From the NCBI GenBank assembly GCA_020850355.1, contig JADZEX010000037.1, forward strand, positions 186,001 to 250,000: 64,000 nt of DNA, read 5' to 3'. How positions within the stretch are numbered: the first letter of the stretch is position 1; each line of letters begins with the position of its first letter. The notes below the pieces were generated by a model. That model was not told the DNA's origin, did no database searches, and saw only the letters and a list, made by a program, of their open reading frames with translations. This DNA comes from Fimbriimonadaceae bacterium (GTDB lineage: Bacteria; Armatimonadota; UBA10988). Below, piece after piece: positions 1 to 64,000 of this stretch. The position numbers and the translations under genes were made by a program.

Positions 1-2913
1 GCAGCCCTTGTGCGGCCCGTAGCCGTAGCCGTTGGCCCCTTCGGTGTGGTGGCCGGTGTAGAGGTTGTAGCCGTAACGGTTCCAGACGCTGGTCGCCTGG
101 TAGGTCAGCCGCCCGTACTGCCGCCCGGCGCCGCGCAAGAAGGCGAACAGCAGCGTGTCGCTGGGCAAGCCCTGGGCGGTCTCCAGGCCCAACAGCCGCG
201 CCCCGCGCTCGCCGTAGTAGTGGCTGAAGTTCAGCGAGCCGGTGGCGTTCATGAAATCCTGGTGGTCGCCCGCGATGCGCCGGTCCCAGGCCAGGAAGTC
301 CTGCCAGCCCTCACGCCGTGTCTGGGCCGGCCCGCGGTCGGCGTAGGCGCCGATGTAGCGGCCGTCCTGCTCACCGTTGTCGAAACCCAGGAAGCGGTCG
401 CCGCAGACGCGCTGCAGGATCGCCTTGTGTTCCGGCGCGACGACCCACGGGAAGTCGGGGTTGTCGGGCACGTAGCCCCAGACATCGAAAAGCAGCAGCC
501 CGCGGCGCTGCACCTCCCGCAGTTGCTGCTCGAAGCTGCTCAACGCCGCCTGCCAGGCCGCCTCGTCGCGGTACCTGGCGCGCTGCGGGCAGATGCTGAG
601 ATGCGGCCAGCAGACGCTGCCAAAGTCGTAGTGGCGGTGGAAGTCGTCCAACGTGTCGGGGTGGATGCCCCGCGCACCGGTCATCTGGAAGCCCGCACCC
701 AGCGTGGCCCGCGTCACCGGGCGCGGCTCCGTGGTCGCGAACAGGGGATGCTCCTCGGGCACCACCGGCCGGTTGAGCGGGCGACCCGGCCGCGCCCGCA
801 GCACCGCCGCCGGCTCCTGCAGCCGCGCCAGGCTGGCCCGCGCCGCCGCCTGGCGCGCGGCGTAGCCAGCGGGCCAGACCACCTGGTCCCGCCGCACCAG
901 CCGCAGATCCCGCAGTTCACCGCTCCAGCGGTTGACGCTGCCCGTCCGCACGTTGCCCTCGTCGAGGTCCAGGCAGACCGCCACGACATGCCCCGGATCG
1001 AACACGTCGTTGCCCTCGAACGAGAGCCCGACCTGGATCTCGCGGTCGCCGGCCACCTCGTCACGGCCGAGCCAGAGTAGCTTCTCGTCGCCCTTGGCAT
1101 CGATCAGCCGCCAGGCTGCGACATGCCCGCTGCCGCTGCCCCGCCACCGGAACTCCAGCGCGCCGAACGGCTCCAGGTCCCACTGCCCGGCCAGCCGCAG
1201 GCGGAGCGCATCGCCCGCTGCCAGCTCCGCGGCGGCCGTGTTGCCGAAGGTCGCGCGCCAGGTCACGCCGTCCCGCGCCGGCAGCGCCGCGCCGCTCGGC
1301 GCGCCGTGCAGCGGACTGGCCACCCAGCCCGTGGCGGTAGCCAGGAACGTGCCGTCGGGCACCGCGTAGCGCGCCCAGGGCAGCGTGGTCGCCGGCCGGC
1401 TCGCCACCGGGTCGAGGCGCAGCCCGGCGACGTCTGGCAGCACGTCCTGCAGCCGCAGCCAGTGCGCCCCAGCCGCCAGCCGTACGGTGCCCTGGTAGCG
1501 CCAGAGCGCGTCGAGCGGCTCGGCCGACGGCGTGGTCTCGCGGGCCAGCATGTGAAAGGCGTGCAGGTCCTGGCCATCGAGCAGCAGGTCGCAAGGCCGG
1601 AGGGCCGGGCTGACGTACTGCAGGTAGACCCGGTAGTCGGCCGCGCTGGGCGTGTCGATCCACCACTCCGCGGCGCCGTCGCCCGAGAGCAGCTCCGGCA
1701 CCCCATCGGCCGCCGGCAGCAGGTCCAGTTCCCCGCTCCGCAGGGCCGTGGCGGGCCGCAGGACGACCTGCCGCGCTGGCGCGGCCAGGCGCGCGGCGGG
1801 GCCCACGCGGAGCGGCAGCAGCAGCGTCGGCCGGTCGGTGCGGCGCGAGCTGAGCTCGCCGCGCCAGGCCGCCAGTTCGCGTTCGCCACGCCGCAGGCCC
1901 GCGCTGGTCAGGGTCAGGTAGCCGTCCAGCCTGGTCGGCTCCAGGGCCAGCAGGTAGACGCCCTCCGGGCCCACCTCGTCGCTGACGTCGCAGGTCAGGC
2001 GGCTGGTCGTGCCGGGCGCCTGAGCGGTCAGGTCGTACTGCCCGACGACCCGCGCCGGCCCGCTCGGCGGTTGCAGGTGGATCCAGCCCGCGACAGCCCC
2101 GCCGTGTCGCCGGGTGAGCTGCACGGTCACCTGCGCCAGCCCGCGGCGCTGCAGCGGGCGCACGGCCCGCCCCGGCCGGGGCGGCGCCGGCAGCTCGAAG
2201 ATCCGCTGCCCGATGGCGAGCTGCGACTGCGGGTCGTAGCGCACAACGTTCGAGACCCGGACCTCATCGAGCGCGCCGCTGAACCAGTAGTCGCTGCCGA
2301 TGTAACAACCCAGCCAGAGCCCGCGGCTCGGGGCGCCCAGCAGGAAATCCCGCGCCGCCGGCAAGCGCTGCCGCAGCAGGCCGTCGACGAAGAAGCTGAT
2401 CTGCCGCCCGTCGTAGGTCGTCGCGGCGTGGTGCCAGACTCGCGGCCGCAGGCTGAAACCGCCGGTGCCGAGGTGCTGGTGCGGCTTGCCCTCGGCGTTC
2501 GGCTTGCCACCGCCTTCGTTGTAGATCGAGAGCGAGGTCGCCGCGCCGTCGCTGACGTCGAAGTGGAAGCCGACGTCCTGGCCGACCAGGAACTGCCGCC
2601 CGGCCGGGTTGTCCTGCTTGAACCAGCACTCCACGGTGAGCTGCCGCAGCCCGGTCAGGGCCGGCGCGGTGGGTCGCCAGACGCTGGCCTGCCGCCCATC
2701 GAAACGCAGCCCACCGCCGAAGCGGCCGTCCGTCCAGAGCGCGCCCCGCAGCTCCGCCGGCAGGTGCTGCGGCCCGCTGTCGCCAAGCTGCGCCCCGGCG
2801 CCTTCGTCGCAGTGGTACAGCAGCACCGTCGCGGCGTCGGGCGTGAAGGGCGCCAGCGGCGGTTGCTGCGCCACGGCCGCGGTTGTCAGCAGAAGGGCCA
2901 GCCAGCCACGCAT
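1..2913 (-). CDS. Secreted LamG-domain protein with glycosidase-like C-terminal part (3' end outside window)
   Basis: The frame is open from an ATG at 2913 to the window edge (971 codons, no stop), so the C-terminus is missing. Residues 1-16 form a signal peptide (MRGWLALLLTTAAVAQ). Residues about 25-230 look like a LamG/concanavalin-type jelly roll: WHHAATTYDG near 160-169, FFVDGLL near 174-180 and SGALDEVRVSN near 212-222 are typical of that fold. A long beta-rich middle follows, and the last 270 residues, rich in W, Y and H, resemble a TIM-barrel glycosidase, although I could not place catalytic acids. A weak AGGA lies 9 bases before the ATG. Probably a secreted or periplasmic carbohydrate-binding enzyme; the substrate is unknown. 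It is divergent from the next gene. Confidence 0.8.
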   Translation of the reverse strand, partial: MRGWLALLLTTAAVAQQPPLAPFTPDAATVLLYHCDEGAGAQLGDSGPQHLPAELRGALWTDGRFGGGLRFDGRQASVWRPTAPALTGLRQLTVECWFKQDNPAGRQFLVGQDVGFHFDVSDGAATSLSIYNEGGGKPNAEGKPHQHLGTGGFSLRPRVWHHAATTYDGRQISFFVDGLLRQRLPAARDFLLGAPSRGLWLGCYIGSDYWFSGALDEVRVSNVVRYDPQSQLAIGQRIFELPAPPRPGRAVRPLQRRGLAQVTVQLTRRHGGAVAGWIHLQPPSGPARVVGQYDLTAQAPGTTSRLTCDVSDEVGPEGVYLLALEPTRLDGYLTLTSAGLRRGERELAAWRGELSSRRTDRPTLLLPLRVGPAARLAAPARQVVLRPATALRSGELDLLPAADGVPELLSGDGAAEWWIDTPSAADYRVYLQYVSPALRPCDLLLDGQDLHAFHMLARETTPSAEPLDALWRYQGTVRLAAGAHWLRLQDVLPDVAGLRLDPVASRPATTLPWARYAVPDGTFLATATGWVASPLHGAPSGAALPARDGVTWRATFGNTAAAELAAGDALRLRLAGQWDLEPFGALEFRWRGSGSGHVAAWRLIDAKGDEKLLWLGRDEVAGDREIQVGLSFEGNDVFDPGHVVAVCLDLDEGNVRTGSVNRWSGELRDLRLVRRDQVVWPAGYAARQAAARASLARLQEPAAVLRARPGRPLNRPVVPEEHPLFATTEPRPVTRATLGAGFQMTGARGIHPDTLDDFHRHYDFGSVCWPHLSICPQRARYRDEAAWQAALSSFEQQLREVQRRGLLLFDVWGYVPDNPDFPWVVAPEHKAILQRVCGDRFLGFDNGEQDGRYIGAYADRGPAQTRREGWQDFLAWDRRIAGDHQDFMNATGSLNFSHYYGERGARLLGLETAQGLPSDTLLFAFLRGAGRQYGRLTYQATSVWNRYGYNLYTGHHTEGANGYGYGPHKGC

Positions 2914-3044
2914 CGCGGTGATCCTGCGCGGCAGGTTGGCCTGACCTCCCCGGACTCCTGTTGCGGCTGGCGGCTGGACGCATCACCTTTGAACCCAGCG
3001 CAGTCCCGTCGAGGTGCATTCGAGAGCCGTTGGGAGGGGATCCG

Positions 3045-4562
3045 ATGACCTGCTGTGTCGCCTTCGCGCTGTTGGCCGGCCAGGTGGCGGCGGCCGCAGA
3101 ACCCATCGTCGACTACCAGCTCACGGTCGACCGCGGCGAGGATCGCGGTCAGAACTTCGGCTCGTTGTTCGAGGTCACCTCAACCGACGGCAAGCTGACG
3201 ATTGGGGCGGGCTTCGCCGGTGTCTACAACACCTACCTGCGGCCCGACCGGCATGTGCTGCAGTGCTATGTCCGGGACGACAGCGCGCCGGCCCTGCAGC
3301 GGCAGGCGCTGCCGCGGGCCGGCGGCCTGGCGGGAGCCTATCTCTTCGACCTCGACGGCGCGCTGCACGCCACGGTGGAAGATGTCCGGCGATACGACGG
3401 CGCACAGTGGGTCAAGCAGCCGACGACTCACGGCGGCCGCATCCGGATCGGCGCGCAGCTCGTGCTGTTCGACAACAACAGCATCGTCCACGACCAGCAG
3501 ACCATCCTGGGCGCCCCGCCGCAAGGTTCGTACGTGCGGTTCTACTACGCCCAGGGCTGCTGGTTCTACTACCATGTCCACCGCGGGCCGGGCGGCTACC
3601 GTGCCTACCAGTCCGACGACGACGGCTTCAGCAAGCTCTGCGTCAGTCCCTGGCGGCCGGGCGACGGGCCGCTCGATCCCGCCCAGGCCAAAGCCTTCAC
3701 CTTGCCGGTGGTCGGTGAAGTCCCCTTCGCCTGGGGCCAACTGGGCGGCGAGGTGCTGACCTGCTCCAACATCGGTGGGCTCTATGCCTACGACGGCCGC
3801 CAGTGGCGCACACTGCGGCAGCCTGACCTCAAGGTCAGCTACCAGGTCTACTCGATGCTGAACTACCACGACCGCCTGCTGTTGGGCCAGTACCCCAGCG
3901 GCCGGCTGTTCGAGTACGACGGCCGCACGGTCCGCGAGCTGGCCGCCGCGCCGCCGGTGATGCCCGGGGTCAGCGGCGCCTCGCGCGAGGCGCAGACCAC
4001 GACCATCTACGGTGGCCGGCTCTACGTCGGCGTCTGGCCCTGGGGCGAGCTCTGGCGTCAGGACCAGCCGGGCGCCCCGTGGGAGCTGGCCGCCAGGCTC
4101 TTCGACGAGCCGGCCCCGACCGACGCCACCACCCACCCCTACGAGAATGAGTGTCGCGCCGCGGGCCTGGTGCTCAACCAGTACGGGCAACGGGTCACCA
4201 GCCTGCTGCCCCACGGCGCCGACCTGGTGGCCTCCACCTCGGCCAAGGACCCCTGCCGCTACGACCCGAAGCTGCTCGTGCTGGGCGACGACAAGTGGCA
4301 GGCCTACGGCCAGATCTACCGTCTGACCGCCCCCGGCAACCTCAGTGCGCCGCTGACCTGGACCGCCGGTCCGACGGCCCTGCGGCTGAGCATCGACACC
4401 ACCGGGCTGCGCATGGAACAGGATGGCCGCCTGCTCGGCCACAGCCCGCTGCCCGCCGCGTTGCTGACCCGCCTGCGCCAGGCAACCTGGCAGCCGGTGC
4501 GCTGGCAGCAGGGCGTCTTCGGCACCTTCGGTGGGCTGCAAGTCGCCGCGCGCCAACCGTAG
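3045..4562 (+). CDS. Secreted protein with repeated propeller-like blades, function unknown
   Basis: 505 residues. I chose the ATG at 3045 because GGGAGGGG precedes it at good spacing and because it creates a signal peptide (MTCCVAFALLAGQVAAAA); the frame is open upstream to 2961. The body has recurring strands of the type GGLYAYDGRQW, GRLFEYDGRTV and GGRLYVGVWPWGELW, which suggests a kelch-like or similar beta-propeller. No catalytic motif is evident. It stands alone between the divergent LamG gene and the secretin cassette. It may bind carbohydrate or act as a surface protein, but that is inference. Confidence 0.8.
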   Translation: MTCCVAFALLAGQVAAAAEPIVDYQLTVDRGEDRGQNFGSLFEVTSTDGKLTIGAGFAGVYNTYLRPDRHVLQCYVRDDSAPALQRQALPRAGGLAGAYLFDLDGALHATVEDVRRYDGAQWVKQPTTHGGRIRIGAQLVLFDNNSIVHDQQTILGAPPQGSYVRFYYAQGCWFYYHVHRGPGGYRAYQSDDDGFSKLCVSPWRPGDGPLDPAQAKAFTLPVVGEVPFAWGQLGGEVLTCSNIGGLYAYDGRQWRTLRQPDLKVSYQVYSMLNYHDRLLLGQYPSGRLFEYDGRTVRELAAAPPVMPGVSGASREAQTTTIYGGRLYVGVWPWGELWRQDQPGAPWELAARLFDEPAPTDATTHPYENECRAAGLVLNQYGQRVTSLLPHGADLVASTSAKDPCRYDPKLLVLGDDKWQAYGQIYRLTAPGNLSAPLTWTAGPTALRLSIDTTGLRMEQDGRLLGHSPLPAALLTRLRQATWQPVRWQQGVFGTFGGLQVAARQP

Positions 4563-4586
4563 TTCGAGGCATCTTCCGGTCGCGCC

Positions 4587-4615
4587 TTGACGCGCCGCCA
4601 CCACCTGGCTATAGC
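4587..4615 (+). promoter_or_regulatory. Predicted sigma70-type promoter of the secretin cassette
   Basis: TTGACG (4587-4592), 17 bases, TATAGC (4610-4615). It lies between the previous stop codon and the GTG at 4701, leaving a leader of about 80 bases. The -35 box agrees with others in the window. Confidence 0.5.
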
Positions 4616-4669
4616 TCATTGTAGCTAGTTGAGGTGGTCGTTCGCCGACCGCTTCCAGCGCTGGGTGGG

Positions 4670-4688
4670 ACCGCCTGCCGCAGGCGGT
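4670..4688 (+). promoter_or_regulatory. Leader hairpin just upstream of the ribosome binding site
   Basis: A perfect 8-bp inverted repeat, ACCGCCTG / CAGGCGGT with a 3-base loop, ends two bases before the GAGG-type ribosome binding sequences of the gene at 4701. It could affect translation or mRNA stability of the cassette. No T-tract follows, so it is not a classic terminator. Confidence 0.4.
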
Positions 4689-4700
4689 GAGGTTGAGGTC

Positions 4701-5336
4701 GTGAAGTCGTTCGTCCGGGTGTTGTGTTGGCTGCTGCTGGGTCTGGCCTGTGCCCCAGGGCGGTTGCTGGCGGGTGTGGACTGGCAGCCGGGCATCGGCT
4801 GGCAGACCGCGCCGGCCAGCGGCCTGGCCGAACGGCCGGCCGCTGGCGGCGCCAGCGGGCGGTACTACAACTTCCCGTCGCGCTTCGAAGCGCGCTGGTG
4901 GATCGTCGACCGGCAGACCTACTTCCACTTCGGCAGCCTCCCGGCCGGGCTGCCGCTCGCCGGCTGCGAGACGCTGCTGCGGGTGCTGGCTGGCAACCCC
5001 GTTGAGCTGGTCCTGGCGTTTGTGGATGGCGAGCTGCTGTCACCGGGCTGTGAAGAGACCGGCCTGGTCAGCGGGGCGCTGCGGGGCACCTGCGATGGCG
5101 GCGGCACCGCGCTGGCGGCCCGCTTCAACGCACGGCTGCTGGTGAGCCAGGACAACGGACCATTCTACCCGCCCGACAGCGTCGACTTCAGCCCACCGGC
5201 CTTTCGGTATGCGCTGGTGGCACGCCAGCAACAGGACATCCGGATCCGCGTCGAGTTGCTCCCCGACGCGGCGCAACCGGCCGGCAACTACATCTTCCGG
5301 CCTCGCCTGCAGGTTCTCCCGGTCGGGCATCCCTAG
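4701..5336 (+). CDS. Exported protein of the secretin cassette, paralogue of the next gene
   Basis: 211 residues from a GTG at 4701. GAGG lies at good spacing and the N-terminus MKSFVRVLCWLLLGLACAPG is a signal peptide; the longer ORF from 4629 would bury it. The mature protein is beta-rich with four cysteines in the middle (GCETLLR, SPGCEE, GTCDGG and neighbours). It resembles the next gene product in order and spacing: QTYFHFGSLP versus KIYFHLGNIY, and a C-terminal ELLPDAAQPAGNYIF versus ELLPNAGQQDGNYIL. The closing GNYI-type strand is reminiscent of fimbrial or spore-coat-U-like subunits, but I cannot assign a family. Likely a substrate or structural subunit handled by the secretin downstream. 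Confidence 0.75.
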   Translation: MKSFVRVLCWLLLGLACAPGRLLAGVDWQPGIGWQTAPASGLAERPAAGGASGRYYNFPSRFEARWWIVDRQTYFHFGSLPAGLPLAGCETLLRVLAGNPVELVLAFVDGELLSPGCEETGLVSGALRGTCDGGGTALAARFNARLLVSQDNGPFYPPDSVDFSPPAFRYALVARQQQDIRIRVELLPDAAQPAGNYIFRPRLQVLPVGHP

Positions 5337-5396
5337 CGGGTCGCCGGCGGCAGAGCTGCGCGCGGGGTCGAGTTGGGCGCGGTCTGGGGACTGCGT

Positions 5397-5416
5397 GGGA
5401 CACCGGGGGGTGTCCC
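5397..5416 (+). terminator. Hairpin between the two exported-protein genes
   Basis: GGGACACC / GGTGTCCC, a perfect 8-bp stem with a GGGG loop, in the 163-base gap between the first two cassette genes. No T-run follows. It may be an attenuator or an mRNA processing site that sets different levels of the two proteins. Confidence 0.4.
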
Positions 5417-5499
5417 GAACGGACCCGCCGGCAACGGCGGTGCAGGACGGTCTGCTGCGGCGGGCCGTGGTCCGGAAGGACCTGGTGAGGGAGAGACAC

Positions 5500-6315
5500 A
5501 TGCGTAAGTTTGCGATGGCGCTGACGGTCCTGGCCCTGGTGTGGCCGGCCGCCGCGCAAGGCCCGACCGACGGGGCCAACACCCTGTGGGGACAGGAAGG
5601 CACCGCCGCCGATGGTGGCACCACCATCAACGGCAAGGACCCGGGGATGACCCTGAAGTCGTCCAGCGGCCCGACCACCAACGTCAAGAACAACTGGATC
5701 CTGCAGGGCGGCAGCGAAGTCTACTCGGCGGTCTACAGTTGGGACAGCTCGGCCTGGGTGGCCGAAGACGTCGTCGGTGACGGCTCGCTGGACATCGAAG
5801 CCGACATCGAAATGTACCTCGCCACGACGGTCGCCAACAACAAGATCTACTTCCACCTCGGGAACATCTACGAGGCGATGACCGACGCCACGACCCGCGC
5901 GCGGGACCTCACGGCGATCGTCAACGCCACGGTGACCTCGAACCACGGGATGTACATCGGCTTCCAGTTCAATGGCACCAAGGTCGCCAGCGACTTCGAC
6001 TTCACGACCGGCCGTATCAAGGACGCGATGGTCTTCACCAAGGACATCGCCGGGCGCACCACGCCGTCCAACCCGGCCGACGGCCCGAGCATGTTTGACA
6101 TCGCCATCACTCGCAAGATGGACGGCGGCGCGTTTGTGCCGGGCAGCTCGTTCGGCGAAGGTGCCCACGGCACCATCACCTCGACGCTCTGGTGGGACCG
6201 CTCGCCGGGTGGCCACCACATCTTCGAGTACAAGGTTGAGCTGCTGCCGAACGCCGGCCAGCAGGATGGCAACTACATCCTCGACCCCGTGATGGTCTAC
6301 GCGCCGGCGCTCTAG
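5500..6315 (+). CDS. Exported major-subunit-like protein of the secretin cassette
   Basis: 271 residues from the ATG at 5500, preceded by GAGGGAGAG. Signal peptide MRKFAMALTVLALVWPAAAQ. The mature part is rich in Gly, Thr, Asn and Asp and contains no cysteine, as in many surface-layer or fibre subunits. It shares with the preceding protein a YFHLG motif in the middle and a VELLP(N/D)A-x-Q-x-x-GNYI C-terminal segment, so the two are paralogues of unequal length. Codon choice is strongly biased to C/G-ending codons, fitting high expression, and the hairpin upstream may isolate its transcript. Candidate exported substrate or polymer subunit; function inferred from context only. Confidence 0.8.
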   Translation: MRKFAMALTVLALVWPAAAQGPTDGANTLWGQEGTAADGGTTINGKDPGMTLKSSSGPTTNVKNNWILQGGSEVYSAVYSWDSSAWVAEDVVGDGSLDIEADIEMYLATTVANNKIYFHLGNIYEAMTDATTRARDLTAIVNATVTSNHGMYIGFQFNGTKVASDFDFTTGRIKDAMVFTKDIAGRTTPSNPADGPSMFDIAITRKMDGGAFVPGSSFGEGAHGTITSTLWWDRSPGGHHIFEYKVELLPNAGQQDGNYILDPVMVYAPAL

Positions 6316-6429
6316 CCGGCAACCGGATCCGGCGCACCAGGCCGGTCGCATCGACACTCCGCCCTGGGCAGGTCGCGGCACCCACCGCGGCCTGCTCGGT
6401 GGTGTGAGTCAGCCGGCGGGAGGGGCCCT

Positions 6430-8034
6430 GTGACGGGATTGCGTGGGTGGCTGCTGGCAAGCCTCTGGCTGGGTCTGGCCGTCCACCCCGGCCGGGCGCA
6501 GTTGATCATCGCGCCCAGCGTGGTCGATGCGGTGCTGCCGGTCTCCAACAACCGCGGCCTGACCGTGGGTGTCAACAACGCCGGCAGCACGGAGCTGAAC
6601 TGCTCCATCAGCATCACCCACCTCGATATCCAGGCCAACGGCCTGCCGGTGGTCAGCCAGAGCGACACCCGGAGCTGCCGCGATTGGCTGACGGTATCTC
6701 CCACCGAGTTCGCCCTGACGCCGCGTCAGGACCGCCGGATCGGCCTGACGGTGAAGATCCCGAAGGACGCTGGCGGCGGCTACTACGCGATGCTGGCGAT
6801 CAGTGCCAAGCCGATCGCCGAGCGGGATCCGACCACCACCGGCAGTGGCGCCACCCTGCGGATGGGCTACCTGAACTACGTGCCGATCCTGCTGACCATC
6901 CCGAGCCCAACGATGAAGGCGGCGCTCGAACCACAGCCGCCGCAACTGATCGACGTCGGCCCCGACGGCTTTGGGGTCGCGGTCGCGGTCCGCAACAGCG
7001 GCACGCTGCACGCCCGCCTCGAGGGCGCTCTCGAGGTGCGCGCCGAGAACGGCCTGGTCCTCGACACGCTCAGCCTGGGCAGCGGCTACCTGCTGCCCGA
7101 GCATCGCCGGGAGTACGCCGCGCGGGGCGGGCTGCGGCTCCCCGACGGTACCTACCGCCTGACCTGCAGCTTCGCGATCCAGGGTCAGCCGGGCAGCCGG
7201 CGCAGCGAGCATCCGTTGATCATCCGGGACGGCCGGCCCGAGCTGCGGGAGCTGTCGGCCGCCGACCGCGCCGCGCTGGCGCAGACCGCGCTCGGCTTCC
7301 GCGTCAGCACCAACACGCTCGGTCTGCGACTCGGCGCCGGCAGCACCCGCACGCTCTACGCCGAGTTGGTCAACCTCACCGACACCCCGCTGCCGATCCG
7401 CGCGACCGTCGTCGAGTGGGTCCGGGGACCGGATGGCCAGGACCGCTGTGGCACCTTCGAGCCGACCCACGGGCGGTCGCTAGGCCCGGCCCTGACGCTG
7501 CGGCAGCCGACCCTGACGCTGGCCAAGAAGGGCCGGCAACGAGTGCCCCTGAGTGTCACCCTGCCGGCCGGCAGCCGCGGCGAGTACTATGCCGCGGTGC
7601 GCTTCGACCGCGCCGACCGCGCCGCCTCCGAAGACCCGGCTCAGATCGCCCGGCGCGCCGCGCTGGTCCAGGTCTACGCCGAGCAGACCGCGCAGCCGGC
7701 CGTGCGGGTTGACCGACTGGAGGTCGCTCCCAACCCGCGCAGTGGCGTCGACCTGGCCCTCAGCCTGACCAACACCGGCAACGTCGGCCTGGTGCCGGGG
7801 GTGCAGTTCGAGGTCTACGACGAGCGCGACCAGCTCGTCGACCGCTTCGCACTGCCCGCCGGCAAGCTGGTCCAAGCCGGCCTCGGGGCGGTGCTCCATG
7901 CCCGCTGCGAGACGGCCCTGGCGCGCACCAGGCACCGCTTCGTGGCCCTGGTCGGCGTCGACGGCCGCAGCCGGCCGACCGCCACGCCGGTCGAACTCGA
8001 TCTCGGCGCGACCCCCGCGGTGGGAGGCCCCTGA
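6430..8034 (+). CDS. Periplasmic two-module Ig/chaperone-like protein of the secretin cassette
   Basis: 534 residues from a GTG at 6430 with GGGAGGGG upstream; signal peptide MTGLRGWLLASLWLGLAVHP. Two related halves are visible. Each opens with a strand such as VSNNRGLTVGVNNAGS or RLGAGSTRTLYAELVN, and each later has a pattern like P-x-x-F-A-L-x-P-R-Q-D-R-R-I-G-L-T-V-K-I-P followed by GGGYYAMLAI or GEYYAAVRF. That layout resembles fimbrial-chaperone or DUF916-type Ig domains. It ends 2 bases before the secretin start, so the two are translationally coupled. A role as chaperone or assembly factor for the two exported proteins upstream is inferred, not shown. Confidence 0.8.
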   Translation: MTGLRGWLLASLWLGLAVHPGRAQLIIAPSVVDAVLPVSNNRGLTVGVNNAGSTELNCSISITHLDIQANGLPVVSQSDTRSCRDWLTVSPTEFALTPRQDRRIGLTVKIPKDAGGGYYAMLAISAKPIAERDPTTTGSGATLRMGYLNYVPILLTIPSPTMKAALEPQPPQLIDVGPDGFGVAVAVRNSGTLHARLEGALEVRAENGLVLDTLSLGSGYLLPEHRREYAARGGLRLPDGTYRLTCSFAIQGQPGSRRSEHPLIIRDGRPELRELSAADRAALAQTALGFRVSTNTLGLRLGAGSTRTLYAELVNLTDTPLPIRATVVEWVRGPDGQDRCGTFEPTHGRSLGPALTLRQPTLTLAKKGRQRVPLSVTLPAGSRGEYYAAVRFDRADRAASEDPAQIARRAALVQVYAEQTAQPAVRVDRLEVAPNPRSGVDLALSLTNTGNVGLVPGVQFEVYDERDQLVDRFALPAGKLVQAGLGAVLHARCETALARTRHRFVALVGVDGRSRPTATPVELDLGATPAVGGP

Positions 8035-8036
8035 CG

Positions 8037-9311
8037 ATGCGACTCGCCGGCCGCTGGCTGCCTTTCCTGCTGTGCGCCGGCGCGCTCTGCGCCGCCGAGC
8101 CGACCACGCCGGCCGCGCCGGCCGCACCGGCGCTGGTCACCAACAGCTTCAGCGAGACCGATCTGCGGCAGGCGCTGGCCGACATCGCGGCCCAGGCCGG
8201 CGTCAGCATCATCGCCGACAACAGCGTGCAGGGGCTGGTCAGCGCCGAGTTCACCGCAGCGCCGTTGGAGCAGGTGCTGGAGCATCTGCTGCTGGTCGGC
8301 GGCTTCGTCTACAAGCGCCTGCGGCCGGGGTTCTATCTGGTCACCAGCCCCGACCCCAAATCGCCGAACTACGACCTGGTGGTCGAGCAACGCCTGGTGC
8401 CCCTGGAGTTCGCCCGCGCCGCCGACCTCAAGAAGCTGATTCCGACGCAGTACCTGCCGCACATCCAGCTTGACGAAGCCCTCAACCGGGTTCTGGTGAG
8501 CGCCCCGCAACCGCGGCTGCAAGCCATTTTGGACCTGCTGCGCGAGGCCGACACGCCGCCGGTGCAGGTGATGATCGAAGCGCTGATGGTCGAGACCACG
8601 GCCGGTGATTTGGCCAAGTTCCAGGCCAGCTTCCAGCGCTCTCACTTTGGCGGCGACAACACGACCGGGGTGATCACCTACCTGGAGAACGCTACCAACC
8701 TGCTGAGTCAGGTGCTCTGGCTGGTCGCCAGGTCGAAGGGCAGCGTCAAGGCCAGCCCGCGCGTGATCGCCCAGCAGGGCCGTGAGGCGCAGGTCGCCGT
8801 GTCGATCCAGCAGTACTTCCAGATCCTCACCGGCCAGGCCGGCTTCGGGTACTATCAGTTGCAGGCCATCGAGGCCAAGGTTGGCCTGACCATCACCCCG
8901 CTGGTGGCCCTCAGCACCCGCGAGGTGACCTGCGACATCGCGCCCGAGGTCGGCGACGTCACCGGCACCGGGCCGAACAACCTGCCGATCATCACCCGCC
9001 GCACCGCCAACACCAGCGTCCGCGTCAAGGACGGCCAGATCATCGCGATCGGCGGCCTGCTGCAGCATCTCGAACAACAGGTCCGGCGCAAGATCCCCCT
9101 GCTCGGGGACCTGCCGCTGATCGGGGAGCTGTTCCGCAGCCAGTCCACCGAACGCAGCGACCGGGAGGTCACCATCTTCCTGGTCCCCCACATCCTCGAC
9201 CCCGACGGCTCCTTCAGCGGCCCCCTGGTGCTCGACCGGGTCCCAGCCATCGGCGTGGTGCCGGAGCGCCCGGCCGGCCCGCCCACTGCGCCGCCGCTGC
9301 CGCGGCACTGA
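8037..9311 (+). CDS. Secretin (GspD/PilQ-type outer-membrane channel), short form
   Basis: 424 residues; ATG at 8037 with GGAGG in the end of the preceding gene. Signal peptide to about residue 22 (ends LCAAEP). An STN/N0-type domain follows (TDLRQALADIAAQAGVSII), then one N1-type domain (VPLEFARAADLKKLIPT) and a secretin domain from about residue 180 (VQVMIEALMVETT) through VASIxQYFQ-type and VKDGQIIAIGGLL (VxDGxTIxIGGL) to the signature region RRKIPLLGDLPLIGELFR. It is shorter than typical GspD or PilQ. No inner-membrane platform, ATPase or pseudopilin gene is nearby. It presumably forms the outer-membrane pore for the proteins encoded upstream. Confidence 0.92.
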   Translation: MRLAGRWLPFLLCAGALCAAEPTTPAAPAAPALVTNSFSETDLRQALADIAAQAGVSIIADNSVQGLVSAEFTAAPLEQVLEHLLLVGGFVYKRLRPGFYLVTSPDPKSPNYDLVVEQRLVPLEFARAADLKKLIPTQYLPHIQLDEALNRVLVSAPQPRLQAILDLLREADTPPVQVMIEALMVETTAGDLAKFQASFQRSHFGGDNTTGVITYLENATNLLSQVLWLVARSKGSVKASPRVIAQQGREAQVAVSIQQYFQILTGQAGFGYYQLQAIEAKVGLTITPLVALSTREVTCDIAPEVGDVTGTGPNNLPIITRRTANTSVRVKDGQIIAIGGLLQHLEQQVRRKIPLLGDLPLIGELFRSQSTERSDREVTIFLVPHILDPDGSFSGPLVLDRVPAIGVVPERPAGPPTAPPLPRH

Positions 9312-9341
9312 GCCGCCAGCGTTCCGACGCAGTTGCGGCTC
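9310..9341. terminator. Hairpin between convergent genes
   Basis: GAGCCGC (9310-9316) pairs with GCGGCTC (9335-9341), with an inner GCGT/ACGC stem. It overlaps the secretin stop codon and lies between two convergent genes, so it may end transcripts from both sides. There is no clear T-tract. Confidence 0.4.
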
Positions 9342-9345
9342 GCCC

Positions 9346-12153
9346 TCACCGCGCGACCCGCACCGGCTCGCCCGCCAGCGCCGCCAGCTCCAGCCACCGC
9401 CCGACCAGCCGTTGGCCGCCGTGGCGGCCGCGCACGAGCCGTTCCGTGGCCGGCCAGCCGCAGAGGGTCGCCAGGTCCAGACGCACGGCGGCATCGGCCG
9501 TGCTGACCAGCCGCAAGGTCTCGGCGTCCCAGCGCAGCAACACGTTGGCGGGGTGCGTCGCGCTGAACTCCAGACCATCGCCGGTGTACTGCTGGTGGCC
9601 GACGAACCGCGCGCCGGGAGCCCGGTACTCGTAGCCTGTGCCAATCGCATTGGGCGCTGGACGGACGGTCAACTGCCCGGCCGCACCGCCGTCCTCGACG
9701 TAGTCGCGCAGGAAGCGCAGCGCTGGGACCAGGGGTTTGGGCTGCGCGGTGCTGGTGCCGTCCGACCAGAACAGCCCAAAGCGGCCCTGCTCGATGTGCT
9801 TGGCCCGGTCACTGGCCGGCACGTACCTGAGCTGCTCGATGGACAGCGCCAGCGGATGGTCGGTCAGCGCCCACTTCAGGCAGCCGCTGTAGCCGTGGGC
9901 CCAAGCGTAGAGGTAGTGCAGGAACTCGCCCAGGGCGCTGGTGTGCAGGTCCAGGTAGCCGCCGGGCAGGGCCAGCCCGTTGGTGTAGCCGAACTCGCCG
10001 AGGGTGATCGGCCGGTCGGGCCAGACGGCCTGTAAGCGGTCGAGCGTGGTCAGGTTCCGCAGCACCTCGGCGTGGCTGGTCGGCGACTGGTAGGCGTGGT
10101 ACGAGACAAAGTCGAGCTGGGCGGCCGCCGGCAGACAGGCGAAGATGGTGTTGAAGCCGACCGAGATCGGGTGCGTCGGGTCGACCGCGCGAATCGCGGC
10201 GATCTGCCAGGCGATCCAGTCCTGGAAGATCCCCGAGGTGGCGTCCAGCAGCGGTCCATGCTCCGCATCGCGCGGCAACGGGCCGCGGACGCCGGGGAAG
10301 CTGGTGAAGTTGCCCTCCATCTGCAGGCCGGCCCAGGTGGTGTATTCGTCCCATCGCCGCCACAGCGGGTAGCGCTGCCCGAGGCTCTGCTCGCCGTCCT
10401 TGAGGTCGGCGAGGCGAAAGGCGTAGGGTTCGTTCTGCAGGTCGTAGCCGAGCACCATCGGCTCGTCTCGGAAGGCCGCCGCGACCTGCCGACAGCGCTC
10501 TTCGAGCGTCGCTCGCGTGGCGTGGTCGGCGTGGTCGTTGACCACGATCAGCAGGTAGATGCCATACCGTCGGGCACACTCCCGGAGCTGCGCCAGCTTC
10601 GCGGGGTCGCGCCAGAAGGCGCTGGCGCCGTAGATCCGCAGGCAGTTCAGCCCCGCCTCGTGCGCGCGGCGGAAGTCCTCGTCCAGCCACTGCGCCCAGG
10701 GACCGCCGAAGAACTTGCGGTCCAGGCTGCCGATGTGGTTCGCGCCGATCAGGAACAGCGGCCGGCCGTCGCTCCGGACGAACCGCCCGCCGTCACGGCG
10801 CACTCCCGGGGGCGGCGCGGTCGTCAACGCGATCCGCCGGGCCACGCGTTGCTCATTGGTCGCCTTGCACACCGTTGGCAGATCGCGCTCGGCGACCGCC
10901 CGCAGATAGCCCGCGAAGCAGGCGTCGAAGGTGCGAGACCGGTAGAACTCGGGCGTGGTCACGCCGCTCAGCAACCAGCAACCGCCAGCGTAGGCGCCAC
11001 CATAGTGGACCAGCAGCGAGGCCGCCCAGCCCACCGTCCGGTCACGCGGATCGACCGCCCGCAGCAGTGGCAGCAGTTGGCTGCGGTCCCACAACGTGAA
11101 ACCGACGGCCGACCAGCCGGCGAGTGCCCCGTCCCAGTCCCTCGCAGTGACATAGTCCTGGTCGGCACATGTCGCGACCCCCACGGCGGCACTCAGGTCG
11201 TACGGCTCGTAGTCATCAAAGCAGACGGCGTTTGGCACGCGGCAGTCGCTGGCGGTGAACGCTAGCCGGTGGCGCGTGGTGGCCAGCTCGGCCAGCTCAA
11301 TCCGGTGGTGGCCACGGAGCTGGCCCGACCCGTCGGTCGCCAGACCCCAGTTGACCCGCGTGACGCGCTCCAGGTGCAGGCGGTCACCGTCGCCCCCGCG
11401 GGCGGCCGGCGGGCCATCCTTGAAGAAGGTGAACTGCCGCGTCTGGATGGCCACCCGGCGCCAGGCGGTCGTCAGCGGTATGTCGACCTTCCAGCGCGAG
11501 CCGTCCTGCTCCGCCAGCTCCAACAGCATCGTCGGCGTGGCCTCGCCACCGCGCACCTCCAGCAGCAGCAGATCCTGGTCCGCCGGCACGGCCCGCGGCC
11601 AGGCCGCGCCGACCATGTCCCACTGCCACGCGCCGAGGTCGGCGATCTCCAGCCGCAGGCAGTCCCCCCGCGGTCCTTGCCCGGCCACCAGCCGCGAAGG
11701 ATGCTCCGGCTGATTGGTGCCCCGCCGCCAGCTTCTCAGGTCGGCCGGACCGCCGCCCAACACGACGTGCTCCGCCGGCTGCGCCGCCACCGCCGCGGCG
11801 CAGCCAGCCTGGTCCAGCCAGCGCCCGGCGTGCTGCAGCACTGGCTGCTCGTAGGCCCGGCCGCCGAGCAACGCCAGGTGGCCGCCAGCCCGCAGAAACG
11901 CCTCGACATTGCCGCTCGCGGCACCCGGCCAAACTGGGCTGTGCGGCACCACCAACAGGTCGAACCGTTGCCGCGAAAAGCGCGCCGGGTCGGCCAGCGC
12001 GACGGCGTCGAGTGTCTCCAGGGTTTGGCCCGCGGCGGCGGCGACCGTCTGGAGATGCGCCACCATCGCCGCCTCGTAGCCCGGCAGATCGTCCAGCAAC
12101 ACGGCGCCCCGCAGGGCGCCTGCCAGCAGCATCAACGGCCACAGACCCACCAT
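9346..12153 (-). CDS. Multidomain clan GH-A glycoside hydrolase, secreted
   Basis: 935 residues. I chose the ATG at 12153 because a perfect GGAGGTG sits 6 bases upstream and because it yields a signal peptide (MVGLWPLMLLAGALRGA). Residues about 20-130 resemble the glutamine-amidotransferase-like domain attached to some beta-galactosidases (LLVVPHSPVWP, FLRAGGHLALLGG). A carbohydrate-binding-like beta sandwich follows (about 165-300). The catalytic TIM barrel runs from about 455 to 800: acid/base candidate E575 in LQNEPY, YHAY near 685, and nucleophile candidate E720 in TLGEFGYTNG. Both catalytic acids are present, so it should be active on a beta-linked glycan (GH5/GH42-like); the substrate is unknown. 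Confidence 0.88.
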   Translation of the reverse strand: MVGLWPLMLLAGALRGAVLLDDLPGYEAAMVAHLQTVAAAAGQTLETLDAVALADPARFSRQRFDLLVVPHSPVWPGAASGNVEAFLRAGGHLALLGGRAYEQPVLQHAGRWLDQAGCAAAVAAQPAEHVVLGGGPADLRSWRRGTNQPEHPSRLVAGQGPRGDCLRLEIADLGAWQWDMVGAAWPRAVPADQDLLLLEVRGGEATPTMLLELAEQDGSRWKVDIPLTTAWRRVAIQTRQFTFFKDGPPAARGGDGDRLHLERVTRVNWGLATDGSGQLRGHHRIELAELATTRHRLAFTASDCRVPNAVCFDDYEPYDLSAAVGVATCADQDYVTARDWDGALAGWSAVGFTLWDRSQLLPLLRAVDPRDRTVGWAASLLVHYGGAYAGGCWLLSGVTTPEFYRSRTFDACFAGYLRAVAERDLPTVCKATNEQRVARRIALTTAPPPGVRRDGGRFVRSDGRPLFLIGANHIGSLDRKFFGGPWAQWLDEDFRRAHEAGLNCLRIYGASAFWRDPAKLAQLRECARRYGIYLLIVVNDHADHATRATLEERCRQVAAAFRDEPMVLGYDLQNEPYAFRLADLKDGEQSLGQRYPLWRRWDEYTTWAGLQMEGNFTSFPGVRGPLPRDAEHGPLLDATSGIFQDWIAWQIAAIRAVDPTHPISVGFNTIFACLPAAAQLDFVSYHAYQSPTSHAEVLRNLTTLDRLQAVWPDRPITLGEFGYTNGLALPGGYLDLHTSALGEFLHYLYAWAHGYSGCLKWALTDHPLALSIEQLRYVPASDRAKHIEQGRFGLFWSDGTSTAQPKPLVPALRFLRDYVEDGGAAGQLTVRPAPNAIGTGYEYRAPGARFVGHQQYTGDGLEFSATHPANVLLRWDAETLRLVSTADAAVRLDLATLCGWPATERLVRGRHGGQRLVGRWLELAALAGEPVRVAR

Positions 12154-12263
12154 CACCGCACCTCCCACCAGCCGCGACCGCCCGTGCCCCCGGCCATCGC
12201 GACCCGCTGCGGTGTTGCCCAGCCGACGGCGGCTTCCTGCCCAACCCACCCACCGGCCCGCGG

Positions 12264-12272
12264 TGCTATGAT
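12264..12272 (+). promoter_or_regulatory. Extended -10 promoter of the flavodoxin-like gene
   Basis: TGCTATGAT fits an extended -10 (TGnTATAAT-like), about 37 bases before the ATG at 12309. No TTGAC-like -35 box is seen at the usual distance. Confidence 0.45.
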
Positions 12273-12308
12273 GCCTCGCGCGACACACACCGCCGCGGAG
12301 CAACAGGC

Positions 12309-12872
12309 ATGGGCAACGTCCTGGTTCTCTACGATTCGCAGACCGGCAACACCGCCGCGATGGCGGCCCTGGTGGCCGAGGGCGCGGCGCTGGTGGACGG
12401 CTGCGATGTCCGCCTGAGGCACCTCGGCGAGGCCTCCGCCGCGGACCTGCTCTGGTGCGACGGTATCGCCCTCGGCTCGCCCACCCACATGGGCCAGCCG
12501 AGCTGGCAGATCAAGAAGTTCTGGGACGAGTGCGGTGTCTGGGGCCAACTCGACGGCCGCCTGGGCGTGACCTTCTCGAGCGAAGGCGGCCACGCCGGCG
12601 GCGCGGCGCTGACCTGTCTCAGCCTGCAACTGCTGTTGCTCAACTTCGGCTTCCTGGTGATCGGCATCACCGACTACGCGGCTTACTGCTACACCCTGCA
12701 CTACGGCGCCACCTCAGTCCGCGCTCCCCGCCCTGCAGGCGACCAGGCCGCCTGCCGCCTCCTCGGCCGCCGCCTCGCCCTGGCGGTCCGCCAGGGCCAC
12801 ATCAGCCTGCGAGAAGAGCACGAGACGGGGCCGTTGATGTTCGGGAAGCCGGTGGAGGGGGAGGCGGGGTAG
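12309..12872 (+). CDS. Flavodoxin-fold NAD(P)H-quinone oxidoreductase/WrbA-like protein
   Basis: 187 residues from the ATG at 12309 (GGAG 11 bases upstream; the longer reading from 12012 lies over the divergent gene's signal peptide). The N-terminal VLVLYDSQTGNTAAMA is the FMN phosphate-binding loop of flavodoxins (T/S-x-T-G-N-T). ALGSPTHMGQPSWQIKKFWD and TFSSEGGHAGGAALT are the WrbA/flavodoxin-type loops that hold the isoalloxazine ring. Probably a cytosolic FMN-dependent quinone reductase or redox carrier. It has its own extended -10 promoter and is not in an operon with its neighbours. Confidence 0.85.
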   Translation: MGNVLVLYDSQTGNTAAMAALVAEGAALVDGCDVRLRHLGEASAADLLWCDGIALGSPTHMGQPSWQIKKFWDECGVWGQLDGRLGVTFSSEGGHAGGAALTCLSLQLLLLNFGFLVIGITDYAAYCYTLHYGATSVRAPRPAGDQAACRLLGRRLALAVRQGHISLREEHETGPLMFGKPVEGEAG

Positions 12873-12896
12873 GTGCGGACCACGGGCCGGCCAATG

Positions 12897-12905
12897 TGCT
12901 AGAAT
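12897..12905 (+). promoter_or_regulatory. Extended -10 promoter of the AAA ATPase / DUF4435 pair
   Basis: TGCTAGAAT, an extended -10 with the same TAGAAT hexamer found at rplU, tRNA-Arg and the symporter operon. It would give a leader of about 28 bases to the ATG at 12940. Confidence 0.5.
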
Positions 12906-12939
12906 GCAGATGTGGCCGCCCCAGGCCCCGAGGAAGGCG

Positions 12940-14106
12940 ATGGCCAGCGAGAAGGCACAGAGCACAACCAAGAAGCCACGGACCGGAGGTGCAGCCAACG
13001 TCGCCGAGCCGACCAGCCAGCGCCGGCTACGCCTGGAACGGCTCGAGATCACCAACCTCAAGGGCATCGATCACCTGGAGATCGAGTTCCCCGAGCCGCG
13101 CTGGCCGGGCGAAGCGGACATCCACGTCCTCGGCAGCGCCAACGGCGTCGGCAAGACCACGGTCCTGGAAGCGGCAGCGCTGGCTTTCTTGTGCAGCGAC
13201 AAGGATGGCCGCTGGCTCAAGGGCTGGGATCCCGACGACCTGGCGCTCGACTTCGGTGACTACTTCTGCCGCGCCGGGGAGTCCTCTGGCCAGGCAACCG
13301 CTGTGTTCGGCCTGCCGGACGGCAGCGCGAGGAGCGGCTTCAGATGCACTCGGCACGGACGACTGGTGCCGGACGTCGGCGACGACTCCGCGGCTCCGCT
13401 GCAGGAATACGTCGCTCGTGACGCACGTGGCAGGTTCAACAGCCGTGACCCGCTGGCGGCTATCGAGCTGCTCCGGGCGCTGCTGGGCTACAGCGCAGAG
13501 CCGGTGTTGGTGCCGGGTCTGGTGTGCCTGCACAGTTACCGACGCATGACCGAAGGTGGCATTGAGCTGGGCGCGCTGGTGAGCGGCGGCGAGCGCCGGC
13601 CGGGTCGAGCCTGGCGAATGGGCACGCCGATGAGTGCCTTCAAAATGGAGGCCTTGCGCGCCAAAATGGCCAGTGCTGGGCTCTTTGAGCGTCTGGCGAC
13701 TGAGCAGCCGAGCGAAATACTGCCGCGCCTGGATGATCTGCTCGGGCGGTTTGCAGGCTGCAAGCTGGCGCAGCTTCGCCCGAGTGAATCGAATCAGGTC
13801 GAGTTGCGAGTCACCCCACTCGCGAGCACCGAGTCCTTCTCGTTCGACGCGCTCAGCTCCGGCCAGAAAGAGATCATCGGGACGCTGTTCCAGATCTGGC
13901 TGCACACCAAGGACACCCCCGCCATTGTGCTGATCGACGAGCCGGAACTGCATCTCAACGGCGAGTGGCACGCCGAGTTTGTACGTGCCCTGACCGATCT
14001 GGCGCCGCAGAATCAGTACATCCTGGCGACGCACTCACGGTCGGTGTTCGCGGCAGTGCCCGAGGAGCGGCGCCTGATGCTGCAACCCGCCGTGGGACGC
14101 CGCTGA
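12940..14106 (+). CDS. AAA/ABC-type ATPase of a PARIS-like two-gene system
   Basis: 388 residues; the ATG at 12940 is favoured over 12904 by a GAGGAAGG ribosome site. A basic, low-complexity stretch of about 28 residues precedes the ATPase fold. Walker A is GSANGVGKTT (65-74), the ABC-type signature is LSSGQKE (305-311), Walker B is IVLIDEPELHLN with D333-E334, and the H-loop is ATHS (H365). This is the AAA_15/OLD-type architecture used by many phage-defence ATPases. The next gene starts one base after its stop and encodes a DUF4435/TOPRIM-like protein, which is the AriA-AriB arrangement of the PARIS system. Proposed role: sensor or scaffold ATPase that restrains or activates the partner nuclease. 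Function inferred from gene pairing. Confidence 0.85.
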   Translation: MASEKAQSTTKKPRTGGAANVAEPTSQRRLRLERLEITNLKGIDHLEIEFPEPRWPGEADIHVLGSANGVGKTTVLEAAALAFLCSDKDGRWLKGWDPDDLALDFGDYFCRAGESSGQATAVFGLPDGSARSGFRCTRHGRLVPDVGDDSAAPLQEYVARDARGRFNSRDPLAAIELLRALLGYSAEPVLVPGLVCLHSYRRMTEGGIELGALVSGGERRPGRAWRMGTPMSAFKMEALRAKMASAGLFERLATEQPSEILPRLDDLLGRFAGCKLAQLRPSESNQVELRVTPLASTESFSFDALSSGQKEIIGTLFQIWLHTKDTPAIVLIDEPELHLNGEWHAEFVRALTDLAPQNQYILATHSRSVFAAVPEERRLMLQPAVGRR

Positions 14107-14107
14107 G

Positions 14108-15007
14108 ATGGCGGCGGTCACCCGAGGGGTTCAGGCCGATGCCGTTGAGCAACGAGCTTCTGTCGTCGTCTACGTGGAGGGCAACACAGACAGCTTCGAT
14201 CAAGCGGTGATCGGAGCGCTGCTGAGCCCGCTGGATGTGGAAGTCCGGACCCTCGGCTGCTGCGACAACAGCCGCGCGGCAGCCGCCGGGTGGCATGCCA
14301 GCCACCCCAACTACCTGTTCATCGCCGACCGCGACTACCGCTCAAACACAGCGGTGGAGGACTCCTGGAGCGGTTTCCCCGATCCAGAGAAGTGGAACCT
14401 GCTGTTCTGGCGTCGGCACGAGTTGGAGAGCTACTTCCTGGAGCCGGCATGGCTGGCCCGCGGCAGGTACCTCAAGCCCAGGACGAACGAGAAGTCCATC
14501 GCGAAGAAGCTCACCGACGAGGCCAAGCGCCGGCTCTACTTGGATGTTGTCAATGATGTCATCGCCGCCGTACTCGCCGAGTCCCAACAGACCTGGGTCT
14601 GGCCCTTGCCGAATCCGGCTGAGGTGCCAGACGAAGATAGCGCGTGGCGGGCGCTGTCAGGATTGGCGAGTTGGACGAGTTGGCCCGACAAGATGCGCCA
14701 GGCGTTGTCTGTGACCGCACTACGGGACCGCTTCGACCAAACGTTGGCTGACTACCTGGGCGGCGCCACGTCGCCGGTGCTCGGTTCCGGCCAGTGGCAG
14801 GCCCGTATGTCCGGCAAGCCGCTTTACCATCATCTCGTCGACACCTGCTTCGCGGTGCGGGACCTCCAGGAGCGGGTCGTCCAAGGCAAGGATGCTCGCG
14901 GCCGGGTGGCCATTGACCTGATCCAACAAAGCGACGAGCACTGGCCCGCGGACATCCGGAGACTGCGGGACCTGGTGAAGCAGCATCGCGAGCAGCTCAC
15001 CTGGTGA
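14108..15007 (+). CDS. DUF4435/TOPRIM-like effector of the PARIS-like pair
   Basis: 299 residues, starting one base after the ATPase stop codon (TGA G ATG), so translation is coupled. Seen motifs: VYVEGNTD with the conserved TOPRIM-type glutamate E24; FIADRDYR with D74 and D76; and WRRHELESYFLEP with H104-E105-L106-E107-S108-Y109, the HxxE-N/S-Y block typical of DUF4435. The rest is helical with no recognisable domain. AriB of PARIS has this fold and acts as a nuclease that blocks host growth on phage infection; by analogy this protein would be the toxic effector. Codon use is somewhat less GC-extreme than in flanking metabolic genes. An OLD-like nuclease of another system is the main alternative. 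Confidence 0.82.
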   Translation: MAAVTRGVQADAVEQRASVVVYVEGNTDSFDQAVIGALLSPLDVEVRTLGCCDNSRAAAAGWHASHPNYLFIADRDYRSNTAVEDSWSGFPDPEKWNLLFWRRHELESYFLEPAWLARGRYLKPRTNEKSIAKKLTDEAKRRLYLDVVNDVIAAVLAESQQTWVWPLPNPAEVPDEDSAWRALSGLASWTSWPDKMRQALSVTALRDRFDQTLADYLGGATSPVLGSGQWQARMSGKPLYHHLVDTCFAVRDLQERVVQGKDARGRVAIDLIQQSDEHWPADIRRLRDLVKQHREQLTW

Positions 15008-15011
15008 CGCC

Positions 15012-15540
15012 GCTCGCCCCGCTCCGGACTACTCCCCCACCCTCACCTCCACCCAGACCACCTTCCCCGCCGCGCCGGGGCTGGGGGCCAGGGTGATCTG
15101 GTTGTGGCCGTCGCGGGCGGCGGGCGGCGGGCAGGGGTAACGCACCGCGTGGGTCGGGCTGCCGCCGAGGTCCTTCAGCTCGTGGTGGGGCTGCGGTGGG
15201 CCGACGGGCTGGCCGTTGAGGGTCAGCGCCAGGCCGGGCGGCGGCGGCGCCGTCAGGCCGAGCACCACGCTGAGGGTGCCGGCGGTAGGCCGCGGGCCGA
15301 TGGGGACGCTCCAGGTGCCGCCGGCGCTCAGGTCGCGGGGCAGGGCGATACCCGTTGCGAACCCGGCCGGGACCGTGTCGCGGAAGCAGACCGGGTGGCG
15401 CCGCGGGGCCGTGGTGGCGGCGGTCAGGCTGAGGCCGTCGCGTAGCAGGCGGCCGTAGGCCGATTCGCTGACCGGCCGGGTGCCGCTGTCCATCCAGTTG
15501 AACAGGTAGAGGCTGTCCGCGCCGCGCCAGCGGGCGGCTT
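15012..15540. repeat. Direct repeat, copy A (partial gene duplication)
   Basis: About 530 bp matching 17109-17637 at a constant offset of 2097 bases, with about twenty mismatches and no insertion or deletion that I can see (about 96% identical). It covers the 3' third of the glycosidase-like gene at 17126-18622. Homology stops sharply at 15540/15541. Confidence 0.9.
15029..15540 (-). pseudogene. Truncated duplicate of the glycosidase-like gene's 3' end
   Basis: Reading on the minus strand, the frame enters at 15540 without a start of its own and runs open to a stop at 15029. It encodes the last ~170 residues of the protein from 17126-18622 with only a few substitutions (for example PAGFAT versus PAGFPT, and PRDLSAG versus PCDLTVG). 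An internal ATG at 15493 could give a 154-residue product, but it lacks the catalytic part and a signal peptide. The frame is uninterrupted, so the duplication is fairly recent or the remnant is still constrained. Confidence 0.85.
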
Positions 15541-15568
15541 ATTGGCGCCAGTCAGGCGATTGGGGCTA

Positions 15569-15898
15569 ATGGCAGAGACAATCAAGTTCTGGCCTCAAGC
15601 GCCAACTAATCCGCGCCAGGAACGTGCTGCTCAGATGGGGGATCAACTTACAGAGGGATTAGCTCAGGCAGCCAGTGACGCGCAGGGGCATCTGGTCACC
15701 GCGGTTGCGGGGAACGGTCACGCCGCGGAGGCCCTTTGGCTTGTCAAGGCGTTGCGGGCCGTGCCCCTACCAGGCTATGACGCGAGTGCGGCACTAACAC
15801 AGCTCACCGACCGGCTGGCAGCGGAGATGCCCGATCCTGCCGACCATCAAGCACTGCAGGAGCTGGCCGAAGTTCTGCGCGGGCGACCGATATCCTGA
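15569..15898 (+). CDS. Small hypothetical protein of foreign composition
   Basis: 109 residues from the ATG at 15569 (a TTG at 15542 is also in frame). It begins about 30 bases after the end of repeat copy A. Base use is clearly less GC-rich than the neighbours and includes codons rare elsewhere here (TTA, CTT, ACA, ACT, AAT). The product is mostly helical, acidic at the C-terminus, with no cysteine and no membrane segment or motif that I recognise. It may have arrived with the DNA inserted between the repeats. It could be a remnant of a larger mobile segment; expression is uncertain. Confidence 0.5.
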   Translation: MAETIKFWPQAPTNPRQERAAQMGDQLTEGLAQAASDAQGHLVTAVAGNGHAAEALWLVKALRAVPLPGYDASAALTQLTDRLAAEMPDPADHQALQELAEVLRGRPIS

Positions 15899-16324
15899 GT
15901 GTCGGTCGCGCACAGTCGATACTGACCATCACGCTGACATAGGATGCCATGGTGGGCGTATCTTAGCCCCATGGGCCACGAGATCCGGACCTGGGTGCTT
16001 GATGCCGCCCGCGCACCAGGTTCGTCGACCGAGCGACTATTCGGTCCACCGGGGCGCCGGTCTGCAGCGAGGTCCCTGTGTCGCGAGAGCTCCGGCGGCT
16101 CGGGCCAAGCAGTTTGCGAGGGGAACCGAACGTGGGGCTTGGCGTGTACCTCGCTCCGCATGGGCCACCTGGAGTCTGCGGCGCGAGGTGACTCGCCAGG
16201 TGCCGTCGGAGGGCTGCGGGCGGGCCTGGGCGAACCGCCACCGACCGCGGTGGCCAGCCGCGCGATGCGCCGCAGACGTCGCTCTCACCGCTCGCCGGGC
16301 GCCCGCGGCGCGCGACCTCGATGC
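15899..16324. other. Stretch without a supported gene
   Basis: About 425 bases between the small hypothetical gene and the PIN toxin stop. Several open frames exist on both strands, but none has a ribosome site, plausible composition or recognisable motif. It may be decayed sequence of the inserted segment. I see no transposase, terminal inverted repeat or RNA gene. Confidence 0.5.
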
Positions 16325-16759
16325 CTAACTCGCCCAGCGGTCCAGTGGCACGATCTCGATCCAGTGGGCATAGCGCCGGAAGTCCTCAACGTTGTTGGTG
16401 AGCAGCAGACCGATGCCGTGGACCAGCATCGTCGCCACGATGATGGTGTCGTGGACCTGCTTCCCGGCGACTGGCACCGTGGCCACCAGCCGGCACAGCT
16501 CGGTGCCGACCCGGGCATCCTCGTCGGCGACCACGAACGCGCGCTGCAGCAACTCCACCTGCTCCAGGACGGTCGCCAAAGGCACCGCGGAGCCATCGGA
16601 TGCCGGCCGAGTCAGCACTGCCAAGTACTCGCGCAAGACCTGCCTGCTGATCCAGCGTGGTTGCCCCAGGTGCGCTTCCAGGGCACTGACGGCCGCCCGA
16701 TGTCGCGGCGCGTTGGCGAGGGTCGCGTAGACCAACACATTGGTGTCGACGAAGACCAA
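16325..16759 (-). CDS. PIN-domain ribonuclease toxin (VapC-type)
   Basis: 144 residues from a TTG start at 16759, directly abutting the antitoxin stop codon (TAG then TTG), which indicates tight coupling. The PIN acidic residues are in place: D5 in FVDTNVLVY, E in LREYLAVL near residue 44, D in VHDTIIVATM near 104, and the TNNVEDF block near 121. The family cleaves RNA with Mg2+/Mn2+ and is silenced by its partner. The pair lies between the two copies of the direct repeat. Confidence 0.88.
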   Translation of the reverse strand: MVFVDTNVLVYATLANAPRHRAAVSALEAHLGQPRWISRQVLREYLAVLTRPASDGSAVPLATVLEQVELLQRAFVVADEDARVGTELCRLVATVPVAGKQVHDTIIVATMLVHGIGLLLTNNVEDFRRYAHWIEIVPLDRWAS

Positions 16760-17002
16760 CTACCGCTCCCACTCGCCGTAAAGCTTGCTCCGTCGCAGCG
16801 TGTCCTCCGCCGGACAGTCCCGCCATTGCGCCGACGCCTGGTTGAGGAAGGCGAGCAACGCTTCGTCCTGGCTGGCGATCTGGTGGCGATCCAGGACCGT
16901 CAGCACCACCACGTGCCGGCCGACCTCCACGTCTTCCGGTAAGTTCAGCGTCACGACGCGGTCTGCGGTCACCTCGATTGTTGTCTGGATTGTCTGCACC
17001 AC
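16760..17002 (-). CDS. Antitoxin partner of the PIN toxin
   Basis: 80 residues from a GTG at 17002, with AGGAG just upstream. The N-terminal half is a short beta-rich swapped-hairpin-like unit (IEVTADRVVTLNLPEDVEVG) as in AbrB/MazE- or DUF104-type antitoxins. The C-terminal half is polar and helical, ending KLYGEWER, and would wrap the toxin. A CATAAT box at 17034-17029 (minus strand) is a candidate -10. The protein probably binds its own promoter, as these antitoxins usually do. Confidence 0.75.
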   Translation of the reverse strand: MVQTIQTTIEVTADRVVTLNLPEDVEVGRHVVVLTVLDRHQIASQDEALLAFLNQASAQWRDCPAEDTLRRSKLYGEWER

Positions 17003-17108
17003 CCCGCTCCTGGAGTCGCCGTCCTCTGATTATGCCGCACTGGTCGGCGGCGCGTCTTGCGGGACAGTCGCGCCCTGGCTGCCGCCCCCTCGACGGCTGG
17101 GTCGCTGC

Positions 17109-17637
17109 CCTCGCCCCGCTCCAGCCTACTCCCCCACCCTCACCTCGACCCAGACCACCTTCCCCGCCGCGCCGGGGCTGGGGGCCAGGGTGATCTGGTT
17201 GTGGCCGTCGCGGGCAGCGGGCGGCGGGCAGAGGTAACGCACCGCATGGGTCGGGCTGCCGCCGAGGTCCTTCAGCTCGTGGTGGGGCTGCGGTGGGCCG
17301 ACGGGCTGGCCGTTGAGGGTCAGCGCCAGGCCGGGCGGCGGCGGGGCAGTCAGGCCGAGCACCACGCTGAGGGTGCCGGCGGTGGGCCGTGGTCCGATGG
17401 CGACGCTCCAGGTGCCGCCGACGGTCAGGTCGCAGGGCAGGGCGATGCCCGTTGGGAAGCCCGCCGGGACCGTGTCGCGGAAGCAGACCGGGTGGCGTCG
17501 CGGGGCCGTGGTGGCGGCGGTCAGGCTGAGGCCGTCGCGTAGCAGGCGGCCGTAGGCCGATTCGCTGACCGGCCGGGTGCCGCTGTCCATCCAGTTGAAC
17601 AGGTAGAGGCTGTCGGCGCCGCGCCAACGGGCGGCCG
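17109..17637. repeat. Direct repeat, copy B (inside the intact gene)
   Basis: Partner of 15012-15540 at offset 2097. This copy belongs to the complete gene 17126-18622; sequence continues in frame past 17637, whereas copy A stops being similar. Copy B is therefore the likely source. Confidence 0.9.
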
Positions 17638-18622
17638 CCGCAAAGCCGCGGGCGGCCGCGACGGTGTTGGCGACGGCCGCGCCGCCCGGCCAGGGGCGGG
17701 CGTTGTACTCCAGGCCCGGCGCCACAGTGACGGTCGCCGCCGCCGGCCCGAGCCGCTCCAGCCACAGCTCGACCGGGATGTCGAAGTCGGAGCTGGTCCA
17801 GAAGGGGCACGGCACGAGCAGGTCCACGAGGCCTTCGCGGGCCCACTGCACGCCGTCCAAGCCGAGCCCGGCGGCGGCGTCCGGATGAGCTGGGACGCGG
17901 GCCGCCAGGTAGACTGGATGACCGCGGCGGGCCGCCGCAGCCTGGGTCTTCTGGCGCACGGCGCGCATGAACGCGGTCAGCACCGCCGCCTCGTCGCGCT
18001 CCTGGCCCGGCGTCAGGTGGTAACCGAAGCGCATCCAGTCGAGCTCCAGGCCATCGGGATCGTAGCGTTCCAGCAACTCATCGACGAACGCCATCTGGTG
18101 CTCCCGCACCGCGGCGTGGACGTAGTTGAGAGCCCGGTTGGTCCAGGGGGCGGCGTTGCCGTGGGGCACCCGCCAGAGCTGCGGGTGCTCCCGCCAGAAG
18201 GTCGAGTGCATGAAGTTGTCGGGCTCGTCGACGCTGTGCAGGTCGTTCATGCGCATCGACAGCCAGGGCGAGAGGCCGCGCTCGCGGCTGCGGGCGATCC
18301 AAACGGTGTAGGCATCGAGGCCGCGGCTGGCCAGCAGCTTGGCATTCTGCGGCCAGCGGTCGGTCGGATCGAGACCCTTGACTGGCGCCCAGATGGCGTC
18401 GCGCGTGCGGCTGTCGAAGCTGGCGCGCATCGCGTTGGGCGACAGGAAGAGATGCGTCACGGCGCTGCCGGCGTACTGGTCGACGAAGGCCTGCAGCCCC
18501 TCGGTGGTCATCAGCTCCGGCGGACGACTGCCAAAGAAGTGGCTGTTGTCCTCGTTGATCACCAGCATGTCCCGCAGTGGACGGTCGGCGGTGACCAGAG
18601 ATAGCGCCAGCCAGGCAAGCAT
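17126..18622 (-). CDS. Secreted family-10-like glycosidase (GHL/alpha-galactosidase-like barrel) with C-terminal beta domain
   Basis: 498 residues. The ATG at 18622 is preceded by GGGAG and gives a signal-like N-terminus (MLAWLALSLVTA). The barrel part has WLSMRMNDLHSVDEPDN, then LLERYDPDGLELDWMRFGYH, where D-x-LELD-x-M resembles the active-site strand of GHL10/clan GH-D-like hydrolases. From about residue 340 a beta-rich domain follows (LNGQPVGPPQPHHELKD), and this is the part duplicated downstream. A paralogue with the same barrel motifs (SYRMNDFHHVDN, DVDGLELDFMR) is fused to an SGNH hydrolase at 60715-62841. The substrate is unknown. Confidence 0.8.
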   Translation of the reverse strand: MLAWLALSLVTADRPLRDMLVINEDNSHFFGSRPPELMTTEGLQAFVDQYAGSAVTHLFLSPNAMRASFDSRTRDAIWAPVKGLDPTDRWPQNAKLLASRGLDAYTVWIARSRERGLSPWLSMRMNDLHSVDEPDNFMHSTFWREHPQLWRVPHGNAAPWTNRALNYVHAAVREHQMAFVDELLERYDPDGLELDWMRFGYHLTPGQERDEAAVLTAFMRAVRQKTQAAAARRGHPVYLAARVPAHPDAAAGLGLDGVQWAREGLVDLLVPCPFWTSSDFDIPVELWLERLGPAAATVTVAPGLEYNARPWPGGAAVANTVAAARGFAAAARWRGADSLYLFNWMDSGTRPVSESAYGRLLRDGLSLTAATTAPRRHPVCFRDTVPAGFPTGIALPCDLTVGGTWSVAIGPRPTAGTLSVVLGLTAPPPPGLALTLNGQPVGPPQPHHELKDLGGSPTHAVRYLCPPPAARDGHNQITLAPSPGAAGKVVWVEVRVGE

Positions 18623-18715
18623 GCGACCGCTCCCACCAGAGGCTTCGCAACGCCGGGCGCCGGTCCTGCTGTCGGACGCGGTGCCCGCCGGCCCAGCGTT
18701 CAGGGGTTTCCCGCA

Positions 18716-18745
18716 TTGACCACGGCCGGGGCGTGACCGTACGCT
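18716..18745 (+). promoter_or_regulatory. Predicted promoter of the zinc-ribbon/HEAT/GTPase/GAP1-like operon
   Basis: TTGACC (18716-18721), 18 bases, TACGCT (18740-18745), about 38 bases before the ATG at 18784. Confidence 0.45.
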
Positions 18746-18783
18746 CGCGGCGTCGGGTCGCATGGAACGGCAACGAGGTTGTG

Positions 18784-19641
18784 ATGAAGGCGCTCCGCCG
18801 GCATCCGGTAATCGCGCAGATCGGGCGCTGGTGGTACCTCTGGCCAGCGCTGTGGTTGGCGGTGTGGGGTGCTGGCGGCCCGCTCTGGCGTGACAGCGCC
18901 ACGGATCTGGCGTTGTCGCTGGGTGCCGCGGCCACGACGACGCTGATCGCGGTCGGTTGCCACGATCAGGCGCAGCGAGTGCGGTTGGCCAGGGAGCGGC
19001 GTCGCGCGCAGTGGCGCTTCCTCTGCCCGCACTGCTTCTGTTTCGGGCCTTTCCGCTACGCCTGCGGCGACTGCCACCGCCCGCTCGAAGACCTGGTCTT
19101 GCGGACCGCCGGGCAGTACATCGACACCTGCTCGCACTGCCAGGCCCGGCTCTTCGAGACGCCAGCGGCGCCGCGGATCGAGGCGCGCTGCGTGGCTTGC
19201 GGCGAGACGACCAGTCTGGAGCCCAGCCACCGGACGGCGGTGGTAGTGGAAGGTGCGCTGTCGGAGTCAGCCTGGCGCCAGTGGCGTCGCGAAGCGGTCC
19301 TGGCGGAGGTGCAGCTCAAGGGGCTGAGCTGGCTGCTTGCCGGAACCAAGGAGGGCCTGCGGGCGGCAGTCAGGCTGACCGCGTCGATGGAAGCGGTCCC
19401 CCCACTCCCGGCCAACCATGCCTTCTGGCAACTCGAGACGCTGGCCACCGGCCCGCAGCCCGAGTCGGAGTTCGAGGTCCCGGCGACCGTCGATGCGCTG
19501 CGTCGGTTGCTGCGGCGCTGGGGGCAGCGGCCGGAGTGGCTGCGCGGACGCATCGTACGGCTGGAAGCACCCGTGACCGCCGCGGTCCGCGAGCGGTTAA
19601 GGCAGGAGTTCCACCGCGTGCTGGAGCCGCCCAATGGGTAG
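18784..19641 (+). CDS. Membrane protein with double zinc ribbon, first gene of a GTPase operon
   Basis: 285 residues. The ATG at 18784 has GAGG 8 bases upstream; the frame is open further upstream but without a ribosome site. Two hydrophobic segments lie near the N-terminus (YLWPALWLAVWGAGG and LALSLGAAATTTLIAVG). They are followed by two zinc-ribbon pairs, CPHCFCF...CGDCH and CSHC...CVACG, between about residues 84 and 150. The C-terminal half is helical with basic patches and no known motif. The topology suggests an anchored, cytosolic zinc-ribbon head. It overlaps the next gene by 8 bases. The enzymatic role is unknown; it probably recruits the GTPase or a substrate to the membrane. Confidence 0.8.
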   Translation: MKALRRHPVIAQIGRWWYLWPALWLAVWGAGGPLWRDSATDLALSLGAAATTTLIAVGCHDQAQRVRLARERRRAQWRFLCPHCFCFGPFRYACGDCHRPLEDLVLRTAGQYIDTCSHCQARLFETPAAPRIEARCVACGETTSLEPSHRTAVVVEGALSESAWRQWRREAVLAEVQLKGLSWLLAGTKEGLRAAVRLTASMEAVPPLPANHAFWQLETLATGPQPESEFEVPATVDALRRLLRRWGQRPEWLRGRIVRLEAPVTAAVRERLRQEFHRVLEPPNG

Positions 19642-20617
19642 CCCGCTGCTGGGATGGGTGATCGTTGGGGGCGCCCTGCTGGGGCTGGCCGCGGGAAGGC
19701 GGCTGCTGCGCGAGACCCGGCAGTGGACCTCGCCTGCTCACAGCGACCAGCTTGGGTTGGCCTTGACCTGGCTGGCCGCCGTCCCGGCGGTGGGGCTGCT
19801 GTTCCGCAACTACCGCCAACCGGCCGCGGTCTGGGGGCTGGTGCTGCTGCTGGCCTTGAGCGCGGTGCTGTGCTGGCGGCGCCAGCCAGTCGCTGTGACC
19901 ACCAAGGCCGGTGTCGTGCTCCTAACCGGGCTGGTCCTGGCGGCCGAGCTGCTGCTGGCGCGGGCGCCGGCCAACAGCACCGACCTCGCGGTCTTGGAGT
20001 GGGCGGCCTGGCTGGGCGGCGACCGGGCGCTGCCGACCTTGCTGGCGGTGGTGCAGCAGACGCCGGATGATCGACCGCCCAGCACGGCCCAGTTGGCGGC
20101 ACTACGGGGTCTCGGCCTGACTTCCAGCGACGCGCCGCGCCGCGCGCTGGCTCGGCTGATCGTCGCCCGCGTACCTCAGACTCGCGTCGCGGCAGCCACC
20201 GCGCTGGGCGACCGCCGCGACAGCCGCTGGGGAGCGGCCTGGCTGCACAAGCTGGCCTCCAGCCGCAGTGTGTCAGCTACCCACCATGCCGTCGAGATGC
20301 TCGGGGCGCTGCGGGCGCGCCAGGCGACGGGGCCGCTCGCCAGGAGGCTCGACGACGACTCCATGGACCGTCCGGTGCGCCTGGCTTGCGCCGTCGCCCT
20401 TGGTCGGATCGGTGACCCGGCAGGCTACGCGGCCCTGCGCCGGGCCACGCTACACGGCAACTGGGCGCTCCGTCGGCAGGCCGCCAGGGCACGGTGCCAG
20501 TTTGGCCCGTTGGCGGCGCTCGGCGTGGTGGGCGACGTGCTCTGGTTTGTCGTGAAGTGCCTGCTCTGTTTCTTCCTGGCGGTGTTCCTGGTCGCGTTGC
20601 TGCTTGGTGCGAGATAG
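19634..20617 (+). CDS. Membrane protein with HEAT-like repeats
   Basis: 327 residues; the ATG at 19634 overlaps the end of the preceding gene by 8 bases. Three or four membrane segments occupy the first ~115 residues. Then helical repeats of the HEAT/PBS-lyase type appear: RRALARLIVARVPQTRVAAATALGD, ATHHAVEMLGALRARQATGPLARRLDDD and RLACAVALGRIGDPAGYAALRRA (each quoted only in part). A strongly hydrophobic C-terminal helix (FVVKCLLCFFLAVFLVALLLG) closes it. It probably forms a membrane scaffold presenting a solenoid to the cytosol, to which the GTPase next door could bind. No enzymatic motif is seen. Confidence 0.8.
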   Translation: MGSPLLGWVIVGGALLGLAAGRRLLRETRQWTSPAHSDQLGLALTWLAAVPAVGLLFRNYRQPAAVWGLVLLLALSAVLCWRRQPVAVTTKAGVVLLTGLVLAAELLLARAPANSTDLAVLEWAAWLGGDRALPTLLAVVQQTPDDRPPSTAQLAALRGLGLTSSDAPRRALARLIVARVPQTRVAAATALGDRRDSRWGAAWLHKLASSRSVSATHHAVEMLGALRARQATGPLARRLDDDSMDRPVRLACAVALGRIGDPAGYAALRRATLHGNWALRRQAARARCQFGPLAALGVVGDVLWFVVKCLLCFFLAVFLVALLLGAR

Positions 20618-20632
20618 GAGGCGAACAACCTG

Positions 20633-21550
20633 ATGTGGCCTTGGGACGCACCGGCTCGACAGGTCGCGGTGGTCGGTCTACCCGGCCACGGCAAGACGGT
20701 GTTTCTGGCCGGCCTGTTCTGGGATAGCTTCTACGCGCTGGCCACCAGCCTCAGCGACCAGCAGGCGGACGGCCAGCGGTTCATCGTACGGGCGGCCAAC
20801 GAGACGGCCAGCGATCTGTTCTACGAGAACGCCATCCTGTTGGAGCGACGCCGCCTGCCCGCGCCGAATCACCGCGTTGCGAACCCGCCGCCGGCGATTC
20901 TGGAGTACGACGGGATCCCGAACCGCCGCCGCTGGCCCCGTCGCCGGCGCCTGCAGTTGCACTTCTACGATGTCGCCGGCGAGTTGTTCGCGCAGGACCA
21001 GTACGTCCGGCGCGACGTGGCCTTCCTGGCCCACGCCGACGACCTGATCTTCGTCTTCGATCCGACTCACGAGACCTTCAGTCCGCCCGCCGCAGCGCAG
21101 TTGATCAACCGCGTCTTCCGCTGCGCACCGTGGCTGGCGCGGCGCAACGTGGTCGTCGCGATGACCAAGCTGGATCGCCTCCAGCGGCTCTGTCGCGAGG
21201 CCGTTGACTGGAGTCTGCAGTATGGTCGGAGTGACGCCGAGGCCCTCTTGGACCTGCCCTCGATCTTCGACACGAAGCCCCCCGACGCCGCCGACTTGCC
21301 CGACTACCTGCGGTCGATGCAAGCCATCAGCGCGCACGTACGATCCTGGTGGCTGCACCCCGACCGGCAGGCCCAGGCGGTGCTCAACCTGCTGCCGGCC
21401 CGCGCCCGCTTCTGCGCCGTATCCGCGTTGGGTGATGTTGGCACCACGGAGGCTCGGGACGGCGAGGTGCTGCTCACAGGCCGACCCGAACCGTACCGTA
21501 TCTGCGACCCCCTGCTGTGGATCTTCCGGGCCGCTGGGATCCTGTCATGA
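20633..21550 (+). CDS. Small P-loop GTPase (DO-GTPase-like) of a predicted conflict/signalling operon
   Basis: 305 residues; AGGAGG lies 11 bases upstream of the ATG. P-loop GLPGHGKT (15-22), switch II-like DVAGE (113-117) instead of DTAGQ, and the base-specificity motif MTKLD (177-181). The DxxGE form is known from the double-zinc-ribbon/GAP1-linked GTPases predicted in NTPase-dependent conflict systems. Its stop codon overlaps the next start (ATGA), and the next gene has a GAP1-N-like N-terminus. It likely cycles between GTP states to control the neighbouring proteins at the membrane. The GTPase fold is seen directly; the biological role is inferred. Confidence 0.88.
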   Translation: MWPWDAPARQVAVVGLPGHGKTVFLAGLFWDSFYALATSLSDQQADGQRFIVRAANETASDLFYENAILLERRRLPAPNHRVANPPPAILEYDGIPNRRRWPRRRRLQLHFYDVAGELFAQDQYVRRDVAFLAHADDLIFVFDPTHETFSPPAAAQLINRVFRCAPWLARRNVVVAMTKLDRLQRLCREAVDWSLQYGRSDAEALLDLPSIFDTKPPDAADLPDYLRSMQAISAHVRSWWLHPDRQAQAVLNLLPARARFCAVSALGDVGTTEARDGEVLLTGRPEPYRICDPLLWIFRAAGILS

Positions 21551-22800
21551 ACACCATTCTGAACTGCGAACAGCACCTCTTCGGCAGCGTCCGCGAGGGT
21601 CTCGACCGCAGCCACGGACCGGGCTTCCAGACCATCGCCGCGACTCCCGGCGTGGCCGCCGGGCCGGATCTGACGGTCCTGGTGGAGGTAGCCTTCTACG
21701 CCCTGCCGCGCGACCTGGCCGTCGACCCGGCGCCAGCCCGGGAGTATGCCCTGCCACTGCCTTCGGGGCGCTGGGCGGTGGGCCGCAGTTGGCCCTGCGG
21801 CGTAGACTTTCTCGGTCGGGCCGGCAACTACCGGGCGCACCACCTGGTGCTGGACCTGCCCAGTCTGCTGGCCGTCGGCAGTCCGTTCGAGTTGTTGGCC
21901 GCTTACCCGCCGCTGGACCATCCACTTGGCCTGGACTCGGTCGACCTGCAACCCCTGCGGTGCCGATTGCCAGGCGTGCCGCGGGAGCCCGACCTGACCG
22001 CGCTGCGGCGCGACTGGTGGCCGCGGCTGATTGAGGTGGCCCTTGACTCGGCTGCGCGGCCGCTGCTGCTGATCGGCCCGGATGACCTCCTGCGGCCGGC
22101 GCTCAGTCTGATCTGGGAGGTCGCAGCGCGCTTCGCCGAGCCGGTGGCGTTCTGCACGCACGCCTACAACAGTGCCCACCTGGCGCACCACTTCGGGATC
22201 TGGGCGGCCAATCAGCGTACTTGGGCGCCGCGGCTCAGCGGCCTGCAGGAGATCGACTTGCTCCGCCCTGGCGACGACACCGGCACGGCGAGTCCTCTCG
22301 CGCGGTGGATCGAGGCGACCTTGAGCGCGGCTGGCTGGCCCGCGCTGCGGGCCGGTGCCGCCAGTCTCGCGGCAGCCCGGCGTGGCGCCTGGGTGCCGCA
22401 GCAGGTCGAGTCGCCGGCGCTGCTGGACCTGCTGGAGGCCGCGGCGCCGGGGGCCCTGGCAGCTGGCCTGGCGCGACAGCCCGACCTGATCCCCGCCTAC
22501 CTCGCAGCCCGACCGCAGCCCGGCCGGCTGGCCAGCAGCCTGCTCGCCGCACAGCCCGCCCCGCGGCTGTTGGCGGACCTGCCTGCCAGTTCGGCAGACG
22601 CGGTCGCGACGGCCCTCGCCGCCACTGCCCGGCCGCGCGACTGGCGGCGCTGGGTCCGGGCCAGCGCCAGCGAGGCGTGTTGGCAACAGACCCCGGCGTT
22701 GCGCGAACTGGCGGGATCCTGCGAGCCCTGGTGGCGCCGCTGGCGACGCCGCAACGAGCCATTGCCGGCGCCCGATGACAGCTCCGGTCCGGTCGTCTGA
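21547..22800 (+). CDS. GAP1-N-like GTPase-associated protein
   Basis: 417 residues; the ATG overlaps the GTPase stop (ATGA), so the two should be made in fixed ratio. The N-terminus EQHLFGSVREG followed by GPGFQTIAATPGV matches the pattern Q-x-x-F-x-S...GFQxxAxSPG that I associate with the N-terminal domain of GTPase-associated protein 1 (GAP1-N). An alpha/beta middle and an Ala/Leu-rich helical C-terminus (about 270-390) follow. No nuclease, protease or pore motif is evident, so any effector function would lie in an unrecognised part. Last gene of the operon; a strong hairpin follows. Confidence 0.78.
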   Translation: MNTILNCEQHLFGSVREGLDRSHGPGFQTIAATPGVAAGPDLTVLVEVAFYALPRDLAVDPAPAREYALPLPSGRWAVGRSWPCGVDFLGRAGNYRAHHLVLDLPSLLAVGSPFELLAAYPPLDHPLGLDSVDLQPLRCRLPGVPREPDLTALRRDWWPRLIEVALDSAARPLLLIGPDDLLRPALSLIWEVAARFAEPVAFCTHAYNSAHLAHHFGIWAANQRTWAPRLSGLQEIDLLRPGDDTGTASPLARWIEATLSAAGWPALRAGAASLAAARRGAWVPQQVESPALLDLLEAAAPGALAAGLARQPDLIPAYLAARPQPGRLASSLLAAQPAPRLLADLPASSADAVATALAATARPRDWRRWVRASASEACWQQTPALRELAGSCEPWWRRWRRRNEPLPAPDDSSGPVV

Positions 22801-22834
22801 AGCCCGGCAACCGCCCGCAGAGATCGCCGCCGCC

Positions 22835-22863
22835 GGCCGGTCAGGAGCCACCTCCGACCGGCC
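22835..22863 (+). terminator. Strong hairpin after the GTPase operon
   Basis: GGCCGGTC pairs with GACCGGCC, and inside it GGAG pairs with CTCC across a CCAC loop, giving 12 bp with one unpaired A. It lies 35 bases after the last stop codon. No T-tract follows. The rest of the 290-base gap to the next gene (22864-23091) shows nothing else that I can support. Confidence 0.5.
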
Positions 22864-23091
22864 AGCGTCGCTGCGATGCTAGTTGCCAGCGGGCTGGCAG
22901 GCGCCGTCTGGGCCCGGACCTGCACGGCGGCGTTGGCGACCAGGGCCATCGGAGCTGGCGCGGCGCAGAACCGGGCACCATCCGCGACAGGTTCCCCGTC
23001 GATGTGACCGGCTGGTTACGGCGGTCCGCGGCAGCCGAGTCGGGCGCCGTGCGGCATACTACTCACGAGGGGTTCCGAGAGGTGGACCGCG

Positions 23092-26117
<3,026 letters not shown>

Positions 26118-26121
<4 letters not shown>

Positions 26122-26143
26122 GCGGGCGGCTGCCGCCGCTCAG
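26118..26143. terminator. Shared hairpin containing both convergent stop codons
   Basis: An 11-bp inverted repeat with one bulged G and a 3-base loop, starting CTGAGCGG and ending CCGCTCAG. The kinase TGA (26119-26121) and the stop of the convergent SDR gene (26140-26142) lie symmetrically in its two arms. It probably ends transcripts from both sides. Confidence 0.5.
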
Positions 26144-27174
26144 AACTTGCCGTCACGCACCTCGAAGTGCGTCGGCTTGCCGAGGCTGGCACCGCCGCGC
26201 TGCACCCAGTCGGCGATCCAGTGGATCATCTGTTGCGCACCGACGCGCGGGTAGCCGAACAGGCGGTGGCCCCATTGGCCGTTGGTGATCAGCGCGCTGC
26301 TGGCCTCGGTGCCGGTGAGGAACGGCTCCTTGCCGAGCAGTTCGCCGAACTGCTGGGCGACGCGGCGGAGGCTGAGCAGCTCGGGGCCGGCGACGTTGAG
26401 CGGCACCGCCGGCGCGGCGCAGAGGTCGAAGGCGGCCAGCGACATGGCGTTGGCGTCGGCCTGCCAGAGGCAGTTGGCCGCCGCCATCGTGACGTCGAAG
26501 GGCTGCTCGGCGGCGACCGTGCGGGCGATGTCGACCAGCACCCCGTAACGCAGCTCCGTCGCATAGTTGAGGCGGATCAGGCAAGTCGGCGTGCCGTGGG
26601 CGCGGCTGAAGTGGTCGAACATCCGCTCGCGGCCGAGGCAGCTTTGGGCGTAGTCGCCGAACGGGTTGAGCGGATCGCTCTCGACCGCGCCGCCGCCGCT
26701 GAGGGGGTGCAGGTGGTAGATGTTGCCGGTCGAGAAGGCGACGATCCGGCTGGTGCGGTAGCGGCTCGCGACGAGGCCCGGCAGGTAGACGTTCATCGCC
26801 CAGGTGAGGGCCTCGTTGCCGGTCGAGCCGAACTTCATGCCCGCCATGTAGACCACGTTCGGGGCGTCGGGCAGCGCTGCCAGAGCGCCGTCGGCTAGCA
26901 GGTCACACTTGATGGTCTCGACGCCGTGGGCCCGGAATTCGTCCTCAGCGGCGGCGTTGGTGAAGCGTGAGACGGCCACCACGCGGCGCTGCACGCCGGC
27001 CGCGTCGCTGGCGCGCCGCGCCATGCGGGCCAGGGTCGGGCCCATCTTGCCGGCCGCGCCGAGGATCAGCAGGTCGCCATCGAGCCGGCCGAGCGTCTCG
27101 ACCACCCGCGGCGTGGGCTCGCTGAGCAGTTCGTCGAGGTGGGCAACGTCACGAATCTGGGCAGGCAACGACAT
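26140..27174 (-). CDS. Extended SDR / NAD-dependent epimerase-like protein lacking the catalytic lysine
   Basis: 344 residues; the ATG at 27174 is preceded by CAGGAG. The nucleotide-binding motif is GAAGKMG (39-45, GxxGxxG). The usual Y-x-x-x-K is present only as Y175-A-Q-S-C179 (GDYAQSCLGRE), so the lysine is replaced by cysteine. The segment FSTGNIYHLHP supplies the serine/threonine region before it. The fold is that of sugar epimerases or dehydratases; with the changed active site it may catalyse another reaction or act as a binding protein. It is divergent from the aldo/keto reductase operon 94 bases away, which suggests related sugar metabolism. Confidence 0.82.
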   Translation of the reverse strand: MSLPAQIRDVAHLDELLSEPTPRVVETLGRLDGDLLILGAAGKMGPTLARMARRASDAAGVQRRVVAVSRFTNAAAEDEFRAHGVETIKCDLLADGALAALPDAPNVVYMAGMKFGSTGNEALTWAMNVYLPGLVASRYRTSRIVAFSTGNIYHLHPLSGGGAVESDPLNPFGDYAQSCLGRERMFDHFSRAHGTPTCLIRLNYATELRYGVLVDIARTVAAEQPFDVTMAAANCLWQADANAMSLAAFDLCAAPAVPLNVAGPELLSLRRVAQQFGELLGKEPFLTGTEASSALITNGQWGHRLFGYPRVGAQQMIHWIADWVQRGGASLGKPTHFEVRDGKF

Positions 27175-27268
27175 GCGCGGCTCCTGCGACCCAGATTGGT
27201 CCCACCGCCGCCGAGTCCTGCGCAGGAACGCCCGCGCCGACGGTGAAGCCGGCGGCGGGAGACTCAGC

Positions 27269-28294
27269 ATGGAGTTCCGCCCCCTGGGCCGGGCCGGCGT
27301 GAAGGTCTCGGCGCTCTGCGTCGGGACGATGACCTGGGGCAACAGCACCAGCGAGCCGGACGCGCAGATCATCCTGGACGCCGCGATGGACGCCGGGATC
27401 AACTTCGTTGACACCGCCAACGTCTACAGCCGCGGCGTCAGCGAGGAGATCCTCGGCCGCGCGATGGCCCGCGAGGGGCGCCGCGAGAAGCTCTTCGTGG
27501 CCACCAAGTTCACCGGCAGCATGGGCTCCGGGCCGAACGAGGGCGGTTCCAGCCGGCATCACATCCGGGCTCAGGTCGAGGCCAGTCTGCGGCGCCTGGG
27601 CACCGACCGCATCGATCTCTACTACATCCACTTCATGGACCTCAGCACGCCGGTCGACGAGACCCTGGCCGCGCTCGACGATTTGGTGAAGGCGGGCAAG
27701 GTGCTCTACCTGGGCACCAGCAAGTGGGTACCCACGCTGCTGACGGAGGCGATCCTGACCAGCAGCCGCTACGGCTGGTCGCGCTTCGTGGCGGAGCAGC
27801 CGCCCTACAACCTGCTCGACCGCAGTATCGAGAAGGAGCTGGTCTACACGGCGCTGCGCCACGGCGTGGGCCTGGTGCCCTGGGCGCCGCTGGGCACCGG
27901 GATCCTGAGCGGGCAGTACGGCTCGGCGGCTGACCGACCCGAGGGCAGCCGCAACGCCAAGGGCGGGGTCGGCGCGCAGCGGCTGACCGACGCCGCGGTG
28001 GCGCGGGCCCAGGCGTTGCAGCCGCTGGCCACGGCGCGCGGCGTGACGCTGGCGCAGTTCAGCCTGGCCTGGCTGCTGGCGCAGCCCGCGGTGACTTCTC
28101 CCATCCTGGGAGTCCGCACGCTGCAGCACCTCAGCAGCGCGCTGCCAGCCCTGGAGCTGAAGCTGACTGCCGCGGAGCTGGATGCCGTCGACGCGCTGGC
28201 GCCGCCGGGCAGTGCGGTCAGCGATTACTGGGACGCCAACACTTTTGCGCGGCTGCGCCCGACCTGGCTGGCGCAGCGTCGGACCGGGGAGTAA
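27269..28294 (+). CDS. Aldo/keto reductase
   Basis: 341 residues; the ATG at 27269 has GGGAG upstream. The catalytic tetrad of the aldo/keto reductase superfamily is complete: D48 and Y53 (FVDTANVYSRG), K80 (ATKF), H121 (YYIHFMD). The C-terminal GILSGQYG and LGVRTLQHL segments fit the NADP-binding loops. Probably reduces a sugar aldehyde or ketose. It is the first gene of a four-gene run (27269-33275) with gaps of 3 to about 10 bases. Confidence 0.92.
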   Translation: MEFRPLGRAGVKVSALCVGTMTWGNSTSEPDAQIILDAAMDAGINFVDTANVYSRGVSEEILGRAMAREGRREKLFVATKFTGSMGSGPNEGGSSRHHIRAQVEASLRRLGTDRIDLYYIHFMDLSTPVDETLAALDDLVKAGKVLYLGTSKWVPTLLTEAILTSSRYGWSRFVAEQPPYNLLDRSIEKELVYTALRHGVGLVPWAPLGTGILSGQYGSAADRPEGSRNAKGGVGAQRLTDAAVARAQALQPLATARGVTLAQFSLAWLLAQPAVTSPILGVRTLQHLSSALPALELKLTAAELDAVDALAPPGSAVSDYWDANTFARLRPTWLAQRRTGE

Positions 28295-28297
28295 CTC

Positions 28298-29314
28298 ATG
28301 GATCGTCTGCGCTGTGGGGTGATCGGCGTTGGCTGGCAGGGCGGCGGGCATCTCGCCAACCTGCAGGCCGACCCGCGCTGCGAACTGACCGCCATCTGTG
28401 ATCTCAACGAAGCGCTGCTGGCCGAGCGCGCGGCCGCCTTCGGGGTGCCCCACACCTTCACCGACTTCCGGCAGTTGATCGCCTGTGAGGCGGTCGACGC
28501 GGTGATTGTGGTGATCCCCGACCACCTCCACCGCGAACCGGCGATGGCGGTCCTGGAGGCCGGCAAGCACCTGCTGCTGGAGAAGCCCCTGGCGGTGACG
28601 GTCGACGATGCCGAGGCCATCGCGGCGACCGCCAGGTCGGCGCCGGGCACCTTCATGTTGAACCTCAGCAACCGCTTCATGCACGCCTTCGCGGCCGGCA
28701 AGGCGGCCCTGGAGGCCGGGCAGTACGGCGCCGTGAAGTACGTCTGGTGCCGCCTGGCGAATCGGCTGGAGGTCCCCACCACGCGGCTGCCCTGGCTGCA
28801 GCACAGCCACTTGGCGCACTGGATTGGGATCCACCGGCTGGACATCGCGCGCTGGTACATCGGCAGCGAGGTGCGCCGGGTGCGGGCGGTCGAGCGCCGC
28901 GGCGTGCTGGCCGCCCAGGGCTTCGACACCGCCGACTTCGTGCAGGCCACCCTGGAGTTCGACAACGGCGCGGTGGTCAACCTGGAGGCCAACTGGATCC
29001 TCCCGGCCGGCTGGCCCAGCCTGGTCGACAGCCGCTTCTACTGCCTCTGCGAGCGAGGGGTGATCGACGTCGACCGCACGCGCAGCGAGCTATCCATGGC
29101 CGGGGAGAGCTTCGACCTGAACACCCCCGGCGCCGGCCCAGTGCATGGCCGCGCCGCCGGCTTCACGGTCGAAGCGCATCGCCACTTCGTCGACTGTTGC
29201 TTCAGCGGGGCCACCCCGCTGGTCGGCGCGGCCGACGGCCTGGCGCTGGCCAAGGCACTCTGCGCCGTGGTGGAGTCGTGTCGGCTGGACGGTGAAGTGA
29301 TTGAACTGAGTTAG
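28298..29314 (+). CDS. Gfo/Idh/MocA-type sugar oxidoreductase
   Basis: 338 residues, starting 3 bases after the preceding stop with GGGGAG upstream. N-terminal Rossmann fold GVIGVGWQGGGH (7-18); EKPL at 95-98 is the conserved block with the catalytic lysine; HxxxxHRLDIARW near 174-184 gives the C-terminal substrate-site histidine and aspartate. Such enzymes oxidise sugars or inositols with NAD(P). Together with the upstream reductase it may epimerise or isomerise a sugar released by the secreted enzymes downstream. Confidence 0.92.
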   Translation: MDRLRCGVIGVGWQGGGHLANLQADPRCELTAICDLNEALLAERAAAFGVPHTFTDFRQLIACEAVDAVIVVIPDHLHREPAMAVLEAGKHLLLEKPLAVTVDDAEAIAATARSAPGTFMLNLSNRFMHAFAAGKAALEAGQYGAVKYVWCRLANRLEVPTTRLPWLQHSHLAHWIGIHRLDIARWYIGSEVRRVRAVERRGVLAAQGFDTADFVQATLEFDNGAVVNLEANWILPAGWPSLVDSRFYCLCERGVIDVDRTRSELSMAGESFDLNTPGAGPVHGRAAGFTVEAHRHFVDCCFSGATPLVGAADGLALAKALCAVVESCRLDGEVIELS

Positions 29315-29323
29315 GGGATGTCG

Positions 29324-31978
29324 ATGCTGAAGCTCCTCACCTTGACCGGGATGCTGCTGACCGCCGGCAGCAGCGTGGCGGCGACCACGATCCAGGTCTC
29401 GCCGCAGGGCGACGACACGGCCAACGGCGTGACCGCCCCGGTGGCCAGCCTGGAGCGCGCGCGCGAGCTGGCCCGCCAGGCCGCCGGCCAGGGGCAGGCC
29501 GTGGTGGAGTTGGCCGCGGGCGTCTACCCGCGTTCCGGGCTGCTGGCGTTCGGCGCCGCCGACAGCGGGCAGCCCGGCGCTCCGACCATCTACCGGGCCG
29601 CCAAGGGCGCCGCGGTCCGCGTGGTCGGCGGGCAGGTCGTGCGCGGCTGGCGCCCCGTCACCGACCCGGCACTGCTGGCGCGGCTCGAGCCGGCCGCCCG
29701 GGGGCAGGTGCTGGTGGCCGACCTGCGGGCCCAGGGGCTGAGCGACTACGGCGCCGTCAACGGCGGGTTGGAGGTGTTCTGCCGTGACGTCCCGCAGACC
29801 CTGGCCCGCTGGCCCAACACGGCGTTCGTGAAGGTGGTCGAGCCGACCGGTGCGACCGAGCTCGACGTCCGCGGGACCAAAGGCCGCAAGGAGGGCCAGT
29901 TCCGCTACGACGGCGACCGGCCTGCCCGCTGGACCGCGGAGGCGGAGCCGTGGGTCCACGGGTACTGGTTCTGGGACTGGTCGGACGGCCGGCAGCGGGT
30001 CAGCAGCATCGACTTGGCGAAGCAGGAGCTGACCCTGGCGCCACCGCACCATGGCTACGGCTACCGCAAAGGGCAGTGGTACTACGCCTACAACCTGTTC
30101 AGCGAGATCGACGGGCCGGGTGAGTGGTACCTCGACCGGGCGGCGGGGCTGCTCTACCTCTGGCCGCCGCACGAGCTGGCGCCGGGCGACGTGGTGGTCT
30201 CGGTGGTGCCGACGCTGTTCACGGTCGACGGCGCCCGCGACCTCTGGCTGCAGGGCCTGACCTGCCTGGCGACCCGCTCGACCGCCATCAGCATCCGCAA
30301 CTCCGAGCGCGTCGAGGTCGTTGGCTGCACCATCCTCAATACCGGCGCCGGCGGCGTGGGGATCGACGGCGGGCAGGGCTGCGTGGTCCGCGACTGCGAC
30401 ATCCTGCAGGTCGGCAGCGGCGGCATCAGCGTCAGCGGCGGCAATCGCCAGACGTTGCGCCGCGGCGACCACGCGGTGCTGAACAACAACATCCACGACT
30501 ACGGCCGCATCAACCGCATGTACAGCGCCGGGGTGACGGTCGGCGGCGTTGGCCAGCGGGTCGCCAACAACCTGATCCACAACGCGCCGCACATGGCGAT
30601 CCAGTTTGGCGGCAACGACCACCTGCTCGAGCTGAACGAAATCCACAGTGTGTGCTACGAGTCGAACGACGCCGGGGCGGTCTATGCCGGCCGCGACTGG
30701 ACCCACCGGGGCAACGTGATCCGGCACAACTACCTGCACGACATCACCGGCTTCGAAGGCCGCGGCTGCGTCGGCGTCTACCTCGACGACATGTTCAGCA
30801 GCGCTGCGAACGAGGGCAATGTCTATTGCCGGGTGACGATGGCGGCGTTCATCGGCGGCGGGCGGGACAACACTGTTCTCAACAACCTCTTCGTGGACTG
30901 CAAACCGGCCCTGCACATCGACTGCCGGGCGCTGAACTGGGCCAGCTACCATGTCGCCACTACGATGAAGGAGCGCCTCGACGCGATGCCGTTCCGGGCC
31001 GAGCCCTGGAGCACCCGCTACCCGCAGTTGCTGACCCTGTGGGACGACGAACCGGCCGCCCCGAAGGGCAATCGGGTGGCCCGGAATCTGTGCAGCGGCG
31101 GCACCTGGGAGCATGTCGAGGCGCGGGCGCGGGCGTACCTGACCATCGAGCAAAACCTGGTCGCCGCCGACATCGGCCTGCTGCACCGCGATCGCCTGGC
31201 CCCGGAGCGCAACCCGCGGCCGACCGACTTCGCGCTGGACCCCAACGGTCCGGCCAGCCAGATTGGCTTCCAGCCGCTGCCGCTGGACCAGATGGGTCTG
31301 CGCCCCTCGCCCCTGCGGGCGAGTTGGCCGGTGGTCCATGCCGTCCGCCCCGCGCAGACGCCGCCGCCGGGCAAAGGGCGTCCACCGGCCCCAACCGCCG
31401 CAGTCCGCCGGGCGACCGGCACGGTGACCGTCGACGCCCTACGCGCTGGGCCCTGGGCGGCGGTCGAGGGACAGCCGCTGGCCGTGGTGCAGAGCCCCAG
31501 CGGTGAGCTGCAGGCGCCGCCCTGCCGAGCCTGGCTGCTGTACGACGCCGCACGGCTCTACGTCTTCTTCGAAACGGCGCTGCCCGCTGGCCTGCCGCCG
31601 ACCCGCGGCCAGACCTGGGGGCAGGACGACGCGGTCGAGGTGGCCCTGGCCGAGCCCGGGCAGGGCAAGCCGATCCTGATCTGGCGGGGCTACGCCAACG
31701 GTCATTGGGAGACCAGCGACGAGGCGGGCACCGCTGCCGAGCTGGTGCAGCGCGCGGCCCAGGGGGTGCAGTACGCCGCGGCCACCGAGGCCGCGGGTTG
31801 GCGCGCTGAACTGGCGATTCCGTGGGCGGCGACGGGACTCGACCCGGCCAAGGTTGGCCGGATTGCGTGCAGCCTGGCCGTTCGCCGGCTGGCCGGCAAC
31901 CAGTGGCTGCTGTGGCGTGGCACCGGGTCGCACACCTGGCGGGTCGACGAAGCCGGGACCCTCACCCTGGCACGATAG
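29324..31978 (+). CDS. Secreted parallel beta-helix protein with C-terminal CBM9-like domain
   Basis: 884 residues from the ATG at 29324. Another ATG at 29318 abuts the AGGGG ribosome site with no spacing, so the second is more likely. Signal peptide MLKLLTLTGMLLTAGSSVAA. The N-terminal TIQVSPQGDDTANG...SLERARELARQ is the opening of right-handed beta-helix enzymes of the GH141/pectate-lyase-like type. Helix turns with N- and G-rich coils run to about residue 600 (NNNIHDYG, NNLIHNAPH, NNLFVDC). From about 700 a beta sandwich resembling CBM9 follows (ARLYVFFETALP, WGQDDAVEVAL, WRAELAIPWAAT). Likely acts on an extracytoplasmic polysaccharide; catalytic residues not placed. Confidence 0.85.
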   Translation: MLKLLTLTGMLLTAGSSVAATTIQVSPQGDDTANGVTAPVASLERARELARQAAGQGQAVVELAAGVYPRSGLLAFGAADSGQPGAPTIYRAAKGAAVRVVGGQVVRGWRPVTDPALLARLEPAARGQVLVADLRAQGLSDYGAVNGGLEVFCRDVPQTLARWPNTAFVKVVEPTGATELDVRGTKGRKEGQFRYDGDRPARWTAEAEPWVHGYWFWDWSDGRQRVSSIDLAKQELTLAPPHHGYGYRKGQWYYAYNLFSEIDGPGEWYLDRAAGLLYLWPPHELAPGDVVVSVVPTLFTVDGARDLWLQGLTCLATRSTAISIRNSERVEVVGCTILNTGAGGVGIDGGQGCVVRDCDILQVGSGGISVSGGNRQTLRRGDHAVLNNNIHDYGRINRMYSAGVTVGGVGQRVANNLIHNAPHMAIQFGGNDHLLELNEIHSVCYESNDAGAVYAGRDWTHRGNVIRHNYLHDITGFEGRGCVGVYLDDMFSSAANEGNVYCRVTMAAFIGGGRDNTVLNNLFVDCKPALHIDCRALNWASYHVATTMKERLDAMPFRAEPWSTRYPQLLTLWDDEPAAPKGNRVARNLCSGGTWEHVEARARAYLTIEQNLVAADIGLLHRDRLAPERNPRPTDFALDPNGPASQIGFQPLPLDQMGLRPSPLRASWPVVHAVRPAQTPPPGKGRPPAPTAAVRRATGTVTVDALRAGPWAAVEGQPLAVVQSPSGELQAPPCRAWLLYDAARLYVFFETALPAGLPPTRGQTWGQDDAVEVALAEPGQGKPILIWRGYANGHWETSDEAGTAAELVQRAAQGVQYAAATEAAGWRAELAIPWAATGLDPAKVGRIACSLAVRRLAGNQWLLWRGTGSHTWRVDEAGTLTLAR

Positions 31979-31988
31979 GAGCAGAAGC

Positions 31989-33275
31989 ATGTGGCGGACG
32001 ACGATCACCCTGAGTCTGGCGGCGTTCCTCGGCCACGGGGCCCTGGCCGCGCCGGAGTGGACCCCGCAGCCAGCCGAGCTGCTGCAGGCCCGGGCCGGGC
32101 TGCCGAACGTCCTGGCCAAGCTGGCGGCCGGCAAGCCGGTGACCATCGCCTACTTCGGCGGCAGCATCACGGCGGCCAACGGCTGGCGGCCGAAGACGTT
32201 GGCCTGGTTCAAGCAGACCTGGCCGAACTCCGACATCAAGGAGGTCCACGCCGCCATCGGGGGCACGCCCTCCTCGCTTGGGGCCTTCCGTCTGGGCCAT
32301 GACGTCCTGCGGTTCAGGCCCGACCTGGTCTTCGTCGAGTTCAGCGTCAACGACGGGGGGATGCCGCCGAACGACATCTGCCGCGCGATGGAGGGCATCG
32401 TACGGCAGGTCTGGCAGGCCGACCCGACGATCGACCTGTGCTACACCTACACCTTCCGGGTCGGCTACGAAGCGCAGCTCGATCAGGGACTCTGCTCACC
32501 CGCGGCGTCGGTCCACGAACAGATCGCGGCGCACTACGGCATTCCGTCGATCAACATGAGCCGGCGGATCGCCGCGCTGAAGCGCGAAGGCAAGCTGCTA
32601 TTCGTTCCCGAGAAGGACGCCGCCGGCAAGCCGCTCCCGCCCGCCGAGGGGGTCAAGCTGTTCACCGACGGCGACGGCGTGCATCCCAACGACACCGGCC
32701 ACACGCTCTACACCGAGGACATCGCCGCCGCAATCGGGCAGCTCCAGGGGGTTGGGCAGGCCGGGCCACACCTGCTGCCGCCGCCGCTGCTGACCGACAA
32801 CTGGGAACGCGCCAAGCTGGTCGCCATCCAGCCGGCGATGCTCTCGGCGGGTTGGAGCAAGCTGCCGGCCGACAGTCCCTTCGTGCGGAGTTTCGGCAAC
32901 CGGATGCCCGATGTCTTCGAGGGTCGGGCCCCAGGCGACAGCATCAGCTTCAAGTTCAAGGGGACGACCTGCCAGCTCTACGACCTGATGGGCCCCGACG
33001 CGGGGCAGGTTAGCATCAAAATCGACGGGGTCGAGCGAGGGCCGGTGGCGCGCTTCGACAGCTACTGCACCTACCACCGCCTGGCCACGATTGGCGTCTG
33101 CGCCAACCTTCCCGACACGGTGCACGAAGTGACGCTGACGATCCATCCGGACCAGCCGAAGCGCAACAGCGTCACCGACCGGGAAAGCCAGAAGCCGGGC
33201 TACGACCCCAAGAAGTACGAAGGCACGGTGATCCGGCTGGGTGCGATACTGCTGATCGGCGACCTCGTTCCGTAG
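31989..33275 (+). CDS. Secreted SGNH hydrolase (acetyl-esterase-like) with C-terminal beta domain
   Basis: 428 residues; the ATG at 31989 has AGGAG overlapping the previous stop. Signal peptide MWRTTITLSLAAFLGHGALA. SGNH blocks: GGSIT with nucleophile S59, GGTPSS near 91-96 (block II glycine), VEFSVND with N121, and DGVHPND with D229 and H232. The full catalytic set is present. The C-terminal ~170 residues are beta-rich and may bind carbohydrate. Probably removes acetyl or other ester groups from the glycan attacked by the beta-helix protein. A terminator-like hairpin follows. Confidence 0.9.
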   Translation: MWRTTITLSLAAFLGHGALAAPEWTPQPAELLQARAGLPNVLAKLAAGKPVTIAYFGGSITAANGWRPKTLAWFKQTWPNSDIKEVHAAIGGTPSSLGAFRLGHDVLRFRPDLVFVEFSVNDGGMPPNDICRAMEGIVRQVWQADPTIDLCYTYTFRVGYEAQLDQGLCSPAASVHEQIAAHYGIPSINMSRRIAALKREGKLLFVPEKDAAGKPLPPAEGVKLFTDGDGVHPNDTGHTLYTEDIAAAIGQLQGVGQAGPHLLPPPLLTDNWERAKLVAIQPAMLSAGWSKLPADSPFVRSFGNRMPDVFEGRAPGDSISFKFKGTTCQLYDLMGPDAGQVSIKIDGVERGPVARFDSYCTYHRLATIGVCANLPDTVHEVTLTIHPDQPKRNSVTDRESQKPGYDPKKYEGTVIRLGAILLIGDLVP

Positions 33276-33291
33276 TCGCCGGCGGTGCGCT

Positions 33292-33324
33292 GACCTGGCT
33301 CGGCCGCTGCGGTCGAGCCAGGTC
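33292..33324. terminator. Hairpin between convergent SGNH and sucC genes
   Basis: GACCTGGCTCG (33292-33302) pairs perfectly with CGAGCCAGGTC (33314-33324), 11 bp with an 11-base loop. It lies in the 58-base gap between convergent genes and could act in both directions. No T-tract. Confidence 0.5.
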
Positions 33325-33333
33325 GGACGGCGG

Positions 33334-34509
33334 TCAGGCAGCGGCAACCAACTCGACGATCTTGGCCGCGGCGGCGCCGAAGTCGGTGTAGGGCTGATAG
33401 CTCGACTGCTCCGCGAGGATCCGGCGGCCCTCGTCTTCGTTGGTGCCGGTCAGGCGGATTACCAGCGGCACCTGCAGATCCAGCGCGCCGGTGGCCTCCA
33501 AGATGCCCTTGGCGACCTCGTCGCAACGGGTGATGCCGCCGAAGATGTTGATGAAGACCCCGCGCACGTCGGGGTTGCTGACAACCAGCTCCAGCGCGTT
33601 GCGCACCACTTCGGCCCGGGCGCCGCCGCCGATGTCCAGGAAGTTGGCCGGCCCGATACCGTGCGGGGCGCCGACGCGGGTGACCTCGTCGAGGGTGCCC
33701 ATCACCAGCCCGGCGCCGTTGCCAATCACGCCAACGGCCGGCGCCGCGCCTGCCAGGTTGGCGGCCTCCAGCCGGACAAACTGCAGCCCGCGGCGGTGCG
33801 CTTCGATCTCCAAAGGATCGGTCAGCGCATCCTCGCTCAGCGCGGCCAGTTCCTTGTGTCGGAAGAGCGCGTTGTCGTCGATGTTGATCTTGGCGTCGGC
33901 CGCCACCACCCGGCCGTCGGTGGTCAGCACCAGCGGGTTGATCTCGGCCAGCGAGGCGTCGATGTCGCGGTAGGCCTGGTCCAGCAGCTTGATGAACCGG
34001 GTGGCCTCCCGAATCGCCGCGGCATCGATCCCGGCGGCGTAGAGCGCGGCGGTGATCTGGTGCGGCAGCAGACCAAAGGCCGGGTCGATCGGCACCCGCA
34101 GGACCTTCTCCGGCGTCTTGGCAGCGACTTCCTCGATGTCGATCCCACCAGCCGCCGAGACGATCAGCACGTTGCGCTGGTTGGCGCGGTCGAGGGTGAT
34201 CCCGAGGTAATACTCGGCGGCGATGCCGATGGCCTCTTCGACCAGGACCTGTTGCACCGTCAGGCCCTTGATGTCCATCCCCAGGATGGCCTCGCCCGCG
34301 CCGCGCGCGGCCGCGGCGTCGGCGGCCAGCTTGACGCCTCCAGCCTTGCCTCGCCCGCCGACGTGCACCTGGGCCTTGACGACGCAGGGGTACCCCACCG
34401 CCTCGGCCGCGGCGACCACCTCGTCGACGGTCGCGGCCACCTGGCCCTTCGGGATCGGCACGCCGTAGCGCGCGAAGATCTGCTTGCCCTGGTACTCGTG
34501 GATCTTCAT
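33334..34509 (-). CDS. sucC: Succinate-CoA ligase (ADP/GDP-forming) beta subunit
   Basis: 391 residues, the usual length; the ATG at 34509 (MKIHEYQGKQIFARYGVP) has GAGG upstream. An ATP-grasp domain covers about residues 1-230 (VKAQVHVGGRGKAGGVK; SLAEINPLVLT; AADAKINID), and the CoA-ligase domain follows (GNGAGLVMGTLD, NFLDIGGGA, FINIFGGITRCD). It normally forms a complex with SucD to convert succinyl-CoA to succinate with ATP or GTP synthesis. No sucD lies on either side: both flanking genes are on the opposite strand, so the alpha subunit must be encoded elsewhere. Confidence 0.96.
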   Translation of the reverse strand: MKIHEYQGKQIFARYGVPIPKGQVAATVDEVVAAAEAVGYPCVVKAQVHVGGRGKAGGVKLAADAAAARGAGEAILGMDIKGLTVQQVLVEEAIGIAAEYYLGITLDRANQRNVLIVSAAGGIDIEEVAAKTPEKVLRVPIDPAFGLLPHQITAALYAAGIDAAAIREATRFIKLLDQAYRDIDASLAEINPLVLTTDGRVVAADAKINIDDNALFRHKELAALSEDALTDPLEIEAHRRGLQFVRLEAANLAGAAPAVGVIGNGAGLVMGTLDEVTRVGAPHGIGPANFLDIGGGARAEVVRNALELVVSNPDVRGVFINIFGGITRCDEVAKGILEATGALDLQVPLVIRLTGTNEDEGRRILAEQSSYQPYTDFGAAAAKIVELVAAA

Positions 34510-34585
34510 CGGGACCTCGTCGTCAGATCGAATCAATGACGCGCCCGGCGCCAGGCGACAGGCGGCGGACGGGCGGTCGCCGGCG

Positions 34586-34594
34586 TGGTATCAT
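34586..34594 (+). promoter_or_regulatory. Extended -10 promoter giving a leaderless transcript
   Basis: TGGTATCAT, an extended -10, ends 6 bases before the ATG at 34601, so transcription would start at or next to the A of the start codon. No ribosome binding sequence lies upstream. Confidence 0.45.
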
Positions 34595-34600
34595 CGCACC

Positions 34601-36886
34601 ATGGACAAGCCCCTCCACCTCGGAACGGTCGCCGGCAGCACCGCGCCGTTGCAGATCGAAGCGGCCGATCTGGTCACCCACGCCGTCTGCGTCGGCATGA
34701 CCGGCAGCGGCAAGACCGGGCTCTGTCTGGTCCTGCTCGAGGAGCTCGGCCGGCAGAACGTGCCGGTCGTGGCGGTCGACACGAAGGGCGACCTGACCAA
34801 CCTGGCGCTGCTCTTCCCGGACTTCGACCCGGCCGCCTTCGCGCCCTGGGTCGGCGCCGGCGGCGAAGACGCCAGCGCGGTCGCCGCCAGGTGGCAGCAG
34901 GGCCTGGCCGGCTGCGGGCTGAGCGGCGCGGACCTCGCGGCCTTGCGGCAGGGCAGCCCGCGGCGGCTCTACACGCCCGGCGCCGATGCCGGCACGGCCA
35001 TCAACATTCTGAGCGGGTTGCAGCCGCCCCAGCTCGCCTGGTCGGACCACGCCGCCGACCTGCGCAACCGCATCAGTACCACCATCACGGCGCTGCTAGG
35101 CCTGGTCGGAGTCGAGGCCGATCCGTTGGCCAGCCCGGAGCACTTGCTGCTCAGCCACCTGCTCGAACAGCTCTGGCAGGCCGGCCAGGCGGTCAGCCTG
35201 GAGGCGCTGATCGCTGGCATCCAGCAGCCACCGTTCGCCAAGATTGGTGCCTTCGAGGTCGACACGGTGCTGTCCCCGAAGGACCGCCTGAAGCTGGCGC
35301 TGCAACTCAACCAGTTGCTCGCCTCGCCGACCTTCCAGGCCTGGCAGACCGGCGCGCCGCTGGCGCCCGAGCTGTTTCTGCCCGGCGCCGATGGCCGCGC
35401 CCCGACCAGCATCCTGTACCTGGCGCACCTGCAGGAGGCCGAGCGGCACTTCTTCCTGACGCTGTTCCTGGAGATGGTCTCGTCCTGGATGCGCTCCCAG
35501 CCCGGCAGCCGCGAGCTCCGCCTGCTGATCTACCTGGACGAGGTGCTCGGCTACCTGCCGCCCCACCCCGCCAATCCGCCCACCAAGCTGCCGCTGCTGA
35601 CGCTCTTCAAGCAGGCCCGGGCCTTTGGGGTGGGCGTTGCCGTGGCGACTCAGAACCCCGTCGACATCGACTACAAGGCCCTCACCAACGCCGGCACCTG
35701 GCTGGTTGGCCGGTTGCAGACGGAGCAGGACCGCGCCCGCCTGGGCGAGACGCTGGAAGCTGCGGCCAAGGGCGCCGGCCGGACCGATGTCGCCGCGGCC
35801 ATCGCCGGCCTCGAGAAGCGGCAGTTCCTGGTCACCTCCCCGAGTCTCGACCAGGCGGCCATCTTGCAGTCACGCTTTGCGATGAGCTACCTGGCCGGCC
35901 CGCTGACGCTGCCGCAGCTACGCGCCCTGGCCACCGCCGGGCTGGTCGAAGCAGCTCCGGCCGTGGCGCCGCCGGCACCCCGCGTGGCAGACGCTGCCCC
36001 GCCGCCGGCCCCGGCGGCCGCCGAACTCGGGGCCCCGCCGCCCGCGCCTCCGGCGGCCGCGACTGGCACGGCGATCTACTGCCTGCCCGGCGGCACAGTC
36101 CCGCAGATGCTCTGCTGTGCCCAGGTCGGTTACACGCTGCCGAAGGCCGGTCTGGAGCATGACGAGGAGCTGTGGCTGCGTCTGGAGTGGGGCACCGCGC
36201 CCGGGGTCACCGCGCGGGTCTTCCTGGTCGACCCGGCCGAGCTATCCGAGGGCTCGCCGGCGGGCGCCGTGCCGCCAGCTTGGAGCCGCGACGCCCGGGC
36301 CCTGAGGGACGCGGCGCGCGCCGTGGCGGAGCGAATCTACGCCAAGCGCCGGCTGCGCCTCCTCGAGAACCGCAAGCTGGGCCTGACCTCCGCGCCTGGG
36401 GAGTCGGCCGAGGAGTTCGCCGCACGCTGCCGCAGCGCGTTGTCCGACCAGGCCAGCCAGGCGCGCGCCGACCTGCGGGAGCGCTACTCCGACCGCCTGG
36501 CGATGCTGGAGCGCCGCCTGGCCGAGGAGCAGCGGCAGTACGAGCAGGCCAAGGCCCGGGCCGGGGGGCGCACGTTGGACAGCATCCTCGACATCGGCGC
36601 GGCCCTGTTGGGCGGCGGCCGGCGCGTCAGCCGGACGCTCCGCAGCGTCGGCCGGGTCGCCAGCCGGACCCAATCCTCAACCGGCAGCGTGCAAGACCAA
36701 CTGGCCGATGTCGAGGCGGTGCAAGCCCAGATCGACGATCTGCTGCAAGATCAGGAAGCCGACGAGGCCAAGATCGAGGAGCGCCTGGCGGGCCTGCTGG
36801 GGACCACCGAAGAAGTCGATCTGGCGCCGCGCAAGCAAGACATCGAGATCATCGAGGTCGCCCTGGTCTGGGCACCGGCCGCGTAA
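34601..36886 (+). CDS. HerA/FtsK-type P-loop ATPase (DUF87-like) with coiled C-terminal region
   Basis: 761 residues; start at 34601 (MDKPLHLGTVAGSTAPLQIE). Walker A GMTGSGKT (32-39), Walker B LIYLDEVLG (D313-E314), and VATQNPVDIDYKALTN near 350, which is typical of the HerA-type helicase/translocase family. From about 450 an Ala/Pro linker leads to a second globular part (about 485-590), then charged, coiled-coil-forming helices (SDRLAMLERRLAEEQRQYE near 630; VEAVQAQIDDLLQDQ near 705). It is an ATP-driven pump on DNA or protein of unknown task; no NurA-like nuclease is adjacent. The long C-terminal extension is not part of standard HerA. Confidence 0.87.
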   Translation: MDKPLHLGTVAGSTAPLQIEAADLVTHAVCVGMTGSGKTGLCLVLLEELGRQNVPVVAVDTKGDLTNLALLFPDFDPAAFAPWVGAGGEDASAVAARWQQGLAGCGLSGADLAALRQGSPRRLYTPGADAGTAINILSGLQPPQLAWSDHAADLRNRISTTITALLGLVGVEADPLASPEHLLLSHLLEQLWQAGQAVSLEALIAGIQQPPFAKIGAFEVDTVLSPKDRLKLALQLNQLLASPTFQAWQTGAPLAPELFLPGADGRAPTSILYLAHLQEAERHFFLTLFLEMVSSWMRSQPGSRELRLLIYLDEVLGYLPPHPANPPTKLPLLTLFKQARAFGVGVAVATQNPVDIDYKALTNAGTWLVGRLQTEQDRARLGETLEAAAKGAGRTDVAAAIAGLEKRQFLVTSPSLDQAAILQSRFAMSYLAGPLTLPQLRALATAGLVEAAPAVAPPAPRVADAAPPPAPAAAELGAPPPAPPAAATGTAIYCLPGGTVPQMLCCAQVGYTLPKAGLEHDEELWLRLEWGTAPGVTARVFLVDPAELSEGSPAGAVPPAWSRDARALRDAARAVAERIYAKRRLRLLENRKLGLTSAPGESAEEFAARCRSALSDQASQARADLRERYSDRLAMLERRLAEEQRQYEQAKARAGGRTLDSILDIGAALLGGGRRVSRTLRSVGRVASRTQSSTGSVQDQLADVEAVQAQIDDLLQDQEADEAKIEERLAGLLGTTEEVDLAPRKQDIEIIEVALVWAPAA

Positions 36887-36895
36887 CCGGCCCCC

Positions 36896-37321
36896 TCAGC
36901 GCCGCCCGAGCGGCGTGAAGCCCGCGGTCGCGAAGTGCGGATCGGAGGTCAGGCACTCCTGGATTCCAAGCTCGGCCATCACCGCGAAGCTGAGGCAGTC
37001 CACAAACGAGAAGCGCTGGTCGGTGAAGCGTCCGAACCACTCCAGGGCCCGCTGCCAGCGGTCGGGGTTGCCGTACTCCACGGCCAACTGACCGTGCCCG
37101 GCCATTCGCTGAGCGACGTCGGCAAGCTGCCAGGCGACCAACCACCCGCCGTCGTATCGCAGGCGTGTGAGCGCTTCGCTGAGCACGGCATCGGTTGTCA
37201 GCAAAGTGGCACCTTCGCTGACGCAGGTCGAAGTGAGACGCACCACGAGCGGATGCACCGGGTCGGTCGAGCAGGCCATCCCAATCCAGGCCCAGGAGTC
37301 GACGAAGACACGCCGCCTCAT
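36896..37321 (-). CDS. PIN-domain toxin, second toxin-antitoxin pair
   Basis: 141 residues; the ATG at 37321 overlaps the antitoxin stop by 4 bases (ATGA). PIN residues: D8 in VFVDSWAWI, E near 49 in VLSEALTRL, D near 107 in FVDCLSFAVM, and the C-terminal LTSDPHF. A VapC-type Mg2+-dependent ribonuclease is expected. It lies on the same strand directly after proB. Confidence 0.87.
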   Translation of the reverse strand: MRRRVFVDSWAWIGMACSTDPVHPLVVRLTSTCVSEGATLLTTDAVLSEALTRLRYDGGWLVAWQLADVAQRMAGHGQLAVEYGNPDRWQRALEWFGRFTDQRFSFVDCLSFAVMAELGIQECLTSDPHFATAGFTPLGRR

Positions 37322-37548
37322 TGCGGTGCCGGTCCGTACAAGGCTGCGTCGATGCCCTCCGCCAGACTGCGTCCGCCAGTGTCATGCCAGCCGGTGGCGA
37401 TCAGCTCCCAGAGGTCGGCCAGTTCGCTGGTGCCGGCCGCCGCCGAGGAGGTCTGGCCGCGGGTCTGGTTGTCCAGCGCTTCGCGAAGCAGCCGGCGCTC
37501 TGCCTCCGTCAGGGCTGGCAGCCGCTCCAGGATCTCCTGCACGCTCAT
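37318..37548 (-). CDS. Antitoxin-like partner of the PIN toxin
   Basis: 76 residues from the ATG at 37548 (GGGAG upstream; in-frame starts at 37566 and 37593 lack it). The N-terminus MSVQEILERLPALTEAERRL is the short helix pair common in antitoxins of this size. The rest is acidic and polar and would contact the toxin. It starts 47 bases after proB, so it may be read through from the ribosomal-protein promoter. No DNA-binding domain is obvious. Confidence 0.72.
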   Translation of the reverse strand: MSVQEILERLPALTEAERRLLREALDNQTRGQTSSAAAGTSELADLWELIATGWHDTGGRSLAEGIDAALYGPAPQ

Positions 37549-37595
37549 TGGCGTCTCCCGATCCATCTTGCCCCGCCACGCGGCGTGCCGCAAGT

Positions 37596-38720
37596 TCAGC
37601 GCAGCACGGTCTCGTCGGTCAGCGCCAGGTTGTCGCGGTGGATCACCTCGGCGCCGCCGTCGTAACCCAGCGCGGCGGCGATGTCCCAGCTCTTGAGGCC
37701 GCGGATCAGGCGCAGTTGCTCCGATGAGTAGTTGCTCAGGCCGCGCGCCACTTCGTGCCCGGCGGCATCCACCACGCGCACCAGCGCGCCTGGCTCAAAG
37801 TCGCCCTCGACCTCGCCGAGGCCGACCGCCAGGAGGCTCTTGCCGCCCGGTCCGATCGCTTCGACCGCGCCGCTGTCGATCTGCAGGGTGCCCTCGGCGT
37901 CGCCCGATTGGGCCAGCCAGCGCTTGCGGCCCCGCAGCAGGTGTGGCGAGGCCAGGAAGTTGGTGCCGCGCGCCTCGCCCTGGGCGACGGCCCAGACCGG
38001 TGGCACGCCGTCGGCACCCTTGCCGCGCGCCATCACCACGCGGCAGCCGACCCGGGTGGCCATCCGCGCGCCACCCAACTTGGTGGTCATGCCGCCGCTG
38101 CCAAGACCGCTGACACTGCCGCCCGCGGCGCGGAGCATCTCCTCGGTGATCTCGGCGACCTCCGGCACCAGTTGCAGCTTGCCGCTGGCGTCGGGCATCA
38201 GAAAGCCCTCGGTGTCGGTCAGGAAGACCAGCAGCTCGGCCCCCACCAACTGCACGACCTGGGCCGCCAGTTGGTCGTTCTCACCGAACTGAATCTCGTC
38301 GACGGCCACCGTGTCGTTCTCATTGATCACGGGCACCACCCCGTGACCGAGCAGCGCCAACAGCGTGTTGCGCGCATTGAGGTACCGTCGCCGGTCGGTG
38401 ACGTCGCCGCGGGTCAGCAAGATCTGCGCGACGGTCACGCCATGGTCGCGGAAGTGGTCGGCGTAGAGCCGCATCAACTGGATCTGGCCAACCGCCGCGG
38501 CCGCCTGCTGCAGGCGCAGGTCGCGACACTTGGTCAGCCCGAGCGCCCGCATCCCGGCGCGGATGGCGCCCGATGTCACCAGCACGACACCCCACCCGGC
38601 GTGTTGCAGCGCCGCCAACTGGCCGGCCAGCTCCCGGATGTAGTTCAGGTCCAAGTCGCCCCGCGCCGTGGTCAGCACCTTGGTGCCCACCTTGACGACC
38701 AGGACCGGCGCCTCGCCCAT
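37596..38720 (-). CDS. proB: Glutamate 5-kinase
   Basis: 374 residues; the ATG at 38720 is preceded by GGGAGGG. The amino-acid-kinase domain shows VVKVGTKVLT (11-20), VLVTSGAIRAGMRALGL, INENDTVAVDEIQFGENDQLAA and GGMTTKLGGARMA. A C-terminal PUA domain (about 275-360; SLLAVGLGEVEGDF, LVRVVDAAGHEVARGLSNYSS) completes the long form. First step of proline synthesis: ATP-dependent phosphorylation of glutamate. It follows obgE by 13 bases. No proA is seen in the window. Confidence 0.96.
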   Translation of the reverse strand: MGEAPVLVVKVGTKVLTTARGDLDLNYIRELAGQLAALQHAGWGVVLVTSGAIRAGMRALGLTKCRDLRLQQAAAAVGQIQLMRLYADHFRDHGVTVAQILLTRGDVTDRRRYLNARNTLLALLGHGVVPVINENDTVAVDEIQFGENDQLAAQVVQLVGAELLVFLTDTEGFLMPDASGKLQLVPEVAEITEEMLRAAGGSVSGLGSGGMTTKLGGARMATRVGCRVVMARGKGADGVPPVWAVAQGEARGTNFLASPHLLRGRKRWLAQSGDAEGTLQIDSGAVEAIGPGGKSLLAVGLGEVEGDFEPGALVRVVDAAGHEVARGLSNYSSEQLRLIRGLKSWDIAAALGYDGGAEVIHRDNLALTDETVLR

Positions 38721-38733
38721 TGGACCCTCCCGT

Positions 38734-40029
38734 CTACTCCGCGAAGTCGAGCACGACCTCGCTGATCTGGACGACATCGCCATCACCGCAGCCGGCCTCG
38801 CGCAGACCGTCGATCACGCCCAGGCGGACCAGCTTGCGGTGCAGCAGCATCACCGCCTCCTCGTTGTCGAGGTCGCAGATCGCCACGGCCAACTCGACGT
38901 CGTGGCCCGTGACGCGGTACACGCCGGCCTCGTCCTGCTCAATCTGGAACGCCCGCCGATCCACGGGTTCCGGCTCGCTCAAAGCCTGTTCGAGCGCCCG
39001 GCGCGCCACCAGACTCGGCACCGCGCTCTCGCGCACCGCGGCGGCCATCGCGCGGAGCAGTTCAGGCAACCCGGCGCCGCTGACCGCCGAAATGGGATAG
39101 AGCCGCTCGACACCGCGTGGAGCCAGCTCTTCGGCGACAATCTCAGCCAGCTCCCGGCCGTCGGGCAGGTCGATCTTGGTGGCGACCACGATCTCGGGCA
39201 GCGACGCCAGCTCCGGGTCGTAGCGCTCCAACTCGCCTCGAATGGCCTCGTAGTCGGCCACCGGGTCGGGCCGGTCGTGCCCCGACATGTCCAGCAGATG
39301 CACAATCACCCGGGCGCGTTCGAGATGTCGCAGGAAGCGGTGGCCCAGCCCACGGCCCTCGGCGGCGCCCTCGATCAGGCCCGGCAAATCGGCGACCACG
39401 AAGCTGGCACCTTCGTCCAGCCGCACGACGCCGAGGTTCGGCACGAGCGTGGTGAAGGGGTAGTCGGCAATCTTCGGCCGGGCCGCCGAGATGCGGCTGA
39501 TCAGCGTCGACTTGCCGGCGTTGGGGTACCCGATCAGGGCGACATCGGCGAGCAGCTTGAGTTCCAGCCGCAGCTCGAACTCCTCGCCCGGCTCGCCCAT
39601 CTCACGGAGCGTGGGCGCTTGCTTGATCGGGGTCGCAAACTGCCCATTGCCACGGCCCGGTCGCCCCCCGCGAGCGATCACGACGCGGCTCTCCAGGGAG
39701 TCGAGATCGGCCACCAAGCGCTCGTCGGCTGCCCGGTAGACGAGCGTGCCGAGCGGCACCTTGACCAACAAGTCGGCCCCGCTGGCGCCGGTCCGGTCGT
39801 TGCCCTCACCGGGGCGACCGTCAGCGGCCTCGTAGCGGCGGCGTGACTGGAAGTCGAGCAGCGTGCGGAGGCCCTGGTCGACGACGAAGATGACGTCGCC
39901 GCCATGCCCACCATCGCCGCCGTCGGGACCGCCCCGGGGGTGGTACTTCTCGCGTCGGAAGTGCGAGGCGCCGTCGCCGCCGCGACCGGCCCGAACTGTG
40001 ATGCGGGCCTGGTCGACGAGGTCGGACAT
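38734..40029 (-). CDS. obgE: Obg-family GTPase
   Basis: 431 residues, beginning one base after the rpmA stop. The glycine-rich Obg fold comes first ([36 protein letters not shown] split over 24-42). The G domain has P-loop GYPNAGKST (167-175), DLPGL (214-218) and ATKIDLPD near 296. A C-terminal OCT domain (about 365-431) is present, as in long Obg proteins. A ribosome-associated GTPase in 50S maturation and stress response. Its place between rpmA and proB is a common bacterial order. Confidence 0.97.
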
Positions 40030-40030
40030 G

Positions 40031-40324
40031 TCAGTCGCCCGCAGCCTCCAGCGCGACCGGCTGCGACAGGTCGACGTTGGCGCGCTTGCGTTCCTTGCCC
40101 CCGCGGCGGATGGTCTCGAACCGGACGTGGCCGTCGACCATCGCGAAGAGGGTGTCGTCGCGACCGATGCCGACATTGACGCCCGGCAGAATGCGCGAGC
40201 CGCGCTGCCGCACGATGATGCTGCCGGCGGTGCAGAGCTGGCCACCGTAGAGCTTCACGCCGAGGCGCTGCCCGTTGCTGTCACGCCCGTTGCGCGACGA
40301 GCCCATGCCCTTCTTGTGCGCCAT
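40031..40324 (-). CDS. rpmA: 50S ribosomal protein L27
   Basis: 97 residues. [21 protein letters not shown] is the standard L27 start without a cleaved leader, followed by GVKLYGGQ and GSIIVRQRG, which reach the peptidyl-transferase centre. It lies 3 bases after rplU and one base before obgE. Confidence 0.98.
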
Positions 40325-40327
40325 GGC

Positions 40328-40678
40328 TTACTCCTCGGCGGCGGCCGGCGCCGTGTAGGTGGCCTCGCCGACCACGATCTGGTCGATGGTCACCTGCGTC
40401 AGGTTGGCGCGCGCGCCGTAGTGGCGGCGATAGCCCTTCTTCGGCTGGACCTTCAAGACGTGGACCTTCTTGCCCCGCAGGTGGCGGCGAATCGTGCCGA
40501 CCACTTTGGCCTCGGCGACCGCCGGGGTGCCCACCTGCACCGCTTCGTCGGTCCGGACCAGCAGGACCTTGTCGAACGTCACCTGCTCGCCCAGTTCAAC
40601 CGCCAGGCGCTTCAGGGTGACGTAGCGGCCCGGCTCAACCTTATGCTGCTGGCCGCCACTTTCGATCAGGGCATACAT
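40328..40678 (-). CDS. rplU: 50S ribosomal protein L21
   Basis: 116 residues from the ATG at 40678 (MYALIESGGQQHKVEPG), with GAGGAG upstream. KVHVLKVQPKKGYRRHYGAR (about 78-97) is the conserved L21 signature binding 23S rRNA. It leads the operon rplU-rpmA-obgE-proB, driven by the near-consensus promoter at 40722-40750. Confidence 0.98.
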   Translation of the reverse strand: MYALIESGGQQHKVEPGRYVTLKRLAVELGEQVTFDKVLLVRTDEAVQVGTPAVAEAKVVGTIRRHLRGKKVHVLKVQPKKGYRRHYGARANLTQVTIDQIVVGEATYTAPAAAEE

Positions 40679-40721
40679 CCCGCACTCCTCGCCAAGTCCC
40701 AACCCGCTGACGCAAGGCGGT

Positions 40722-40750
40722 ATTCTACCTGCGGGTCGCCGGCCTGTCAA
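40722..40750 (-). promoter_or_regulatory. Promoter of the rplU operon
   Basis: Minus strand: TTGACA (40750-40745), 17 bases, TAGAAT (40727-40722). It has a consensus -35, ideal spacing and the TAGAAT -10 found elsewhere in the window. Transcription would start near 40715, about 37 bases before rplU. Confidence 0.75.
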
Positions 40751-40751
40751 C

Positions 40752-40780
40752 TTGACTCGCGCCGCGCGGGATGGCAGACT
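40752..40780 (+). promoter_or_regulatory. Divergent promoter of the LmbE-type gene
   Basis: TTGACT (40752-40757), 17 bases, CAGACT (40775-40780). Its -35 box is separated from that of rplU by one base. It supports the TTG start at 40801, since the ATG at 40771 would lie inside the promoter. Confidence 0.45.
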
Positions 40781-40800
40781 GCCCGGCGTGGAGAGTGCAG

Positions 40801-41568
40801 TTGGCGAACCAGCAGCCGTGCGTTCTGGCCGTGATGGCCCACCCCGACGACATCGAGATCCTCTGCGCGGGGACCCTCTGCCGCCTGCGGGACCTGGGTT
40901 GGCGGGTCGCCCTGGCGACGATGACCCACGGCGACTGCGGTTCGGCCGACCTGGGTCCAGCCGAGATCTCGGCCATCCGAACCGCCGAAGCCGAGGCCTC
41001 GGCCGCCCGGCTGGGCGCCAGCTACCATTGCCTTGACCAGCTCGATCTGTTCGTCCTGTTCAACGAGCCGACCCTCAAGGCGACCGTCGAGTTGCTCCGC
41101 CAGGTCCGCCCCGACGTGTTGGTCACGCATTCCCCGCAAGATTACATGCTGGACCATGAACAGACCAGTGTGCTGGTCCGCGACGCCGCCTGCGGGGCGC
41201 CGATCAAGAACGTCTTCACCGGCGCCGCCGACCCGGCAGCGCCGCTCGACCACATTCCGACGCTCTACTACGCCGACCCCATCGAGGGCCTGGATGCGCT
41301 CGGCAACCGCATCACACCGGGCTTCTACGTCGACATCTCGGCCACCATCGACCGCAAGGAACAGCTCCTGGCTTGCCACGCCAGCCAGCGCGACTGGCTG
41401 CTGAAGCACCACGGCATCGACGAGTACCTGCGCAGTATGCGGCACTGGTGCGAAGTCCGCGGCGCCGAGGTCGGCGTGGCCTACGCCGAGGCCTTCCGCC
41501 AGCATCTCGGCCACGCCTACCCGGCCGACAACGTGATCGGCGAGGCATTGGGCGCCTTGCGGCCGTAA
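40801..41568 (+). CDS. LmbE/PIG-L-type N-deacetylase
   Basis: 255 residues from a TTG at 40801, chosen for the GGAGAG ribosome site and because it lies downstream of the predicted promoter. The upstream ATG at 40771 is the alternative (265 residues). Zinc and catalytic motif AHPDD (13-17) near the N-terminus; HSPQDYMLDHEQ near 117-128 carries the remaining metal-binding histidine with D and H in the family pattern. These enzymes remove acetyl groups from N-acetyl amino sugars or related compounds. It is cytosolic. The adjacent sulfatase suggests breakdown of a sulfated amino-sugar polymer. Confidence 0.9.
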   Translation: MANQQPCVLAVMAHPDDIEILCAGTLCRLRDLGWRVALATMTHGDCGSADLGPAEISAIRTAEAEASAARLGASYHCLDQLDLFVLFNEPTLKATVELLRQVRPDVLVTHSPQDYMLDHEQTSVLVRDAACGAPIKNVFTGAADPAAPLDHIPTLYYADPIEGLDALGNRITPGFYVDISATIDRKEQLLACHASQRDWLLKHHGIDEYLRSMRHWCEVRGAEVGVAYAEAFRQHLGHAYPADNVIGEALGALRP

Positions 41569-41617
41569 GGCAGGGAAGGCCCCGCAGGACGCGAACGAGT
41601 CGCCGGGAGTCCGGCTT

Positions 41618-42907
41618 GTGAGCGCGCGTCCGAACATCCTGTTCATCATCACGCATGACACCGGGCGGCACGTCGGGGGCTACGGCCTGGGGGTGCAGAC
41701 CCCGCAGATCGACCGCCTGGCGGCCGCTGGGGTACGGTTCCAGCAGTGCTTCTGCAGCGCCCCACAATGCAGCCCGAGCCGCTGTAGCGCCATCACGGGG
41801 CTGGCCCCGCACAACCATGGCGAGATCGGATTGACCCACCGCGGGTTCCGCCTGCGGCCCGGGGTGGCCACCACGCCGCAACTCCTGGCCGCCGCTGGCT
41901 ACCAGACGCGGCTCTTCGGCGTGCAGCACGAGAGCCCCGATCCGGTCGGTGAGACCGGTTACCAGCACTGGACCAAGGGCCACCAGATCGAGGCCGTCGC
42001 CGCCGATGTCGCCGACTGGCTCGGCAGCGGGCCGCAGCAGCCGTTCTTCGCCTCGGTTGGCAGCTTCGAGACGCACCGGGTCTTTCCGTCCAGCGGCGAC
42101 ACGCCCCTCGACGAGGTGTACGTCCCGCCCTACCTGCCCGACACACCAGAGACGCGCCGCGACTTCGCCGACTTCAACGGCGAGTTGGCGAAGGTCGACC
42201 GCGCCGTCGGGACGATCCTCGATGCTCTCGAGGCGGCGGGCCTGGACGAGAACACGCTGGTGGTCTACACCACGGACCACGGGGTGGCCTTCCCGGGGGC
42301 CAAGGGCACGCTGTTCGATCCGGGCATCGGCATCGCCTGCGTGATGCGCGGCCCGGGTGGTTTCCGGGGTGGCCAGGAGATCGCTGCGCTGGTCAGCAAC
42401 ATCGACTACCTGCCAACCTTCTGCGACCTGGCGGGGGTGCCTGTGCCGGCCGAGGTCCAGGGGCGCAGCCTGCGACCGCTGGTCACCGGCGAGGCCACCG
42501 CCCTGCGCGACGAGGTCTTCGTCGAGATGACTTACCACGCGGCCTACGACCCGTTGCGTGGCGTGCGGACTCGGACCCACAAGTACATCCGCAGCTACGA
42601 GTACCGGCCCTACTGGTTCGGTCCGAATGTCGACGATGGCCGCAGCAAGCAGTACCTCGCCAACGGCTGGCAGTTCGCCACGCCGCGTCCGCGCGAGCTG
42701 CTGTTTGACCTGACCGTGGACCCCTGGGAGCAGGCGAATCTGGCCCGCGACCCCGCCCACGCCGCCGCGCTGACCGAACTTCGGGCCAAGCTGGACCGTT
42801 ACCTTGACGAGACCGGCGACATGATCGTCAAGGGCTCCTACGATCAACCGCCTGGCACGGTGGTCACGCCAGCGACCAACTGGCAGCCACCCGAGGCCCC
42901 GGAGTAG
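41618..42907 (+). CDS. Type I sulfatase (heparan-N-sulfatase/arylsulfatase-like), no signal peptide
   Basis: 429 residues from a GTG at 41618 (GGGAG upstream). The sulfatase signature C51-S-P-S-R55 (CSPSRCSAITG) provides the cysteine that is converted to formylglycine. Metal ligands: D14 in ITHDTGRH, where the usual DD pair is HD, and TTDHGVAFPGAKG with D, H and K near 222-231. The N-terminus is MSARPNILFIITHD without any leader, so the enzyme should be cytosolic unless exported otherwise. It starts 49 bases after the deacetylase. No maturase gene is nearby. Confidence 0.92.
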   Translation: MSARPNILFIITHDTGRHVGGYGLGVQTPQIDRLAAAGVRFQQCFCSAPQCSPSRCSAITGLAPHNHGEIGLTHRGFRLRPGVATTPQLLAAAGYQTRLFGVQHESPDPVGETGYQHWTKGHQIEAVAADVADWLGSGPQQPFFASVGSFETHRVFPSSGDTPLDEVYVPPYLPDTPETRRDFADFNGELAKVDRAVGTILDALEAAGLDENTLVVYTTDHGVAFPGAKGTLFDPGIGIACVMRGPGGFRGGQEIAALVSNIDYLPTFCDLAGVPVPAEVQGRSLRPLVTGEATALRDEVFVEMTYHAAYDPLRGVRTRTHKYIRSYEYRPYWFGPNVDDGRSKQYLANGWQFATPRPRELLFDLTVDPWEQANLARDPAHAAALTELRAKLDRYLDETGDMIVKGSYDQPPGTVVTPATNWQPPEAPE

Positions 42908-42908
42908 G

Positions 42909-43208
42909 TCAGTCCAGGCGCTCCTGCCAGTAGCCCGGCTCGCGGGACAGGTGCATCACGGCGACGATCACAACCAGATCGTGGGTGGCGCGGTACAACA
43001 GGGCATACGGGAAGCGTCTGAGCAGGCAGCGCCGAATGTCCTGGTGCAACAGCGGGAACCGCTCTGGCTGCTCCCGGATCGCCCGCACTGCTTCCTGCAC
43101 CTCGCGGCGCAGTTGCCGCGGCAGGTTCGGGCCATGCTCGGCGTACCAGGCAGCCGCCTCAAGCAGTTCAGCTTCGGCGGCCGGACCGAACTCCACGCGG
43201 CGGGTCAT
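42909..43208 (-). CDS. ParE/RelE-family toxin, third toxin-antitoxin pair
   Basis: 99 residues; the ATG at 43208 overlaps the antitoxin stop (ATGA). FGPAAEAELLEAAAWYAEH is the ParE N-terminal helix pattern, and RRCLLRRFPYALLYRATHD then VVIVAVMHLSREPGYWQER gives the core strands and the closing helix. Such toxins hit gyrase or ribosome-bound mRNA. Convergent with the sulfatase gene, whose stop is 2 bases away. Confidence 0.9.
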   Translation of the reverse strand: MTRRVEFGPAAEAELLEAAAWYAEHGPNLPRQLRREVQEAVRAIREQPERFPLLHQDIRRCLLRRFPYALLYRATHDLVVIVAVMHLSREPGYWQERLD

Positions 43209-43468
43209 GGGTAGAGGCTCGCGAGTTTGGCAAGGAACTCGTCCCCGTCGATCGGCTGCACGCGGCCCTCGTCCAGATCACGCAGCCGACGTGCGATTTC
43301 GGCCTGCCAGGCGGGCGACAGCTCGCCGGGGTCGTCGTCTTCCGGGTCGGCGGCCAGGTGCAGCCGGAGCATCTCGAGCAGGTAGGTCTGACCGTGCCGC
43401 GGCAGCGCCAGGATCGACTTCTCGAGGTTCGCCAGCTCGTCCGCGACGGCGATGGTGGTGGTGCTCAT
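43205..43468 (-). CDS. Addiction-module antitoxin (TIGR02574-type)
   Basis: 87 residues. The C-terminal pattern W-Q-A-E-I-A-R-R-L-R-D-L-D-E-G-R-V followed by IDGDEFLAKL is that of the small antitoxins paired with ParE/RelE toxins. The ATG at 43468 has no ribosome site; the -10 box at 43480-43475 lies 6 bases upstream, so the mRNA is predicted to be leaderless. The longer upstream reading is an artefact. Confidence 0.85.
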   Translation of the reverse strand: MSTTTIAVADELANLEKSILALPRHGQTYLLEMLRLHLAADPEDDDPGELSPAWQAEIARRLRDLDEGRVQPIDGDEFLAKLASLYP

Positions 43469-43474
43469 ACGGCC

Positions 43475-43504
43475 AGTGTAGGATCCGCGGGTTGGCCTCG
43501 TCAA
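43475..43504 (-). promoter_or_regulatory. Leaderless promoter of the ParE-type toxin-antitoxin operon
   Basis: Minus strand: TTGACG (43504-43499), 18 bases, TACACT (43480-43475); ATG at 43468, seven bases beyond the -10 box. Confidence 0.5.
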
Positions 43505-43508
43505 GCCG

Positions 43509-43537
43509 TTGACCCGGCCCCAGCGGCGCCGTACACT
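43509..43537 (+). promoter_or_regulatory. Promoter of the small gene at 43547
   Basis: TTGACC (43509-43514), 17 bases, TACACT (43532-43537); ATG at 43547, so the leader would be about three bases. It is divergent from the neighbouring toxin-antitoxin promoter and carries the same -10 hexamer. Confidence 0.5.
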
Positions 43538-43546
43538 AACGGCGTT

Positions 43547-43861
43547 ATGGCTCAAGCAACCCAGCAACAGGCCGTTGCCCAGGCAGCGGAGTTTGGTGTC
43601 GACGAGGCCACCGCGACGGCCGTCGTGGAGGCCTTCACGCGGCTCAGTCAACGGGCCGGCCGGCCGTTCGATCCGTGCACCTGGTCGCGCACCGTGTGGC
43701 TGGCCGAAGCCGACCGCTGCCGGCGCGCCAGGTCGGCCGAGGCGCACTTCTCGCTGCTGCTGCACCTGCAAGGCCTGCGCGAGCAGTTCGAAGAGAAAGT
43801 CCGCCGCGGCGCCCGCGCCTGGGAGCAGGGCGTGGTCGGCGAGCGCCTGACCAGGCGCTGA
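43547..43861 (+). CDS. Small basic/helical protein of unknown function
   Basis: 104 residues from the ATG at 43547. A longer reading upstream covers the promoter and the divergent antitoxin and is rejected. Composition: Gln/Ala-rich N-terminus, W-containing middle (DPCTWSRTVWLAEADRC), Arg-rich C-terminus (KVRRGARAWEQG). Predicted all-helical; no signal peptide, membrane segment or domain that I recognise. The promoter with TTGACC and TACACT and the short leader argue that it is a real gene. It ends 60 bases before terC and does not seem to share its promoter. Confidence 0.65.
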   Translation: MAQATQQQAVAQAAEFGVDEATATAVVEAFTRLSQRAGRPFDPCTWSRTVWLAEADRCRRARSAEAHFSLLLHLQGLREQFEEKVRRGARAWEQGVVGERLTRR

Positions 43862-43885
43862 CGAGCGGTGCCGTGAGCCGTGCTA

Positions 43886-43894
43886 TGGTATGAT
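43886..43894 (+). promoter_or_regulatory. Extended -10 promoter of the TerC gene
   Basis: TGGTATGAT, 28 bases before the ATG at 43922. The leader would be only about 21 bases. Confidence 0.45.
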
Positions 43895-43921
43895 GGGCCC
43901 CGGCTCGGAGCTTACCTCACC

Positions 43922-44993
43922 ATGATCGGCCTCTGGACCGGGTTCGTGCTGTTCGTGCTGTTCCTCCTCTGGCTCGACCTGGCAGTCCTCAACAAAGGCG
44001 CCCACGTGATCGAGCCACGCGAGGCGGTGCGCTGGACCAGTCTGTGGGTCGCGCTGAGCTTCGCCTTCAGTGTCTTCCTCTACTTCGTCTACACGAAGCA
44101 CTGGTTCGACATGAACCTCGGCGAGCAGCAGTTACCGGGCGGCGTGGCCTGGCAGCAGTTCACGATGGGTTACATCGTCGAGCTGTCGCTGAGCTTCGAC
44201 AACGTCTTCGTGATGGCGCTGATCTTCCAGTACTTCCGGGTCCCACGGGAGAATCAGCACCGCACCCTGTTCTGGGGCATCGTCGGCGCGATGGTCTTCC
44301 GCGGCGTGATGATCGGCGCCGGCTCCGCGCTGGTCAGTCGGTTCGAGTGGATGATCGCCGTCTTCGGCGTGATTCTGCTGCTGACGGCCATCAAGATGCT
44401 ATTCACCGGCGACGAACAGGTCGATCCCGACAGCAATCCGCTGGTCAGGGCGGCGCGGCGCCTCTATCCGGTGACCTCGACCTACGAAGGCGAGCGCTTC
44501 TTCACGCTGCTGCCCGATGGACGACGAGCGATGACGCCGCTGTTTCTGGTGCTGCTGGTGATCGAGAGCACCGACATCCTCTTCGCGGTGGACTCGATTC
44601 CGGCCATCTTCGGGATCACGCGGGACCCGTTCATCGTCTTCACGTCGAATGTCTTCGCGATCCTCGGCTTGCGGAGCCTCTACTTCCTGCTGGCCGGGAT
44701 GATCGCGCGCTTCCCTTACCTCAAGCCGAGCCTGATCTTCGTGCTGCTGTTCATCGCCGTGAAGATGCTGCTGCCGCACCACCTGAAGGAGATGCTGCCG
44801 GACTGGGCGGCGCTGCTGGTGATCTTCGGCATTCTCTTTGTCGGCATCGTGGCGTCGCTGGTCAAGACGCGCGGTCAGGCCGTGCCGGTGGATGACGACC
44901 CGATGCTCCCGCCGGTCAGCGAGTTCGACAACATCGAAGAGCCCGAGGACGCGCGCCCCAAGATCGGTCCGCCGCACGCCGCGGCCGAGGCCG

Positions 44994-45022
<29 letters not shown>
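43922..45022 (+). CDS. TerC-family integral membrane metal transporter
   Basis: 366 residues from the ATG at 43922; the upstream ATG at 43880 overlaps the -10 box and is not used. About eight membrane helices. The family motif ELSLSFDNVFVMALI (about 97-111) and its repeat VLLVIESTDILFAVDSIPAI (about 212-231) carry the intramembrane acidic residues thought to bind the cation. A long soluble loop sits between the halves (about 165-200). TerC/Alx proteins export Mn2+ or insert in metal-resistance complexes. The 3' end overlaps the convergent lipoprotein gene by 29 bases. Confidence 0.93.
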
Positions 45023-45974
<952 letters not shown>

Positions 45975-46123
45975 CGTGCGCTCCCTGCCGGGCGGCCGCC
46001 GGGCGCGCCCTTCGCTGCGTTGTACCATCGAATCCGCGCCGTCAAACCGGCCCCGCGCCCGGCGCCGTAACAGCGACGCTGCAACGGAGCACGTCATGCT
46101 AACACCCGGTGAGGACTGCCGCC

Positions 46124-47668
46124 ATGCTCCGCTGGACCGCGACTGCCTGCCTGCTCTTGTTGGCCGCCCCGTTGGGTGCGGCGCCGGGCGGTGTGATCGC
46201 CAGCCCGGCGACCTGGAAATCGGCGCAGCCGGTGAAGGTCGGCGTGGCCGCGAAGCAGGTCTTTCGGCTCAAGAACACCGGTCGCCAGGCGGTCACCTTG
46301 TTGACGGCTTCCGGCAGCAACGGCATCAACCTGCACCTGCCGAAGAAGCAGATCGCGCCCGGCGAGACGCTCCGTGTGATGGCCAGCCTGGTGCCGCCCG
46401 ACCAGGACACCGCGCTGATGGACTTTCGGGGCGACATCCTGTTCTACCTGGACAGCCCCCAGGACCGGATCTTGATTCCGGTTAACTTGCAGGTCCGCAA
46501 GCCGGCGGCCAAGCCGGCGGTGACGAAGCCACCGCTGATGCCCGACAGCCAGAAGTACCAGCCGCGGGCTGGCGACCGGCCGGTGCGGGTGGTCTTCTTC
46601 TACAGCGGCGGCTGCGGCAAGTGCCAGGAGTTCCTGGAGTTCACGATCCGGCCTGCCGAGGCCTTCTACAGCAAGTCCCGAGTGACCTTCGAGCTGCACG
46701 ACACCGGCAAGGCGGTCGAGCTGAAGCTGCTCGACATGTACAAGGACCAGTACGGCCTGGAGAACACGGTCGAGAACACCTACCTCTTCGTGGGCTCGCA
46801 CGGCTTCGCGGGCAACGAGCAGATCCAGGCCAATCTGACCAAGGTGATCAAGGCCGAGCTGCAGGAGCCGTCGCCGCAGCCGGCCTTTGCCGCCGATCCC
46901 AAGCCGCTCGGTCCAAGTCTCGGCGACGACGTCGCCTACCTGCGTCAGAAGTCGGCGCAGTACCGTCCGCTGGCGCTCTTCGTGGCGGGTCTGGCCGATG
47001 GCATCAACCCCTGCGCGATTGCCACCGCGGTCTTCCTGATCGTGATGTTGACCCGCCTCGGGCAGTCGCGGCGCGTCGTCGTGACCGCCGGCGGCTGCTT
47101 CGCGCTGGCGGTCTTCGTGACCTACTACGGCGTCGGCCTCGGCGTCATCCAGACCTTCAGCGCGCTGCTCCAGAATGCCGCGGTGGCCCGCGGCTTCAAC
47201 GCCGTGGTGGGGGTTCTGGCGCTGCTGGCCGGGGCGCTGCAGGCGCGTGATGCCTGGCGTGCCCGCGGCGGCGCCGCGACCGGCGAGCTGACGATGCAAC
47301 TGCCGTTGCGACTGAAGCAGCTTGCGCACCGCTTCGTTCGCGAAGGCCTGCGCGCACCGGTGGTGGGCCTCGGCGCGGCGGCCGCGGGGGTCCTGGTGAC
47401 CTTGCTGGAGGCGGTCTGCACCGGTCAGGTCTATGTGCCGGTGCTGGCAGCGCTGGCGAAGACCGGTTCGGGGACCGCCTACGCGCAGTTGGCCGTCTAC
47501 AACCTCGGTTTCGTGGCCCCGCTGGTGCTGATCCTCGGGCTCGCCAGCCGCGGCGTCACATCGGCCGAGCTGGCCGCTTCGGCGCGCCGTTATCTGGTGC
47601 CGGGGAAGGTGGCGCTGGCGCTGGTCCTGCTCGCTCTGGGAGCTTACCTGCTGCTGGCGGGGCACTGA
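46124..47668 (+). CDS. DUF1573-like / thioredoxin-like / DsbD-CcdA fusion membrane protein
   Basis: 514 residues from the ATG at 46124 (GAGG upstream; a GTG at 46109 is less likely). Signal peptide to about residue 20. An Ig-like DUF1573-type domain (about 25-128) is followed by a thioredoxin-like domain with C164-G-G? replaced by the pattern C164-G-K-C167 (SGGCGKCQEF). Then six or seven membrane helices carry the CcdA/DsbD cysteines: NPC at 295-297 and C432 in LEAVCTGQVYVP. It should move reducing equivalents across the inner membrane to periplasmic thiols, with the thioredoxin domain as the exit partner. The 3' end overlaps the convergent gene by 113 bases. Confidence 0.88.
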   Translation: MLRWTATACLLLLAAPLGAAPGGVIASPATWKSAQPVKVGVAAKQVFRLKNTGRQAVTLLTASGSNGINLHLPKKQIAPGETLRVMASLVPPDQDTALMDFRGDILFYLDSPQDRILIPVNLQVRKPAAKPAVTKPPLMPDSQKYQPRAGDRPVRVVFFYSGGCGKCQEFLEFTIRPAEAFYSKSRVTFELHDTGKAVELKLLDMYKDQYGLENTVENTYLFVGSHGFAGNEQIQANLTKVIKAELQEPSPQPAFAADPKPLGPSLGDDVAYLRQKSAQYRPLALFVAGLADGINPCAIATAVFLIVMLTRLGQSRRVVVTAGGCFALAVFVTYYGVGLGVIQTFSALLQNAAVARGFNAVVGVLALLAGALQARDAWRARGGAATGELTMQLPLRLKQLAHRFVREGLRAPVVGLGAAAAGVLVTLLEAVCTGQVYVPVLAALAKTGSGTAYAQLAVYNLGFVAPLVLILGLASRGVTSAELAASARRYLVPGKVALALVLLALGAYLLLAGH

Positions 47669-48875
47669 GCGGCAGGGCCACCAGCGGCTGCTCCAGGTAA
47701 TAGACCAGCAGGTCACCGCCCTGGCGCGCAGCCAGCCGCAGCCCCGTGGCGTCGAGCGCCGGCGCTGTCGCCCGGTCGGCCAGAATCCAGGACTCGAAGC
47801 TGTCGGCGCTGCTGCGCAGGGTCACCAGTGGGTGGTCCTGATCCAGGATCCGCTGGCCCTGCAGCAGGCGCCCGGCGCCGAGGTGCCAGAGCGTGTCGAG
47901 CGGATTCAGCCGCACCAGCTCGGTCGGTGCGGCGCCGCCGCGGAGCCGGCGGATCACCACCTGCCACTCGCCCGCCTGCCCCACCCCGTAGGCCAGTTCC
48001 TGGCCATCCGGCGACCAGGCCGGCGCGGCGGGTTGGAGCACCGTCGCGGCGGGGTAGCTGTGCACCACCGTGGCGGCTTCGTCGGCCAGTTTCAGCAGCA
48101 TCACCCGCGGCCCGTCGAAGCAGGCCAACTGGGTGCCGTCGGGGCTCGCCGCGACCGCCGCTGGTTCGTTCTCCAGGGCGCCCAGCCGTTGCGCCTCGCT
48201 GCCGTCCGGCCGGCAGCGCCAGATCTCCAGCGGTGGCTGGGTGCTGGCCTCGGCGCGGAACAGCAGCCAACTGCCATCGCTGGTCAGCGCCAGCAGCCGC
48301 GGGTGGCCGGCGCCGCTGAAACTCGGCTGCAGCGCCACGATGGCCGCCTGTTGCGGATGATCGAGCAGCGCTGCGGCGGCTTCGAAGGTCAGCGTGAAGT
48401 GGCGGGGCAGCGGCACCGCGCTGATGCTGCGCTGCAGCGTGGTGGGGTCGAGCCGGACCATCTGCGGCAGGGCCTCGCCGAGCTGCGCGGTGTAGACCAA
48501 CTGGCCGCCAGGCAACCACAGCGGGCCCCCGACGAACTTGCCCGGACGCTGCTCCGCGGCCACTGCCGCGCCGTCGCTGGTGGCCTCGGCCGCGGGTAGG
48601 ACCGGCAGTTGCACCCGCAGGCCAAGCGGTTGCGGCGCGATGCTCAGGCGCACCGGCTGGCCCAGGCGGAGCGGATCGTGGTGCCGGGCATGGTTGCCGA
48701 ACCGCCGCGCGTAACGCAGCATCCGCCGCAGGCCGGTCGCCTCGTCACCCCGCTCGAACGCCCGCCAGGCCCGCTGGCGAGCAGCCCCTGGGCTGACCTC
48801 AGGCCAGGCCCACCAGCCGAGGCCACCCAGTGCGAGCAGCAGGAGCAGGCCCCACAGCCACCTGGCGCGGCGCAT
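47556..48875 (-). CDS. Membrane-anchored TolB-like/WD40-like beta-propeller protein
   Basis: 439 residues; the ATG at 48875 has GGAG at good spacing. An N-terminal membrane anchor (RWLWGLLLLLALGGLGWWAW) is followed by a short helical stretch and then propeller blades of the TolB/PD40 type: AAVAASPDGTQLACFDG, APAWSPDGQELAYGVGQ and LLALTSDGSWLLFRAE. The C-terminal 40 residues are Pro/Ala-rich and are encoded antisense to the end of the DsbD-like gene. Last gene of a five-gene operon. Probably a periplasmic scaffold or binding protein. Confidence 0.82.
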   Translation of the reverse strand: MRRARWLWGLLLLLALGGLGWWAWPEVSPGAARQRAWRAFERGDEATGLRRMLRYARRFGNHARHHDPLRLGQPVRLSIAPQPLGLRVQLPVLPAAEATSDGAAVAAEQRPGKFVGGPLWLPGGQLVYTAQLGEALPQMVRLDPTTLQRSISAVPLPRHFTLTFEAAAALLDHPQQAAIVALQPSFSGAGHPRLLALTSDGSWLLFRAEASTQPPLEIWRCRPDGSEAQRLGALENEPAAVAASPDGTQLACFDGPRVMLLKLADEAATVVHSYPAATVLQPAAPAWSPDGQELAYGVGQAGEWQVVIRRLRGGAAPTELVRLNPLDTLWHLGAGRLLQGQRILDQDHPLVTLRSSADSFESWILADRATAPALDATGLRLAARQGGDLLVYYLEQPLVALPLSAPPAAGKLPERAGPAPAPPSPAPDNGAPKRPARPM

Positions 48876-48888
48876 CGCGCGGCTCCGC

Positions 48889-50523
48889 TTACGAGCCGCC
48901 GAGCGCCACGAGCCGCTGCCGGGCATAGCCCGCTAGCCGCTCGGGCAGCCCCAGTCCAAGCGCCGCGCGGTACCGGGCGGCGGCAGTCGGGCGGCCCAGT
49001 TGATCCTCGGCCAGCGCCAGCCCGTACCAGGCATCGGCCCAGTTGGGTCGCCCCGCGACGGCGGCGCGGAAGTCGCGCTCGGCCTGGCCGACCACCCCGC
49101 GCTGCAGCCGCAGTTGGCCGAGCGCCAGGTAGGCCTCGGGGAACCCGTGGCTGCGCACCGCGCTGGCGAGCGCCACCTCGGCCTCGTAGACGCGCCCTTC
49201 GGCGATGTGACGGAGCGCCTGGTGGTAGGCCTGGACAGCCTGCGTCTCGGGCGCCCGGGCGTCGATCCCCAGGTCGGCCGCGGTCGCCTCGCCGGCCGGC
49301 GCCTCACCACCGGCAGCGGCCCCGGCCCCGGCGGCAGGTGGGCCGACCGGCGGCAACAGCGGTGCGCTGTCGGCAGGCGGTGCGGCTGCCGGACCAGCGC
49401 TGGCCGCGCCGGCGGCCGGCGGCGTGGTTGGTGCCGGCGCCGCCGCCGGCACCGCCGCCAACTCGGAGGCGCCCGCCGAGTTGGTGGTGAACCAGTACCG
49501 CGCGGTCTGCAGGGCGTGCTTGGCGCGATTCGCGGCCGGTTGGCGCAGCAACAGGTTGAGCGTCGGCTGGAAGTGCCGCGGTGCGCTGGACAAGCGTTGC
49601 TGCAACAGCGCGGTCCCCGCAGCGGTGTTGCCCAGGGCCAGATCGGCGACCGCCGCCAGCACCGCGCCTTGCCGCACGCGGCCGTACTCGCGGCTGCTGG
49701 CTTGCTGGAACTTCGCCTTGGCGGCCGCCAGGTCCCCTTCGGCCGCGGCCAGCAGGCCGCCCACCAGGTAGTAGACCGGCAGGTAGCCGCCGTTGCTCAG
49801 CGCGGCGGGCTCCGTGTAGGCCGCCTGCGCCTCGCTCGGCCGGCCGGCCGCCAGGTAGGCGGCGGCGGTGTAGATGGCGCTGAGGCCGTCGTACCGCCCG
49901 CTCCGGGCCGCCTGCTGCAACAGCGGCAGGGCCTGCTGCGGCGAGCCACGGTAGAGGCTGGCAATGCCCTCGAGCAGCGGTGGGAACTGCTTCTGGATGC
50001 CGCGCGCGCGGCGCTCGTAGGAGACCGCCGCGGCTGGGTCGCCGTCCTGCAACTCCAAGAAGCCCTGCCCCATCACCGCCGCCGCGACGAAGTCGGCCGG
50101 CGCACCCTTCAAGCGCTCCAAGGTGCGGAACCCCGAGGCCGCCGCCGAGGTCTGGCCGAGCAGCCCCTGCAGCTCCGCGGCGGCGCCCTGGTAGAGCCCC
50201 GCCAGAATCGCGCGCGGCCGCAGGTCCTCTGCGGTGACCATCACGTTGCCCGCCTCGCGGCCGAGCTTCTGGGCCAGCGCCAGGGCGCCTTTGTAGTCGC
50301 CAGCCCGGGCCGGAGCCAGCACGCTGGCCAGTTTGGCCACATAGGGCCGCAGCTTGTCGGACTTGATGGCCTTGAGCACTTCGTCGCTGGTGCTCGGGGC
50401 CTGGTCCTTGGCCGGGTCCTTCGGCGGCGGGGAGACGTACTCCCCGCTGGGATCCCAACGGCCCTCTTCAGCGCGCAGCGGTAGCAGCGCAGTGCCCAGC
50501 AGCAGAGCGGCGATCCAGCGCAT
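48889..50523 (-). CDS. Secreted TPR-repeat protein
   Basis: 544 residues; GAGGAG before the ATG at 50523. Signal peptide MRWIAALLLGTALLPLRA. Multiple tetratricopeptide-like helix pairs: GDYKGALALAQKLGREAG, AAAYLAAGRPSEAQAAY, GLLAAAEGDLAAAKAKF and, after a Pro/Ala linker (about 365-420), AYLALGQLRLQRGVVGQAERDF and WYGLALAEDQLGRPTAAARYR (quoted in part). A periplasmic protein-interaction scaffold. It lies 11 bases after the methyltransferase and 13 bases before the propeller gene. Confidence 0.85.
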   Translation of the reverse strand: MRWIAALLLGTALLPLRAEEGRWDPSGEYVSPPPKDPAKDQAPSTSDEVLKAIKSDKLRPYVAKLASVLAPARAGDYKGALALAQKLGREAGNVMVTAEDLRPRAILAGLYQGAAAELQGLLGQTSAAASGFRTLERLKGAPADFVAAAVMGQGFLELQDGDPAAAVSYERRARGIQKQFPPLLEGIASLYRGSPQQALPLLQQAARSGRYDGLSAIYTAAAYLAAGRPSEAQAAYTEPAALSNGGYLPVYYLVGGLLAAAEGDLAAAKAKFQQASSREYGRVRQGAVLAAVADLALGNTAAGTALLQQRLSSAPRHFQPTLNLLLRQPAANRAKHALQTARYWFTTNSAGASELAAVPAAAPAPTTPPAAGAASAGPAAAPPADSAPLLPPVGPPAAGAGAAAGGEAPAGEATAADLGIDARAPETQAVQAYHQALRHIAEGRVYEAEVALASAVRSHGFPEAYLALGQLRLQRGVVGQAERDFRAAVAGRPNWADAWYGLALAEDQLGRPTAAARYRAALGLGLPERLAGYARQRLVALGGS

Positions 50524-50534
50524 CGCGAGTCTCC

Positions 50535-51275
50535 TCAGGTAGCCTGACAAACGTAGAACAGCCGGTCGCTCCGGCTGCGCGGCAGGTCGAAAGTGTAGGC
50601 GTCATAGACCGCCAGGGTCTCGAACCCGGCCGCCTGCAGGGCCCCACCAATCTCGCCCGGGGTGAAGGCCCGCTCCAGGTGAGTCTCCCTGACCACTTGC
50701 CCGTCGTCAAGGTAGAACTCCATCGCCACCGTGGTCAGCCGGCGACGCTTGTCGTAACGGCTCTTCCAGCGCAACCGCACCGGCGCGTCGGCGGCGAGGT
50801 CCTCCTGGGTGAACAGCTCCAGCGCCAGGGCCAGTTCGGTGTTCACATCGAAGATGAACAGCCCGCCCTGCCGCAGCGCCAGGCGGGTGCCGCGGCAGGC
50901 CTGCCGCAGGTCGTCGAGCTCCAGCAGGTAGTTGAGGCTGTCGAACAGACAGACCGCCAGATCGAAGCCGGCCCAGCAACCAAGCGCCCGCAGGTCTTGC
51001 TGGACGAAGCGCATGTCGAGCCCCGCGGCGAGGGCCTTCCGGCGTCCTTCGCGGAGCATCGCGCGGGAGAGGTCGACGCCGACCACCCGGCTGCCCCGCC
51101 GCGCCAGCTCCAGGCCGACGGCGCCGGTGCCGCAGGCCAGGTCCAGCACATCGCCCCGCTCACCCCGCCAGTGGCGCAACAACAGCTCCAAGTAGTCGGC
51201 CCACTCGGCGTAGGGCACCCGCGCCATCACCTGGTCGTAGAACGGTGCCAGCACCTCGAAGGGCTCAGTTGGCAT
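50535..51275 (-). CDS. Class I SAM-dependent methyltransferase
   Basis: 246 residues; GGGAGGGG upstream of the ATG at 51275, which overlaps the preceding gene by 11 bases. Motif I VLDLACGTG (43-51), motif II GVDLS, then the acidic block and FDLAVCLFDSLNYLL (motif IV region), and a C-terminal LERAFTPGEIGGALQAAGF typical of small-molecule or tRNA-type methyltransferases. The substrate is unknown. It is cytosolic, unlike the other products of this operon. Confidence 0.9.
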   Translation of the reverse strand: MPTEPFEVLAPFYDQVMARVPYAEWADYLELLLRHWRGERGDVLDLACGTGAVGLELARRGSRVVGVDLSRAMLREGRRKALAAGLDMRFVQQDLRALGCWAGFDLAVCLFDSLNYLLELDDLRQACRGTRLALRQGGLFIFDVNTELALALELFTQEDLAADAPVRLRWKSRYDKRRRLTTVAMEFYLDDGQVVRETHLERAFTPGEIGGALQAAGFETLAVYDAYTFDLPRSRSDRLFYVCQAT

Positions 51276-52413
51276 CGAGCCCCTCCCGGAACCAGGTGTC
51301 GTACCAGGCGCCCATCGCCAGACCGTAGACCGCCTCGAAAGCCTCGCCCGCTTCTTGCCCCTGCCCCAGCGCCCGCAGCCAGGCACGGAGCTTGACCGCC
51401 CCGTGTTGTCGCAGCAGGTCTTCGACCATCGCCCGGCTCTGCAGGTAGGCAAGCCGCGCGACGCCGGTTTCGTAGGCGCTGAAGGTGGGCACCAGCAGCG
51501 CTCGCAGGCTGAGCAGTTGCGGGGCCTGCCGCAGCGCCGGCCGGGTGCCGCCAAACTGGTTGCTGAGCAACACCGCCACGCCCTCGTCGACCCAGGTTGG
51601 CACCACCCGGTCGTCAGCATAGGCCCGCAGCGCAACGTGCGTGTACTCGTGAGTCAAGGTGGCCACCAGCGCGTCGTGCTCGCCGGCGGCCGGGTAGGTG
51701 AAGATGCGACCGTTGACGGTGCAGGCGGTGCTCCACTCCGGCCGCTCGATCTGCCGCTGCCGGTGGTACTCCTGGTACTCCGCCAGATCGCGGAAGAGCA
51801 CGACCTCGACCGGCTCGTCGAGGCTGATGCCCAGCCGCTCCAGCAGAGTCGCGCGGGCCGCTTCGAGGGCCTGCCGAACGGTCGCGGCGGCCGCTTCGCC
51901 GCGGTGGTGGCGCAGCCGGGCGCCGGGCAGAGTCAGCAGCTCGCCCGGTTCCAGCGCTCGCAGCTCGGGCGGCTCATGCAAGCTGCCGAGCCAGGTCAGC
52001 GCCGACTTGCGCACCTCGGGCGGCGCGGCCGACTCGGCGAGCAACGCCTGGAAGAGGCGGATCGCCAGGGTCGGCCGCCCGTCCAGCCAACTGGCGTAGC
52101 CGAGCCAGAGGCGGTACTCGGGCACCTCCGGTCGGGCCGCCACCGCGGCCCGCAGGGCGGCCAGGGCTTGGGCGGCCAGGCCGCGGTCATAGGCCGCGCG
52201 GCCGAGCAGGTACTGGACCTCGGGCACCCGCCGCGCCGGCGGCTGCTGCAGCAGCGCGCGCTCGCTGAGCGCCACCACGGCGTCCAGGTCGGCCGCCGCC
52301 GCGCCCGGCTGGTAGAGCCGTTGGGCCGCGGCGTAGTCATCCTGCCAGGCGGCCCGCAGCGGACCGCCCAACAGCATCGCGAGTAGCAGCCAGCAACCGC
52401 GCCGCCGGCCCAT
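51265..52413 (-). CDS. Secreted gluzincin-type metallopeptidase (peptidase MA-like) with TPR region
   Basis: 382 residues from the ATG at 52413. Signal peptide MGRRRGCWLLLAMLLGGPLRA. Helical TPR-like repeats cover about 25-150. The zinc site HEYTH (255-259) with the third ligand E277 in WVDEGVAVLL matches the peptidase-MA/gluzincin group. The region around TVNGRIFTYPAAGEHD precedes it as in that family. It probably acts in the periplasm or is secreted. Overlaps the methyltransferase start by 11 bases. Confidence 0.87.
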   Translation of the reverse strand: MGRRRGCWLLLAMLLGGPLRAAWQDDYAAAQRLYQPGAAAADLDAVVALSERALLQQPPARRVPEVQYLLGRAAYDRGLAAQALAALRAAVAARPEVPEYRLWLGYASWLDGRPTLAIRLFQALLAESAAPPEVRKSALTWLGSLHEPPELRALEPGELLTLPGARLRHHRGEAAAATVRQALEAARATLLERLGISLDEPVEVVLFRDLAEYQEYHRQRQIERPEWSTACTVNGRIFTYPAAGEHDALVATLTHEYTHVALRAYADDRVVPTWVDEGVAVLLSNQFGGTRPALRQAPQLLSLRALLVPTFSAYETGVARLAYLQSRAMVEDLLRQHGAVKLRAWLRALGQGQEAGEAFEAVYGLAMGAWYDTWFREGLDAN

Positions 52414-52479
52414 GGGCGTAGCTTCACTCCCCTTGGCAGTATACCCCCTAAGCCGACGAACGGGCGGCCCGACCGCCAC

Positions 52480-55476
52480 TTACCGCCGCGCAGCTTGACG
52501 CTGGTCGGCACGCCCGCCCGGCGGGTCGACTCGCCGCGGCAGCACCCCCTGACAGGCGGTCTGCGACAGGGCCTCCAAGGCCTCCCGCGGGAACTCCGCC
52601 AGCAGCAGCGGCGCGTGGACCAGCAGCAGCCCGCCGTCGGCCGGGAGCCGCACGGCTTCACCGGTGATCAGGCAGGCGCGAGCCGTCGTCGCCGCGGGGA
52701 CCTGGAGGTGCACCGCGCCGTCGAGGGGCCAGCTCCAGAGCGCCAGCAGGCAGCGGTCGGGCGCCGTCGCGAAAGCCACCGCCCGCACGCCCTGCGGCCG
52801 GCGGACGCCCTCGCCGCCCGCCGGCACCGGGAGACTCAGGTCCCACCGCCACTCGCCCAGCGGCGGGGCGTCACCCAACTCGGCCGCCAGGGTGGCCAAC
52901 ACCACGAGCGTCGGACGCGGCGAGCCATCGCTCTCAACCAGCGGGCCGACCGGGCTATGCAGGTACTCCGCCTCGGCCACCGAGCTGCTCAGGAAGCTGC
53001 GCTCCCAGCCGGCCGCGGCCAGCAGCAACTCGTGCCGGGCCGTCAGCGCCGCGGCGTCCCAGGGACTGGCACTGGCCGGCGCCAGGGCCGGATGCTCGCT
53101 GGCCCGCGGGTTCAGCCGGTCGGTCAGCAGCGGGCCTTCGGCGTAGCCGTGGGCGGTGTCCCAGAGTCGTAAGTGGTGTGCCGCGGCGAGGCCGCGCAGT
53201 CCGTCTCGGGCGGCGTCCAGTTGCTCTGGCCAGGAGGCACTGAACGAGGTGCTGAGGACATCGAGCAGCGGCTGGCCGTCGTCGGTCAGAAGCTGTTCCA
53301 GGAACTGGCCAGGCAGCGCCGAAGCCGGCAGCTCGGCCCCTGGCCCAATCACCAGGGCCTGCGGATCACGCTGCCGAATGGCGTCGCGGGCGGTGGCCAG
53401 CAGGTCGCGGTACTCGCTGGCCGCCAGCACCGCGTCGGCGCCGCTGAAGACCTCGTAGGCGGTCACCCGGCCACTCAGCCGGCCGGCCACCTCGCTGACG
53501 TAACTGCCCCAGGTGCGGGTCGGCGGCAGGATCCGCGGCCCACCGCCCAGCGGCACCCCGAACTGCGCCCCGTACTTCGCCAGCAGCCAGCCGGGCCAAC
53601 TGTCCAGCCGCGGACCAAGGGTCTGCACCACCCCCACCCCGCTGCCGGACCAGTCGGTGACCGTCGGCTCCAGCAGCGACCAGTCGTAACTGGTGTCGTC
53701 CAGCCAGTGCTGCTCCATCGCGGCCGCAGGGGTCGCCGCCAGCCGCACCAGCCCCGCACCGACCTGGTCGGCGGTGGCCGCCACGGCCGCCGTGCGGTTG
53801 GCCGGGCCCGGCCCATCATGGAAGCCGAAACGGTGCGTCCGCGGGGGGTCCACCACGGCCAGCAGCAACTGCGCCCGGGCGGTCTCGCCACTCACCTCGT
53901 CGGTTGCGGTCAGCCAGTAGCGGTACATCCCGCGGGGCAGCGGCCCATCGTGCAACACCAGCTCGGCACTCGTCTCCGGCGCCAGCAGCAACGTCGGCGG
54001 AACCTCCGGCAGGGGCTGGAAGAGCCGCCCGGTGTGGCTCTCCAGCACGCCGCGCAGGCGCACGGTCCGCTCGGCGGTGGTCCGCTGCAACAACTGCGCG
54101 GTGATCCGCACGGGCTCGCCCGGGCGGTAGAACCGCCGCACGCCGGGCCCCGGCTCGCGACCATCGGAGAGCGCCAGCTCGACACCGCGCCAGGGCCGCG
54201 GCGGGCCGACCTCGCCGCCCGCTTCCAACTGCAGGCCGTCGATCCAGACCTGGGTGTCGGCGCCGGGCGGCTCCAGGCTGACCCACGGCCAGAAGGCCTG
54301 CTGCGGCGCCGCGGGCGGCGTGAAGGTGGCGGCGAAGCGGCGCCAGCGGGTCTCCAGGACAACCGGGCTGCCAAGCATCTTCCAGCGCGCGTCGGCGACG
54401 CCGAAGGCGGCCCGCACGTCGTCGCGACCGGCCCGCAGCCAGACGCTCATGGTGTACGGCTGACCCGCCGCGAGGCCCATCCAGGGCAGCTCGACGGCGG
54501 CCCCACGGTTGGCCCGCACCAGCACCGCCAGGGCGCGACGCCCCTCGGCGGCGTTGTCGTCGACCATTCGCCACTCGCCGAAGTCGCGCCCGACCGGGCC
54601 GTTCGGCAACGGCGAGAGAACCCGCCCACTGGTCACCGCGCCGCGCGTCAGACCGAGCTCGAAGCTGGCGCCAGGACCCAGCAGGTTGCCCTCCAGGTTG
54701 CTGCACCCAGCCTGTAGCAGCCGGTCGCTGCGGGTCGTCACCAGGCTCACCGCCAGGTCGTCGACTAGCATCGTGGCGGCGCAGTTGTCAAGGCTGATCA
54801 ACAGACTGGAGGTCAGCACGTCGCTGGGCACAAAGCAGCGGCCGCGATAGGTGTGCCAGCGGCTGTCGGGCAGGAAGGCCGCCGGCGGGACCTCTTCGCG
54901 GACGTTCCAGAAGATGCTCCGCTCGACCTGCTGCGTCTCGCCGGCCGCCCGGCGCGCCCGCTCGGGATGCGGCCGCTCGTAGCGCAAGGCGATCAGCGGC
55001 TGCGCGAAGGGTGAGGCGTCGGGCGCGGGGCGCGGCACGCCGTCCAGCCGGACCCGCGCCGACAACTCGACCAGCCGACCGGCCAGCCGTGTGGCATCGA
55101 GCGTCCGCGCCACACCGACCGCCGCCGGGTCGACCGCCTCCAGACGCAGGGCCTGGCCCGACCCTTCGCCCGCCAGGCTGACGCCCTCGGGCTCGAAGAA
55201 CACCAGCCGCTGCGGGTTGGCGGCCAGATCGTCGCTGTCGAAGGCAAGCTGCAGCAACAGCTCGCGGCCCTCGGTGAACAGCGGGCCGGCGGTCAGCAGA
55301 TCAGCCAGCGTCGGGTCCGGCACAGCGACTTCGGCGCGTGGCGGCAGCTCTTCGGCGAAAAGCCGCGTGTCGAGGATCCCGAAGCCTGGCGTTGGCGCGT
55401 TGTCGAGAGGTGCCTGGGCAATCGCCGGCAGGCTCCAGAGCCCGATCAGGACCAGCAGGACGTGACGTTGCGACAC
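52480..55476 (-). CDS. Large secreted glycosidase-like protein without the usual acid/base motif
   Basis: 998 residues from a GTG at 55476, with AAGGA upstream; it gives the signal peptide MSQRHVLLVLIGLWSLPAIA. Two or three beta-sandwich domains occupy about 30-440 (carbohydrate-binding-like: WHTYRGRCFVPSDVL, GQPYTMSVWLRAGRDD). A TIM-barrel-like region of the GH39/clan GH-A kind starts near 590 (FHDGPGPANRT, DWSLLEPTVTDW, GRVTAYEVFSGAD). In active members the last motif reads YEVWNEP, so the acid/base glutamate seems lost near residue 678. Possibly a non-catalytic binding protein or one with a changed mechanism. First gene of the five-gene operon. Confidence 0.8.
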   Translation of the reverse strand: MSQRHVLLVLIGLWSLPAIAQAPLDNAPTPGFGILDTRLFAEELPPRAEVAVPDPTLADLLTAGPLFTEGRELLLQLAFDSDDLAANPQRLVFFEPEGVSLAGEGSGQALRLEAVDPAAVGVARTLDATRLAGRLVELSARVRLDGVPRPAPDASPFAQPLIALRYERPHPERARRAAGETQQVERSIFWNVREEVPPAAFLPDSRWHTYRGRCFVPSDVLTSSLLISLDNCAATMLVDDLAVSLVTTRSDRLLQAGCSNLEGNLLGPGASFELGLTRGAVTSGRVLSPLPNGPVGRDFGEWRMVDDNAAEGRRALAVLVRANRGAAVELPWMGLAAGQPYTMSVWLRAGRDDVRAAFGVADARWKMLGSPVVLETRWRRFAATFTPPAAPQQAFWPWVSLEPPGADTQVWIDGLQLEAGGEVGPPRPWRGVELALSDGREPGPGVRRFYRPGEPVRITAQLLQRTTAERTVRLRGVLESHTGRLFQPLPEVPPTLLLAPETSAELVLHDGPLPRGMYRYWLTATDEVSGETARAQLLLAVVDPPRTHRFGFHDGPGPANRTAAVAATADQVGAGLVRLAATPAAAMEQHWLDDTSYDWSLLEPTVTDWSGSGVGVVQTLGPRLDSWPGWLLAKYGAQFGVPLGGGPRILPPTRTWGSYVSEVAGRLSGRVTAYEVFSGADAVLAASEYRDLLATARDAIRQRDPQALVIGPGAELPASALPGQFLEQLLTDDGQPLLDVLSTSFSASWPEQLDAARDGLRGLAAAHHLRLWDTAHGYAEGPLLTDRLNPRASEHPALAPASASPWDAAALTARHELLLAAAGWERSFLSSSVAEAEYLHSPVGPLVESDGSPRPTLVVLATLAAELGDAPPLGEWRWDLSLPVPAGGEGVRRPQGVRAVAFATAPDRCLLALWSWPLDGAVHLQVPAATTARACLITGEAVRLPADGGLLLVHAPLLLAEFPREALEALSQTACQGVLPRRVDPPGGRADQRQAARR

Positions 55477-55543
55477 GAATCCTTGTTCCGCACCAACACC
55501 GCTGACGGCGCGCGCGACCGGCGCCTCGGAGGTAGGGACTGTG

Positions 55544-55573
55544 AGTGTGCCACGCCGCAAGGCCGCTTGTCAA
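55544..55573 (-). promoter_or_regulatory. Promoter of the five-gene operon starting with the glycosidase-like protein
   Basis: Minus strand: TTGACA (55573-55568), 18 bases, CACACT (55549-55544). Leader of about 60 bases to the GTG at 55476. It lies directly behind the tRNA gene. Confidence 0.45.
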
Positions 55574-55604
55574 CGGCCCCACGCCAGGCCGCCCGGCCCG
55601 GCAG

Positions 55605-55678
55605 CGCGCCTGGCAGGATTCGAACCTGCGACCGTCGGCTTAGAAGGCCGCTGCTCTGTTCCACTGAGCTACAAGCGC
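55605..55678 (-). tRNA. tRNA-Arg, anticodon UCU
   Basis: 74 bases folded by eye. The acceptor stem GCGCUUG pairs with CAGGCGC, the discriminator is G, the D arm is GCUC/GAGC, the anticodon loop is CUUCUAA (anticodon UCU) and the T arm is GCAGG-UUCGAAU-CCUGC. The 27-43 pair is a G-A mismatch. CCA is not encoded. It decodes AGA and AGG, rare codons in such a GC-rich genome. A promoter lies immediately upstream. Confidence 0.95.
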
Positions 55679-55688
55679 TGAGGGCCCG

Positions 55689-55718
55689 ATTCTACGGGCT
55701 GGGAGACGGTGGCGTCAA
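55689..55718 (-). promoter_or_regulatory. Promoter of tRNA-Arg
   Basis: Minus strand: TTGACG (55718-55713), 18 bases, TAGAAT (55694-55689). Transcription would start about 4 bases before the mature tRNA 5' end. Confidence 0.65.
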
Positions 55719-55738
55719 GCCAACGGTTGGCGCCGGCC

Positions 55739-58700
55739 TCACTGCAACAGCACCTCGACGCTCTGCCCGGCGGTCAGCCGCAATGGCTCGGCGAACTTCA
55801 CGACGACGCGGGTGCCCTCAAGTTGCAGCGTCACGGCGACCGCCTGGTCGCCGACCCGGACCGTCGCGGTGGTCGGCGGCTGCGCTACGGTGAGCGCCAG
55901 GGATTGTAGTCGGAGCTGCCCGAAGGCGACCTCGACGCGGTTGGTCTGCCGGGTGCCGGAGCGGGTCTGCGCCAGGCTGCCCCAGCCCTCGGCCGCGGTG
56001 AAAGCGGCGCGGAAGGCTTCGGGGGCCAGCCGTGGGCTGAAGCCCAGGTGGCCGGCCGGGCCGTCGTACTCCCAGCCACAGGCCGCGGTGAAGGCGCCGT
56101 AGCTGGCCATCGCCCGGGCGTAGTGGTCGCCGCACTCGATCTCGTTGTAGGGATTACGCCGCGCGGCGTGGTAGCGGTCGTGGATCGCCCGGCAGACCGC
56201 CAGACCTTCCGGCACCAGGCCTTCCCAGATCATGTGCGCCGCGGCCTGGTACTCGAAGCCGCTCATGCACTCGTTGAAGTACATCGCGAACCCGCCCATC
56301 GCCGGCTCGTCGCCGGTGCCGTGGATCAGCGGGTCGGGGCCTTTCGGGAAGGTGGCCATCAGCAGGCCGCCCTCGCCCGGCATCGCGAACCAGCGCCCGG
56401 ACTTGAACTTGGCGCGGTGCGGACCCACATCGGGCGCGAAGTTGTACTTGTAGAGCGCCGCCAGCGCCGACTTGACCTGTGCTTCGGGCAGCAGCCGGCC
56501 GAGCCCGACGATGCGCGCCCAGTGGTCGCCGAAGACCTGGTCGATGGAGCAGCCCTCGGCGGAGCGGACCGCCTGCGGCTGTGCCGGGTCGGGCCGGTGG
56601 ATGAAGTACTCCCCGTTGAACAACTCGCGGCTGATCCGCTGCGCGCCGCGCTCGGCAAGCTGGCGGCAGCGCTGCGCGAAGGCGGCGTCGCCCTGCAGGC
56701 TGGCCATCGCCTCGGCGGCCCGCAACATCGCCACGTAGAGCCCCGACAGCCAGGCCACCGGGCCGAACCAGTCGGCGTCGAGGGTGTTGTGCTGGCGACC
56801 CGTGAGCACCCCATCGTCGTCGCCGTCCTGCGCGATGGCGTACTCGACCGCGCGCTTCACGCGCGGCCAGATCCGCTTCAGGAACTCCCCGTCGGGGCTC
56901 ATCTGGTGCTCGCGGTAGGCCCGCAACACCGTGCCGCAGTGGCCGTCCGCCGCGAAGCTTTCAGCCGTCTCGCCACGGAACCGAATCAACCCACTGGCGA
57001 CTTGCGCCGAGCCGAAGTCGACCTGCTCCCGCGTGATCTGCTCCAGCTCCGGAAACAGCCGGGCGACCGCCTGGGCGTAGTGCCAGACGTGGCAGCAGGT
57101 GCCGTAACAACAGCCGACGCCCTCCCAGCCCCAGAAGCGCCCCGAGGCGAAGCGGTGGCAGGTCGAGGTAGCCAGGATGCTGGTGTTGGCGAAGGTCCGG
57201 TCGAGGAACCACCAGGGCAGCGTCGAGTCGTACCAGGTGCGCTGCCACAGCCGGGTCGCCGCGCCCAGTTCGCGGTGACGCGCCGCCAGTGCGGTGGCGA
57301 CGGCCGTGGCGTCGGGCCAGCGGGTGGCGTAGTGCCGACCGGTCAGCCCGTGGCCGCGGTGGATCTCGAGGTTCGGGAAGTGCCAGCAGATCGCGAAGGT
57401 GACGGTCTGCGAGGCCCCCGGCGCGAGCGTCAACGGCCGCGACAGCGTGCCCACCAATGGCTGCCCGAAGGGCCGCTCGACCGCCTCCTGGCTCTCGCCG
57501 AGGCGGCCGGCGAAGACGCCGAGCGGGACATCGCCGCGGGGCAGGGCGGGCACCGCGCGGTCGGTCGGCTGGGCGTCCAGCAGGCAGAACGCGGCTGAGC
57601 CGAAGTCTGGGGCCTCCGCCAAGGGCAGCACCGGGCCGGGCAAATCGCTCTGCACCAGGTGGTCGAAGCCCACGTTGCCCCAGCCGCCGGACTCGTTGTC
57701 GACGATCTGCACCTGCGCCGAGCGACCCTCCCAGGCGCGGACATCCCAGGAGTGCGGCTGCATCCGGTTGTCGGCCTGGCCAGTCGCCGTCAGCACCTGC
57801 TGGCCAGCGACCAGCAGGTTGACGCAGGTCCGACCGGCCGCGTTGCCACCGCCGATCAGGAAGTTGAGGTAGTGCCGCTCCAGCTTGAACGGCGGGCTGG
57901 TCAAGGTCCCGGTGTGCCGGTCACCGCCCCCGACATCCTCGCCGTTACGGGTGTTGTGGGTGTTCACCACCCGCTTGCCCGCGCCGCCAACCGCGCCCTG
58001 GTAGCCCGGCATCCGGCTCATCTCGAGCGGGCCCGGGCCGAAGGCGGTGCCGGTCGCCGTCCAGGCGCCGTAGGTCTCCTGTTCGAAGTCGGCCACCAGC
58101 AGGTCCGGCCGAGCCTCGCCCACGCCGGCCGGCGCCGGTTTGGCGCTGGAAGCAATCGCCAGCAGACCATCTCGCCGCAGCACCTCCTGGCGGCTGATCC
58201 CGCTGCGCTGCGCGGCCGTGTCGACGCAGACCAGGTTCTGCAGCCAGCCCGCCAGCTCCGCCGTGACCGCGGCAGCCGAGGTGTTGGTGACGGTGACCTC
58301 CAGCAGGGTGGCTGGGTAGCTGCTGTCGGCGACGCGCAACGGGATGAACGGCGAGTAGGCCTCGAGTCGGGCGGTCAGCGGACAGGCCGGGTCACGGTAC
58401 TCGACCAGGCCAAGCGGGTACTCACCCGCGAAGCGGACATCGGCCCAGCCGCTGGCATCGAGCGGGCGCACCTCGGTCCGATCAGCCTGCGTCACCAGCA
58501 GCGCCAGGCCCTGCTGCACCACGGGCGACGGTTGCAGCGGGTTGGCGTAGTGGCTGCCGTTGGTCTCGTGGCGCCGGTTCCAGAGGTCCCAGTGCCACAG
58601 CCGGCCGTCGCCACCCAGGTAGAGCTGCCCGGCGCAGATCCCCCCGACCGGCAAGCCGATCCGCTGCAGCTCCGGGCCGCGGTACCAGGTGCGCTCGCCC

Positions 58701-58909
58701 CGGGCAAGAAGCGACTTGACCCACTCCCGGTCGAGCTTCTTGTCGGCCGGCACATACTTCTCGAAGTCGGCCGCCTCGAACGGTCCGGCCATCGCCCGCC
58801 CTGGCAGCAACGCCGCGGCGGTACCCAGCGCGGCCAGGGTCAGGAACCCGCGGCGTTCGAGCCCACCACAGCCGCCGTCGCAGTGGCAGTCGGCGGGAGG
58901 GTCGGTCAT
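55739..58909 (-). CDS. GH116-type glycoside hydrolase with Tat signal and an inserted beta-sandwich domain
   Basis: 1056 residues; the ATG at 58909 overlaps the small gene upstream (ATGA) and has GAGGAG. A Tat-type signal with R19-R20 (RRGFLTLAALG) follows a cysteine-rich start (CHCDGGCGG). The N-domain of GH116 follows (GLPVGGICAGQLYLGGDG), and the (alpha/alpha) barrel has nucleophile candidate E596 in GRFWGWEGVG, then CCHVWHYAQA, and acid/base candidate D711 in NTLDADW. A beta sandwich is inserted at about 270-430 (VADFEQETYGAWTATGTAF, GGGNAAGRTCVNL), similar to domains of GH32/levanase proteins. Likely an exported beta-glucosidase or beta-xylosidase. It is co-transcribed with the symporter. 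Confidence 0.9.
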   Translation of the reverse strand: MTDPPADCHCDGGCGGLERRGFLTLAALGTAAALLPGRAMAGPFEAADFEKYVPADKKLDREWVKSLLARGERTWYRGPELQRIGLPVGGICAGQLYLGGDGRLWHWDLWNRRHETNGSHYANPLQPSPVVQQGLALLVTQADRTEVRPLDASGWADVRFAGEYPLGLVEYRDPACPLTARLEAYSPFIPLRVADSSYPATLLEVTVTNTSAAAVTAELAGWLQNLVCVDTAAQRSGISRQEVLRRDGLLAIASSAKPAPAGVGEARPDLLVADFEQETYGAWTATGTAFGPGPLEMSRMPGYQGAVGGAGKRVVNTHNTRNGEDVGGGDRHTGTLTSPPFKLERHYLNFLIGGGNAAGRTCVNLLVAGQQVLTATGQADNRMQPHSWDVRAWEGRSAQVQIVDNESGGWGNVGFDHLVQSDLPGPVLPLAEAPDFGSAAFCLLDAQPTDRAVPALPRGDVPLGVFAGRLGESQEAVERPFGQPLVGTLSRPLTLAPGASQTVTFAICWHFPNLEIHRGHGLTGRHYATRWPDATAVATALAARHRELGAATRLWQRTWYDSTLPWWFLDRTFANTSILATSTCHRFASGRFWGWEGVGCCYGTCCHVWHYAQAVARLFPELEQITREQVDFGSAQVASGLIRFRGETAESFAADGHCGTVLRAYREHQMSPDGEFLKRIWPRVKRAVEYAIAQDGDDDGVLTGRQHNTLDADWFGPVAWLSGLYVAMLRAAEAMASLQGDAAFAQRCRQLAERGAQRISRELFNGEYFIHRPDPAQPQAVRSAEGCSIDQVFGDHWARIVGLGRLLPEAQVKSALAALYKYNFAPDVGPHRAKFKSGRWFAMPGEGGLLMATFPKGPDPLIHGTGDEPAMGGFAMYFNECMSGFEYQAAAHMIWEGLVPEGLAVCRAIHDRYHAARRNPYNEIECGDHYARAMASYGAFTAACGWEYDGPAGHLGFSPRLAPEAFRAAFTAAEGWGSLAQTRSGTRQTNRVEVAFGQLRLQSLALTVAQPPTTATVRVGDQAVAVTLQLEGTRVVVKFAEPLRLTAGQSVEVLLQ

Positions 58910-59061
58910 CGCGGGCGCTCCTCGACCGCGTCAGCCTCAACCGTCCGGAAGAGCACCCGCAGATCGCGCCAGCCGAAGCGGGTGACCTGCACCCAGAGGT
59001 AGGTGAAAACTACCAGCCCACCGAACCAGGTGATCGTCCAGAGCAGCTTCCAGAAGCCCAT
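58906..59061 (-). CDS. 51-residue single-pass membrane protein coupled to the symporter
   Basis: The start ATG (59061) comes one base after the symporter stop, and its TGA (58908-58906) overlaps the GH116 start (ATGA). The protein begins MGFWKLLWTITWFGGLVVFT and continues YLWVQVTRFGWRDL, which is one hydrophobic helix followed by a charged tail ending VEADAVEERPR. It is too small for most gene finders. Coupling on both sides and the membrane helix suggest an auxiliary subunit of the sodium/solute symporter. I know no named family for it. Confidence 0.8.
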   Translation of the reverse strand: MGFWKLLWTITWFGGLVVFTYLWVQVTRFGWRDLRVLFRTVEADAVEERPR

Positions 59062-59062
59062 G

Positions 59063-60589
59063 TCAGCCCTCCTCGCCCGGCTGCCGGGGAGTCAGCACCG
59101 AGCCGACCACGAACACGACGATCGCCATGCCCAGGGCGAACAGCCCGATCGCCTCGCCACTCCAGGTGATCCCCAGGCGGTCCTTGACGGGTCCCAGTCC
59201 AAGCAGCGCCAGGAACCCGCAGGCGAACGAGCCATAGGCGCCTGCCTTGCGGGCCCCACGCCAGTAGAGCCCGCCAACCAGCGTGGCGATAGCACCGCAG
59301 AAGTAGACGGCGCCGGTCAGGGCCATGTAGTCCCAGAGGTCCTCGCCGAGCTGGTACCAGAGGCCCCAGACCAGCAGGAAGATCCCCTGCGCCACCATGA
59401 AGGCCTGCGTGAAGCGGATCCGCCCGCGTTCGGTGAGCTTGTCCCCCAGCAGCGGCGCCAGGACGTCCTGCGTCAGCACGGCGCTCCAGGCGTGCAGGTA
59501 GGTGTTGTAGGTCGACATCGCGGCCGCCAGCATGCCGGCGGTGAGGATGCCGATCAGCCCGGCCGGCACCAACTGCGCCAGCGCGATGGGCATCGCCCGG
59601 AGGCTGACCTCCTGGGCCCCCGGTCCGGTGGCGTGCAGGAAAGCGTCGCGCAGCGCCGGCTGGCTGCCGAGGTAGACCAGCGCGCAGAGGCCCCAGAAGT
59701 AGGGCACCAGGAACCGGATCAGGAAGCCGACGGCGCCCCACGAGAAGGTCTTCTTGACGACCTCCTCATCGGCGGCGGCCGACGCCCGGAGGGCCGAGGT
59801 CTGCCACAGGCCGCACGACACCAGGCCCAGGACGCACATCCAGAGGACGTAGGTCGGGCCGACCGATCCCTCGTGCAACGGGTTGAAGCCGGCCGGGCCG
59901 AGCAGGTTCTCGACGCCGCTGACGACATCGCCCCAGCCCAGGCGGAGCATCAGGAAGACCGACACCACCACCAGGCTGAAGCCCATCACCACAAACTGCA
60001 GGTAGTCGGTTACCAGCACCGCCATCATGCCACCCAGGCAGGTGTACAACAGCACCAGCGCCAGCATGATGGTCATCGCGAGCTTCAGCGCGGTCGGGTC
60101 GGCAATGCCCATCACCGCGGTCACGAAGAGGGAGTCGGCCTTCAGGAACATGCCCATGTTGAGGATGCCCGAGAACGCCAGGATCAGCCCGCCCAGCACC
60201 CGCACGCCGCGGCCGTAGCGCTGTTCGTAGTACTCCGGAATGGTCATCGCGCCGCTCCGCCGGAGCGGTACCACGATGAACCCGGTGCGCCCGACGATCA
60301 GGGCCATGATGCAGGCGATCAGCGCGATGTGGAAGGCGGCGAAGCCCAGCGTGAAGCCCTTCTGGGCGCTGTACATCACCGTCACCAGCCCCATCTCGGT
60401 GGCGATGATGGTGGCCACCCCGAGGTAGGCCTGGACGGCCCGGTCGGCGACCACGTAGTCGGACATGGTGCGGATGAAGCGTTGCGCGTAAAGCCCGGCG
60501 ACGGTCGAGGCGACCAGGAAGAGGATCACGATCACCCAGTCGACGGCGCCGAAGTTGGTGCTCAGGTTGAGGTGGGCAAGTGGGTCCAT
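59063..60589 (-). CDS. Sodium:solute symporter (SSS family)
   Basis: 508 residues, about 13 membrane helices, normal length for the family. The N-terminus MDPLAHLNLSTNFGAVDW leads directly into the first helix. Family features: ATIIATEMGLVTVMYSAQKGF, LRRSGAMTIPEYYEQRYGR and GILTAGMLAAAMSTYNTYLHAWSAVLTQD (quoted in part), the last being the conserved helix with Ser/Thr that coordinates Na+. With the downstream GH116 enzyme it probably imports the sugar that this enzyme releases. Transcription is expected from the strong promoter at 60636-60665. Confidence 0.93.
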   Translation of the reverse strand: MDPLAHLNLSTNFGAVDWVIVILFLVASTVAGLYAQRFIRTMSDYVVADRAVQAYLGVATIIATEMGLVTVMYSAQKGFTLGFAAFHIALIACIMALIVGRTGFIVVPLRRSGAMTIPEYYEQRYGRGVRVLGGLILAFSGILNMGMFLKADSLFVTAVMGIADPTALKLAMTIMLALVLLYTCLGGMMAVLVTDYLQFVVMGFSLVVVSVFLMLRLGWGDVVSGVENLLGPAGFNPLHEGSVGPTYVLWMCVLGLVSCGLWQTSALRASAAADEEVVKKTFSWGAVGFLIRFLVPYFWGLCALVYLGSQPALRDAFLHATGPGAQEVSLRAMPIALAQLVPAGLIGILTAGMLAAAMSTYNTYLHAWSAVLTQDVLAPLLGDKLTERGRIRFTQAFMVAQGIFLLVWGLWYQLGEDLWDYMALTGAVYFCGAIATLVGGLYWRGARKAGAYGSFACGFLALLGLGPVKDRLGITWSGEAIGLFALGMAIVVFVVGSVLTPRQPGEEG

Positions 60590-60635
60590 CCGCTGCGGCC
60601 TACCCTTCCGGCGCCCGTCGGCGGCTCGCCGCGGG

Positions 60636-60665
60636 ATTCTAGGCCGGCGCCCGAAGCGGTGTCAA
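60636..60665 (-). promoter_or_regulatory. Promoter of the symporter / small protein / GH116 operon
   Basis: Minus strand: TTGACA (60665-60660), 18 bases, TAGAAT (60641-60636). Leader of about 40 bases to the symporter ATG at 60589. Confidence 0.65.
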
Positions 60666-60714
60666 GCGCAGGGACCGCGCCCGCGGCGCCGAACAGGTTG
60701 GCCGGGAGCGGGCC

Positions 60715-62841
60715 GTGCCGATGACCACCAACCCGATCGCCTGGATCGGCCTCCTGGCCACGACGGTGCCGGCCGTCGCGGAGCAGCCGACGGTCGTGCT
60801 GATCGGCGACTCCATTCGAATGGGCTACGAGCCGACGGTCCGAGCAGAGCTGGCGGCGGACGCCACAGTGGTCGCCCCGACCGAGAACTGCCGCCACTCC
60901 GGCGAGGTGCTGCGCAACCTGCAGGCCTGGGTGCTCGCCGCCCGCCCGCGGCTGGTCCACCTCAATGCCGGCCTGCACGAGATCTACCGCAACCCCGACG
61001 CCCCGCCGCAGCTCAGCGTGGCCCAGTACACCGCCAACCTGGAGGCCATCTTCCGACGCCTGGCCGAGGCCCAGATCCCGGCGGTCTGGTCCACCACGAC
61101 CCCGGTGATCGACGCCTGGTACCACCGCGCGAAGGGCTACGCCTGCCGCTGGAACCGCGACGTGGTGACCTACAACGAGGCGGCGGCCGGGGTGCTGGCG
61201 AAGTACCGGATCCCCGTCCTGGACCTCTACCAGGCCGTCTCCGAGCAGCCCGCGGCCGCCAGCGCAGCGCTCTACGCCGCCGACGGCGTCCACTTCAACG
61301 CCGCCGGCTGCCAGTTCCTCGGCCGGCGGGTCGCCGAGTTCGTGCGGCAACACCTCGCCGATCCGCTGCCGCGGCGCCCGTTCCGCTGTCTCTACAACTT
61401 CGAGATGCTGCTGCTCTGCAACCAGTACCCCCTGACGGCGGCCGCGGCCGGGGCCTACTTCGACAAGCTCGCCGGCAGTGCGGTCGATGCGGTGATGCTC
61501 TGCCCGCAGGCCTGGCGGGCCAGTCTCTGGCCCTCGACGGTCGACCCGTCGTGGCGACAGCCGCAGGGTCCGGCGAAGGTCTACCCGGCCAGCGGCTTCG
61601 CCTATCTGCAGGCTGGCGGCGATCCGGTGGCCGACCTGCTGGCAGTGGCCAGGCGGCAGGGCCGGGGCTGCTTCCTGAGCTACCGGATGAACGACTTTCA
61701 CCACGTCGACAACCGCCACAGCCCAACGCATCCACAGTTCTGGAAGCAGCACCCCGAGTACTGGCTGGGCGACCGCGACGAGAACGCCTACGGCTGCCAG
61801 GACCACCGCCGCCTCCACAACTACGCGCTCGCCCCGGTGCGGGAGTGGTACCTGGCGCTGCTCACCGAGTTGCTCGAGCGGTACGATGTCGACGGGCTCG
61901 AACTCGACTTCATGCGCTGCCTGCGCTACTTCCACGACGCCGAGATCGACGCCGGTCGGCCGCTCCTGACCGACTTCGTCGGCCGGGTGCGGGCCCAGCT
62001 CGACCGTTGCGGGCAGCAGCGCGGCCGGCGTCTGGAGCTGGCCTTGAGGCTGCCGCCGGAACCGGCCATGGCGGCGGCCGCGGGGCTTGATCTGGCGACC
62101 TGGGCGGCCCGCGGCTGGGTCGACCGGATCACCGTGGCCCCGCAGTTCACCCAGACCACCGAACTGGACATCGAGGGCTACCGCTCCCTGGCTCCGGCGG
62201 CTTTCGTGCATGGTGAGCTGAACTTCCTGCTGGCCTACCAGCAGGAGCCCGGCTCAACGGTGCAGCACTACCGGCTGACGAACTTCCCGACCTACCGCGC
62301 GGCGGCCCACAACCTGCTCGCCCGCGGCGCCGACGGCGTCAGCGTCTTCAACTACGATTACGCCCGCCCCACCGACCGCAGCGTGCTGCCTGAGGGCTTG
62401 CGGGGGCTGACCGACCAGGAGTTCCTGAGCACCGCCGACAAGTGCTACAGCATCTACCGCGCCCATGCCGGCAGCACGCTGCCAGCCTACAACCAGGCCG
62501 ACCTGCAGCTCCACGTGCCGGACGACCTGCAGCGCGCCCCGGTGCAGGCCGTGCTGCTGCGCCTGGAGACGGAGCGGCCGCTGGCCGGGCAGCGGATCGT
62601 CGCCACGCTCAACGACACGCCGTTGACGGCGCTCGACCGCGCGCAGCCCGAGCTGTTCCCACCGCTCTCGCACAATCCCGCCAACGCAAGCCCGGCGCGC
62701 GTCCGCTGTTTCGCCGTGCCACCGGCAGCGCTGCGGGTGGGGTTGAACAAGATCCACCTCGAGAACCTCGATCAGGCCACGGCCGCGTGCCGCTTCTGGT
62801 CGCTCGAGCTGGCCATCGACCGCACCGGAGCCACCCGATGA
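60715..62841 (+). CDS. Fusion of SGNH hydrolase and family-10-like glycosidase, secreted
   Basis: 708 residues from a GTG at 60715 (GGGAG 6 bases upstream; an ATG two codons later is possible). Signal peptide to about 22 (IGLLATTVPAVAEQ). The SGNH domain (about 25-215) has GDSI with S33, HLNAGLHE and DGVHF with D190 and H193. The second half (from about 225) has SYRMNDFHHVDN and RYDVDGLELDFMR, the same barrel motifs as the gene at 17126-18622, then a short C-terminal beta domain. It may de-esterify and cleave the same glycan. It overlaps the cupin gene (ATGA). Confidence 0.87.
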   Translation: MPMTTNPIAWIGLLATTVPAVAEQPTVVLIGDSIRMGYEPTVRAELAADATVVAPTENCRHSGEVLRNLQAWVLAARPRLVHLNAGLHEIYRNPDAPPQLSVAQYTANLEAIFRRLAEAQIPAVWSTTTPVIDAWYHRAKGYACRWNRDVVTYNEAAAGVLAKYRIPVLDLYQAVSEQPAAASAALYAADGVHFNAAGCQFLGRRVAEFVRQHLADPLPRRPFRCLYNFEMLLLCNQYPLTAAAAGAYFDKLAGSAVDAVMLCPQAWRASLWPSTVDPSWRQPQGPAKVYPASGFAYLQAGGDPVADLLAVARRQGRGCFLSYRMNDFHHVDNRHSPTHPQFWKQHPEYWLGDRDENAYGCQDHRRLHNYALAPVREWYLALLTELLERYDVDGLELDFMRCLRYFHDAEIDAGRPLLTDFVGRVRAQLDRCGQQRGRRLELALRLPPEPAMAAAAGLDLATWAARGWVDRITVAPQFTQTTELDIEGYRSLAPAAFVHGELNFLLAYQQEPGSTVQHYRLTNFPTYRAAAHNLLARGADGVSVFNYDYARPTDRSVLPEGLRGLTDQEFLSTADKCYSIYRAHAGSTLPAYNQADLQLHVPDDLQRAPVQAVLLRLETERPLAGQRIVATLNDTPLTALDRAQPELFPPLSHNPANASPARVRCFAVPPAALRVGLNKIHLENLDQATAACRFWSLELAIDRTGATR

Positions 62842-63131
62842 TCCTCCGCGGGATCGCCGACCCCGCCCAGGCCGGGCGCGTGGTCTATGACATCACCGGC
62901 CACGCCGTCGAGCTGCGCCACTTCGTGATCCGCGAGACCACGGCCGACCGGCCGTTCGCCGCGCACAGCCATGCCGCGGCCGAGTTCTGGTTCATCCTGG
63001 ACGGCCACGGCACCCTGCTGCTGGCGGACCGCCGCGAAGCGGTCGGGCCGGGCGACCTGATCCGCCTCGACCCAGGGGTCGTCCACGGTCTCGAAAGCGA
63101 TCACCGGGTGCGCTGGATCTGCCTCGGCTGA
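62838..63131 (+). CDS. Small cupin-fold protein
   Basis: 97 residues; the ATG overlaps the preceding stop (ATGA). A single cupin barrel: motif 1 H43-x-H45-x-x-x-E49 (AHSHAAAEFWFILDG) and motif 2 with PGDLIRLDPGVVHGLE (H83) give three histidines and a glutamate for metal. Likely a cytosolic sugar isomerase-like or metal-binding protein linked to the fusion enzyme. Its stop is 2 bases from the convergent protease stop, within the palindrome CTGAGCTCAG (63128-63137). Confidence 0.87.
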   Translation: MILRGIADPAQAGRVVYDITGHAVELRHFVIRETTADRPFAAHSHAAAEFWFILDGHGTLLLADRREAVGPGDLIRLDPGVVHGLESDHRVRWICLG

Positions 63132-63133
63132 GC

Positions 63134-64000
63134 TCAGATCCCTGGCACCGGCTCGCCATTCTGCTCCGGATGGTCGGCCACGGCGATCTTCACCGTGCGG
63201 GTCTGCCCTTGGCGCACCAGCTTCAGCTCCAGGCTGCTGCCGGCCTTCGCCGCGGCCACCGCCAGGCGCAGGTCGCGCGGCGACTCGACGATCTGGCCGT
63301 CCACCGCGGTGACCACATCAAACTGCTGCAGGCCGGCCTTCAGCGCGGGTTGGCCGCGGTAGAGGTTGACCACCAGGGCGCCCTTGGTGGTCGGCAGTTG
63401 CAGCTCGGCGGCCTGCCGGCTGTTGAGCGGCCGGGCGATCAGGCCGATCCAGCCGCGCACGATGCGGCCATGCTGCAGCAGTTGCTCGGCGTTGGCGCGG
63501 GCAATCTTGGCGGGGATGGCGAACCCGATGCCCTGGTACCCGCCGGTCTTCGAGAAGATGGCGGTGTTGATCCCGACTAGCTTGCCGTTGATGTCAATCA
63601 ACGCGCCGCCGGAGTTGCCGGGGTTGATGGCGGCGTCGGTCTGGATGAACTCCTCGAAGTCGCTGACGCCGACGTCGTGCCGGCCCTTCGCCGAGACGAT
63701 GCCGGCGGTGACCGTCTGGTTGAACCCGAAGGGGTTGCCGACGGCAATCACCCACTCGCCGACCCGCAGGCTCTCGCTGTCGCCCCATTCGGCGACCGGC
63801 AGCTTGTCGCCCTTGATGCGCAGCACGGCGATATCGGAGAGCGGGTCACGCCCCAGAATCTCGGCCACAAACTCGCGGGAGTCGGCCAGCGAGACGCGCA
63901 CCTCGGCGGCGTCCTCAATGTTGTGGTTGTTGGTCACCACCAGCCCGTCGGCGCTGATGACCACGCCCGAGCCAAGGCTCTGCGAGGTCTGGTCGGGCGC
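63134..64000 (-). CDS. DegP/HtrA-type serine protease with PDZ domain (5' end outside window)
   Basis: The frame is open to the window edge (288 residues seen); the N-terminus and probable signal peptide lie beyond it. Trypsin-like triad: H in VTNNHNIEDA, D in DPLSDIAVLRI, S in INPGNSGGAL. A PDZ domain follows (WIGLIARPLNSRQ, ALKAGLQQFDVVTAVDGQ). One PDZ domain only, as in DegS/HhoA-type proteins. Periplasmic protein quality control or regulated proteolysis is expected. Convergent with the cupin gene. Confidence 0.93.
   Translation of the reverse strand, partial: APDQTSQSLGSGVVISADGLVVTNNHNIEDAAEVRVSLADSREFVAEILGRDPLSDIAVLRIKGDKLPVAEWGDSESLRVGEWVIAVGNPFGFNQTVTAGIVSAKGRHDVGVSDFEEFIQTDAAINPGNSGGALIDINGKLVGINTAIFSKTGGYQGIGFAIPAKIARANAEQLLQHGRIVRGWIGLIARPLNSRQAAELQLPTTKGALVVNLYRGQPALKAGLQQFDVVTAVDGQIVESPRDLRLAVAAAKAGSSLELKLVRQGQTRTVKIAVADHPEQNGEPVPGI

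Follow-up and report, generated by a model that had tools for sequence, protein, structure and literature searches.

Secretins are normally thought to need an energized platform or phage assembly proteins for their work, and fibre subunits delivered by a chaperone are thought to need an usher. The chaperone-usher pathways (archaic, alternative and classical) consist of small exported subunits, a periplasmic chaperone made of Ig domains and an outer-membrane channel, all encoded in one operon without an ATPase. The cassette described here displays the same general plan, however it has no PF00577 usher and its outer-membrane part is a secretin. Its chaperone also differs, i.e. it is a tandem protein without a PapD-family Pfam match and is nearest to WxLIP. 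As the usher is the defining feature of that family and is missing, the cassette is not classed with the chaperone-usher systems.

The Gram-positive WxL/WxLIP clusters (DUF916-DUF3324) likewise encode a two-Ig unit together with small exported partners, and the first unit of the cassette chaperone (gene C) is homologous to EfmWxLIP1. The partner protein in these clusters has a WxL domain with a dual Trp-x-Leu motif, whereas A and B give no Pfam match. Unlike WxLIP, C is a tandem protein without a terminal membrane helix, it is encoded by diderm bacteria, and its gene goes together with that of a secretin. WxLIP is an Ig pair with a hairpin that is predicted to insert into the WxL beta-sandwich and to complete it (PMC10599100). 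By analogy, this completion is in principle the same as the strand complementation carried out by pilus chaperones. The secretins PilQ, HofQ and GspD, which belong to type IV pili (T4P), DNA uptake and type II secretion (T2SS), share with the cassette secretin (gene D) a complete core with N0/N1. D differs from these in that it falls in a separate clade, has no extra N domains and is not encoded with PilM-P, an ATPase or pseudopilins.

No description of a chaperone-secretin pathway was found in the open-access literature, to which the search was confined. Of such genes, the Fimbriimonas genome paper discusses only those of T4P and T2SS type (PMC4072686), and for Halanaerobiales only PilQ-type secretins are mentioned (PMC5007114).

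Gene calls in the window, i.e. the whole 64-kb stretch of DNA analyzed, show four consecutive genes, A, B, C and D, on the + strand at positions 4701–9311 (Table 1). The N-terminus of each of the four proteins is signal-peptide-like as read from the sequence. The first-pass annotation had described a four-gene exported set with an Ig/chaperone-like protein and a short secretin, the last two genes 2 bases apart, and both points agree with the gene calls; the stop of C is at 8034 and the start of D at 8037, which leaves a 2-nt gap. The promoter that it placed upstream holds in part. The hexamers are present, however a consensus scan of positions 4400–9450 accepts zero sites and the promoter is therefore unproven. 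The upstream flank is a + strand gene that ends at 4562 and is apparently unrelated. Downstream, a minus-strand gene at 9346–12153 displays a weak cellulase (GH5) match below the Pfam cut-off; as had been noted, no other parts are seen in the 4.6–12 kb region. Farther along the window, positions 12940–15007 hold an AAA/ABC-type ATPase-like gene and an adjoining gene for a 299-aa partner, which by eye resemble an anti-phage defence pair.

Table 1. Positions of the cassette features in the 64-kb window.
Feature	Position	Strand	Description
Promoter-like hexamers	4587–4615 (TTGACG 4587–4592, TATAGC 4610–4615)	+	TTGACG-17 nt-TATAGC; weak, unproven
A	4701–5336	+	211-aa exported protein, GTG start; C-terminal motif in common with B (VELLPDAAQPAGNYIFRPRLQVLP)
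B	5500–6315	+	271-aa exported protein, putative surface subunit
C	6430–8034	+	534 aa, tandem WxLIP-like putative periplasmic chaperone with four Ig domains
D	8037–9311	+	424-aa minimal secretin: N0/STN-like, N1 and complete secretin core

D belongs to the secretin superfamily, as its PF00263 core scores above the curated Pfam cut-off (121.5 bits, E-value 3.5e-35, cut-off 27.5). The N-domains are minimal; the Secretin_N (26.6 bits) and STN (17.3 bits) matches are both below cut-off. The best NCBIfam matches are the PilQ and GspD models, each under its own cut-off, and Pfam recognizes no further domain, including pilotin-binding or AMIN domains. A tree built from 65 secretins places those of the cassettes in a single clade (support 100/98), which is present in 200 of the 200 bootstrap trees examined; the clade tested comprises 31 rows, of which L063, L052 and L164 were assigned to it beforehand from their placement in a quick tree. 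It is apart from the Proteobacteria PilQ, from GspD, and from the PilM-associated and T2SS secretins of this genome. A larger quick tree gives the clade an SH-aLRT value of 99. L063, L052 and L164 are the sole rows inside it without a called chaperone, and the Tad and second PilM-type secretins of this genome fall outside.

In the tree, the Armatimonadota three-secretin clusters are closest to the cassette clade, and the cassette secretin may thus be derived from a three-secretin T4P-like ancestor, as judged from sequence relationships. Three consecutive secretin-related genes are found in the Armatimonadota T4P-like loci L048, L050, L051, L053, L058, L061, L206 and L207. In the Planctomycetota/Verrucomicrobiota loci L064, L067, L072, L073 and L111 the secretin domain is in called open reading frames of about 2640–2690 aa, which are either fusions or a gene-calling artefact.

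C gives nothing above cut-off with Pfam or NCBIfam. It shows no PapD-family pilus-chaperone match in Pfam, its nearest solved relative is WxLIP, and two-Ig units are predicted. The two halves of the protein align with each other at 99.9% probability (hhalign, E-value 1.8e-33) and C is therefore a two-Ig unit duplicated in tandem. The AlphaFold2 model, made from an alignment of 32 sequences, displays four Ig-like beta-sandwiches arranged as two two-domain units (about residues 25–272 and 286–524) with a mean pLDDT of 86.8. Alignment and model together confirm the tandem Ig protein proposed from the letters of the sequence.

The profile of the C family over the first unit (positions 37–280) matches EfmWxLIP1 of Enterococcus faecium in a search of solved structures with an E-value of 1.7e-15, and the homology spans both Ig domains. 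Matches of family members to the Pfam WxLIP models are below cut-off. A Foldseek search with the C model lists the WxLIP structures 9i25 and 9i1y; most of the list consists of long multi-Ig proteins of cilia and complement, and only the WxLIP entries are regarded as informative, since they are backed by the sequence profile as well. A C-terminal transmembrane helix is absent from C, and the model ends in a beta strand and a short tail. The F1-G1 hairpin, which would be the strand donor, is short (11–21 residues) and variable in the C family. By analogy with WxLIP and the pilus chaperones, a chaperone role of C is likely.

A and B were at first taken for paralogs. This holds for their C-termini, where about 31 residues are in common (hhalign 56% probability, E-value 1.1e-4; BLASTP aligns 25 aa with 52% identity), but not for the rest of the chains. 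A has no Pfam or NCBIfam match and does not match the profile of the B family. B has no Pfam match and no recognized pilin domain, and its AlphaFold2 model, based on five sequences, has a pLDDT of 41.6, which is too low for use. Pfam shows no enzyme domains in either protein. Members of the B family are present in the other cassettes L029, L030 and L157, and in L032 beside a single chaperone. Elsewhere one to five small exported proteins are found per cassette, and many of these have a beta-strand motif at the C-terminus. In 25 of 33 cases the chaperone is preceded by small exported proteins whose N-terminus contains a hydrophobic stretch. Profile searches of Pfam and PDB link none of the small exported proteins, A and B included, to a known family of pilins or to a solved structure.

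The phylum is Armatimonadota, since 1001 bases of the named Chthonomonadia contig L058 are 100% identical to G007, one of the same-phylum genomes. The C family profile matches 64 of 291 Armatimonadota genomes. Gene calls on the fetched neighborhoods give 31 loci, the window included, in which a C-family chaperone is encoded with a secretin on the same strand; L198 and L203 among these carry only a chaperone fragment. Besides the window they comprise L027, 26 loci in other Armatimonadota genomes, and three from outside the phylum, i.e. L049 of Halanaerobium saccharolyticum, L054 of a Thermotogae MAG and L055 of a Bacillota MAG. The tandem chaperones are about 500–610 aa in length and are followed downstream by a same-strand secretin, which is the next gene except at the second chaperone of L027, L038, L040 and L055. 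Chaperone and secretin overlap or are spaced by 0–3 nt in about ten loci. In the second cassette of this genome (L027, positions 4307–12015, contig 88) a single secretin is encoded with two tandem chaperones and five small exported proteins. L164, additional to the 31 loci, has a cassette secretin beside a chaperone profile match that gene calling missed. The first-pass annotation had proposed a search for the same gene order in other genomes, and C with a secretin recurs in 30 other loci. Its alternative, that homologs of the upstream genes are never linked to secretins, is contradicted by their linkage in many genomes.

Several long chaperones (about 490–610 aa) have no adjacent secretin. 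L159 runs into a stretch of N, and L161, L162 and L172 are partial at contig ends. The cassettes of L161 and L162 were probably split by the assembly, since in each case a cassette-type secretin is found at the start of a different contig of that genome (L199 and L197, respectively). From the side of the secretin, a phylum-wide search finds the chaperone fragment upstream in L198 and L203, whereas L200 and L202 begin at contig edges and the short secretin fragment L205 has no chaperone nearby. L063, a member of the cassette clade, has no chaperone within 7 kb, and L052, also of this clade, is close to a contig end. Genome G236 has both a tandem chaperone and a secretin (L201), which are 1.17 Mb apart, and the neighborhood of L201 is possibly phage-like.

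This genome has eight secretin matches. PilM-type clusters are on contig 72 and contig 62, a T2SS with GspG, GspK and a PilM/N-like GspL is on contig 22, and a separate Tad locus with a CpaF-type ATPase, TadB/C and a prepilin peptidase is on contig 6; each of these has its own secretin. Thus D is not part of a complete T2SS or T4P locus, as had been considered. Searches of the cassette loci with the PilM-type, T2SS and Tad proteins of this genome give a single match, a GspG-type pseudopilin in L166; this pseudopilin-like match aside, the same search finds no ATPase, PilM or platform gene at the cassettes. The GspE ATPase, GspF/L/M platform and pseudopilins of T2SS are accordingly missing from the cassette loci save for the L166 match, and the PilM/N/O and PilQ arrangement of T4P and the CpaF ATPase, TadB/C and CpaC secretin of the Tad pilus are missing too. 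PF00577 has no match in the whole genome and is above cut-off in only one of the 291 Armatimonadota genomes. The absence of usher, ATPase and inner-membrane platform from the cassette, first read from the window, is therefore confirmed, for the usher across the genome and for the platform genes at the locus. A role of D as the PilQ of a scattered T4P is rejected, as the PilM-type loci own their secretins and D lies outside the PilQ clade. A filamentous-phage origin (pIV-type secretin) was set aside, since no phage genes are found at the cassettes looked at.

Relatives of C with a single unit (about 240–315 aa) form a comparison group. About 21 are intact and none is encoded with a secretin. 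These Armatimonadota loci resemble the cassette in having a related one-unit chaperone and small exported proteins (e.g. L034:7953–12095, L180:5860–9760, L195:5376–9024), however the partner is a 628–959-aa protein with C-terminal CarboxypepD_reg/SdrD_B domains in the eight loci checked, and never a secretin. The large partners were checked as possible ushers; they have no PF00577 match and only the C-terminal domains are recognized. For this reason they are named only putative outer-membrane proteins, and they are possibly a non-usher assembly platform.

Taken together, the cassette probably encodes a pathway that is dedicated to the export and assembly of surface proteins, most likely of a fibre or a layer of subunits. 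The small exported proteins, here A and B, would be translocated across the inner membrane by Sec. C may keep hold of the subunits in the periplasm by supplying what is missing from their Ig fold, and may then pass them to D by docking on the secretin N-domains. D would be an outer-membrane ring that gives the subunits their exit route, and A and B would polymerize into a fibre outside of the cell. Since no ATPase or platform is encoded with the cassette, the process would be driven by the folding and polymerization of the subunits, as in chaperone-usher pili, and would be independent of an ATPase. Duplication of the chaperone coincides exactly with a secretin as the outer-membrane partner, and one may speculate that one unit serves the subunit and the other the secretin ring.

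The first-pass annotation suggested that a secretin may replace the usher. At the genomic level this is supported by the linkage, the separate secretin clade and the near absence of ushers; we infer from gene content that the secretin stands in the usher's place. The function is assigned with moderate confidence. The broader proposal is of a previously undescribed chaperone-secretin pathway, in which a duplicated WxLIP-type chaperone would deliver surface subunits straight to a dedicated minimal secretin, and their assembly outside of the cell would need no usher, no inner-membrane platform and no ATPase. This pathway would be present at least in Armatimonadota, in Thermotogota, and in Halanaerobiales or other diderm Bacillota; for this proposal the chances appear evenly balanced. 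Points that count against the export and assembly reading are the lack of a known pilin match in A and B, the variable F1-G1 hairpin, the unlinked genes of G236 and the lack of a chaperone at L063.

The T2SS, T4P or Tad machines elsewhere in the genome could serve the cassette secretin in trans. D would then be an alternative outer-membrane port for one of these platforms, and C an accessory that delivers substrates or stabilizes the port. The genome does have the PilM-type, T2SS and Tad loci, with an ATPase gene in the Tad locus, and well-studied secretins act with energized platforms or phage assembly proteins. However each of these loci owns a secretin, D is in a separate clade and has minimal N-domains, and platform genes are not found at cassette loci except for the match in L166; such use in trans is unlikely. 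A pilotin-like or peptidoglycan-anchor-like role for C, as a periplasmic scaffold that assembles or anchors the secretin with A and B as pore lids or surface caps, would fit the adjacent or overlapping C and D genes of many loci and the lack of recognized pilotin-binding or AMIN domains in D. WxLIP has moreover been proposed to bind peptidoglycan and WxL (PMC10599100). The single-unit relatives of C nevertheless occur with small exported proteins and without a secretin, so that the shared role seems tied to the small exported proteins, and in L027 a lone secretin is accompanied by two C genes and by five small exported proteins. The scaffold role is accordingly quite improbable.

There is very little likelihood that the cassette exports A and B as free soluble proteins and builds no fibre or surface layer. 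The lack of a recognized pilin domain in B and its poor model are compatible with soluble export, and polymerization of A and B is itself a predicted step. On the other hand there are several small exported proteins per cassette, many of which have at their end a beta-strand motif like that of Ig-fold fibre subunits, and A and B lack enzyme domains.

If the proposed chaperone-secretin pathway is correct, a conserved operon that joins a secretin with a chaperone would be a separate solution to the crossing of the outer membrane, and would explain chaperone-dependent surface display in usher-poor phyla such as Armatimonadota. The link to WxLIP suggests that one strand-complementing family may serve both Gram-positive surface complexes and export in diderm bacteria. 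The Halanaerobium saccharolyticum cassette is from a named strain, MSL 17.2, and the idea may therefore be open to genetic testing.

The Halanaerobium and Bacillota cassettes also encode an exported protein of about 400–440 aa after the secretin (L049:8131–9444, L055:1709–2932, L052:8111–9433). That of L049 has no Pfam match. A gene that by eye is like a SARP-type regulator is next in L055 and L052, and is upstream in L049.
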